A DNA stretch of 39,227 nucleotides from Prevotella sp. (GTDB lineage: Bacteria; Bacteroidota; Bacteroidia; Bacteroidales; Bacteroidaceae), in assembly GCA_017449025.1 (NCBI GenBank), contig JAFSKJ010000052.1, positions 1 through 39,227 on the forward strand. The letters are read 5' to 3'. The notes beneath the pieces were generated by a model that worked only from the letters and a program-made list of their open reading frames with translations, searched no databases and was not told the DNA's origin. Both the position numbers and the translations under genes were made by a program. Shown here in pieces: positions 1 to 39,227 of the stretch (positions within the stretch are counted from its first letter, which is position 1; every line of letters begins with the position of its first letter).

Positions 1-338
1 AAGAATCCTGCCGCCCTTTCAGGGCTTTTGTATACGCTACCGTTTGCAGGGGTTCTTGCGTCCCTTCGGTAGCAAGCCAGCGGAGCTGGAGCGGCACCCC
101 TGCCTGCGGTCTGTTGCCCCTTTGGGGCTTTGGTGGTACGATAGCGGATAATCATTTTATTTTTTCTTATTTGTCTATCTTAAAGTAGATTCTAATATGA
201 TTTTCAGTATTGACTTACTTCATGCATGTCAGATTCTATGCGGGTTTGCGGACATACATAAAGTAAGTCCCCACAACAAACAGATGACCCACAAAAAAAG
301 TCCATTCGTCCATTCTTCTTATAAATCCATTCGTCTTA
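1..338. other. Intergenic region with short palindromes
   Basis: No convincing gene is seen. Bases 13-25 form the palindrome GCCCTTTCAGGGC, the same core that occurs twice near 20.15 kb. A GC-rich stretch at about 48-110 has arms gcaggggt and acccctgc that could form a hairpin with a smaller internal one. Bases 300-338 hold near-repeats of ccattcgtc just past the end of the SPFH gene. A 72-codon open frame at 197-415 runs into the SPFH gene and has no recognisable family or codon character, so I do not call it. Confidence 0.6.
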
Positions 339-1304
339 TTAATGGTTCAGCGTTCCGGCGTTCACCACGGGCTGTGCAGAGTCGTCGCCGCAAAGCACAA
401 CGAGCAGGTTGCTGACCATGGCGGCCTTCTTGTCGTCGTCAAGTTCAACGATATTCTCGTCTGAGAGTTTGTCGAGTGCCATCTTGACCATCGACACAGC
501 TCCCTCCACAATTTTTTCCCGGGCAGTGATTATGGCCGAAGCCTGTTGTCGGCGCAGCATAACGGCTGCAATCTCAGGGGCATAGGCCAAATAGTTGATG
601 CGGGCCTCCACCACCTCGATGCCAGCGAGAGCCAGGCGTTCGTCGAGCTTCTGCTCCAACTGCTGGTTTATCTCGTCGCCGCCATCACGCAGTGTCAGCT
701 CTTTCGACTTGTCGTCAACATCGTCGTAGGCATATTGCCCGGCCACCTGCCTCAGGGCAGCATCGCTCTGCACCTTCACAAAGTTCTCCAGTGCGTTCAT
801 CAGCCCCTTGGTGTCGGCCCCCACGGTATTGGGGTTGGCTGCCATCGTCTGCGAGTCTATCTCAAACAGAGCCTTATACGTGTCTTTCAGCTTCCACACC
901 AGCACAAGACCTATCATTACGGGGTTGCCCACCTTGTCGTTCACCTTGATAGGCTCTGCGTCGAGGTTACGTGCACGCATGCTCACCTTCTTTGCAGAGT
1001 AGAAAGGGTTTATCCAGTAGTAGCCGGTATCGGTAAACGTTCCGCTGTATTTTCCGAACCACGTGGTTACCCTGGCCTCGTTGGGTTCCAGCATCAGGAA
1101 GCCGCACCACATTATTATATTAAGTATAAGCAGAAAGACACTTCCGCAGAGCAGCCACCCACCTTGAACTCCGTTGCTGCCGTCGAGCAAGATGATGCTG
1201 CACACAATGCCATACACAGATAATGCCAGCACGACAATATTCACGAACAGCATCAAGAAGCCGTTCAACACATTTCCCTTAAAAGCGAACTCTTTCGATT
1301 CCAT
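339..1304 (-). CDS. SPFH/Band 7 domain membrane protein
   Basis: A 321-residue protein of the SPFH (stomatin/prohibitin/flotillin/HflK-C) superfamily. Two hydrophobic segments (about residues 13-41 and 50-72) anchor it at the membrane. They are followed by the start of the Band 7 domain (PNEARVTTWFGKYSGTF) and the typical YYWINPFYSAKKVSMRARNL region. An Ala/Glu-rich helical stretch near residues 240-285 (RRQQASAIITAREKIVEGAV) matches the oligomerising coiled part of the family. Such proteins usually form large membrane rings or microdomain scaffolds; the role here is not known. The gene is monocistronic on the minus strand and is preceded by a well-formed promoter at 1353-1382. It ends close to the palindrome-rich start of the window. 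Confidence 0.9.
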   Translation of the reverse strand: MESKEFAFKGNVLNGFLMLFVNIVVLALSVYGIVCSIILLDGSNGVQGGWLLCGSVFLLILNIIMWCGFLMLEPNEARVTTWFGKYSGTFTDTGYYWINPFYSAKKVSMRARNLDAEPIKVNDKVGNPVMIGLVLVWKLKDTYKALFEIDSQTMAANPNTVGADTKGLMNALENFVKVQSDAALRQVAGQYAYDDVDDKSKELTLRDGGDEINQQLEQKLDERLALAGIEVVEARINYLAYAPEIAAVMLRRQQASAIITAREKIVEGAVSMVKMALDKLSDENIVELDDDKKAAMVSNLLVVLCGDDSAQPVVNAGTLNH

Positions 1305-1352
1305 AATAATAGCGTTTTAGAAGGTTTACGATTTGATATCATTTTGATAGCA

Positions 1353-1382
1353 CAAAGATATGCACTTTTTCCCGTCCGGCAA
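1353..1382 (-). promoter_or_regulatory. Bacteroidetes-type promoter of the SPFH gene
   Basis: On the minus strand, TTG (1382-1380), 19 bases and TATCTTTG (1360-1353) fit the Bacteroidetes -33/-7 consensus. It lies about 50 bases upstream of the ATG at 1304. Confidence 0.75.
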
Positions 1383-1598
1383 TGGCTTTACCCAAAAAAT
1401 TAACAATCTTTACATGTTACAGGTCAACTAATTGTATGTTCTATAGGTATGTTCTATTAATTATATTTTCTGTAGGGATTGCAATGGGGGTGATTAACCC
1501 CAAAAAACTCACCGAATACATCTCCGTATTTCCTTTTTCCGGTCCCAAGTGTCAACTTTTTTCTTATTTTCCTTATACTTTTCGACCGTGAAACTCGA

Positions 1599-1765
1599 GG
1601 CCTCATCCGTAGAGTGGCACTTTACGGAGCTAAAGTGCCACTTTTTTGAAATTAAGTGGCACTTTACGGCCGTAAAGTGCCACTCCTCATCAGCCATGGT
1701 TCACGACATCTTATGAGAAATTACACGTGTCAGAGATTTTTACTTATCTCGTTCGCGCACGAAAA
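1599..1765. repeat. Nested-hairpin repeat element, copy 1
   Basis: This stretch of about 165 bp is repeated at 20730-20905. Its core is a two-level palindrome. The outer arms, GAGTGGCACTTTACG (1612-1626) and its exact complement (1671-1685), give 15 bp. The inner arms, AAAGTGCCACTT (1632-1643) and AAGTGGCACTTT (1654-1665), give 12 bp around the loop ttttgaaatt. A less strictly conserved right flank, including cgtgtcagag and ttatctcgt, follows in both copies. The minus frame is open and gives a Trp/His/Cys-rich peptide in both copies, which I take as a by-product of the repeat. Confidence 0.85.
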
Positions 1766-2026
1766 GGATGTCCGGGAACGCGGGCACCCTCGCCCGCCAC
1801 TCCGCGAGAAGGTATAGCTCAACGACTGGTGGAATGCCATCACAGGGAAGCGTGCCTCGTAGGTAGGCGACAAAGAGCGCGGATTATCGCGCACCTACGG
1901 CATCGTCTTCCGTTAGATGTGTATAGAGAATAGTGAGGTACATCAAACACCCTACTTCTTTACTCTGTCTTTGTTAATTTACCACAAAAAAATGACTATA
2001 TACAGCTGTATCACGACAGCAATTAC
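1766..2026. other. Intergenic region upstream of nspC
   Basis: No gene is supported. Around 1785-1800 a GC-rich palindrome (gcgggcaccctcgcccgc) resembles the other intergenic repeats of this window. A 68-codon open frame (1727-1933) spans repeat sequence and shows no family signal. Confidence 0.5.
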
Positions 2027-2034
2027 TAAATTTG
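2027..2034 (+). promoter_or_regulatory. Candidate -7 box of nspC
   Basis: TAAATTTG fits TAnnTTTG and lies 31 bases before the nspC ATG. No clear -33 TTG is seen at the expected distance, so this call is weak. Confidence 0.45.
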
Positions 2035-2065
2035 CATCACAAAAAAAATAATAAACGTCAAGCAC

Positions 2066-3238
2066 ATGCCTACACCTATTTATATTATAGAGGAAGAGAA
2101 GCTGCGCAGCAACCTGCAGCTGATAAGCGACGTGGCCCGGCGCGCCGACGCCGAGATAATACTTGCCTTCAAGGCCTTTGCCCTGTGGAAGACATTCCCC
2201 ATCTTCCGGGAGTACATCGGCAGCACCACCGCCAGCTCTCTGTTCGAGGCGCGACTGGCCGTGGAGCAGTTCGGCTCAAAGGCCCACACCTACTCGCCCG
2301 CATATACCGACGAAGAGTTCGACGAGATTGTGGCTCTGTCGAGCCACCTAACGTTCAACTCACTGTCGCAATACAAGCGTCTTCACAGCCGTGTGGCCGG
2401 CAAGGCCAGCATAGGACTGCGCGTGAACCCCAGATACTCTGAGGTGGAGACACTGCTCTACAACCCCTGTGCCCCTGGCACACGCTTCGGCATCTCAGCC
2501 GACAAGCTGCCCGACGTGCTGCCAAAGGACATCGACGGGTTCCACTGCCACTGCCACTGTGAGAGCGGAGCCGACGTATTGGAGCGCACGCTCGTACACA
2601 TTGAGGAACAGTTTGCGCGGTGGTTCCCGCAACTGAAATGGCTTAACCTTGGCGGCGGCCACCTGATGACACGCGCCGACTACGACACCGAACGCCTCAT
2701 TTCCATCATACAAGGACTACACAAGCGCTATCCCTGGCTTCGCATCATACTCGAGCCAGGCAGTGCCTTTGCCTGGCAGACAGGGCCGTTGGTAAGCCAT
2801 GTGGTAGACATAGTGGAAGACCAGGGCATCCGCACTGCCATACTCGACGTGAGTTTCACCTGCCACATGCCTGACTGCCTTGAAATGCCATACATGCCAG
2901 AAGTGAGAGGAGCCTCCGTAGTGCAGATTCCTATGGCAGACGCCAATGCCAAGGCGGAAGGCGAGGCCTCACAACTCCCCTCCCCCTCCGCTCCCCACGT
3001 ATACCGGCTCGGCGGCAACAGCTGCCTCAGTGGCGACTTCATGGGATTCTGGAAGTTCGACCATGAGCTACAAGTGGGCGAGGATGTGGTTTTCGAGGAC
3101 ATGATTCACTACACCACCGTCAAGACCACCATGTTCAACGGCATCGGCCACCCTGCCATCGGCATGCTCCACAAAGACGGGCATTTGGAGGTGCTCCGCG
3201 CATACAACTACACCGACTACCGAGACAGAATGGACTAA
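2066..3238 (+). CDS. nspC: Carboxynorspermidine decarboxylase
   Basis: A PLP-dependent enzyme of the alanine-racemase-fold decarboxylases. It removes CO2 from carboxynorspermidine or carboxyspermidine in the alternative spermidine route common in gut Bacteroidetes. Length 390. The PLP lysine is K36 in LAFKAF. FHCHCHCES (about 159-167), NLGGGHL (about 194-200) and EPGSA (230-234) are the barrel and phosphate-binding motifs. TCHMPDCLEMPY and GGNSCLSGD are the C-terminal active-site segments typical of NspC. Residues about 284-311 form a Pro/Ser/Ala-rich stretch just before YRLGG that appears longer than in relatives I know. The partner dehydrogenase gene is not adjacent. The ATG at 2066 is followed directly by the conserved N terminus (PTPIYIIEE). 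Confidence 0.93.
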   Translation: MPTPIYIIEEEKLRSNLQLISDVARRADAEIILAFKAFALWKTFPIFREYIGSTTASSLFEARLAVEQFGSKAHTYSPAYTDEEFDEIVALSSHLTFNSLSQYKRLHSRVAGKASIGLRVNPRYSEVETLLYNPCAPGTRFGISADKLPDVLPKDIDGFHCHCHCESGADVLERTLVHIEEQFARWFPQLKWLNLGGGHLMTRADYDTERLISIIQGLHKRYPWLRIILEPGSAFAWQTGPLVSHVVDIVEDQGIRTAILDVSFTCHMPDCLEMPYMPEVRGASVVQIPMADANAKAEGEASQLPSPSAPHVYRLGGNSCLSGDFMGFWKFDHELQVGEDVVFEDMIHYTTVKTTMFNGIGHPAIGMLHKDGHLEVLRAYNYTDYRDRMD

Positions 3239-3325
3239 ACAACGTGCAAAAAGAACATGTTCCGACAGTCCACAGGCTGAAAAAGCGGCATATTCACACT
3301 TTTTTCGAAAAAAAACAGCGAAAAG

Positions 3326-3357
3326 TTTTGGCGGTTCGGAAAAAAACTGTACCTTTG
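3326..3357 (+). promoter_or_regulatory. Promoter of the tRNA cluster
   Basis: TTTTG (3326-3330), 19 bases and TACCTTTG (3350-3357) match the Bacteroidetes consensus closely. It lies 42 bases upstream of the first tRNA-Gly. Confidence 0.8.
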
Positions 3358-3399
3358 CACCGCATTTAGAGAAATGCACCTCACGAGAGAGGTTTCAAT

Positions 3400-3472
3400 G
3401 CGGAAATAGCTCAGTTGGTAGAGCACAACCTTGCCAAGGTTGGGGTCGCGGGTCCGAGTCCCGTTTTCCGCT
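3400..3472 (+). tRNA. tRNA-Gly(GCC), copy 1
   Basis: A 73-nt cloverleaf with acceptor arm GCGGAAA/TTTTCCGC and discriminator T. The anticodon loop in CCTTGCCAAGG carries GCC, and the T-loop is GTCCGAGTC. CCA is not encoded. It is the first of four clustered tRNAs and is identical to the copy at 3730-3802. Confidence 0.95.
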
Positions 3473-3518
3473 CAGCTTATTGAGACAAAGAGAGATTAGG
3501 AAGTGGTCCTTATCGTTT

Positions 3519-3600
3519 GCCCAGGTGGCGGAATTGGTAGACGCGCACGTTTCAGGTGCGTGTGCCGCGAGGCGTGCAGGTTCGAGTCCTGTTCTGGGCA
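3519..3600 (+). tRNA. tRNA-Leu(CAG)
   Basis: An 82-nt class II tRNA. Acceptor GCCCAGG pairs with TCTGGGC and the discriminator is A. The D arm is GGCGGAATTGGTAGACGCG. The anticodon loop TTCAGGT gives CAG. A variable arm (tgccgcgaggcgt) follows, and the T-loop is TTCGAGT. Confidence 0.95.
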
Positions 3601-3627
3601 CTCTTTCTCTCGTATAGTGTTTTTGTT

Positions 3628-3711
3628 GGAGAGGTGGCGGAATTGGTAGACGCGCTACTTTGAGGGGGTAGTGTCAATTGCGACGTGGGAGTTCGAGTCT
3701 CCTCCTCTTCA
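3628..3711 (+). tRNA. tRNA-Leu(GAG)
   Basis: An 84-nt class II tRNA. Acceptor GGAGAGG pairs with CCTCTTC (one G-T) and the discriminator is A. The anticodon loop TTGAGGG sits between ctact and ggtag and gives GAG. The long variable arm is tgtcaattgcgacg, and the T-loop is TTCGAGT. Confidence 0.94.
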
Positions 3712-3729
3712 CAATACTTTTCTCACCAT

Positions 3730-3802
3730 GCGGAAATAGCTCAGTTGGTAGAGCACAACCTTGCCAAGGTTGGGGTCGCGGGTCCGAGTCCCGTTTTCCG
3801 CT
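3730..3802 (+). tRNA. tRNA-Gly(GCC), copy 2
   Basis: Identical in all 73 bases to the tRNA at 3400-3472. The two Gly copies bracket the two Leu tRNAs, so the cluster could lose them by recombination between identical ends. Confidence 0.95.
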
Positions 3803-3869
3803 CTTCTTAATGAAAAGTATGTCAACATCCGTTTCTCTTACTATTCAGGAAAACTCAAACTACCATTAG

Positions 3870-4415
3870 ATGAATCTATACTTAAGATATTTTGACAACG
3901 AGACACTCGTTTCATCTGTCGATGAAGCCATTGAATTTCTGGCAGGCATTGACCAGATAGGCATGAACGCCGCCTTGGAAGCCGACATTCGCGAATACGT
4001 GGCAAGCGACGTGTTCTATCCCAAACGCTATAAGATACGCCCACGAGTTTACTTTATCATTATAAAGACCGAGGCCGCCACCATGCAGGACTTCAAGGAG
4101 AAGAAAGCGGTACACAACGGCGGCGAGAGCGTGAAAGAGCGTAATGCTTCGCCAGCAGTGCTGAAGCTCAACGAGACACTGCCCGGATGGTATGAGGGTT
4201 CTATTGACTTCAAGCGGGTGCTGCTCATTCCAAGCACAGGCAAGTTCCAGTATCGTGATGCACACTTCGTGGCACGTGTGAAGGCCAATTCAGGCATTGA
4301 CTGCTACAACCGCATGGTTGACCACCTGCGCGAACGCGTGGACGAGCGAAGCCAGTTCCCCTCAGCCAAGGGAAAGAACTTCAAGTTCGTGTATTTAGGA
4401 AGAGCCAAGGACTGA
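3870..4415 (+). CDS. Conserved hypothetical protein
   Basis: A 181-residue soluble protein with no signal peptide or membrane segment. I do not recognise the family. It is Lys/Arg-rich, starts MNLYLRYFDNETLVSS, and has a hydrophobic strand YKIRPRVYFIIIKTEA in the middle. It ends with a basic segment (SAKGKNFKFVYLGRAKD). It sits directly downstream of the tRNA cluster and 39 bases upstream of ssb on the same strand, so it may be co-transcribed with ssb-gldE. The start ATG at 3870 is the first in frame. The long open frame with coding-like codon use supports it as real. Confidence 0.75.
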   Translation: MNLYLRYFDNETLVSSVDEAIEFLAGIDQIGMNAALEADIREYVASDVFYPKRYKIRPRVYFIIIKTEAATMQDFKEKKAVHNGGESVKERNASPAVLKLNETLPGWYEGSIDFKRVLLIPSTGKFQYRDAHFVARVKANSGIDCYNRMVDHLRERVDERSQFPSAKGKNFKFVYLGRAKD

Positions 4416-4454
4416 CAAAATCACTTACCCACACTTCTCTGAAAAAAAGATGCC

Positions 4455-4787
4455 ATGAACAAGGTGATGCTGATAGGCAATGTGGGCATTGAACCTGAGG
4501 TGAAGTATGTAGACCAGGGCGTGGCTGTTGCACGCCTGCGACTGGCCACCACCGAGCGCGGCTACACACTGGCCAACGGCACCCAAGTGCCCGACCGCAC
4601 AGACTGGCACAACGTGATACTATGGCGCCGGCTGGCCGAGATCGTGGAAAAATACGTTCACAAGGGCGACAAGATATACATTGAGGGTCGCCTGCGTTAC
4701 ACCACCTACGACGACCGCCAAGGCAAGCGCAACTACCAGACAGAAATCTGGGCAGAGAACATTGAGCTGCTAACGCCCAAATCTTAG
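4455..4787 (+). CDS. ssb: Single-stranded DNA-binding protein (short form)
   Basis: A 110-residue OB-fold SSB. MNKVMLIGNVGIEPEVKYVDQGVAVARLRLATTE, DWHNVILWRRLAEIVEKYVHKGDKIYIEGRLRY and the TEIWAENIELL end match the DNA-binding core of the family. It binds ssDNA in replication, recombination and repair. The protein stops just after the core (NIELLTPKS). It has no Gly/Pro-rich linker and no acidic C-terminal tip, the part that recruits partner proteins in E. coli SSB, so a second, longer SSB may exist elsewhere. The gene is followed after 5 bases by gldE, an arrangement seen in many Bacteroidetes. Confidence 0.93.
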   Translation: MNKVMLIGNVGIEPEVKYVDQGVAVARLRLATTERGYTLANGTQVPDRTDWHNVILWRRLAEIVEKYVHKGDKIYIEGRLRYTTYDDRQGKRNYQTEIWAENIELLTPKS

Positions 4788-4792
4788 CTGTG

Positions 4793-6109
4793 ATGGACTA
4801 TTTCCTACAAACGCTTAACGACGTACATTTAATGGTTCCCTCGGCGGGGGCCGTCGTTGCCGGAGTGCTGGCATGCCTGCTACTGTTCCTGTCAGGATTT
4901 GCCTCAGGCTCAGAGATAGCATTCTTCTCTCTCTCACCCAACGACCTAAACACCTTGGAGGAGAGCGGAAACGACACCGACAAGAAAATCATTGAGCTGC
5001 GCAACGACTCAGAGCGAACACTGGCCACCATACTCATCACCAACAACCTGGTGAATGTGACCATCATCATGCTCTGCAACTACTTCTTTGCCCACACAGT
5101 GGATTTCGGCAAGGCCGTGTGGCTGCAGTTCCTGGTCATCACAGTGCTGCTCACATTCATGCTTCTGCTCTTCGGAGAGATAATGCCAAAGGTTTACTGC
5201 AGCCAGCATGCACTGGCTTTCTGCCGTTTCTCTACAGGGAGCATACTCTTCCTGCGAAAGCTGTTCTATCCGCTTGAAAACATACTGCTCAGCACGGGTA
5301 TACTGGCGGGAAAAGTGGTGAAACAGGAAAACCACATACTGAGCACCAGCGACCTGGAGCAGGCCCTGGAGCTTACCGACAAGGATGAGCTGCGCGAGGA
5401 GCAGAACATGCTCGAAGGCATAGTGCGCTTTGGCGACGAGACAGCCAAGGAAATAATGACCAGCCGCCAGGACGTGATAGACCTGGACTTCCGCTCCACC
5501 TTCCCAGAGGTGGTGAAGTGCATTGTGGAGAACAACTACTCCCGAATACCCGTATACCAGGACTCCATAGACAACATCCGCGGCATACTGTACATCAAGG
5601 ACTTGCTGCCTCACCTGCAGAAGCCCTCAACGTTCCGCTGGCAATCGCTGATACGCCCCCCATATTTCGTGCCTGAGACAAAGAAAATCGACGACCTGCT
5701 TCGGGAGTTTCAGGAGAACAAGGTGCACATTGCCATAGTGGTTGACGAATTTGGCGGCACCAGCGGCATAGTGACGCTCGAAGACATATTAGAAGAAATT
5801 GTAGGAGAAATCAACGACGAGTACGACGAGGAGGAGAAGTCTTTCGTGCGCATCAATGCCAATACCTATATCTTCGAGGGCAAGACGCTGCTCAGCGACT
5901 TCTACCGCTTGCTGAATCTCGACGAGGACACGTTTGCCGACGTAGAGGGCGATGCCGACTCACTTGCCGGCCTGATGCTTGAAATAAACGGCGACTTCCC
6001 CAGCGTGAACGAGCGGATAGAGCACGGCAACCTGACGCTCGAAGCCGTAGAAGTTGACGGCCACCGCATCTCAAAGATAAAGGTTGTAGTCCACAACAAC
6101 AACAATTAA
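4793..6109 (+). CDS. gldE: GldE-type CNNM/CorC membrane protein
   Basis: A 438-residue protein with an N-terminal DUF21/CNNM membrane domain of several helices, beginning near residue 18 with ASGSEIAFFSL in the first loop. It is followed by a CBS pair (MTSRQDVIDLDF to IRGILYIKDLL, then a second one ending VDEFGGTSGIVTLEDILEEIVGEI) and a C-terminal CorC/HlyC transporter-associated domain. Relatives act in Mg or Co ion transport. In gliding Bacteroidetes the homologue is called GldE and is also next to ssb, but its presence here does not imply gliding. A GTG at 4790 lies one codon upstream; ATG at 4793 is the better start. The stop lies one base from the end of the convergent clostripain-like gene. 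Confidence 0.9.
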   Translation: MDYFLQTLNDVHLMVPSAGAVVAGVLACLLLFLSGFASGSEIAFFSLSPNDLNTLEESGNDTDKKIIELRNDSERTLATILITNNLVNVTIIMLCNYFFAHTVDFGKAVWLQFLVITVLLTFMLLLFGEIMPKVYCSQHALAFCRFSTGSILFLRKLFYPLENILLSTGILAGKVVKQENHILSTSDLEQALELTDKDELREEQNMLEGIVRFGDETAKEIMTSRQDVIDLDFRSTFPEVVKCIVENNYSRIPVYQDSIDNIRGILYIKDLLPHLQKPSTFRWQSLIRPPYFVPETKKIDDLLREFQENKVHIAIVVDEFGGTSGIVTLEDILEEIVGEINDEYDEEEKSFVRINANTYIFEGKTLLSDFYRLLNLDEDTFADVEGDADSLAGLMLEINGDFPSVNERIEHGNLTLEAVEVDGHRISKIKVVVHNNNN

Positions 6110-7321
6110 CTACTTGAAGAAATCGCCAAGGCCAACGGCATAGTACCACGCCATCTTCTTGATGTTCTCGTTGTATGTCATATAGTTGTAGAACGATGGC
6201 GGCTGGGGCACGAACATGCTAAGGCCTCCATAACGCTCGTCGGTGACGTCGAAATCGAAAGTAATCATCCCGTTTGTCTCCCACGTGGTGGCCATGGTCT
6301 TGTAGACCACAGCCCTGTCTAATGCCTCCCGCCAGGCCTGGTAGCTGCTGCCGGCATAGCGGAGCATGAAGTCGTTCATGTCGTACATCACGTTAGCCGT
6401 AGGCTGGTATTTCCTGCTGTAGTAGTAGATGAGGCCCGACATGTCGGGATAGCTGCTGCCCGATGCCCTCACCTCGGCATCTACCGCCTTCAGCGCCGTT
6501 CGAGTCTGACTGGCAAGATTGCCCATTTCGCTGGTCTTCACCACCGACAGGGGCACCTGATGCCCACCCACGGTCTGCTCATAGTAGGCATCTACAATTT
6601 CCTTGTAAAACATCTCGCTGCGGCTGAACAGCGCAGGCACCACCGTGGTGTACGGGGCACCTACGCCGGGTATCTCGGCCGGCGAGCCAATGATGTAGTC
6701 GGCTGTATTGCGCAGCTCGTAGGCCACCTCGGCACACATGAAGTTGCAACAGTCGGCAAAGATGAACTTCAGTGGATAGCCGCTGCGCTGCAGCACCTTT
6801 GCAAGCGTGGGTATGTTCATCAGCTTTCCCGTGTCGGTGCCGCTGGAGTTTTGCCCGTTGTCCACACCATAGGCGTTGCGGCGCGCCATCATGGAGTGCG
6901 ATATGCTGTCGTTGGAGATGAGCCACCCGGAGGCGTGACCCCACAGCACGAGGCCATAGCTGTCGGCAGGATAGGCAGAGAAAGCCCGGTGAATGACATC
7001 GGCCATCACCGAGGGGTCGCTGGCATAGGAGTCCTCGGGATATCTGTAGAAGGTGGCGGTGTCTCCCTGCGATATATTAATAAGGTATGGGTTACGCATA
7101 TTGTCGGCAATGTCTACATACAAAACCAGATTGTCGCCCTTCTGCATGGTCTGTGAGCCAGCAATCATATCTATCAGCTCAGCGCTGAAAAAACGGGAAA
7201 GAGTGTTTTCGCCGGCTACGTAAACGAGCACGGTCCGCGAAGGCGCAGTAACCTCCTTTTCATCCTCATGACAGGCCGCTAACAGCAAGCAGGCACAGAT
7301 AATGGTCAAGAAATGTCTCAT
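6110..7321 (-). CDS. Clostripain-family (C11) cysteine peptidase lipoprotein
   Basis: A 403-residue predicted lipoprotein. MRHFLTIICACLLLAAC is a signal peptide with a lipobox, and Cys17 is the lipidation site. The C11 peptidase domain follows. H129 in LVLWGHASGW and C191 in FIFADCCNF are the expected His/Cys catalytic pair. These peptidases cleave after Arg or Lys; the substrate here is unknown. The open frame extends to 7435, but the signal peptide places the start at 7321, and a -7 box lies just upstream at 7340-7347. The gene ends at 6110, abutting gldE tail to tail with no bases between. Confidence 0.9.
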   Translation of the reverse strand: MRHFLTIICACLLLAACHEDEKEVTAPSRTVLVYVAGENTLSRFFSAELIDMIAGSQTMQKGDNLVLYVDIADNMRNPYLINISQGDTATFYRYPEDSYASDPSVMADVIHRAFSAYPADSYGLVLWGHASGWLISNDSISHSMMARRNAYGVDNGQNSSGTDTGKLMNIPTLAKVLQRSGYPLKFIFADCCNFMCAEVAYELRNTADYIIGSPAEIPGVGAPYTTVVPALFSRSEMFYKEIVDAYYEQTVGGHQVPLSVVKTSEMGNLASQTRTALKAVDAEVRASGSSYPDMSGLIYYYSRKYQPTANVMYDMNDFMLRYAGSSYQAWREALDRAVVYKTMATTWETNGMITFDFDVTDERYGGLSMFVPQPPSFYNYMTYNENIKKMAWYYAVGLGDFFK

Positions 7322-7339
7322 GTTTGAAATATTTTTGTG

Positions 7340-7347
7340 CAAAGTTA
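7340..7347 (-). promoter_or_regulatory. -7 box of the clostripain-like gene
   Basis: TAACTTTG on the minus strand lies 18 bases upstream of the ATG at 7321, so the leader would be very short. No good -33 TTG is present. It faces away from the box at 7370-7377. Confidence 0.6.
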
Positions 7348-7369
7348 CGCTTTTTTCCGCAAAACTTAC

Positions 7370-7377
7370 TAACTTTG
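7370..7377 (+). promoter_or_regulatory. -7 box of the GH25 lysozyme gene
   Basis: TAACTTTG on the plus strand lies 21 bases upstream of the ATG at 7399. The two -7 boxes of the divergent pair are only 22 bases apart, so their upstream regions overlap. Confidence 0.6.
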
Positions 7378-7398
7378 CAGCTAAAATTTGAGAGCACA

Positions 7399-8103
7399 AT
7401 GTATAAATCGTCATTAATAGCAATAATAAGTACACTTTTCAGCCTTTGTTCATGGGCTCAGACCGAGAACAATCCTTACCTGCAATGCGAAGACACATGC
7501 ACCCACGTGCATGGCATTGACCTGTCGCACTACCAGGGGCAGGTGTTCTGGGAAACAGTGGGCGAAAACACCAAGATGGCCTACGTCTATCTGAAGGCCA
7601 CCGAAGGCGGCGACCGCATAGACAGCTACTTTGAGCGCAACATAGAACTTGCGCACCGCTACGGCCTGAAGGTAGGCAGCTACCACTTCTTCCGCCCCAA
7701 GAGCGACCTTTGCCGCCAGCTCAAGAACTTCAAGACCCAGTGCCTGCCCGGCGAGCAGGACCTGATACCCATGATCGACGTAGAGACCACCGGCGGAATG
7801 CCCGACACCCAGTTCTGCGACTCGCTGCTCACCTTCCTGCGCCTTGTGGAGGAGGCTTACCGCCAGAAGCCGCTGGTTTACACCTTCCGCAACTTCTACA
7901 ACATGCACTTGGCCGGGATGCTCGACGACTATCAGCTGATGATAGCCATGTATACCGACGAGGAGCCTGTGCTCTGCGACGAGCGCGACATTGTCATGTG
8001 GCAATACACTGGCAAGGGGCGCATCGTTGGTGTCAACGGCTACGTGGACAAGAGCCGCTTCATGGGCAAGCACGGTCTCAGGGAAATACGCTATCGTCAC
8101 TAA
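7399..8103 (+). CDS. Secreted GH25 lysozyme-like muramidase
   Basis: A 234-residue protein with a signal peptide (MYKSSLIAIISTLFSLCSWA, likely cleaved before QTENN) and a complete GH25 barrel. GIDLSHYQG places catalytic D41. YLKATEGG, GSYHFF and PMIDVET (D127, E129) are the family motifs, and WQYT with VDKSRF close the domain. GH25 enzymes cleave the beta-1,4 bond between N-acetylmuramic acid and N-acetylglucosamine in peptidoglycan. The protein should act in the periplasm or outside the cell. An upstream in-frame ATG at 7324 would destroy the signal peptide and lies before the promoter, so 7399 is preferred. It is followed after 42 bases by the zinc-ribbon gene. Confidence 0.92.
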   Translation: MYKSSLIAIISTLFSLCSWAQTENNPYLQCEDTCTHVHGIDLSHYQGQVFWETVGENTKMAYVYLKATEGGDRIDSYFERNIELAHRYGLKVGSYHFFRPKSDLCRQLKNFKTQCLPGEQDLIPMIDVETTGGMPDTQFCDSLLTFLRLVEEAYRQKPLVYTFRNFYNMHLAGMLDDYQLMIAMYTDEEPVLCDERDIVMWQYTGKGRIVGVNGYVDKSRFMGKHGLREIRYRH

Positions 8104-8145
8104 GCAATTATCAACATACCAACAAAACCCAAAAACGCTAAAGAT

Positions 8146-9345
8146 ATGATTATTAAATGTCCTGAATGCGGCCATCAGGTGAGCGACAAGGCACGCACTT
8201 GCCCCTCGTGCGGCATTGATATTGCCGGAAAAGTCACCAGGTGTCCCGACTGTGGAGAAGTGATTTTCAAGGAACAGAACATGTGCCCCAATTGTCATTG
8301 CACCATCAACGGAGCTGCCCCACTGGCAGAAGAAGAAACGTATATGGCACCGGGCAGACAGGCAAGAGAAAACTCCGCACAGCGCGGCGGGAGTGCAACT
8401 GCCAGCAATCAAAAGCCAGGAGGCAAGGGGGTGCGCGTGGCACCGCCGGCAAACCCGAAGCCAAAGCGCGCCTACACCGCACTAATAGTAGCCTTCGTGC
8501 TGGTACTCATTGCCGTGTTCCTCGGCTTCTACTTCTATAAGAACACACAGGAGCAGAACGAGCTGCGCGCATACGAGAACGCCATAAGAAGCTCGGAACC
8601 GGCAGTGCTGCAGAATTTCCTCGACATGTATGCCGACGCGCCTAAGGTTCACCGCGACTCCGTGGAAGCCCACCTCACGGCACTGAAGAAAATAGACACC
8701 GACTGGACAAACGCCGTGCTTAGCGGCTCAAAGACAGAAATAGAGAAGTACATGAAGCTGCACCCCCAGAGCGTGCATAGCGCTGAGGCAAAAATAAAGA
8801 TCGACTCCCTCGACTGGATTGCAGCCAATGCCGAGAACACCCAGCAGGCTTACCAGAGATACATGGACGACCACTCCGACGGCGCCTACTACGACGAGGC
8901 CCGCGACAAGTACGAACGCCTGGAAGCCCGCAAGGTGAACAGCGACGACCGCCAGATGGTGAGCCGCCTGTTCTCTACATATTACCGTGCACTCTCACAG
9001 AAAGACGAAAACCTGCTGGTGTCTACCCTCTCTCCTGTCCTCACCTCGTTCCTGCATAAAGAACAGGCCACGAAGAGCGACGTGCTCCAGTATATGAACA
9101 AGATTCACGAGCCGGATGTCATCACTATTGATTTTGTGCTGAACAACGACTGGAAGATTGACAAGAAGCCTGCAGCTGAAGACTCTTTCTCATTCATCTA
9201 CGACGTAGAGTTCAGCGTAGACCAGAAAACGGAGCGGATGGATGCAGACAAGGAGCACTTCTGCACCTACAAAGTGACAGCAGCCATCTCCACCGAAGGC
9301 AAAATCATGGAGCTTAACATGAAGCGCGTGCTACAGCAAGAGTAG
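8146..9345 (+). CDS. Double zinc-ribbon single-pass membrane protein
   Basis: A 399-residue protein. Four CxxC knuckles in the first 50 residues (CPEC, CPSC, CPDC, CPNC) make two zinc ribbons. A Gly/Pro/Lys-rich linker leads to one transmembrane helix (about 109-131, TALIVAFVLVLIAVFLGFYF). A helical region about 130-270 with regularly spaced charged residues follows, then a globular end (about 270-399) that resembles small NTF2/SnoaL-like or lipoprotein-type folds only vaguely. The topology suggests a cytosolic zinc ribbon and a periplasmic body. The function is unknown. It is probably co-transcribed with the lysozyme gene, which could hint at a cell-envelope role. It ends 11 bases from the convergent nucleotidyltransferase gene. 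Confidence 0.8.
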   Translation: MIIKCPECGHQVSDKARTCPSCGIDIAGKVTRCPDCGEVIFKEQNMCPNCHCTINGAAPLAEEETYMAPGRQARENSAQRGGSATASNQKPGGKGVRVAPPANPKPKRAYTALIVAFVLVLIAVFLGFYFYKNTQEQNELRAYENAIRSSEPAVLQNFLDMYADAPKVHRDSVEAHLTALKKIDTDWTNAVLSGSKTEIEKYMKLHPQSVHSAEAKIKIDSLDWIAANAENTQQAYQRYMDDHSDGAYYDEARDKYERLEARKVNSDDRQMVSRLFSTYYRALSQKDENLLVSTLSPVLTSFLHKEQATKSDVLQYMNKIHEPDVITIDFVLNNDWKIDKKPAAEDSFSFIYDVEFSVDQKTERMDADKEHFCTYKVTAAISTEGKIMELNMKRVLQQE

Positions 9346-9356
9346 ACGCCGCTCCC

Positions 9357-10442
9357 CTACTCCTCTATCCTGGCCAGCGACGAAAGGAAACTGGTGAGAG
9401 TCTCCGAGGGATAATAACTGAAGTATCTCGCCGAATGGCGTGTACGCCGGATGAGGGCCGGAGAATTATCGTTAGGCGCAAAGAGCGACTCTTCGTCGGT
9501 GCTGCGCCATTCAGCCCTCAGGTTGAACAGCTCGTCGATGACTTTCTCAACATCACTCCCGGTGTCGGGATTCCAGAACGGAATCTCGGCACCGTCATTT
9601 TTCAGTATCTCCACCAACAGTGCACCGATAAGCTGGGCAATGGGGCGCAACTTCAGTCTTTCCATCCATTTCATGAGGCGCTCTGCCTCTATGCGCCCGT
9701 GCTGCCTGTTGAGAAAAACAGACAAGTCGGTAAGCTGCTTCAGAGATATGCCGTCAGAAAGAAGATAACGGGTGATGCGCACAATGAGCAACAGCAGGTT
9801 AAGCGTTGGAGGCACTGTCTCCAACCACGACCCATTGACAACTACGTATGCAGGAGCACTCCCACTTATCTCTTCGCTAATTATCTGCTGAAGGGTTCTG
9901 TTGAGCAGCACGTTGGTGAGCTGCTGCATCTGCCGGTGATGCTCCACCACTACGCCCTGCCAGCTGTATTTCAGGCTGTTGTGGCGTGTTTCTTCCTGCT
10001 CCGCACCATTTTCCTCTGCCCACGTTTCAGCTTCCTCCGCCTGCTGCTCCAAAGGGAAGAAGAAGTCCAGATCGCCAGGCGTGCGGTGCTGAGGGTTGGC
10101 ATAGAAGGTGCTCATGGCCTGCCCCTTTACTATCATGTGGCGCCACCGATGCTGCTGGAATACTCCCGACAACTCGCTAAGGCGTATATTCAGCCGCTGG
10201 TTAGCGGCCTCCACGGCCTTAGCGGCATACTGCCACCTGGTCAGCTGGCTCTGGGGCATCTGGAAGAAAAACTGGTTACGGCAGTGCTGTATCCCGTCGT
10301 AGACGAGAGCCGTCACTCCGTGCATGACCGACAGTTGGTAGAGTCTGTTCCACTTCCACGCAGAAAGCGGCTCCAGAGTCTCCTCGCTGCCGAAAACCCC
10401 TGCGCGCAGCAGGCTGAAGAAATTACGCGATGTTACATCCAT
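9357..10442 (-). CDS. Nucleotidyltransferase-fold protein (NTP_transf_5-like)
   Basis: A 361-residue cytosolic protein. The region MIVKGQAMSTFYANPQHRTPGDLDFFF holds the GD(L)D metal-binding signature of the minimal nucleotidyltransferase superfamily, as seen in the 'nucleotidyltransferase family' proteins of Bacteroidetes (PF14907-like). The helical second half is rich in Leu and Arg. The substrate is unknown. In this family, members are often found near surface-glycan genes, but here it follows an NhaC antiporter by 20 bases. The open frame reaches 10628, but that part overlaps nhaC; the ATG at 10442 is the likely start. Confidence 0.75.
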   Translation of the reverse strand: MDVTSRNFFSLLRAGVFGSEETLEPLSAWKWNRLYQLSVMHGVTALVYDGIQHCRNQFFFQMPQSQLTRWQYAAKAVEAANQRLNIRLSELSGVFQQHRWRHMIVKGQAMSTFYANPQHRTPGDLDFFFPLEQQAEEAETWAEENGAEQEETRHNSLKYSWQGVVVEHHRQMQQLTNVLLNRTLQQIISEEISGSAPAYVVVNGSWLETVPPTLNLLLLIVRITRYLLSDGISLKQLTDLSVFLNRQHGRIEAERLMKWMERLKLRPIAQLIGALLVEILKNDGAEIPFWNPDTGSDVEKVIDELFNLRAEWRSTDEESLFAPNDNSPALIRRTRHSARYFSYYPSETLTSFLSSLARIEE

Positions 10443-10462
10443 ATACAATAGAGTTTTTTCAG

Positions 10463-11755
10463 TTACGAATAGCGCCGCGGATAGCGCAGCAGTATTGAGA
10501 GCATGGCAGCAATGCCGATGGCGAAAGGATAATACAAATATGGCAGCATGGCCACGGGGGACAGCTGCGCGAGGCCGGCAGCCATAAGCATTTGTGCACC
10601 GTATGGCAGCAGCCCCTGCGTGAAGCATGAGAAAGTGTCGAGTATAGAAGCTGCTTTGCGACTGTCCACACCGTAACGGCTACCTATCTGGTGGGCTATT
10701 CCGCCAACGGTGATAATGGCCACGGTGTTATTTGCCGTACACAGGTCGACCACAGCCACTAATGCGCCGATGGCCAGTTCTGCTCCACGCTTGCCGTTAA
10801 CGCGGCGCGTCAGGTGCCCCATGATATAGTCTATTCCCCCACCCCGCTTTATCAGCTCAAGCATGCCGCCGGCCATCATCGTTACAATTATCAGTTCTCC
10901 CATTCCCATTATGCCGTCTCCCATAGACTTAAACCACCCGAACACATCGTACATGCCGGTAACAAGACCTATCAGCCCCGTAAGCACAATGCCAAGCACA
11001 AGTACCACCATGACGTTTATACCGAATATGGCACAGACAAGCACTGCCAGGTATGGGATGACCTTAACAAGCTCCACAGAGTCTATGGCTGCAGGAGCGT
11101 GTACTCCAGCCCCCAAAAACAAATAGACGCAAAGTACTACTATTGCTGCCGGCACCACGATGAACGAATTGACACGGAACTTGTCTGACAGGCGACACCC
11201 CTGAGTAGACGTTGCCGCTATGGTGGTATCGCTGATGAACGACAGGTTGTCGCCAAAGAACGAGCCTCCTACCACCACCGCAGCCATCATGGCCAGACTT
11301 GTGCCTGTCTCATCGGCCAGTCCTGATGCTATTGGCGTAAGGGCAACAATCGTCCCTACCGAAGTTCCAATGCTTAACGATATGAAGCATGCTGCAAGGA
11401 ACAGCCCTGCCAAGAGCATCTGAGGCGGAAGAAGCGAAAGAGTAAGGTTCACGGTTGCATCTATGCTGCCCATAGCCTTCGCCGACGAGGCAAAAGCCCC
11501 GGCGAGCACAAATATCCAGATCATGAGCATCATCTGCTCTGACGATGCTCCACGCGAGAAAGCACTGATACGCTGGCTCATCGGCCTGCCTGTACTTATC
11601 ATCACCGCATATACTGATGCCAACATGAAAGCCACAGTCAGAGGCACCTTGTAAAAGTCGCCAGCAATAATGCTGGTTATCAGGTACAACACAACAAACA
11701 CCCCTAAGGGCGACAGTGCCATCACACCTTTCGTTACTTTTTTGCTTTGCGTCAT
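10463..11755 (-). CDS. nhaC: NhaC-family Na+/H+ antiporter
   Basis: A 430-residue inner-membrane protein of about 10-12 helices. SIGTSVGTIVALTPIASGLADETG, GGSFFGDNLSFISDTTIAAT and DLCTANNTVAIITVGGIAHQIG are characteristic of the NhaC/ion-transporter superfamily, where the FGDNLSPISDTT-type motif sits in the transport path. It should exchange protons for Na+ or an organic substrate. Some relatives exchange malate/lactate or amino acids, so the substrate is not fixed. The ATG at 11755 opens MTQSKKVTKG. A longer frame reaches into the tRNA-Val gene at 11828-11901 and must be rejected. The only visible promoter is upstream of that tRNA, so both may share a transcript. Confidence 0.88.
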   Translation of the reverse strand: MTQSKKVTKGVMALSPLGVFVVLYLITSIIAGDFYKVPLTVAFMLASVYAVMISTGRPMSQRISAFSRGASSEQMMLMIWIFVLAGAFASSAKAMGSIDATVNLTLSLLPPQMLLAGLFLAACFISLSIGTSVGTIVALTPIASGLADETGTSLAMMAAVVVGGSFFGDNLSFISDTTIAATSTQGCRLSDKFRVNSFIVVPAAIVVLCVYLFLGAGVHAPAAIDSVELVKVIPYLAVLVCAIFGINVMVVLVLGIVLTGLIGLVTGMYDVFGWFKSMGDGIMGMGELIIVTMMAGGMLELIKRGGGIDYIMGHLTRRVNGKRGAELAIGALVAVVDLCTANNTVAIITVGGIAHQIGSRYGVDSRKAASILDTFSCFTQGLLPYGAQMLMAAGLAQLSPVAMLPYLYYPFAIGIAAMLSILLRYPRRYS

Positions 11756-11827
11756 CTCCGTAACATATCTTTCTCTAAAAGCAGAAATCTCAAACAACTG
11801 TATATCAGTAGTTTGAGATTCTGTGTG

Positions 11828-11901
11828 TGTCGACACTTGGATTCGGACCAAGGACCCCCACCATGTCAAGGTGATACTCTAACCAACTGAGCTATGCCGA
11901 C
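11828..11901 (-). tRNA. tRNA-Val(GAC)
   Basis: A 74-nt cloverleaf read on the minus strand. Acceptor GTCGGCA pairs with TGTCGAC (one G-T) and the discriminator is A. The anticodon arm CACCTTGACATGGTG gives GAC. The T-loop region is GGTCCGAATCC. CCA is not encoded. It lies 72 bases upstream of nhaC on the same strand. Confidence 0.94.
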
Positions 11902-11920
11902 AATTGCTCTTAAGCGTTGG

Positions 11921-11950
11921 CAAAAGTAGTAATAATTTGTGAGACTACAA
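11921..11950 (-). promoter_or_regulatory. Promoter of tRNA-Val (and probably nhaC)
   Basis: On the minus strand, TTG (11950-11948), 19 bases and TACTTTTG (11928-11921). It is placed 19 bases upstream of the tRNA 5' end. No separate promoter of this form is seen between the tRNA and nhaC. Confidence 0.7.
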
Positions 11951-12053
11951 GCAAAAGAGGTGCAGATATAACATTATTTAAGAAGTTAAGAAGCGTAAAG
12001 TTTGCACAAACACCATCATTATGTGCACAAAAAGCCTTTTTTTGTGCATTTTA

Positions 12054-12085
12054 TTTTGTGGAATGACAGAAAAGCAGTACCTTTG
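12054..12085 (+). promoter_or_regulatory. Promoter of etfB-etfA-acyl-CoA dehydrogenase
   Basis: TTTTG (12054-12058), 19 bases, then TACCTTTG (12078-12085), a near-perfect Bacteroidetes promoter 49 bases before the etfB ATG. Confidence 0.8.
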
Positions 12086-12134
12086 CACCTGCTTTTAGGA
12101 TAAGACTTTAAAGTTTTACACATTATTATATTAT

Positions 12135-13007
12135 ATGGCATTAAAAATTGTTGTTCTGGCCAAGCAAGTGCCAGACACCCGAAATGTGGGTAAGGACGCC
12201 ATGACAGCCGAAGGAACGGTGAACCGCGCTGCCCTACCCGCCATCTTCAATCCAGAAGATTTGAACGCCTTGGAGCAGGCCCTTCGACTGAAGGAGCAGA
12301 ACCCTGGCTCAACAGTAGGAATCCTCACGATGGGTCCTCCACGTGCAGGAGAAATTATCCGTCAGGGACTTTATCGCGGCGCTGACACAGGTTGGCTGCT
12401 TACCGACCGTCTGTTTGCCGGTGCCGACACCCTCGCTACTTCTTATGCTTTGGCTACAGCCATCAAGAAGATTGGCGATGTTGACATTGTGATTGGTGGC
12501 CGTCAGGCTATCGATGGCGACACCGCCCAGGTAGGTCCTCAGGTGGCTCAGAAGCTGGGCCTCAACCAGGTGACATACGCCGAGGAGATTCTTGACGTTC
12601 ATGACGGGAAAACCGTCGTGCGCAGAGTGATCGACGGTGGCGTGGAGACCGTAGAGGCTCCCCTGCCCGTAGTGATTACCGTGAACGGAAGTGCCGCTCC
12701 CTGTCGCCCGCAGAACGCCAAGCTGGTGATGAAGTACAAGCGCGCCACCTGTCCGATGGAACGTCCTGCCGAGGGTACGGCCTATGACAACCTCTATGAG
12801 GAGCGTCCTTATCTGACACTGAACCAGTGGAGTGTGGCTGATGTTGATGGCGACGTGCAGCAGTGTGGTCTGAATGGCTCGCCCACGAAGGTAAAGGCCA
12901 TCAAGAACATCGTGTTCCAAGCTAAGGAGTCGAAAACTTTGACGGCTTCTGATGCTGATATTGAGGGAATGATCAAAGAATTGTTGGAAGAAAAGATTAT
13001 TGGATAA
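12135..13007 (+). CDS. etfB: Electron transfer flavoprotein, beta subunit
   Basis: A 290-residue ETF beta subunit. MALKIVVLAKQVPDT, FNPEDLNALEQALRLKE and GGRQAIDGDTAQVGPQVA (about 120-137, the nucleotide-binding signature) are the family marks. Together with EtfA it carries electrons between acyl-CoA dehydrogenase and a downstream acceptor, or takes part in electron bifurcation if a second FAD is bound by this subunit. It is somewhat longer than the usual 250-265 residues, with extra length at the C terminus. The operon etfB-etfA-59-residue protein-acyl-CoA dehydrogenase is tightly spaced. Codon use rich in GGT, CGT and ATC suggests high expression. Confidence 0.95.
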   Translation: MALKIVVLAKQVPDTRNVGKDAMTAEGTVNRAALPAIFNPEDLNALEQALRLKEQNPGSTVGILTMGPPRAGEIIRQGLYRGADTGWLLTDRLFAGADTLATSYALATAIKKIGDVDIVIGGRQAIDGDTAQVGPQVAQKLGLNQVTYAEEILDVHDGKTVVRRVIDGGVETVEAPLPVVITVNGSAAPCRPQNAKLVMKYKRATCPMERPAEGTAYDNLYEERPYLTLNQWSVADVDGDVQQCGLNGSPTKVKAIKNIVFQAKESKTLTASDADIEGMIKELLEEKIIG

Positions 13008-13012
13008 GAGAT

Positions 13013-14035
13013 ATGAATAATGTATTTGTTTATGTTGAGATAGAAGGTACACAGGTACAGGAAGTATCTCAGGAGCTGCTGACCAAGGGTCGCAAGCTCG
13101 CCAATACATTGGGTGTTGAGCTCCATGCCATTGTGGCTGGTACCGACATCAAGGGCAAGGTGGAGGATCAGATTCTGCCTTACGGTGTTGACAAGCTGTT
13201 TGTGTTCGATGCCAAGGACCTGTTCCCTTACACCTCTGCACCCCACACCGACATCCTCGTGAACCTCTTCAAGGAGGAGCAGCCGCAGATTTGTCTGATG
13301 GGTGCCACCGTGATTGGTCGTGACCTCGGCCCGCGTGTCAGCTCGTCGCTGACCAGCGGTCTGACGGCTGACTGCACAGAGTTGGAGATTGGCTCGTATG
13401 AGGACAAGAAGGAGGGTAAGGTCTATGAGAACCTGCTCTATCAGATTCGTCCTGCCTTTGGTGGTAACATTGTGGCTACCATCGTCAACCCCGACCATCG
13501 TCCTCAGATGGCTACCGTCCGTAGTGGCGTGATGCAGAAGGCTATTTACGAGGGCGACTGCAAGAAAGAGGTTGTCTATCCTGAGGTTTCTAAATATGTA
13601 AGCCCCGAGGCTTTCGTCGTGAAGGTGCTCGACCACCACGTGGAGGCTGCCAAGCACAACCTGAAGGGTGCGCCCATCGTGGTGGCCGGTGGTTACGGCA
13701 TGGGTTCGAAGGAGAACTTCGACATGCTCTTCCAGTTGGCCAAGGTGCTGCATGGTGAGGTCGGTGGTAGCCGCGCCGCTGTCGATGCCGGCTGGCTCGA
13801 CCACGACCGTCAGATTGGCCAGACGGGTGTCACCGTTCATCCGAAGGTGTATATCGCCTGCGGTATCTCTGGACAAATCCAGCACATCGCTGGTATGCAG
13901 GACTCAGGTATCATCATCAGCATTAACAGTGATCCTGATGCGCCCATCAACAAGATTGCCGACTATGTGATTGTTGGTACCGTTGAGGAGGTCGTTCCCA
14001 AGCTCATCAAGTATTATAAGCAGAACAGCAAGTAA
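13013..14035 (+). CDS. etfA: Electron transfer flavoprotein, alpha subunit
   Basis: A 340-residue ETF alpha subunit. The N-terminal part matches the ETF domain (LGVELHAIVAG, LMGATVIGRDLGPRVSSSL, LTADCTELEIG). The C-terminal FAD-binding domain is complete: GGSRAAVDAGWLDHDRQIGQTG, VHPKVYIACGISGQIQHIAGM and INSDPDAPINKIADYVIVG. It starts 5 bases after etfB and ends directly against the ATG of the 59-residue protein. It is the FAD-carrying partner of EtfB. Confidence 0.95.
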   Translation: MNNVFVYVEIEGTQVQEVSQELLTKGRKLANTLGVELHAIVAGTDIKGKVEDQILPYGVDKLFVFDAKDLFPYTSAPHTDILVNLFKEEQPQICLMGATVIGRDLGPRVSSSLTSGLTADCTELEIGSYEDKKEGKVYENLLYQIRPAFGGNIVATIVNPDHRPQMATVRSGVMQKAIYEGDCKKEVVYPEVSKYVSPEAFVVKVLDHHVEAAKHNLKGAPIVVAGGYGMGSKENFDMLFQLAKVLHGEVGGSRAAVDAGWLDHDRQIGQTGVTVHPKVYIACGISGQIQHIAGMQDSGIIISINSDPDAPINKIADYVIVGTVEEVVPKLIKYYKQNSK

Positions 14036-14215
14036 ATGAAAAAAGTATTCTTTTGGTTTATCGTCGCTCTCGTCTTGGTGCTTCCTTTGTATCTTTTAGA
14101 TAAGCTGCCTAAAGGAGCCCTTGATCCTGCCATCATTTATGTCATTAGCGTTGTCTGGGGCACAATGATTGGCGCTTATACTTGGAACACAATAAAAAAA
14201 GAAAAAAAGAAATAA
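14036..14215 (+). CDS. Small two-helix membrane protein in the etf operon
   Basis: A 59-residue frame begins with the base right after the etfA stop (TAAATG) and ends 2 bases before the acyl-CoA dehydrogenase ATG. It fills the gap exactly. It encodes two hydrophobic segments (about residues 4-21, VFFWFIVALVLVLPLYLL, and about 32-50, IIYVISVVWGTMIGAYTW) and ends in a basic tail (KKEKKK). The inferred topology is a hairpin with both ends in the cytosol. The family is unknown to me. Its place suggests a membrane tether or partner for the flavoprotein/dehydrogenase, but this is inference. Confidence 0.75.
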   Translation: MKKVFFWFIVALVLVLPLYLLDKLPKGALDPAIIYVISVVWGTMIGAYTWNTIKKEKKK

Positions 14216-14217
14216 TT

Positions 14218-15951
14218 ATGGCAAACTATTATAGCGATCATCCTGAGATCGGGTTCTACTTGAACCACCCCCTGATGGCTCGTATCGTTGAGCTGAAAGA
14301 AAAGGGTTTCGCTGATGCGAAAGAATATGACTACGCCCCCGTTGACCTGGGCGATGCCATCGAGAACTACAAACAGATTCTCGACATCACTGGCGATGTG
14401 GCTGCCAACATTATCGAGCCAAACTCGGAGAGCGTCGACCTCGAAGGTCCGCACTTGGAGAACGGCCGCATGATCTATGCAAGCAAGACTTACGAGAACC
14501 TCGACGCTACCCGCAAGGCTGGTCTTTGGGGTGTCTCGATGCCTCGTCGTTACGGCGGTCTGAACCTGCCTAACGCTGTGTTCTCTATGCTCTCCGAGAT
14601 GATTTCGGCTGCTGATGCCGGCTTCCAGAACATCTGGTCGTTGCAGAGTTGTATCGACACGCTCTATGAGTTCGGTAGCGAGGAGCAGCGCCAGAAGTAT
14701 ATCCCCCGCGTTTGTGCTGGTGAGGGTATGAGTATGGACCTGACGGAGCCGGACGCCGGTTCCGACCTGCAACGCGTGATGCTGAAAGCTACCTTCGACG
14801 AGAAGGAGAACTGTTGGCGTCTGAACGGTGTGAAGCGTTTCATCACCAATGGTGATAGCGACATCCACCTCGTACTGGCCCGCTCTGAAGAGGGCACCAA
14901 GGACGGCCGTGGTCTGTCAATGTTCATCTACGACAAGCGCCAGGGCGGCGTGAACGTTCGTCACATCGAGCATAAACTCGGTATCCACGGCTCACCCACC
15001 TGCGAGCTCACCTATAAGAACGCGAAGGCAGAACTCTGCGGCTCGACCCGTCTGGGACTCATCAAGTACGTGATGGCTCTGATGAACGGCGCCCGTCTGG
15101 GTATCGCCGCACAGTCAGTAGGTGTCGAGCAGGAGGCTTACAACGAAGGTTTGGCATACGCCAAGGAGCGTCAGCAGTTTGGTGACAAAATCATCAACTT
15201 CCCCGCTGTCTACGATATGCTCAGCCGCATGAAGGCCAAGCTCGATGCCGGCCGTTCGCTGCTCTACGAGACAGCCTGCTATGTCGACATTTACAAGTGT
15301 TTGGAAGATATTGCCCGCGACCGTGCCCTCACCGCTGAGGAGAAGCAGGAGCTGAAGAAGTACCAGCGTCTGGCCGACGCCTTCACGCCGCTGGCCAAGG
15401 GTATGAACTCGGAGTACGCCAACCAGAACGCCTACGACGCCATCTCCATCCACGGTGGCTCCGGCTTCATCATGGAGTACAAGAGCCAGCGCCTGTTCCG
15501 CGACGCCCGCATCTTCTCTATCTATGAGGGTACCACCCAGCTGCAGGTCGTTGCCGCCATCCGCTACATCACCAACGGCACGATGCTGAACAACATAAAG
15601 GATATTCTTGCTGCACTTCCTGAGAACGCAAACGCCGCTCTGAAGGCCCGCGTCGAGAAGCTCATACCCGTTTACGAGGATGCTCTCGCTGCCGTGAAGG
15701 CTCTCGAGAATCAGGACGCACATGACTTCCTCGCTCGCCGTCTCTACGACATGACCGCCGAGCTTGTGATGTCGCTGCTCATCATCCGCGATGCTGCCAA
15801 GGCACCTGAGCTGTTCGCCAAAAGTGCCCAGGTTTATGTCCGCATGACTGAGGAGGATGTGTACGGCAAGAGTGCTTACATCAAGGCCTTCCATGTTGAG
15901 GACTTGGCACACTTTAAGGCCGTAGAGCCATCCACAGAGGAAGAGGCGTAA
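14218..15951 (+). CDS. Acyl-CoA dehydrogenase
   Basis: A 577-residue FAD enzyme that oxidises acyl-CoA to enoyl-CoA, passing electrons to the adjacent ETF. LTEPDAGSD (about 175-183) and RFITNGDSD are FAD and substrate motifs. RQQFGDKIINFPAV and SIHGGSGFIMEYKSQRLFRDARI follow. E437 in IYEGTTQLQ is in the place of the catalytic base. The protein has about 180 residues more than short-chain dehydrogenases, including an N-terminal extension and a C-terminal helical part (about 455-577). This is typical of the longer class found with etfBA in Bacteroidales. Substrate chain length cannot be read from the sequence. The first in-frame ATG (14182) lies inside the 59-residue gene; 14218 is the likely start. 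Confidence 0.93.
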   Translation: MANYYSDHPEIGFYLNHPLMARIVELKEKGFADAKEYDYAPVDLGDAIENYKQILDITGDVAANIIEPNSESVDLEGPHLENGRMIYASKTYENLDATRKAGLWGVSMPRRYGGLNLPNAVFSMLSEMISAADAGFQNIWSLQSCIDTLYEFGSEEQRQKYIPRVCAGEGMSMDLTEPDAGSDLQRVMLKATFDEKENCWRLNGVKRFITNGDSDIHLVLARSEEGTKDGRGLSMFIYDKRQGGVNVRHIEHKLGIHGSPTCELTYKNAKAELCGSTRLGLIKYVMALMNGARLGIAAQSVGVEQEAYNEGLAYAKERQQFGDKIINFPAVYDMLSRMKAKLDAGRSLLYETACYVDIYKCLEDIARDRALTAEEKQELKKYQRLADAFTPLAKGMNSEYANQNAYDAISIHGGSGFIMEYKSQRLFRDARIFSIYEGTTQLQVVAAIRYITNGTMLNNIKDILAALPENANAALKARVEKLIPVYEDALAAVKALENQDAHDFLARRLYDMTAELVMSLLIIRDAAKAPELFAKSAQVYVRMTEEDVYGKSAYIKAFHVEDLAHFKAVEPSTEEEA

Positions 15952-15974
15952 CGCCCAACACACATTCGCACCAA

Positions 15975-16023
15975 CAATTCAGCCCTCCCGTTGTCTTCTG
16001 AAGAAGACGGGAGGGCTGAATTG
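15975..16023. terminator. Bidirectional terminator
   Basis: Arms CAATTCAGCCCTCCCGT and its complement (with a small bulge, then TCTTCT/AGAAGA) form a long hairpin. It lies between the converging acyl-CoA dehydrogenase and sugar symporter genes and can serve both. Confidence 0.85.
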
Positions 16024-16041
16024 TTCAATCATACCGCTCAG

Positions 16042-17382
16042 CTATTTCCTGATTGGGTAGATATACAGCAGGCACCACATCACTCCGGCGATGATGGCGG
16101 GGAAGATGGAGAATATTGCCCATATCATTCGGCTTACGGCGTCTGCATCGGTGATGGTAATGACGGTCTGTCCGTTGGCATCAGTGCCTGAGATGAAACC
16201 GGCAATGCCGAGCAGCAGGGCTACCAGCGAACCGCTGATGGCTGTTCCGAACTTCATGGCCATGGTGCCAGAAGAGAAGATAAGGCCGGTCGACGATGTG
16301 CCGTTCTTCTCTGTGGCGTAGTCGGACACATCGGCATACATCGACCATAGCAGTGGCGAGTAAATGCCTATGCCTATTGATGTGAGAATAACCACAGCCA
16401 CCATCACCCATATATATGAGGGATTCATGGGCACGAAGAAATAGAGTACCGATGTGACCACACATATAACCGCCGCCCACATGAATGCCATGCGCTTGGA
16501 GCCTACCCACTTTGTGAACACCGGCGACACGCCGCCGAAGACCATGCAGGTGAGCTCGCCGAAAGTCATGAACACAGTATAGTTGATTATGAGTCCGCTG
16601 ACGGTGACATCGCCGTGCATACAGTATTCGAACATATAGCCGGCCACGGCATAGCGGAAACCGTTGAAGAAGTTCATGCAAATGCCGATGAGGGTGAGGA
16701 TAATCCACGGACGGTTGTGGAAAAGGTCGGCGAAGGGCTTCAGCGAGAACTTCTCGGCCCGCACCGGCTTCAGGCGCTCACGTGTAAGCAGTCCGCAAGC
16801 CAGTGTTCCTGCTGCGGCAACGACTCCGAAAAAAGCACCGAGAACGGCGTACTGATGCTGCTCGCTGCCGCCCACCAGCTTCTGCAGGTATGGGAACGAG
16901 AGCAGGGTGACGAACCCCATGGCGTAGGCACCAACCATGCGGAACGACGAGAACTGGTTCTTCTCATTGTCATCGGTGGTCATCACGCCGAGTAGTGAGC
17001 CATAGGGCACGTTGACGGCAGTGTAGACAACCATCATGAGCAGATAGAGCGTATAGGCCCAGATGCGCTTTCCCACTGGTCCGAGCTCCGGCGTATAGAG
17101 CAGCAGCGCGAAGATGAGTCCGAAGGGTATGGCACCAAAGATGAGCCACGGGCGGTAGGTGCCCCACCGCGACTGCGTGCGGTCGGCCAGCGTACCCATC
17201 ATCGGGTCGGTGACCACGTCGAACAGTCGCGCTATCAACATGAGCGTTGCCGTGTCAGCCACCGTCAGGCCAAACACATTTGTGAAGAACAGGGGGAAGG
17301 CTATCGACATCACTTTCCAAGTGATGCCTCCCGCCGCAGCGTCGCCTAATGCATATCCTATTTTTTCTCTTAACTTTGCCAT
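16042..17382 (-). CDS. GPH-family sugar:cation symporter (probable cellobiose)
   Basis: A 446-residue inner-membrane carrier with about 12 helices of the glycoside-pentoside-hexuronide family (MelB/XynP type). MAKLREKIGYALGDAAAGGITWKVMS, ARLFDVVTDPMMGTLADRTQSRWGTYRPW (the conserved cytoplasmic loop 2-3 motif) and NVPYGSLLGVMT are typical. The gene starts 4 bases after cellobiose phosphorylase on the same strand, so cellobiose or a related beta-glucoside is the most likely substrate. This is inferred from context only. It ends at the strong bidirectional terminator. Confidence 0.9.
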   Translation of the reverse strand: MAKLREKIGYALGDAAAGGITWKVMSIAFPLFFTNVFGLTVADTATLMLIARLFDVVTDPMMGTLADRTQSRWGTYRPWLIFGAIPFGLIFALLLYTPELGPVGKRIWAYTLYLLMMVVYTAVNVPYGSLLGVMTTDDNEKNQFSSFRMVGAYAMGFVTLLSFPYLQKLVGGSEQHQYAVLGAFFGVVAAAGTLACGLLTRERLKPVRAEKFSLKPFADLFHNRPWIILTLIGICMNFFNGFRYAVAGYMFEYCMHGDVTVSGLIINYTVFMTFGELTCMVFGGVSPVFTKWVGSKRMAFMWAAVICVVTSVLYFFVPMNPSYIWVMVAVVILTSIGIGIYSPLLWSMYADVSDYATEKNGTSSTGLIFSSGTMAMKFGTAISGSLVALLLGIAGFISGTDANGQTVITITDADAVSRMIWAIFSIFPAIIAGVMWCLLYIYPIRK

Positions 17383-17386
17383 TGCC

Positions 17387-19927
17387 TTACATAATTACTT
17401 CAACAACATGTTTTCCTTGCTTGGCGGTGATGGTTGTCCCCTCCACGGGCGAACCGTCTACCACAATGCTCCTGACACCGCTCTCCCGTCCATCGGGATT
17501 CTTTACAGTAATCTCGAACTCCGCATCACGAAGCACTCTGCGCACCTTAAACTCCTTCATGGCTGAAGGTATGCACGGGTCTATCTCCAGTCCGTCGAAA
17601 GTGGGACGTATGCCAAGGATGTACTGTGTGATGGTGAGCCAGTTCCAGGCTGCCGTTCCCGTGAGCCACGAGTTCTTACCCTCGCCGGGCTTGGCAGCAT
17701 CCTTGCCTGCCACCATCTGGCAGTAGACGTATGGTTCCACCTTGTGCAGCTGTTGGTCCTTTATCCATGCGGGACAAATCTTTGTGTAGTGCTCCCAGGC
17801 ATCATTGCCTCTGCGTGCTACGGTCTCGCCTATGATTACCCAGGGGTTGTTGTGGCAGAAAATGCCGGCATTCTCCTTGTATCCAGCCGGATAAGTACTT
17901 ATTTCGCCCATCTCCACATAGTACTTCGTGAAGGCAGGATTGTTGAGCACCATGCCGTGCTCACAGTCGAGGTATAACTTGCACGCGTCGAGGGCCTTGT
18001 CCACCATCCCTTCCTCAAGTCCTATGCCGGCCATGGTGCAGAATCCCTGGCTCTCGATGAAAATCTTTCCCTCCTCATTCTCGTTCGAGCCAATCTTGTT
18101 GCCGTAGAAGTCGTAGGCACGCAGATACCACTCACCGTCCCAGCCATGTTTCTTCACGGCCTCAACCATAGCGTCAATACACTTCTGGGCGCGCTCAGCC
18201 TCTGCTGCGTACGCTGGGGCATTGTCGCGGCAAAGCGAGGTGGCCAGATGGCTGCAAAGCTCCACATACTGCTTGCCGGTGAAGACAAAGAGTCCGGCAA
18301 TCATCAGGCTCTCGGCCTTGCTGCCCTCGCTGTTGTTCTCTGTGGTCTGGAAGCTCTCGTTGGGGTCCCACGAGAAGCAGTTCAGGTTCAGGCAGTCGTT
18401 CCAGTCGGCGCGGCCTATAAGCGGCAGCATGTGCGGGCCAAGGTTCTCTACCACGTGGTTGAACGATATGCGCAGGTGCTCGAAGAGGCTCACCTCTGTG
18501 CCCGGCTCATTGTCCCAGGGCACCTTCTCGTCGAGAATAGAGAAGTCGCCCGTCTCCTTGATGTATGCCACAGTGCCGAAGATGAGCCAGCAGGGGTCGT
18601 CGTTGAACCCGCCGCCTATGTCGTTGTTGCCGCGCTTGGTCAACGGCTGGTACTGGTGATAGCAGCCTCCATCGGGGAACTGCGTAGAAGCAATGTCGAT
18701 GATGCGCTGGCGGGCACGGCTCGGCACCTGATGGACAAAGCCCACCAAATCCTGATTAGAATCCCGGAAGCCCATGCCACGACCCACGCCGCTCTCGAAG
18801 AACGAGGCAGAGCGCGAGAAGCAGAAAGTAATCATACACTGGTACTGGTTCCAGATATTCACCATGCGATCCAGTCGCTCGTCGCCGCTCTTGACTGTGA
18901 ACTTCGAGAGCAAGCCATCCCACATCTGTCGCAACTCCTCGAAGGCAGCATCGACAGCCTCCACCGAAGAGAAGCGGCTCACCACGGCATGGGCCTTCTC
19001 CTTATTAATAATAGTATGGTCAAGCTCGCCCAAGGATGTAATCAATCCTTCCTCACTGGGAGAGGAGCTTGGGGTGAGGCAGAACTTTTTCTCCTGTTCG
19101 TTCTCTGCATAGCCCAGCACAAAGATAAAGTCACGGCTCTCACCCGGCTGCAACTCTATCTCCACATAATGCGAGGCGATGGGGCTCCAGCCGTGGGCAA
19201 CCGAATTGCGAGGTTTCCCGTCGGTCACGCACTGAGGGTTGGAGAAGTCATTGTACAGGCCGATGAACGACTCGCGGTCGGTGTCGTAGCCCTGCGCCTC
19301 GGCATTGGCAAGAGCGTAGTAGGCATAGTGGTTACGACGCTCCTTGTATTCGGTCTTGTGATAGATGACAGTCCCCCCCGAGGGCGAAAATGGTGCTTCA
19401 ATCTCCACCTCTCCCGTCGACCAGTTGCGCTGGAAGTTCTCCATGTCGGTGGCTGCATTCCACAGACACCACTCGGTGAAGGAGAAGAGCTTCAGGTGCT
19501 TCACTTCATTGGTAGTATTAGTGAGAGTTAGCTTCTGCACCTCCGCCCATGTCTTCAGCGGCACGAAAAAGAGCACGCTGGCCTGCACACCATTCTTGCT
19601 TCCGGTGATGCGCGTGTAGTTCATGCCGTGGCGGCACTCATAGCTGTCGAGTGGTGTCTTGCAGGGTTTCCAGCCGGGACTCCACACAGTTCCACCGTCA
19701 TTGACATAGAAATACCTTCCTCCGGCATCCATCGGCACGCCATTGTAGCGGTAGCGAGTGATGCGGCGGAACTTGGCATCCTTGTAGAAGTCGTAGCCGC
19801 CGGCGGTATTGGAAATAAGGCCGAAGAAATCCTCGTTGCCTAAATAGTTGATCCATGGGAACGGAGTAGCGGGGTCGGTGATGACATACTCTCGGTTCTT
19901 ATCGTCGAAAAATCCAAAAGTCTTCAT
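17387..19927 (-). CDS. Cellobiose phosphorylase (GH94)
   Basis: An 846-residue GH94 enzyme that splits cellobiose with phosphate into glucose 1-phosphate and glucose in the cytosol, saving one ATP. The sequence follows characterised clostridial cellobiose phosphorylases through its length: [71 protein letters not shown] (about 505-518, the region of the catalytic Asp), [14 protein letters not shown] and [13 protein letters not shown]. This close agreement supports cellobiose over chitobiose or cellodextrin as substrate. Residues about 281-306 are an extra segment ([13 protein letters not shown] and onwards) coded by an imperfect palindrome (19025-19079) that looks inserted in frame. The gene is the first of the two-gene operon with the symporter. 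Confidence 0.95.
19025..19079. repeat. Imperfect palindrome within the cellobiose phosphorylase gene
   Basis: CTCGCCCAAG (19025-19034) and CTTGGGGTGAG (19068-19078) are imperfect inverted arms, with a second inner set (ccttcctc, gagagg). It codes the Pro/Ser/Gly/Glu-rich insert of the enzyme and keeps the frame. Confidence 0.6.
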
Positions 19928-20568
19928 AATTCTTGCTGTCTGTTGCCGTTATTACGTTATTAGGTTTTATTAGTTAAGTAAGTGAACACAATTAGTTTAT
20001 ATTATTCGCAATGCAAGTCCCGAAGGGACGTAAAGATTACAGGCAGAGGTGGAACCCCTGCTAAACCAGGAATGCCAACGCAACCCCGAAGGGGTGGCAG
20101 AACGCCCTCAATGCGTAGCCAACGCCCTGAAAGGGCAAAAGCATAATGGACGAGGTAAAGCTTTTGCCCTTTCAGGGCGAGTTTACTCATCCCTTTGTAC
20201 CCAGGGCGCTGCCCTGGGCTAAGTGCTTGTTGGCCTTTCAGGCCGTTTCTACACTGGGTTATCATCACTTGCGGAAGTTGAGTAATTATATCATGGTTCG
20301 TTTTTAGTCTGCAAAAATAACCAATATCTTAGAAATAGCGGTTTTGTTGGCTGCTAAAAAGGCTTAATTGCTGTTAAATGTCTCTAAGCAGCCTTGACAC
20401 AGAAAGAGTCCCCCTCAGCAGCAAGGGTGCGCAGCACTCCCGAGCCCCATAGCCCAGGCTATATATATGTTTCAAGCAGGGCGTTAGCGCCGTGCCCGTT
20501 TACCCAGGGCGATGCCCTGGGCTATGTGCTCATTGGCCTTTCATGCCGTTTTCAACCGCACAGTACGC
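19928..20568. other. Palindrome-rich intergenic region, left half
   Basis: No gene is seen. Content in order: an AT-rich leader of the cellobiose phosphorylase gene; small palindromes such as gtcccgaagggac and accccgaaggggt; the long inverted repeat at 20123-20179; and two copies of a block starting ACCCAGGGCGMTGCCCTGGG (20199-20247 and 20502-20551), each followed by a ggcctttcaggcc-like palindrome. A possible minus-strand -7 box TATTTTTG lies at 20312-20319 but lacks a -33 element. Confidence 0.6.
20123..20179. repeat. Perfect 20-bp inverted repeat
   Basis: CGCCCTGAAAGGGCAAAAGC (20123-20142) and its exact complement (20160-20179) enclose a 17-base loop. Each arm also contains its own small palindrome (GCCCTGAAAGGGC), the core also seen at 13-25. 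If the region is transcribed it would form a very stable hairpin upstream of the cellobiose operon. Confidence 0.85.
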
Positions 20569-20706
20569 AAAATTTTTCGACCTGTGCGGTTGAAAGACGC
20601 TGAAAGCGTCTTTCAACCGCAGCCTTCATTTGTCCGCAGGTCCTTCGGACGCTACTGAGCGGAGACGCTTTCAGCGTCATTTCAACCGCACAGGTCGAAA
20701 TTTTTC
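20569..20706. repeat. Inverted modular repeat block shared with 35.7 kb
   Basis: Arms at 20569-20610 and 20664-20706 are near-perfect inverted copies. Each combines the palindrome GACGCTTTCAGCGTC, the phrase TTTCAACCGCACAGGTCG and an AT tail. Between them lies catttgtccgcaggtccttcggac. The right half (20618-20706) recurs at 35733-35825. Confidence 0.8.
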
Positions 20707-20729
20707 ATAAAAATGGTGTGAAACATATA

Positions 20730-20905
20730 GGCCTCGTCCGTAGAGTGGCACTTTACGGAGCTAAAGTGGCACTTTTTTGAAATTAAGTGCCACTTTACGG
20801 TCGTAAAGTGCCACTCCTCATCCGGCATGTTCCACACGCCATTTCTTATGTAAAATTTTTTCGTGTCAGAGATGTCAGTAAAAAGTGTTATCTCGTACGC
20901 TCGCA
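20730..20905. repeat. Nested-hairpin repeat element, copy 2
   Basis: Second copy of the element at 1599-1765. The outer arms (20743-20757 and 20802-20816) are identical to copy 1. The inner arms are AAAGTGGCACTT (20763-20774) and AAGTGCCACTTT (20785-20796). Compared with copy 1, one C and one G have been exchanged at exactly paired positions (20769 and 20790), so the inner stem stays perfect. The right flank (cgtgtcagag, ttatctcgt) is also conserved. It abuts the modular repeat block on its left. Confidence 0.85.
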
Positions 20906-20920
20906 TGGATGCATGGAAAA

Positions 20921-20961
20921 ACAGCCAGCCCCGGGAGCTTGATGCTTCCGAGGCTGGCTGT
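20921..20961 (-). terminator. Terminator of the methylmalonyl-CoA operon
   Basis: ACAGCCAGCC and GGCTGGCTGT are perfect outer arms, extended inward by gggagc/gcttcc. On the minus strand the hairpin is followed by TTTTTC. It lies 18 bases after the biotin carrier stop, so the operon ends here. Confidence 0.85.
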
Positions 20962-20979
20962 TTGTTGTATGTAGGGTTA

Positions 20980-21405
20980 CTACTCGATGTAGACGAGAGC
21001 CTCGTCTTCCATCACGCTCTGCCCCACCTTCACGCATACGGCGCTCACCTTTCCAGACTTCTCTGCCTGCAGGTTATTGGCCATCTTCATGGCTTCGAGC
21101 ACTATTACGTTGTCGCCAGCATTCACTTCCTGGCCCACCTCTACGAGTATGTCAGTGATGACTCCAGGCAACGGAGCCTTGATGGCAGTGCCTTTGCCGG
21201 CCGATGCCGTGGCAGCAGGCTCGCCCCCCTCGTTGGCTTCGGCGGCGTTTCTGATTACAGGCTTCTTCTTCTCCGGCTCTGCTGGTTTCTCCATTTCCAC
21301 AGTGTACTCTTCACCGTTGACAGTAAGCGTAGCAATATTGTCGGTGATGTCGCCTACAACGACTTCGTATTTATTTCCGTTGATAGTATACTTATACTGG
21401 TTCAT
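20980..21405 (-). CDS. Biotin carboxyl carrier subunit of acyl-CoA (de)carboxylase
   Basis: A 141-residue biotinyl carrier. The C-terminal biotinyl/lipoyl domain (about 72-141, IKAPLPGVITDILVEVGQEVNAGDNVIVLEAMKMANNLQAEKSG) carries the biotin lysine in EAMKM. The N-terminal part (MNQYKYTINGNKYEVVVGD) is the short strand region found in decarboxylase gamma/carrier subunits, joined by an Ala/Glu/Pro-rich linker. It shuttles CO2 between the carboxyltransferase and a partner. The order epimerase, carboxyltransferase, small protein, carrier matches methylmalonyl-CoA decarboxylase clusters of Bacteroidales. A strong terminator follows, so the membrane beta subunit is not in this operon. Confidence 0.92.
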   Translation of the reverse strand: MNQYKYTINGNKYEVVVGDITDNIATLTVNGEEYTVEMEKPAEPEKKKPVIRNAAEANEGGEPAATASAGKGTAIKAPLPGVITDILVEVGQEVNAGDNVIVLEAMKMANNLQAEKSGKVSAVCVKVGQSVMEDEALVYIE

Positions 21406-21417
21406 GACTCAAAATGT

Positions 21418-21570
21418 TTATGGATGTGCAGTCATTGATAGCGAGGCAAGGTTCCACATGGTGGTATGCTCGGCAATGGTAATCTTGCCAGTCTCTATGT
21501 CGTGGACGTTGTTGCCCATGTGCTCGTGCAGAGCAAGTGCAATGGCAGCATAAACTTCGTTATTACTCAT
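21418..21570 (-). CDS. Small conserved protein of the decarboxylase operon
   Basis: A 50-residue frame reads MSNNEVYAAIALALHEHMGN, then NVHDIETGKITI, and ends WNLASLSMTAHP. It starts with ATG at 21570 and stops 12 bases before the biotin carrier. The pattern (short amphipathic helix with AIALALHE, then VHDxExGxITI and a Trp) resembles small proteins that I recall between carboxyltransferase and carrier genes in Bacteroidetes, often named as OadG-like or hypothetical. A structural role in the complex is inferred. There is no membrane helix here. Between it and the carboxyltransferase lies a hairpin repeat (21589-21646). Confidence 0.75.
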   Translation of the reverse strand: MSNNEVYAAIALALHEHMGNNVHDIETGKITIAEHTTMWNLASLSMTAHP

Positions 21571-21588
21571 AATCTTCGTTTTGATGGT

Positions 21589-21646
21589 TACGCAAAGACG
21601 CTAAGGCGCAAAGTTCTTTTCTTTGTGTCTTTGCGTCTTCGCGCAG
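21589..21646. mobile_element. Gene-less hairpin element (MITE-like) with GxxExxY-cassette ends
   Basis: Two facing copies of the ACGCAAAGAC-type end, separated by about 7 bases (left arm acgcaaagacg, right arm gtctttgcgt). The arms match the 28-bp terminal repeats of the cassette at 23230-23733. It sits between the carboxyltransferase stop (21652) and the 50-residue gene (start 21570) and looks like the empty form of that cassette. Confidence 0.65.
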
Positions 21647-21651
21647 AAAAA

Positions 21652-23217
21652 TTACATGGGAATGTTACCGTGCTTCTTGGCTGGCAGGGCATCGCGCTTG
21701 GTAGCCAGCTGAGCCAGGCCGCGGCAGATGCGGAAGCGTGTGTTGCGCGGCTCAATGACATCGTCGATGTAGCCGTACTTAGCAGCCTGATATGGGTTGG
21801 CGAAGAGTTCGTTGTACTCGTCCTCCTTCTCGGCTATGAATGCCTTTACATCCTCGCCGGCCTCCTTCTTGGCCTTGGCTTCCTTGGCGTAGAGCACGGC
21901 GGCGGCACCAGAGGCGCCCATCACGGCAATCTCTGCTGAGGGCCATGCGTAGTTGAGGTCGGTGTGGAGCTGCTTCGAGCCCATCACGATGTGGCTGCCG
22001 CCGTAAGACTTGCGCAGGGTAACGGTAATCTTGGGCACCGTAGCCTCGCCGTAGGCGTAAAGCAGCTGTGCACCATGCAGGATTACTGCATTGTACTCCT
22101 GGCCTGTGCCTGGCAGGAATCCGGGAACGTCGACGAGCGATACGATGGGGATGTTGAAGGCGTCGCAGAAGCGCACGAAACGGGCGCCCTTACGGCTGGC
22201 ATTCACGTCGAGCACGCCGGCATAGCATGTGGGCTGGTTGGCCACTATACCCACGGACTGTCCGTTGAACCTTGCAAAGCCCACGATAATGTTCTTGGCA
22301 AACTTGGGCTGAACCTCGAAGAACTCATGGTCGTCGGTGACAGCGGTTATCACCTTATACATATCGTATGCCTCGTTGGGGTTCTCAGGGATAATCTCGT
22401 TGAGTGAGTCTTCCAGGCGGTTGATGGGGTCGCTGCACTTGCGGCGCGGAGCCATCTCCATATTGTTGGAAGGAATGTAGGAGAGCAGTGTCTTGATCAT
22501 CTCAAGTCCTTCCTCCTCGGTCTTTGCAGTGAAGTGGGTAACTCCAGACTTGGTAGAGTGTACGCTAGCTCCGCCAAGGTGTTCCTGGTCGATGTCCTCG
22601 CCGGTAACGGTCTTCACCACCTTCGGGCCTGTGAGGAACATGTATGAGGTGTTCTCCATCATCAGTGTGAAGTCGGTAAGTGCGGGGCTGTAGACGGCGC
22701 CGCCGGCGCAGGGGCCGAAGATGCCGCTTATCTGGGGTATGACGCCTGAGGCGAGTATGTTGCGCTCGAATATCTCGGCATATCCTGCCAGTGCGTTGAT
22801 ACCCTCCTGTATGCGGGCTCCACCCGAGTCGTTGATGCCAATGACAGGTGCTCCCATCTTCATGGCCATGTCCATGACCTTGCAAATCTTCTGGCTCATA
22901 GTCTCAGAGAGTGAGCCGGCGTGAACGGTGAAGTCCTGCGCGAAAATGAAGACCAGGCGGCCGTCGATGGTACCGCTTCCGGCCACTACGCCGTCGCCGG
23001 GGAACTGCTTCTTCTCCATGCCGAAGTTGTGGCAACGGTGCTCCTTGAACATGTCGTACTCCTCGAACGAACCTTCGTCGAGGAGCATGTCAATGCGCTC
23101 TCGAGCGGTGTACTTGCCGCGGTCGTGCTGTTTCTGAATGGCTTTCTCACCACCACCGAGGCGAGCCTGCTCGCGTTTCTCGATGAGTTGCTTGATTTTC
23201 TCTAATTGTTTGCTCAT
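21652..23217 (-). CDS. mmdA: Methylmalonyl-CoA decarboxylase alpha / propionyl-CoA carboxylase beta (carboxyltransferase)
   Basis: A 521-residue carboxyltransferase that moves CO2 between methylmalonyl-CoA or propionyl-CoA and biotin. Two crotonase-like halves are complete. The first includes [24 protein letters not shown] and [17 protein letters not shown]. The second includes [62 protein letters not shown] and [17 protein letters not shown] at the oxyanion positions is kept. The start ATG at 23217 ([35 protein letters not shown]) fits the family; a longer frame reads into the repeat cassette. Neither a biotin carboxylase nor the membrane beta subunit is nearby, so decarboxylase versus carboxylase direction is set by neighbours only. 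Confidence 0.92.
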
Positions 23218-23229
23218 TGTTTTTGTCGT

Positions 23230-23733
23230 TTGTACGCAAAGACACAAAGACACAAAGTATTTTATGTTTTTGCCGTTCTCGTGCGTACTCGTTTGTTTAT
23301 TCGTAATAATTGTTTACTTTCCTTTTTATTCCATTCTTTAAGACAGGAACATTAAAATTGATAAGTAGACCGACGCGTAGATTTGACAGTCTCAGATAGG
23401 TGACAGTTTGAATCTCATTAACAGGCTTAAGTGCTTCTACGGATTTCTGCTTAACAATAATTCTATCATCCACAAGCATATCTATTCTATAAGTCTTTCC
23501 TGTATTTTTTCCTTTATAGAATAAAGGCAAGTCTTTTTGTATTTCAACTTTGATACCCTTAGACTCCAATTCTATCCTAAGACACTCTTCATATACCGAT
23601 TCAAGCAACCCAGGGCCCAACTCCTTGTGGACATCGATAGCAGCCCCGATAATGATATTGCTCACTTTTGTTTATGCGAAGATATTCTTCGTGCTCCATT
23701 TCTCACTTCGTGTCTTTGCGTCTTTGCGTACAA
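23230..23733. mobile_element. GxxExxY cassette bounded by 28-bp inverted repeats
   Basis: The ends at 23230-23257 (starting TTGTACGCAAAGAC) and 23706-23733 are inverted copies with 2 mismatches in 28. They enclose only the GxxExxY gene. The cassette fills almost all the space between the epimerase stop (23739) and the carboxyltransferase ATG (23217); without it the gap would be about 17 bases. No target-site duplication is evident. Confidence 0.7.
23297..23699 (-). pseudogene. GxxExxY protein (PDDEXK_3-like), frameshifted and without catalytic Glu
   Basis: The frame from GTG 23665 to 23297 gives 122 residues: IIGAAIDVHKELGPGLLESVYEE (with the GLLESVY signature), YRIDMLVDDRIIV and TYLRLSNLRVGLLINFNVPVLKNGI. 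This is the GxxExxY family, related to PDDEXK nucleases. Two signs of decay: (1) the missing N terminus (MEHEEYLRINK) is present in another frame from ATG 23699, so one extra base in the A run at 23666-23669 would have broken it; (2) the usual E-x-K after the conserved Asp reads KQK, so the catalytic Glu is lost. Translation from the GTG remains possible. It interrupts the methylmalonyl-CoA operon. Confidence 0.75.
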
Positions 23734-23738
23734 CTAAA

Positions 23739-24149
23739 TCACTCCGGGTGTTCGCACAACTCAGTGAGGATTCCGCATGTGGACTTCGGGTGCAGGAATG
23801 CGATGTTAAGCCCCTCGGCTCCCTTGCGAGGCTGCTGGTCGATGAGGCGTACACCCTTTTCCGAGACCTCGGCCAGTGCGTTGGCCACACCGTCCTCAAC
23901 ACAGAATGCCACATGGTGAACACCCTTGTTTCCCTTGTCCAGCCACTTCTGGATTGTGCTCTCCGGTGATGTCGGCTCCAGGAGTTCCAGCTTAACCTCA
24001 CCACAGCGAAGGAAGGCGGTCTTCACCTTCTGGTCTTCTACTACTTCTGTTGCATAACACTCCAAGCCCAGTACCTCAGTGAAGTAGGGCAAGCTCTCTT
24101 CGATGCTCTGGACAGCTATGCCCAGATGCTCAATGTGTGAAATCTTCAT
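23739..24149 (-). CDS. mce: Methylmalonyl-CoA epimerase
   Basis: A 136-residue vicinal-oxygen-chelate fold enzyme that interconverts the (R) and (S) forms of methylmalonyl-CoA in the succinate-propionate path. HIEHLGIAV at the N terminus, VKLELLEP (about 53-60), GVHHVAFCVED and GILTELCEHPE at the end hold the expected metal-binding His/Glu residues of the two beta-alpha-beta modules. The open frame runs to 24224, but MKISHIEHLG at 24149 is the family start and lies just downstream of a good promoter (24182-24213). It is the first gene of the methylmalonyl-CoA operon. Confidence 0.94.
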   Translation of the reverse strand: MKISHIEHLGIAVQSIEESLPYFTEVLGLECYATEVVEDQKVKTAFLRCGEVKLELLEPTSPESTIQKWLDKGNKGVHHVAFCVEDGVANALAEVSEKGVRLIDQQPRKGAEGLNIAFLHPKSTCGILTELCEHPE

Positions 24150-24181
24150 GTTTAAAATGTTTAAGCAAAAAAATGTGGGGG

Positions 24182-24213
24182 CAAAGTTACTAATTATTTC
24201 CTTTACAGCAAAA
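24182..24213 (-). promoter_or_regulatory. Promoter of the mce operon
   Basis: On the minus strand, TTTTG (24213-24209), 19 bases and TAACTTTG (24189-24182). It is 32 bases upstream of the mce ATG and is divergent from the infC promoter. Confidence 0.8.
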
Positions 24214-24258
24214 TATTTGGGCAATTTTCCGCCAACAAAAAAAATAAATTGGAAAATG

Positions 24259-24290
24259 TTTTGTTAATTCACTGGAATGTAGTAACTTTG
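24259..24290 (+). promoter_or_regulatory. Promoter of infC-rpmI-rplT
   Basis: TTTTG (24259-24263), 19 bases, then TAACTTTG (24283-24290). It lies 24 bases before the infC ATG at 24315, so the leader is very short and an in-frame ATG at 24249 is upstream of transcription. Confidence 0.8.
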
Positions 24291-24314
24291 CAGCCGATTT
24301 TCAAAAAACAGTTG

Positions 24315-25028
24315 ATGAAGAATGACAAAATAAAGAACCAGTACCGCGTTAATGAACAGATACGCGTACGCGAAGTCCGCATAGTTAGCGAAGGCGGCTC
24401 GATAGTGATGCCTACACGCCAGGCACTCGACATGGCGCGCGAACAGGGAATAGATCTCGTGGAGATTTCGCCCAATGCCAACCCGCCCGTTTGTCGCATC
24501 ATCGACTATTCTAAGTTCCTCTACCAGCAAAAGAAGCGTGCCAAGGAAATGAAGGCAAAGCAGGTAAAGGTGGAGGTGAAGGAAATCCGCTTCGGCCCGC
24601 AGACCGACGAGCACGACTACCAGTTCAAGCTGAAGCACGCCAAGGAGTTTCTTGAAGAGGGCAACAAGGTGCGTGCCTACGTGTTCTTCCGCGGACGCAG
24701 CATCCTGTTCAAGGAGCAGGGAGAAGTGCTGCTCTTGCGCTTTGCCAATGACTTGGAAGACTATGGCAAGGTGGAATCAATGCCGTCGCTCGAAGGCAAG
24801 AAGATGTTCCTCTACATGGCGCCAAAGAAAACGAGCGTCACCAAGAAGAGCCAGCAGGCCCGCGACCGTGAAGCCGCTGCCGCCGACGCCAAGGCCGCAG
24901 GCAAACAGCCCCAGGCGCCATCTGCCGCAGACATTGACGTGGAGTCTCCTGCCAATGGCGGTTTGCTTGCCAACGCCAAGATAAGCGCCGAGGCACTTAA
25001 GAAGCTCACTGAGACTGAAGAGGAATAG
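24315..25028 (+). CDS. infC: Translation initiation factor IF-3 with C-terminal extension
   Basis: A 237-residue IF-3, which binds the 30S subunit and controls start-codon selection. [15 protein letters not shown] (N domain), [31 protein letters not shown] (linker helix) and [41 protein letters not shown] (C domain) are complete. After FLYMAPKK an extension of about 60 residues follows, rich in Ala, Lys, Gln and acidic residues, ending [10 protein letters not shown]. It is absent from E. coli IF-3 (180 residues). The start is an ordinary ATG, unlike the autoregulated AUU of E. coli. It leads the infC-rpmI-rplT operon. Confidence 0.95.
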
Positions 25029-25122
25029 AGACAGAGAAGAAGATATAGGTGCGCTGCGCCCGGTATATGCGTTGCCACCGCTTTTATTATTATAAAGTAC
25101 AAATTTAAAAAGTTAGAAAAAA

Positions 25123-25320
25123 ATGCCAAAAGTAAAGACAAACTCCGGAGCGAAGAAGAGGTTCTCGTTCACCGGAACAGGTAAGGTCAAGAGACATCAC
25201 GCTTACCACAGCCACATCCTGACCAAGAAGACCAAGAAGCAGAAGCGCAACTTGGTAGGTGCTACCATCGTTGATAAGAGTAACATGAAACAGGTTCGCG
25301 ACCTGCTGTGTCTCCGCTAA
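25123..25320 (+). CDS. rpmI: 50S ribosomal protein L35
   Basis: A 65-residue basic protein ([47 protein letters not shown]) matching bacterial L35 over its whole length. It sits between infC and rplT as in most bacteria. The 94-base gap after infC holds a short GC-rich hairpin-like stretch (ggtgcgctgcgcc). Confidence 0.96.
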
Positions 25321-25354
25321 ACCTATTGTCGAACATTTAAAGAACTAAGAAATT

Positions 25355-25699
25355 ATGCCAAGATCAGTTAATCACGTCGCATCAAGAGCAAAGCGCAAGA
25401 GAATTTTGAAGCTCACCCGTGGCTACTTTGGAGCTCGTAAGAATGTTTGGACAGTAGCCAAGAACACATGGGAAAAGGGTCTTACCTATGCCTATCGTGA
25501 CCGCCGCAACAAGAAGCGCAACTTCCGCGCACTGTGGATACAGCGTATCAACGCTGCCGCAAGAATCAACGGCATGAGCTACTCGCAGTTCATGGGCGCA
25601 CTGAGCAAGGCTGGAATAGAGATTAACCGCAAGGTGCTCGCCGACCTCGCCATGAACAACCCTCAGGCTTTCGCAGCCATTGTTGAGAAGGTAAAGTAG
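25355..25699 (+). CDS. rplT: 50S ribosomal protein L20
   Basis: A 114-residue rRNA-binding protein ([84 protein letters not shown]). L20 is required for early 50S assembly and represses its own operon in several bacteria. It is the last gene before the terminator at 25731-25759. Confidence 0.97.
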
Positions 25700-25730
25700 T
25701 ATTCGGAACTTAATAGTACGATAATGAGAG

Positions 25731-25759
25731 TAAGGGTTGCGCCTTTGGTGCAACCCTTA
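25731..25759 (+). terminator. Terminator after rplT
   Basis: Arms TAAGGGTTGC(gc) and (gt)GCAACCCTTA pair with one mismatch around a 5-base loop and are followed by ttaaat. It separates the ribosomal operon from the patatin genes and excludes an upstream in-frame start at 25724. Confidence 0.75.
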
Positions 25760-25780
25760 TTAAATATAACGACAGAGGTG

Positions 25781-26746
25781 ATGACAGTGAAAAACATGAG
25801 GACTGTAGTGCTGGCAGTGGCTTTGCTACTGGCGCAGACAGTAATGGGCGGGCGCCCGAAAGTGGCACTGGTGCTTAGCGGAGGCGGAGCGAAAGGCGCC
25901 GCCGAGGTGGGGGCGCTGAAAGTTATCGAGCGTGCAGGAATACCCATCGACATTGTTGTGGGAACAAGCATTGGCTCCATCGTTGGAGGGCTGTACTGCT
26001 GTGGATATACGCCTGAGCAGCTCGACACCATGTTCCGCACCCAGGAGTGGCTGTCGCTGCTCACCGACCGCAACCATCAGTTTGCCAACCAGCCCTACGT
26101 GGTACACAACAGCGTCACATACATCTTCGGCTTCCCCGTCATGGACAAGAACAGCAGTTCCTTCGGCATGATGCGCGGAGAAAAGATAGAACATCTGCTC
26201 GACTCAATGTCTGGCAGGAAAAAGGAATTGTCGTTCGACTCACTATGCATACCTTTCCGCTGCGTGGCCGTAGACATTAAATCCACCAAAGAACACGTGC
26301 TCTCAAAAGGGAAGCTGTCGAAAGCCATGCGGGCCTCGATGGCAATACCGGGGATTTTCAAGCCCGTGGAAATCGGAGACTTGTCGCTCGTAGACGGCGG
26401 CATGCTCAACAACCTGCCCACCGACGTAGCCAAGCGCATGGGTGCCGACGTGATCATAGCCATCGACCTTCAGCAGACGAAGCAGAAAGAGAAGGATTTC
26501 TCACTTAAAGACCAGTTCGGCATAGGGGGAATACTCGACTGGATAGTGTCGCGCCCAGACGTCAAGAAGTATCACCAGAACGTCAAGCTTGCCGACATCT
26601 ACATCAATCCGTCGCTGCCCGACTACGATGCCTCAAGCTTCGGCAACAAGAAGGCAGAGCGCATGATGCTAATAGGCGAGAAAGCAGCCATGAAGCAGTG
26701 GGACAAGCTGATGGCACTGAAGCAGAGATTCCTGAAAGCCCTCTGA
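25781..26746 (+). CDS. Secreted patatin-like phospholipase (tandem copy 1)
   Basis: A 321-residue patatin-fold lipid hydrolase. ALVLSGGGAKGAAEVGALKVIE is the oxyanion glycine loop. GTSIGS carries the nucleophile Ser63, and VDGGMLNNLP carries the Asp of the Ser-Asp dyad. A hydrophobic start (MRTVVLAVALLLAQTVMGG) predicts export. ATG 25796 is an alternative start that puts the signal peptide at residue 1; 25781 follows a gaggtg sequence very closely. The gene lies 4 bases before a homologous gene. A role in phospholipid hydrolysis is inferred from the family; the substrate is unknown. Confidence 0.88.
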   Translation: MTVKNMRTVVLAVALLLAQTVMGGRPKVALVLSGGGAKGAAEVGALKVIERAGIPIDIVVGTSIGSIVGGLYCCGYTPEQLDTMFRTQEWLSLLTDRNHQFANQPYVVHNSVTYIFGFPVMDKNSSSFGMMRGEKIEHLLDSMSGRKKELSFDSLCIPFRCVAVDIKSTKEHVLSKGKLSKAMRASMAIPGIFKPVEIGDLSLVDGGMLNNLPTDVAKRMGADVIIAIDLQQTKQKEKDFSLKDQFGIGGILDWIVSRPDVKKYHQNVKLADIYINPSLPDYDASSFGNKKAERMMLIGEKAAMKQWDKLMALKQRFLKAL

Positions 26747-26750
26747 GGCT

Positions 26751-27485
26751 ATGGCGGCAGAGGAGAAAATAGGACTGGCCATAAGCGGCGGCGGAGCACG
26801 AGGTGCCGCTGCCATTGGAGTGCTACGGGTGCTTGAGCGCGCAGGAATACGCCCAGACTGCGTGGCAGGCACCAGCGCAGGAGCCATAGTGGGAGCACTC
26901 TACTGTTGTGGCTACAGCGCTGACAAGCTGGCAGACATCTACTGCAGCCAGAACTGGAGTCGGCTAATCCGGCGCAGAAGCTTCACCGATGTGTTTGACA
27001 ACCTGACAGGCAATAGTAAGTCCATAGACTTCGACACACTCCCCATACCTTTTCGCTGCGTGGCTACACGCCTCTCAGACTATAGCGAGCAGGTGCTCTC
27101 AAAGGGGCGCCTGTCAGAGTGCGTGGCAGCCTCGGCGGCCATGCCCGTGCTGTTTCCCCCGGTAACTATAGGTGGTGAGCGTCTGGCCGACGGCGGCATG
27201 GTCAACAACTTGCCCACCGACGTGGTGGCCAGGATGGGAGCCACCGTCATCATTGCCATCGACCTTCAACAGATAACCTTCTGGCAGACCCGATTCTCAC
27301 TGAAAGACACCATCGGCATCGGGGGCATACTGCACTGGGCAGTATCTCACCCTGAGGTGCAGCGCTACCGCAGAAACATCCGTAGCGCAGACATCTACAT
27401 CAAGCCCCCGCTACGGGCTATCGACGGCTACCTGTTCAGCAATAGCCGCTGCCGCCGCATGGTTGAGATAGGCGAACGTTTATGA
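26751..27485 (+). CDS. Cytosolic patatin-like phospholipase (tandem copy 2)
   Basis: A 244-residue paralogue of the preceding gene without a signal peptide. GLAISGGGARGAAAIGVLRVLERAGI, GTSAGA (Ser42) and ADGGMVNNLPTDVVARMG hold the catalytic features. Long shared phrases (YCCGYS, LPIPFRCVA, VLSKGRLS, IIAIDLQQ, IGGILHW, ADIYIKPPL) show it arose by tandem duplication. It lacks the copy-1 insertion around residues 75-105 and the C-terminal 20 residues. The pair therefore has one exported and one cytosolic member. It ends one base from the convergent PP2C-like gene. Confidence 0.87.
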   Translation: MAAEEKIGLAISGGGARGAAAIGVLRVLERAGIRPDCVAGTSAGAIVGALYCCGYSADKLADIYCSQNWSRLIRRRSFTDVFDNLTGNSKSIDFDTLPIPFRCVATRLSDYSEQVLSKGRLSECVAASAAMPVLFPPVTIGGERLADGGMVNNLPTDVVARMGATVIIAIDLQQITFWQTRFSLKDTIGIGGILHWAVSHPEVQRYRRNIRSADIYIKPPLRAIDGYLFSNSRCRRMVEIGERL

Positions 27486-27486
27486 A

Positions 27487-28320
27487 TCACGTCTGGAATC
27501 GGATGTAAGCCCTGTCGTCGAAAGAGTTGTTGTTTTTCAAGAATGCCTTGGTGGCCTTGAAGCCGCCAATATTCAAGGGGTCGGAAGCCCGCTGTTCAGC
27601 CAGCCGCGCCTCCGACTCCTCCAGTGTGGGGCAAAGCACAGGATAGCCATCGGAAGCCAGAACCAGCTCCCAGGGCTTGAAGTCGAGGGTGTAGACAGGC
27701 ACGAACTGCTCGGCAATCTTGAAACCGTCGATCACGGCAAAAGTCTTGTTCTGCTGCTTCATGGTTTCGAGCAATGTAGGTATGATAACCTCACGTGCCG
27801 GGTCGCTCTGAAGCTGCTCGTTCTGGCTTACCCCCTGAGCCAGCAATTCTCTCACCCTTGCTGCCCTCATCTCTGCCAGCTGCTTCTCGTAAGGCTTGGG
27901 ATTGTCGTACAGCTCGCCGCCTGCTAAACACTGGCAGTCGCCCACCATCCACACTTCGCGCCGTCGCCGGCTGTAGATTATTGCCGAGGCTGTCAGCCTC
28001 TCCTCAGGATGATCCACAAGACGCTGTATGCGGCTCTTGGGAGTGAGGAAGGGCAGCAGTGGGTAGCGGTAGTGGCGATAGATGTAAGCAGTGACCCCAC
28101 GGCAGAAATCATGGCAGCTTGCAGAGGGCGGCATCCGACGGACATACCGGCTGATGAGCTTCATGGCATAGCGCCCATTGCTCATCCACGGGCAATGGCG
28201 ACGGCTGGTTTTCGACGTGGAGCCGTCTATTACGGCCACGAAGTTGTCAGTGACGACGATTCCGTCCTCGCTTTTCTTCGCGGGGTTTTTCGCTATTATG
28301 CTTTGCTCTATGATGCGCAT
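27487..28320 (-). CDS. PP2C-like phosphatase-fold protein
   Basis: A 277-residue protein. The pattern EDGIVVTDNFVAVIDGST (about 18-35), VWMVGDCQCLAGG, ELVLASDGYPVL and DDRAYIRFQT at the end matches in order the metal-binding Asp positions of PP2C/PPM phosphatases, but overall similarity is weak. A Mg/Mn-dependent hydrolase is therefore inferred. It is the last gene of a minus-strand operon. Its 5' end overlaps the 3' end of ygiQ by 74 bases in another frame. The frame is open to 28407, but the upstream part would be coded by a 9-bp repeat; MRIIEQSIIAKNPAKKSEDG at 28320 is the likely start. Confidence 0.7.
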   Translation of the reverse strand: MRIIEQSIIAKNPAKKSEDGIVVTDNFVAVIDGSTSKTSRRHCPWMSNGRYAMKLISRYVRRMPPSASCHDFCRGVTAYIYRHYRYPLLPFLTPKSRIQRLVDHPEERLTASAIIYSRRRREVWMVGDCQCLAGGELYDNPKPYEKQLAEMRAARVRELLAQGVSQNEQLQSDPAREVIIPTLLETMKQQNKTFAVIDGFKIAEQFVPVYTLDFKPWELVLASDGYPVLCPTLEESEARLAEQRASDPLNIGGFKATKAFLKNNNSFDDRAYIRFQT

Positions 28321-30241
28321 GGTCTTGTGGAGGATTGTAGTGATGGGGCTGCTGAGGCTTATTGGGCTTATGAGTCCCATTGGCCCCATTGGCCCTATTG
28401 GCCTCATTGGAGGCCGGAAACTGGGAGCCGAAGAGGCGGGAGATGAGGTCTGGGCGGCCTATACGCCTCAGGCTCTGCTCTATGCCTCGCCGCTCCTCCG
28501 GTTTGTACCAGAAGAAATACTGCCGCTGCGCCAGCTTGTCGCGCTGGGTTCTTGCACTGAAGACAGGCTCCATAGTGTAAGGGTCGTAGCCGGTGTACCA
28601 CATTTCGGTGGCCACGGTCATGGGCGTTGGAGTGAAGTCTTGCACCTGCTCTAAGTGGAAGTCGAGTTGCTTGGTGATAACAGCCAGCTCGGCCATATCC
28701 TCCTCCTTGCATCCCGGATGGCTGCTTATGAAATATGGTATGAGCTGCTGGTGCAGGTTCTCCTCGCGGTTTATGCGGTCGAATATCTGCTTGAACTCAC
28801 GGAACTGCTGGAACGACGGTTTGCGCATGAGCCTCAGCACATTGTCGCTGGTATGCTCTGGCGCCACCTTCAGCCTTCCGCTCACGTGTCTTGCAATTAG
28901 TTCGCGGGTGTACTCATCGGTGCTCTTCCTTGCGGCCTCATCCTTGCTGCGGTGCAGCAGCAGGTCGTAGCGCACGCCACTGCCTATGAAGCTCTTCTTT
29001 ATGCCCGGCAGAGCGTCGACGGCATGGTAAATGTCGAGCAGCGCCCTGTGGTCAGTGTCGAGGTTAGGGCATATCTGAGGATTGATGCAGCTTGGCCGCC
29101 GGCACTTCTCACAGACGTTAACATTGCGGCCCTTCATGCCGTACATGTTTGCCGAGGGGCCTCCAAGGTCCGACAAGTACCCCTTGAAGTCTGGCATCTC
29201 CGTGAGCTTCTTCACCTCTTTTAATATGCTCTCCTTCGAGCGGCAGGCAATGAACTTCCCCTGATGTGCTGAAATGGTGCAGAAAGCGCAGCCGCCAAAG
29301 CATCCGCGGTGTATGTTTACCGAGAACTTTATCATCTCGTAGGCTGGTATGCGCTTACCCTTGTACTTGGGGTGTGGCAGGCGCGTGTATAGCAGGTCGA
29401 ACGACGCATCGAGTTCGGCAGTGGTCATTGGCGGGAAGGGCGGGTTTACCACGGCATAGCAGCCTTCGACGGCCTGTATGAGCCTCTTGGCATGAATCAT
29501 GTTCGACTGCTCCTCAATGTGGCGGAAGTTCTCTGCCTGTGCCCTCTTGTCGCGCAGGCACTCCTCATGCGAGTGCAGAACGATGTCGCCCGTGCCTATT
29601 CCTCCCGGAATGTCGTCGCGACGAGCAAGGTAAACCGTCTGCGGCAAGTCGCGCACAGCGTCTATAGGCTCTCCACCGGCCAGCCGTCCGGCAAGTGCAA
29701 CTATAGCCTTCTCGCCCATGCCGTAGACAATGATATCGGCGCCGGAGTCGCACAGTATGCACCGGCGCAGCTGGTCTTGCCAGTAGTCGTAGTGGGTGAG
29801 CCTGCGCAACGATGCCTCAATGCCCCCAAGCACTACAGGCACATCGGGGAACAGCTGTTTCAGTATGCGCGTGTATACAATAGTGGGGTATTCGGGGCGC
29901 ATGTCGTGGCGACCATCGGGACTGTAGGCGTCCTCCGACCTTAGACGGCGGTTGGCGGTGTACTTGTTAACCATCGAGTCCATACATCCCGGAGAGATGC
30001 CAAAGAAGAGGCGCGGTCGCCCCAGCTTCTTGAAGTCGCGGTAGTCGCCGTGCCAGTCTGGCTGCGGCACAATGGCCACCTTAAACCCTGCCGCTTCAAG
30101 CGTGCGCCCGATGACAGCAGCTCCGAAAGCAGGATGATCTACGTATGCATCGGCTGTGAAGAGTATCACGTCAAGCCCGTCCCACCCCTTCAGTTCCAAC
30201 TCCTTCTTGGTAGTTGGCAGGAAGTCACTCAACAGAGCCAT
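28247..30241 (-). CDS. YgiQ-family radical SAM protein
   Basis: A 664-residue radical SAM enzyme of the YgiQ family. C314, C318 and C321 in HRGCFGGCAFC bind the 4Fe-4S cluster with S-adenosylmethionine. The N-terminal B12-binding-like part (DVILFTADAYVDHPAFGAAVIGRTLEAAGF) and the conserved FFGISPGCMDSMVNKYTA, GGIEASLRR and VAPEHTSDNVL segments are complete. The reaction is not established. The C terminus (from about residue 610) is a low-complexity Asn/His/Pro/Lys tail, partly coded by a 9-bp repeat (28376-28411), that overlaps the next gene. ATG at 30241 shares its A with the TGA of the preceding 115-residue gene, so translation is probably coupled. A TTG one codon upstream is less likely. 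Confidence 0.92.
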   Translation of the reverse strand: MALLSDFLPTTKKELELKGWDGLDVILFTADAYVDHPAFGAAVIGRTLEAAGFKVAIVPQPDWHGDYRDFKKLGRPRLFFGISPGCMDSMVNKYTANRRLRSEDAYSPDGRHDMRPEYPTIVYTRILKQLFPDVPVVLGGIEASLRRLTHYDYWQDQLRRCILCDSGADIIVYGMGEKAIVALAGRLAGGEPIDAVRDLPQTVYLARRDDIPGGIGTGDIVLHSHEECLRDKRAQAENFRHIEEQSNMIHAKRLIQAVEGCYAVVNPPFPPMTTAELDASFDLLYTRLPHPKYKGKRIPAYEMIKFSVNIHRGCFGGCAFCTISAHQGKFIACRSKESILKEVKKLTEMPDFKGYLSDLGGPSANMYGMKGRNVNVCEKCRRPSCINPQICPNLDTDHRALLDIYHAVDALPGIKKSFIGSGVRYDLLLHRSKDEAARKSTDEYTRELIARHVSGRLKVAPEHTSDNVLRLMRKPSFQQFREFKQIFDRINREENLHQQLIPYFISSHPGCKEEDMAELAVITKQLDFHLEQVQDFTPTPMTVATEMWYTGYDPYTMEPVFSARTQRDKLAQRQYFFWYKPEERRGIEQSLRRIGRPDLISRLFGSQFPASNEANRANGANGTHKPNKPQQPHHYNPPQDHAHHRAKHNSEKPREEKRGRNRRH
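28376..28411. repeat. 9-bp tandem repeat in the ygiQ 3' end
   Basis: Four near-identical units, cccattggc, cccattggc, cctattggc and ctcattgga. In YgiQ they code a period-3 Ala-Asn-x run. The overlapped neighbour starts just downstream in its own reading direction. Confidence 0.85.
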
Positions 30242-30588
30242 CAATTGAACGGCGTTCCCTGGAAGGCACGTGTGGTCATTCCCAAATCGTTGTTGGCGCG
30301 GTTCTTCCAGTTTATGTATAGCAGCACAAGCTGCTGCAGGCCATAGGCCTTCATGTTGGGATGGTAAATAACGTCGAGGCAGATGTCGAGCAGCCGCTTG
30401 TCTCTTCCCGTCTCCGACTCCAGCATGGAGCGGACGTTCAGTTTGAGCTTGTCGAGCACTCCCTCGTCTACGTACCCGTTAGAATCGATAAGATCTCTGA
30501 ACAGCTGATAGTCGTCAATGGTCTTCAGGTGTTCTTCTGTAATCTCAATGCTTCGTGTGCCAGAAGCGTTGGTTTGGATTTTTGTCAT
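30241..30588 (-). CDS. Conserved hypothetical protein, 115 residues
   Basis: A small soluble protein with no signal peptide. It is largely helical by composition (EEHLKTIDDYQLFRDLIDSN, VLDKLKLNVRSMLESETGRDKRLLDICLDVIYHP, YGLQQLVLLYINWKNRANND). I do not recognise the family. It is coupled to ygiQ through a one-base TGATG overlap and follows the amidase-like gene by 17 bases, so it belongs to the six-gene operon. Confidence 0.75.
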   Translation of the reverse strand: MTKIQTNASGTRSIEITEEHLKTIDDYQLFRDLIDSNGYVDEGVLDKLKLNVRSMLESETGRDKRLLDICLDVIYHPNMKAYGLQQLVLLYINWKNRANNDLGMTTRAFQGTPFN

Positions 30589-30605
30589 AGCAGTTTGACT
30601 TTTGG

Positions 30606-33191
30606 TTATTGAATAAGGAATTTCAGTATCTCTTTCATCACCGCCTGCTGCTGCCCCTCATCCTTGATACACTCAAAGGGGAACCCAAGTGCAATAGAGC
30701 GGAAGTTGTTGCTGCTGTAGGCCACGGCGGCGCTGCTGCCGCCGGCATAGGTCATTGCCGTGGTGGCGCCGACTGTTGGCTGCACAATATCGGGCCACTG
30801 GGCGGCATAGTGGTGCTCGTTTAGATTGCGGTAGAAGTCGAACGTCCGGCTCATGCCGCTCACAGTCTCGCTCTGTGAGGAGTCCTTGCCTCCAGAGCCG
30901 CACTTCAGCACCTGTGCCATGAACTGCCGCTCGCTGTCAGCAATCATGTCGCTGGCTATATTGGCTCCGCTCACCATCAGTGCCCCACCCTTGGCGGCAT
31001 AGTCGTACAGCAGCCTTTGCATAGCTGGTGTAAAGGTCTTGTACTTTATCAGACTATGGCCGTCGTTACACTCCAGGCCCAAGATGATGTCGACCATGTG
31101 GTAACGATCCAACGGTAATGCCCCGCCGTCAAGCCATTCGCGCGAACAGCTCACGATATTGTATTCTCCAGCAGCCTTTATGGCAGTGGCGTGTGTGCGT
31201 ATGTAGTTGAAGTCGTTGCCGCCAATGAACATACCGGCAAGCTCTGTTTCGCCGTAACCCAGTCCGCTCTCGTCTTCGCGCCCCACATGGTTGCGGTTGA
31301 ACACCAGCTGGTGTCCGGCCCATCCTGCCGTACGGCCATAGGTCACCCCTGCGTCGGCTGCTATGTTGAAGCCCTGCAGCGAGTCGTTGTCGATGACGGC
31401 CGGCGACGACAGCCTGTGGAAGCCGTTGACTATAAGTATGGTCTTGGCAGCTCGCGGCTCGTAGCACGCCGACACCACTTCTGTGGGGAACGAACAGCCG
31501 CCCTTGTTAGTAGCCACCACCCGGAACGAGTAGAGCACTCCCGGCTCCAGCTTCAACGAATAACTGCTGTTGCGCACGAAGGTGCCGTTGTCGAAGCCTG
31601 CGCTGCCCGTGGCTGTGTAGACCACGAAGGCGGTAGCCTCTGCGTCGCGCTCCTGCGGATCATTGGTTGCTGTCCAGGTGAGGCGGGCTTCACCCTTGCG
31701 CCCTAACTCCACCTTTATGTTCTGCGGGGCCAAGGGAGCTATCTCGTAGTGGCGCTCGCCATGCATGTTGCAGACATAGTGAAGCAAGGTCTTGTATATT
31801 GAGCGTGCCAGTGTGAACTTGAAGTCGGGGTCCTGACCGTAGCGCATGTCTGGGAAGTTCTGGTGCGACAGCGTCTCGAAGATGGCGCTGGGCACCTCCG
31901 GCAAACGGGTCTCCGAGTAGTTGCGGTCGTAGAGTTGCCGCACCACCCAGTTCCCGTAGCGGGCTTTCAAGTCGCGGGAGGCATTGTTAAGCAAGCTTGA
32001 TGCCAGCACTCCTGAAGCAGCGCGCGACAGTCCGGAGCGGAAGTGTGTGGAGCCGTTCTTCTCTGTGGTATATATTCCCAATGAGCCAAAAATGGAGCGG
32101 CCGTCGGGAGCATAGCCCGCATCGCTGTGTACGGCCAGCGACAGCTCAAGTGGCACTCTCAGGCCCACGGTGTCAGGGAAATAGCATGAGCCGCCCGCCA
32201 CGTAGTTCAGCGAGTGTGAGCGGGTGTTGATGTCATCCTTGTAGTCGTTTTGGTGTACGTAGAGACTGTATGGCATACCCATCCACTGTGTGCTGTAGCG
32301 CGCACCCTCAAGGCACCTCGGCAGTCCGCTCACTTCTCCGCCACGCTCAATGTTGCCCATGCCGCCGCCAAAGCGCACAGCATCGGCAGTCACCACGCCG
32401 TGGTGGCGGCTGCGGTTGGTCAGTGTAACGCGGTTATACTGGTTGCAGCCTTTGTCGAAGTCGAAGGTCCCTAAATAGACCCAGGTAGAGCCACCCATCA
32501 GCTGGTTGACGTGGAACTCTGTCTTCTGCCCCTTGTGCCATACTGTATAGTTGGCATCGTCAATACCGTCGTCAACCGTCTGGTAGCTCACGTACACGGC
32601 ATACCGCCCGGCTTCAGGCAGGTTGGGCTGATAGCTTATCTGGCTGTACTTCGACTTGCTGCTTGTGGTCCTGGCCTGACGTGCGGTGCCTGCAGTGAAA
32701 GGGTTCTCGCCATCGTAGTACTTACCGCCATGCACGGCGAAGCCCGGCCTTGGAGCATCAGTCCAAGGGTACTTTATGTCCGATTCTATATAGTTAATCA
32801 GCCGCGTGTGGTCATCGTTGTCGACAATCACCTCGTGGCGCTGCCAGTCGCGTTCACGCGGTGTGAAGACAACGGCTCCCGCATTCTCAAGCATGGGTAT
32901 AAGGTAGGGCACCACGATGGTCTGAGTGTACAAGTCCTCGTTGGTGCAGAAGAGTGTGGGGCGCTGCCACTGCCAGCCTCCCTTCTCAGCGTCGTAGTAG
33001 CGGCCGTGGCTGGCCCAAATGGCTATGTGCCTGCCGTCGAGACCCTTAGTAACCTTGTAGGGCTTCGACACATTCTTTACCCAAGGTTCGCCGTCATAGT
33101 CTCTGCCGCCCCATGACTGGGCATGTACCCTCATCACACTGAGCACCGTGAACACTACGGTCAATAATCTGACAAACCTTGCACCTTTCAT
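30606..33191 (-). CDS. Secreted amidase-like protein with golvesin-type and fibronectin III domains
   Basis: An 861-residue exported protein (signal MKGARFVRLLTVVFTVLSVMRVHA). A family-3 N-acetylmuramoyl-L-alanine amidase fold seems split around an insert. H62 (ASHGRYY), E85 (CTNEDLYTQ) and H355 (LSLAVHSDAGY) match the zinc ligands, and E439 (PSAIFETLSHQN) matches the catalytic Glu. Residues about 178-275 form a golvesin/Xly-like carbohydrate-binding module (WVYLGTFDF, VVTADAVRFGGG). A fibronectin III domain lies at about 488-577. The last about 280 residues (ILIVNGFHRLSSP, KGGALMVSGANIASD) look like a class I amidotransferase or flavodoxin-type domain. Similar proteins are sometimes named xanthan lyase; I think that name is misleading. 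It acts on the cell envelope or outside the cell by inference. It starts 2 bases after the acyltransferase gene. Confidence 0.85.
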   Translation of the reverse strand: MKGARFVRLLTVVFTVLSVMRVHAQSWGGRDYDGEPWVKNVSKPYKVTKGLDGRHIAIWASHGRYYDAEKGGWQWQRPTLFCTNEDLYTQTIVVPYLIPMLENAGAVVFTPRERDWQRHEVIVDNDDHTRLINYIESDIKYPWTDAPRPGFAVHGGKYYDGENPFTAGTARQARTTSSKSKYSQISYQPNLPEAGRYAVYVSYQTVDDGIDDANYTVWHKGQKTEFHVNQLMGGSTWVYLGTFDFDKGCNQYNRVTLTNRSRHHGVVTADAVRFGGGMGNIERGGEVSGLPRCLEGARYSTQWMGMPYSLYVHQNDYKDDINTRSHSLNYVAGGSCYFPDTVGLRVPLELSLAVHSDAGYAPDGRSIFGSLGIYTTEKNGSTHFRSGLSRAASGVLASSLLNNASRDLKARYGNWVVRQLYDRNYSETRLPEVPSAIFETLSHQNFPDMRYGQDPDFKFTLARSIYKTLLHYVCNMHGERHYEIAPLAPQNIKVELGRKGEARLTWTATNDPQERDAEATAFVVYTATGSAGFDNGTFVRNSSYSLKLEPGVLYSFRVVATNKGGCSFPTEVVSACYEPRAAKTILIVNGFHRLSSPAVIDNDSLQGFNIAADAGVTYGRTAGWAGHQLVFNRNHVGREDESGLGYGETELAGMFIGGNDFNYIRTHATAIKAAGEYNIVSCSREWLDGGALPLDRYHMVDIILGLECNDGHSLIKYKTFTPAMQRLLYDYAAKGGALMVSGANIASDMIADSERQFMAQVLKCGSGGKDSSQSETVSGMSRTFDFYRNLNEHHYAAQWPDIVQPTVGATTAMTYAGGSSAAVAYSSNNFRSIALGFPFECIKDEGQQQAVMKEILKFLIQ

Positions 33192-33193
33192 TA

Positions 33194-33745
33194 TTATATA
33201 GAGAAGTTTTCGGGCTTCTTGCCGCGGAAGTCCTTGAAGTACTGCTTTATCTCGTTCATCTGCTGCTCCAGATTGCCGTCGGGAATGATGGTCTTGGTGC
33301 ACTGGATAAGCCGACGCTCATAGTCCAGGCCGTAGAGCAGTATGGGTATGCCTGCCTTCAAAGCAATGTAGTAGAAACCCTTCTTCCATTCCTTGGCTGT
33401 CGAGCGCGTGCCCTCGGGCGTTATGCATAGGTGGAATTCGCTGGCTGCCTTGGCAGTCTCAGCCATGGCGTCTGTCATGCTCGTCTTCTTCTGCCTGTAA
33501 ACAGGTATTCCGCCAAGATGGCGGAAAAGCATGCCCAAAGGCCAGAAGAACCACTCTTTCTTCATCAAGAAGTTGCTCTTCATACCTTCGGCGCCCACGT
33601 AAATCTGCCCCATAAGGAAGTCCCAGTTGCTGGTGTGCGGAGCCAGACATATTATATACTTGTCGGGGTGTGGCTCCGTCACATCCTTTTTCCACCCCAT
33701 CTTGCGGTAAAGCAGCCAGCTGCAAAACGTTCGCCACATCGCCAT
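33194..33745 (-). CDS. PlsC-family acyltransferase
   Basis: A 183-residue lysophospholipid/glycerol-phosphate acyltransferase-like protein. HTSNWD (about 37-42) is the HX4D catalytic motif, GGIPVYRQKK the second block, and TPEGTRS the phosphate-binding block. It is shorter than PlsC (about 240) and lacks a clear N-terminal membrane helix, a form common in Bacteroidetes. The substrate is not fixed. Stop and next start are 2 bases apart, so it is translationally coupled to the amidase-like gene. Confidence 0.88.
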   Translation of the reverse strand: MAMWRTFCSWLLYRKMGWKKDVTEPHPDKYIICLAPHTSNWDFLMGQIYVGAEGMKSNFLMKKEWFFWPLGMLFRHLGGIPVYRQKKTSMTDAMAETAKAASEFHLCITPEGTRSTAKEWKKGFYYIALKAGIPILLYGLDYERRLIQCTKTIIPDGNLEQQMNEIKQYFKDFRGKKPENFSI

Positions 33746-33754
33746 CTCTGTTGA

Positions 33755-34027
33755 TTAGAGGAGATTGTTAATGTTAATGATAATGTCGTCTACCTCTGCA
33801 TTGAACTTTTCACGCAGATCTCTGTAATAGTCGGAGGCCTTCATGCCAGGCTCCGGATGACCAACCCTGCTAACGAAGTTACTCTGCATCTTGATAATAC
33901 GGAACAGCACAGCATCGCTATTGTCTTTGTTCTTCGATGGGCCATAAAGCGATGCGGCTACGCACTCTGCAAAGAGGTCTGCGCAGATAAGGTTGATTGC
34001 ACGTTTTAATGTTCTCTTGTTTGCCAT
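33755..34027 (-). CDS. Conserved hypothetical protein, 90 residues
   Basis: First gene of the minus-strand operon. MANKRTLKRAINLICADLFAECVAASLYG begins a helical protein with a conserved-looking RVGHPEPGMKASDYYRDLREKFNAEVDDIIININNLL end. There is no signal peptide. I do not recognise a family with known function. The frame extends to 34102, but the promoter at 34057-34088 lies inside that part, so ATG 34027 is the start. Confidence 0.8.
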   Translation of the reverse strand: MANKRTLKRAINLICADLFAECVAASLYGPSKNKDNSDAVLFRIIKMQSNFVSRVGHPEPGMKASDYYRDLREKFNAEVDDIIININNLL

Positions 34028-34056
34028 ATTTAATCCCCGTTTATTGGTTGATAGGG

Positions 34057-34088
34057 CAAAGATACAACATTTTCCCCATACTTCCAAA
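34057..34088 (-). promoter_or_regulatory. Promoter of the six-gene minus-strand operon
   Basis: On the minus strand, TTTG (34088-34085), 20 bases and TATCTTTG (34064-34057), 29 bases before the ATG at 34027. Confidence 0.75.
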
Positions 34089-34136
34089 TTTTTCCCAAAC
34101 ATTTTTCAGAGAAAATTGTTAGGTGAGCATGGTTTG

Positions 34137-34208
34137 TACACCCGTAGGGAATCGAACCCTAATCTGAAGAACCGGAATCTTCCATTCTATCCATTGAACT
34201 ACGGGTGC
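34137..34208 (-). tRNA. tRNA-Arg(CCG)
   Basis: A 72-nt cloverleaf on the minus strand. Acceptor GCACCCG pairs with CGGGTGT and the discriminator is A. The anticodon arm GAAGATTCCGGTTCTTC gives CCG. The T-loop region is GGGTTCGATTCCC. CCA is not encoded. It lies upstream of the six-gene operon, which has its own promoter. Confidence 0.95.
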
Positions 34209-34228
34209 TCCTATCTCGGATACGGGTG

Positions 34229-34257
34229 CAAAGTTACTACAATAAAACGAGAAACAA
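34229..34257 (-). promoter_or_regulatory. Promoter of tRNA-Arg
   Basis: On the minus strand, TTG (34257-34255), 18 bases and TAACTTTG (34236-34229), 20 bases before the tRNA 5' end. Confidence 0.7.
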
Positions 34258-34366
34258 GAAGAAGCGGTGATATAATTAATTTCTTTTAAGGATTGCCCTT
34301 TTGGCGCAAATAGTTAGCAAAAGTCAAGAAAAACTTACATATTGCAAAATTATTTCACGTTTTCCA

Positions 34367-34396
34367 TTGCATTTTAATTTTTATTCTGTAACTTTG
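34367..34396 (+). promoter_or_regulatory. Promoter of asnA
   Basis: TTG (34367-34369), 19 bases, then TAACTTTG (34389-34396), 29 bases before the ATG. Confidence 0.78.
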
Positions 34397-34425
34397 CGCC
34401 CTGAATCGTAAAAACCGAAACAAAT

Positions 34426-35463
34426 ATGAGTAACATCATCAAGCCCATCAACTATAAGGCTCTGCTCGACATGAAGCAGACCGAGCAGGGCATCAAACTT
34501 ATCAAGGAGTTTTTCCAGCAAAACCTTTCCACTGAATTGCGGCTACGCCGCGTTACAGCCCCACTCTTCGTGCTGAAGGGGCTGGGCATCAATGACGACC
34601 TGAACGGCGTGGAGCGCGCCGTCACCTTCCCAATCAAGGATCTGGGCGACGCACAGGCCGAGGTGGTCCACTCCCTGGCAAAGTGGAAGAGGCTGTCACT
34701 GTCCGAATACAGCATAGAGCCGGGCTACGGCATATACACCGACATGAACGCCATACGCGCCGACGAGGAGCTGGACAACCTGCACTCACTTTACGTGGAC
34801 CAGTGGGACTGGGAGGCCGTCATACGCCGTGAGGACCGCACGGTGAGATTCCTGAAAAACGTGGTGGAGCGCATTTATGCTGCAATACGCCGTACGGAAT
34901 ATCTGGTGTGCGAGACCTATCCACAGGTGAAGCCTTTCCTGCCGGAGAAAATTCACTTCATCCACGCCGAAGAGCTGTTGCGCATGTACCCCGACAAGAC
35001 TCCCAAGGAGCGCGAGGATGCCATCTGCGAGGCTTACGGAGCCGTGTTCATCATAGGCATCGGCGGCAAACTGGCCAACGGCGAGAAGCACGACGGCCGC
35101 GCTCCCGACTACGACGACTGGTCAACGGTGGCCGAGGACGGACGCTGCGGGCTTAACGGCGACATCCTGATATGGTATCCGGTGCTGAGACGTTCCTTCG
35201 AACTGTCATCGATGGGAATACGCGTCGACAAGGAGTCGCTCTTACGACAGCTGAAGATTGAGGGTATGGAAGACCGCGAGCAGCTGTTCTTCCACAAGCA
35301 ACTGCTCAACGACAAGCTGCCTCTCTCAATAGGCGGTGGCATAGGACAGAGCAGACTTTGCATGGTGCTGCTGCACAAGGCCCACATCGGTGAGATACAG
35401 GCTTCAATATGGCCCGACGAAATGAGAAAGGAATGCCGCAAGCTCGGCATGCCGCTTATATAA
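34426..35463 (+). CDS. asnA: Aspartate-ammonia ligase (asparagine synthetase A)
   Basis: A 345-residue enzyme that makes asparagine from aspartate, ammonia and ATP. It is full length compared with the E. coli protein (330). TEQGIKLIKEFFQQNLSTELRLRRVTAPLFV, GINDDLNGVERAVTF, YTDMNAIRADEELDNLHSLYVDQWDWE and LSIGGGIGQSRLCMVLLHKAHIGEIQASIWP are class II synthetase-fold motifs characteristic of AsnA. It is monocistronic with its own promoter and is followed by the palindrome-rich region at 35464. Confidence 0.96.
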   Translation: MSNIIKPINYKALLDMKQTEQGIKLIKEFFQQNLSTELRLRRVTAPLFVLKGLGINDDLNGVERAVTFPIKDLGDAQAEVVHSLAKWKRLSLSEYSIEPGYGIYTDMNAIRADEELDNLHSLYVDQWDWEAVIRREDRTVRFLKNVVERIYAAIRRTEYLVCETYPQVKPFLPEKIHFIHAEELLRMYPDKTPKEREDAICEAYGAVFIIGIGGKLANGEKHDGRAPDYDDWSTVAEDGRCGLNGDILIWYPVLRRSFELSSMGIRVDKESLLRQLKIEGMEDREQLFFHKQLLNDKLPLSIGGGIGQSRLCMVLLHKAHIGEIQASIWPDEMRKECRKLGMPLI

Positions 35464-35539
35464 TTTTAAGCAGAGTGCTTTCCACTGTGATTTTTACTTT
35501 CCGGGGGTCGACACGCCCCCCGGCATCCTATTGAGAGGA

Positions 35540-35580
35540 GACGCTCTCAGCGTCTTTTCAACCGCAGGTCGTATATTTTC
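35540..35580 (+). repeat. 41-bp direct repeat, copy 1
   Basis: Identical in all 41 positions to 35785-35825. It begins with GACGCTCTCAGCGTC, continues TTTTCAACCGCAGGTCG and ends in an AT tail. Confidence 0.9.
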
Positions 35581-35784
35581 GTGCTGTGCGGTTGAACTGC
35601 AGTATGACCGCAACGCGGTCACCTCTCAATAACCGGGTGGTGCGAAGCACCCCCGGAGAAGCTGAGGGGAGGACAACGACCCTAAAGGGGTCGCCCAATA
35701 CTGCTGCTGGGGCACTCTTTCAGAGTGCATTCCGCAGCTTTCATTTGTCCGCTGGTCCTTCGGACACTACGGTTACTGAGCGAA

Positions 35785-35825
35785 GACGCTCTCAGCGTCT
35801 TTTCAACCGCAGGTCGTATATTTTC
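35785..35825 (+). repeat. 41-bp direct repeat, copy 2
   Basis: Second copy, 245 bp downstream of the first. Its left flank, containing ccttcggac, is also found at 20.64 kb. Confidence 0.9.
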
Positions 35826-35990
35826 CAAGTTATTTTTTTAGTTACTAAGCGTAAACAAGGCCATAGAAGAAACATTAGAATTAGCAAAGAAAACCTTATT
35901 CCAGAACTCTCCTGAGGAGAGAAATTAAGGAAAAAAGGCCGAAAAGGTATTTTTTTTGTTGAAAAATTCGTCTTTTTCAGATTTTATTCA

Positions 35991-35998
35991 TATCTTTG
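35991..35998 (+). promoter_or_regulatory. -7 box of manC-gmd
   Basis: TATCTTTG, 29 bases before the manC ATG. A TTCG at 35967-35970 is at the right distance for a weak -33 element. Confidence 0.6.
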
Positions 35999-36027
35999 CA
36001 AATCAATTCTCTTAAGACATCGATTCT

Positions 36028-37095
36028 ATGGCTAAACTAAACAACCACCTCGTGATTATGGCTGGCGGCGTAGGCAGCCGCTTTTGGCCTATGAGCACCG
36101 CTGAGCGCCCTAAACAGTTCATCGACGTGATGGGAGTTGGCAAAACACTGCTACAGCTCACCGTGGAACGCTTCGGCAATCTCATACCGGCAGAGAATGT
36201 TTGGGTAGTAACCAATAAGGACTATGCTGAGACAGTTAAGGAGCAGCTACCCAACGTACCCGCAGGAAACATACTCTGCGAGCCATGCCGTAGAAACACG
36301 GCTCCATGCATAGCCTACGTGAGCTGGCGCATAAAGAGCAAGGACTCGAAGGCGAACATTGTGGTGACGCCAAGCGACCATGTGGTAATGAACACTCCTG
36401 AGTTCCAGAGGGTTATAAGAGAGTGCATGCTCTTTACCAGCGAGAGCGACGCCATAGTAACCCTCGGCATGAAGCCAAACCGCCCTGAAACGGGCTACGG
36501 ATACATACAGGGCGACCTGTCGGCAAGCACGCTGCGAAACAAGGAGATATTCCGCGTTGACAGTTTCCACGAGAAGCCTGACCTGCAAACGGCGCAGCAA
36601 TACATCAAGAACAACAGCTTCTTCTGGAATGCAGGCATCTTCATCTGGAACGTGCATACCATAGTCAACGCATTCCGCATGTACCAGCCAATGCTGGCCA
36701 AGACATTCGAATCGATGAACAGCATCTACGGCACCGACAAGGAGCAGGAAGTGGTAAATGAGGTGTTCCCCGAATGCCAGAACATATCCGTTGACTATGC
36801 CATAATGGAAAAAGCCGAGGAAATCTACGTATGCCCGGCCGACTTCGGGTGGAGCGACCTCGGCACTTGGGGGTCGCTGCTTCAGCAAAGCCACAAGGAC
36901 CTCTACGGTAACGCCCTAATAGGACCGGACATTGCCATGTTCGAAAGCCACAACTGCATTGTACACACCACCCAGGAGAAGCGAGTGGTGGTGCAGGGAC
37001 TTGACGGCTACATTGTTGCAGAGAATAACGACACCTTATTAATATGTAAGCTCTCTGAAGAGCAGAGAATAAAACAATTCAGTGAGAGAAAATGA
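36028..37095 (+). CDS. manC: Mannose-1-phosphate guanylyltransferase
   Basis: A 355-residue cytosolic enzyme making GDP-mannose from mannose 1-phosphate and [24 protein letters not shown] (about 11-31) is the pyrophosphorylase signature. [39 protein letters not shown] and [14 protein letters not shown] follow in the family order. The C-terminal mannose-6-phosphate isomerase domain of bifunctional ManC is absent. The ATGA overlap with gmd shows translational coupling. Confidence 0.95.
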
Positions 37096-38162
37096 CAAAG
37101 ACAGCACTTATAACTGGCATCACAGGTCAGGACGGATCATATCTGGCCGAGTTTCTAATTGACAAAGGCTACGAGGTGCACGGCCTTATGCGCCGCTCAT
37201 CGTCGTTCAACACGGGGCGCATTGAGCACTTGTACCTTGATGAGTGGGTACGCGACATGAAGAAGAAGCGGCTCGTAAACCTGCACTGGGCCGACATGAC
37301 CGACTCCTCGTCGCTCATCCGCATCATATCCAAGGTCCGCCCCGACGAAATATACAACCTTGCAGCGCAAAGCCACGTCAAGGTGTCGTTCGACGTGCCT
37401 GAGTACACCGCAGACACCGACGCCAACGGCGTGCTGCGACTGCTGGAGGCTGTGCGCATTGCCGGCCTGGCAGACACCTGCCGCATATACCAGGCATCCA
37501 CCAGCGAGCTTTACGGCAAGGTACAGGAGGTGCCGCAGTCGGAGACAACCCCCTTCTACCCCCGCTCACCCTACGCCGTGGCCAAGCTCTACGGCTTCTG
37601 GATTATGAAGAACTACCGCGAGTCATACGGTATGTTCTGCTGCAACGGAATACTCTTCAACCACGAGAGCGAACGCCGCGGCGAGACTTTCGTAACCCGC
37701 AAAATCACACTGGCTGCGGCGCGAATAGCACAGGGCTACCAAGACAAGCTCTACTTAGGCAACCTAAACTCGCTTCGCGACTGGGGTTATGCCAAGGACT
37801 ACATTGAGTGCATGTGGCTAATACTGCAGCAGCCAGAGCCGGATGACTTTGTGATAGCCACCGGCGAATACCACACCGTTCGCGAGTTCTGCACACTTGC
37901 ATTCCACGAAGCAGGCATAGACCTTGAGTGGCGCGGCGACGGCATCGACGAGAAAGGCTATGACAAGAGCACAGGCCGAGCACTGGTAGAGGTTGACCCC
38001 AAGTACTTCCGGCCAGCAGAGGTTGACCAGCTCTTGGGCAATCCTGCCAAGGCCAAGGCGCAGTTAGGATGGAACCCGCAAAAGACAAGCTTCGAGAACC
38101 TGGTGAAAATCATGGTAAACCACGACATGAAGTTTGTCAGGAAGCTGTTCCTGAAAGCATAG
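37092..38162 (+). CDS. gmd: GDP-mannose 4,6-dehydratase
   Basis: A 356-residue short-chain dehydrogenase-fold enzyme converting GDP-mannose to GDP-4-keto-6-deoxymannose with [19 protein letters not shown] is the Rossmann loop. [44 protein letters not shown] and [11 protein letters not shown] (YxxxK catalytic pair) are typical of Gmd, as are [17 protein letters not shown] and [16 protein letters not shown]. The usual next step, GDP-fucose synthase, is not adjacent; the following gene is a surface lipoprotein. It therefore feeds fucose, rhamnose or other 6-deoxyhexose synthesis, not decided here. Confidence 0.95.
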
Positions 38163-38213
38163 ATGGATGAGCAGTAGCCAGACAACAATGTTTAACTAAA
38201 CAATCCGATAATT

Positions 38214-39167
38214 ATGAAAAAAAAGTTTCTACTTTGGTGCCTCTGCATAGTTGCACTGACATCTTGCGAGAAGGTGGTGATGGACGTTCAGCAGACGGAC
38301 GTGCTGGAGAATTCAACAGCCGAAGGCGTTACTGTCAAGCTCCACGTAGCACAGTTAGAGAACCAGATGACCGTCAGCTCCACACGAGCACTGGTCGACG
38401 TGTCCGACGCATGCGAGCGTCTGAACTTCGTGGTCTTCAACAACGGGACAAAGGTAAAGAGCATATCGCAGAAGGCCGGCGACGAGGGCTTCGGCACGGT
38501 GAGCATGACCCTGCAGACGGGCACCTACCAGCTGATGGTACTTGCCCACAGCGGAAAGGCCAACCCCACCCTGTCCAACCCGGAGAAGGTTCAGTTCGAC
38601 AATACCGGCACAAGCTATTCCGACACCTTCTATTACTATGGCGACCTTGTGGTTAACGAGGCCGACGAGGAGGGGCAGGTGCAGTCGCACGACGTAAAGC
38701 TCGACCGCGCCGTGTCCATGTTCCGACTGGTCATCTACGATGCCATACCCGACAATGTGAGTCAGATCAGGATATGGTACGAGGGCGGCAGTGGCGCACT
38801 CAACACGGTGACTGGCTTCGGATGCGTTAAGTCGACACAATACGTGATGTACAATATGGCCGGTGTCACCAGTCCCCTTCAGCTTGAGGCCTACACGTTC
38901 CTCCATGCCGACGAGGGCGACCTGAGCATCATCGTAACAGCCTACGACGCTAACTCCAACATTGTCAAGTTGCGCGAGTTCTCTAACGTACCCATGAAGC
39001 GCAACCAGATTACCCAGTACTCCGGCAACTTCTTCACCACTAACAGCGGCTCCGACGACCCTGTCACTCCAGACGACCCTGTCAACCCCAACAACCCCGA
39101 TGCCAGCAGCGGCTTCACCTTTCACGTTGACACCGGCTGGGAAGGCCAGACCAACTTCACCTATTAG
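38214..39167 (+). CDS. Surface lipoprotein, probable FimB/Mfa2-family fimbrial protein
   Basis: A 317-residue predicted lipoprotein. MKKKFLLWCLCIVALTSC is a signal peptide with the lipid-attached Cys18. The body alternates short strands, with LNFVVFNNGTKVKSI, TGTYQLMVLAHSGKA, SHDVKLDRAVSMFRLVIYDAIPDNVSQIRI and LSIIVTAYDANSNIV in the order seen in FimB/Mfa2-like anchors of Bacteroidales fimbriae. A Pro/Asp repeat linker (DDPVTPDDPVNPNNPD) precedes a short end (FTFHVDTGWEGQTNFTY). No fimbrial operon is visible here because the window ends. Family assignment is moderate; lipoprotein status is strong. Confidence 0.7.
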   Translation: MKKKFLLWCLCIVALTSCEKVVMDVQQTDVLENSTAEGVTVKLHVAQLENQMTVSSTRALVDVSDACERLNFVVFNNGTKVKSISQKAGDEGFGTVSMTLQTGTYQLMVLAHSGKANPTLSNPEKVQFDNTGTSYSDTFYYYGDLVVNEADEEGQVQSHDVKLDRAVSMFRLVIYDAIPDNVSQIRIWYEGGSGALNTVTGFGCVKSTQYVMYNMAGVTSPLQLEAYTFLHADEGDLSIIVTAYDANSNIVKLREFSNVPMKRNQITQYSGNFFTTNSGSDDPVTPDDPVNPNNPDASSGFTFHVDTGWEGQTNFTY

Positions 39168-39205
39168 TAGAGTTTCTGCACGTGTTGGCACAGACATGAA
39201 AAGCG

Positions 39206-39227
39206 GCGCACTATTTGATTAGTGCGC
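39206..39227 (+). terminator. Hairpin at the window end
   Basis: GCGCACTA (39206-39213) and TAGTGCGC (39220-39227) pair perfectly around a 6-base loop, 38 bases after the lipoprotein stop. The following bases are outside the window, so a T run cannot be checked. Confidence 0.55.

What the first reader, a model, noticed from the sequence alone, without database searches (positions are those of the whole stretch)
1599..1765. Nested-hairpin repeat element, two copies 19 kb apart, with a compensatory base-pair swap
Both copies (1599-1765, 20730-20905) form a 15-bp outer stem and a 12-bp inner stem. They differ in the inner stem at two positions, C to G at one and G to C at the other, and these two positions pair with each other (1638-1659; 20769-20790). 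The stem is therefore perfect in both copies. This covariation suggests the fold itself is maintained, as RNA or as a DNA cruciform, or is restored by recombination. The outer stem is unchanged. I know of no described function for this element.
Basis: partly seen in the sequence, partly recalled or inferred. Interest (0 to 1): 0.85.

Follow-up and report, generated by a model that had tools for sequence, protein, structure and literature searches.

The report
Dispersed array of 21-bp palindromes
The two hairpins are copies of a multi-copy repeat in a Prevotella-like bacterium, built from short palindromes spaced two DNA turns apart; the paired base swap is not evidence that this genome preserves the fold, but the same spaced palindromes recur in related species and I found no described function for them.

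Summary
Each copy is a tandem array of four 21-bp units, each an imperfect palindrome AGTG-S-CACT with a free centre base. An even-numbered array of palindromes folds into nested hairpins automatically. The "compensatory" pair lies at the centres of units 2 and 3. Over 67 copies it reads GC 43, GG 18, CG 3, CC 3: 21 unpaired against 3 swapped, Fisher p = 0.37. The whole fold shows no clear covariation.

What is unusual is the spacing. In six genomes 121 pairs of AAGTGSCACTT lie 21 bp apart, and freeing the gap from 0 to 30 adds none, although spacers differ. In other Prevotella genomes, two-unit versions are mostly inverted, covary and mostly lie close to gene 3' ends; a broader 21-bp frame with many 7-bp words occurs there. 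I call it a new BIME/REP-like interspersed repeat family. The unit, not the nested hairpin, is probably what is recognised, at DNA level. Function is unproven. No repeat-linked RAYT and no Rfam match were found.

The parts
1607..1627 (+). copy 1, unit 1 (21 bp, centre 1617 = G)
1670..1690 (+). copy 1, unit 4 (centre 1680 = C)
1587..1595 (+). left outer arm CGTGAAACT of copy 1, version of the family arm CGTGAAACAT
1696..1705 (+). right outer arm ATGGTTCACG of copy 1, inverted version of the same arm
20738..20758 (+). copy 2, unit 1 (centre 20748 = G)
20759..20779 (+). copy 2, unit 2 (centre 20769 = G)
20780..20800 (+). copy 2, unit 3 (centre 20790 = C)
20801..20821 (+). copy 2, unit 4 (centre 20811 = C)
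20717..20726 (+). left outer arm TGTGAAACAT of copy 2
20827..20838 (+). right outer arm ATGTTCCACACG of copy 2

Best explanation
Shown: both copies belong to a dispersed, mostly intergenic mosaic repeat family whose core is a tandem array of four 21-bp units, each an imperfect palindrome AGTG-S-CACT with a variable centre base. The nested hairpin follows automatically from an even-numbered array of palindromes, and the C/G swap behaves as free variation at two unit centres. Inferred: the array spreads as an interspersed, recombining repeat (BIME/REP-like), and the thing recognised is the unit itself, most likely by a dimeric DNA-binding protein whose dimers sit on one face of the helix two turns apart. 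The hairpin would be secondary in this genome.
For: 67 core copies in the genome and 252 unit pairs at 21-bp pitch against 2 for the reversed control. Centre bases vary independently. In six genomes the number of exact unit pairs is the same (121 in all) whether the gap is fixed at 10 or free from 0 to 30, although spacers differ; in G414 46 of 47 pairs are at 21 bp. Units next to the pair that was searched for keep the motif in register: mean match 0.51-0.66 against 0.19-0.32 at 7 and 10 units away. Extra in-phase units occur in L058 and L099 and in G276. 17 of 41 classifiable own copies lie between divergent genes, against 21 of 63 background gene pairs, which does not fit a device for mRNA 3' ends.
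Against: No binding protein is identified. Slippage alone would also keep an exact pitch within one lineage. Of 28 stem pairs, 25 are paired in 87% or more of copies, which selection on the fold would give, though recent copying explains it equally well. In other Prevotella species the two-unit form behaves like a hairpin at gene 3' ends. G414 has one pair at 22 bp, and no row of G415, G185 or G369 was listed in the free-gap search.
Confidence: 0.5

Rival explanations
1. RNA hairpin at mRNA 3' ends: a bidirectional terminator or mRNA stabiliser, as proposed for enterobacterial REP elements (recalled). The transcribed arms pair and the fold is selected.
For: In the 'other' group of loci (24 of its 29 given), 20 of 21 measurable ones lie within 44 nt of a gene 3' end and none of the 21 is divergent (background 8 of 45 gene pairs divergent). 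Centres are complementary in 27 of 31 pairs. 20 hairpins from 11 genomes covary. 14 of 17 measurable ones lie within 65 nt of a 3' end.
Against: In the window's own genome 17 of 41 classifiable copies are divergent and same-direction copies show no orientation bias (6 against 7); there is no clear covariation. Direct arrays in E22, RGIG8053 and CAMGFM have equal, not complementary, centres (59 of 66 pairs). Arrays with other words include divergent ones (3 of 20). Several loci counted are orthologues, so not independent.
Confidence: 0.25
2. Selfish repeat only: array length and copy number result from slippage and recombination, with no host function and no dedicated binding protein.
For: Ragged ends, mosaic flanks, variable unit numbers, inner hairpin inverted relative to its flanks in L059 and L088, no array in the 29 relatives' loci fetched around one or the other neighbour gene of copy 1.
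Against: 21-bp pitch with unrelated spacers at unique loci in different species and in-register neighbouring units suggest constraint on motif and pitch.
Confidence: 0.3
3. REPIN mobilised by a RAYT (Y1 tyrosine transposase).
For: Palindromic, inverted, dispersed; outer feet read GTAG on the left in 51 of 67 and on the right in 23 of 66 copies, the tag described for REPs (PMC3733652, passages). The own genome has 3 Y1_Tnp matches over the cut-off and one below it.
Against: Array-rich G185, G414 and G415 have no Y1_Tnp over the cut-off, while G010, G016 and G004, without exact pairs, do. No AGTGSCACT, even with one mismatch, in the loci around the 3 own Y1 genes over the cut-off (the fourth was not looked at). 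GTAG may simply be part of the unit consensus.
Confidence: 0.07
4. MITE with an internal minisatellite, like BrickBuilt of Porphyromonas gingivalis, moved by an IS5-type transposase.
For: Inverted outer arms CGTGAAACAT: with at most 1 substitution left 25 of 67, right 31 of 66, both 15; 0 of 58-61 in each of six control windows. Internal tandem units.
Against: No sharp ends: homology shared with at least 5 other copies stops between -7 and 102 bases left and -9 and 157 right of the core. Target duplications were looked for by eye only, without a convincing one. No autonomous partner was searched for.
Confidence: 0.15

Closest known systems
BrickBuilt MITE/minisatellite of Porphyromonas gingivalis (PMC4596501; abstract, section 5 and part 1 of 2 of section 7 read)
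   Same: Bacteroidales; intergenic; tandem short units (23 nt) inside a longer interspersed element; variable unit number; flanks that can be partial.
   Different: Here the unit is a 21-bp palindrome, the core is usually four units, ends are ragged, and the unit recurs in many species; BrickBuilt was reported with DNA matches in P. gingivalis and homologues in P. gulae.
REP/BIME and REPINs (PMC3733652 and PMC3116915; passages read)
   Same: Dispersed intergenic palindromic units, inverted pairs, clusters, GTAG at outer feet of many copies; 3'-end location in some relatives.
   Different: 21-bp pitch, direct as well as inverted arrays, no RAYT linked to the repeat, divergent regions not avoided in the own genome.
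Bidirectional intrinsic terminators (recalled, general knowledge)
   Same: The two-unit form in other Prevotella mostly has an A-rich, stem, T-rich layout near gene ends.
   Different: Own-genome arrays are not tied to 3' ends, and arrays of 3-5 in-phase units are not a terminator feature that I know of.

Membership tests
Covarying structured RNA family | stem positions change together across copies | tested here: not met
   own genome, 66 copies: 8 doubly changed cells against 5.1 shuffled, 54 of 500 reach it; score 0.033 against 0.028, 23 of 500 reach it, and partners slid by +2 or +3 score higher (0.039, 0.045); centre pair independent
Covarying structured RNA family | match to a curated Rfam family | tested here: not met
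   only tRNAs at gathering threshold, window alone searched
REPIN/RAYT | GTAG tag at hairpin foot | tested here: inconclusive
   left GTAG 51 of 67, right GTAG 23 of 66, both 19; may be part of the unit consensus
REPIN/RAYT | RAYT gene in the genome, flanked by the repeat | tested here: not met
   no AGTGSCACT in the loci of the 3 own Y1 genes over the cut-off; none over cut-off in G185, G414, G415; genomes are incomplete
MITE (BrickBuilt type) | terminal inverted repeats at fixed ends | tested here: inconclusive
   inverted arms in part of the copies but ragged ends
MITE (BrickBuilt type) | target-site duplication or empty site | tested here: inconclusive
BIME-like interspersed mosaic of palindromic units | multi-copy, mostly intergenic, mosaic flanks, palindromic units in tandem | tested here: met
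   13 of 67 copies overlap called ORFs, 12 of them ORFs under 175 aa that I take to be spurious, one of 446 aa
Bidirectional terminator | located just after gene ends, avoids divergent regions | tested here: not met
   own genome 17 divergent of 41; largely met in the two-unit Prevotella hairpins

The most novel reading that the evidence does not exclude
Bacteroidales intergenic DNA carries a previously undescribed class of arrays with a strict 21-bp (two-turn) pitch, made of GC-rich 7-bp 'words' between A/T-rich blocks (AAGTGSCACTT in the window's genome; AATAA-word-TTATT with dozens of words in other Prevotella). A dimeric protein reads the arrays along one face of the helix. Where two neighbouring words are complementary the array has been co-opted as a 3'-end hairpin; where they are equal it has expanded into interspersed repeats such as the one in this window.
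Probability: 0.3. Interest if true: 0.72.

Novelty: new variant of a known kind. Interest (0 to 1): 0.48.

Why it matters
It is a worked case of apparent compensatory change that dissolves once all copies are counted: an array of palindromes with free centres can imitate covariation between two copies. If the two-turn pitch is selected, these arrays point to an unidentified DNA-binding protein, or to an RNA 3'-end system, spread over a number of Prevotella species. It also gives a marker for repeat-driven plasticity in rumen and gut Bacteroidales.

Tried and rejected
Conserved RNA fold in this genome: not supported by centre counts and shuffles. In one search (unit self-palindromes) I misplaced the brackets of unit 3, so only units 1, 2 and 4 of that call are usable; one search gives the correct figures. 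Rfam: nothing but tRNAs in the window. RAYT: disfavoured. Fixed-end MITE: ends ragged; no clear target duplication by eye. Empty-site comparison: relatives too distant; 29 relative loci around one or the other neighbour gene of copy 1 lack the array, which shows no junction. Terminator in this genome: no orientation or 3'-end bias. Literature: sequence strings of the unit matched 11 papers, by their titles unrelated to Bacteroidales repeats (listing only); searches for Prevotella with MITE or palindromic repeat, for Bacteroidetes with REP or RAYT, and for BIME with Bacteroides (listings only, of which searches showed 20 of 503 and 15 of 216 papers) showed no title or abstract start describing this repeat. 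That covers only the open-licence library. Considered but not tested: in-frame 7-codon peptide repeat; intrinsic curvature from A/T blocks near 10.5-bp phase; relation of the outer arms GTGAAACA/TGTTTCAC to parS halves (recalled consensus). The odds given for the readings overlap (the mobilisation rivals and the function readings are not exclusive) and do not add to 1.

Full report
OBSERVATION. The swapped bases are correct. The description stops short of the underlying regularity. AGTGSCACT occurs at 1613, 1634, 1655, 1676 and at 20744, 20765, 20786, 20807, i.e. four times at a pitch of 21 bp in each copy. Tandem Repeats Finder finds the same period unprompted. Each unit is itself an imperfect palindrome around a variable centre base S. 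Unit 1 therefore pairs with unit 4 and unit 2 with unit 3 without any further design.

COPIES. The window is contig C96 of a 3.5 Mb, 80.65% complete genome. The core pattern with up to 3 mismatches occurs 67 times. Unit pairs at 21 bp with up to 1 mismatch number 252, against 2 for the reversed control pattern. Further arrays without the core exist, e.g. L267-L271 with 2 to 4 units. So the host is a Prevotella-like organism (inference).

COVARIATION TEST. Expected under independence from the margins is about 41.9, 19.1, 1.9 and 4.1, and Fisher gives p = 0.37. The outer centre pair is unpaired in 16 of 66, and the pair of columns 26/79 in 20 of 66. Over 28 pairs and 66 copies the nested fold has 8 doubly changed cells against 5.1 +- 1.8 in shuffles (54 of 500 reach it). 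The covariation score is 0.033 against 0.028 (23 of 500 reach it), a marginal value; partners slid by +2 and +3 columns score higher (0.039, 0.045), and the tool warns that related sequences can exceed shuffles. In all, 93.8% of cells are paired, against 30-46% when slid, but the structure was derived from these sequences and recent copying predicts the same. The fold is thus compatible with, but not demonstrated by, these copies.

FORM AND CONTEXT. Copies have outer inverted arms CGTGAAACAT in part, ragged homology ends, flanks shared with other repeats, extra units in L058 and L099, and an inner hairpin inverted relative to its flanks in L059 and L088. Of 67 copies, 41 could be classified: 17 divergent, 11 convergent, 13 same direction (background gene pairs: 21, 14, 28). 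13 more overlap called ORFs (12 of these ORFs are below 175 aa, one is 446 aa), and 13 lie near contig ends or lack a neighbour (simple ORF caller, no gene finder). Copy 1 itself lies between divergent ORFs. The 29 relative loci fetched for one or the other of its neighbouring genes lack an array.

PITCH ACROSS SPECIES. Exact AAGTGSCACTT-N10-AAGTGSCACTT occurs in 18 of 398 genomes of the genus sample, the own genome included; the reversed control has no match in any listed genome. Leaving the gap free from 0 to 30 changes no count in six genomes: 87, 25, 3, 2, 2 and 2 pairs. The rows listed for G000, G022, G115 and G276 are all at 21 bp; those of G185 and G369 were not listed, so for them it follows from the equal counts. 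G414 (E22 bin243) has 47 pairs, 46 at 21 bp and one at 22; G415 (CAMGFM) has 59 pairs, none listed. Three viral contigs also match. Adjacent units not used for the search keep the motif in phase.

TWO ARRANGEMENTS. In E22, CAMGFM and RGIG8053 the centres of neighbouring units are mostly equal (direct arrays: 59 of 66 pairs). In the remaining loci they are mostly complementary (27 of 31). The latter lie close to gene 3' ends: 20 of 21 measurable within 44 nt, none of the 21 divergent, 3 more overlapping called ORFs (24 of 29 loci). A pattern with two free triplets found 20 hairpins in 11 of 398 genomes. Their triplets pair fully in 14, with one G-U in 3 and with one mismatch in 3; 14 of 17 measurable lie within 65 nt of a 3' end. 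The covariation score is 0.145 against 0.060 +- 0.013, 0 of 500 shuffles; doubly changed cells 15 against 6.2, 0 of 500. Only two column pairs change on both sides (2 against 2.3 in shuffles), most others being fixed by the search pattern. Some of these loci are orthologues, and homogenised inverted repeats would look the same, so this supports but does not prove RNA pairing.

BROADER FRAME. In 11 genomes with such hairpins or pairs, AATAA-S-N5-S-TTATT-N4 is tandem at 21 bp, 2 to 20 pairs per genome with up to 2 mismatches. There is none in the control pattern, nor in six other genomes searched, the window's own among them. Exact matches with a free gap gave 23 pairs in 10 of these 11 genomes: 20 at 21 bp, 2 at 42 and 1 at 44. 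In 75 of the 137 pairs I counted 57 different 7-bp words (a word and its reverse complement as one) at 75% GC; neighbours are both more complementary (3.75 against 3.03 of 7) and more identical (3.89 against 3.00) than shuffled, 0 of 2000 each, though overlapping and copied pairs are not independent. Twenty such loci, most chosen for other words, are mixed in context: 8 same direction, 4 convergent, 3 divergent, 3 overlapping called ORFs, 2 edge; 5 of 12 measurable lie within 50 nt of a 3' end, against 23% of random non-ORF positions. So 3'-end location is not general. Homology between this frame and the window's arrays is not shown; they share pitch, A/T blocks and the word GTGSCAC.

MECHANISM. 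What fits best in the window's genome is an interspersed, recombining array whose unit is recognised at DNA level at two-turn spacing; the recogniser is inferred, not found. A purely selfish repeat and a 3'-end hairpin origin remain open. RAYT mobilisation is disfavoured.

KNOWN KIND. The closest described elements I found are BrickBuilt and REP/BIME/REPIN. It shares their style but fails or leaves open the features that would make it a member. I therefore rate it a new variant of a known kind, with moderate interest that rises if the pitch is shown to be read by a protein.

Noticed in passing
L059 and L088 (own genome): The inner hairpin with its asymmetric loop is inverted relative to the outer flanks, suggesting inversion or unit shuffling inside the palindrome.
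   Followed up: partly
window 20570-20700: A different inverted repeat (GCGGTTGAAAG...CTTTCAACCGC type) sits beside copy 2, and similar sequence is seen beside several other copies, so repeats cluster as mosaics.
   Followed up: no
window 1587-1595 and 1696-1705; family-wide: Outer arms carry GTGAAACA and TGTTTCAC, which resemble the two halves of the parS consensus (recalled); could be chance.
   Followed up: no
L275, L279 (G412): Further 21-bp phased units of another kind, AATACTCC...AGTATT, adjoin the AATAA-word-TTATT arrays.
   Followed up: no
window 1607-1690: The 21-bp unit equals 7 codons and one frame across the core looks open by eye (K-W/C-H-F heptads); not tested for coding.
   Followed up: no
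L272, L273, L274 (G412) and L282 (G265): A similar composite array of four words recurs in several places in two species.
   Followed up: partly
L199, L200, L201: Three viral contigs carry the exact two-unit pattern; host origin or true phage location not examined.
   Followed up: no
window 3400-3802 and 34137-34208: Cluster of four tRNA genes plus one more tRNA gene, from the Rfam scan.
   Followed up: no
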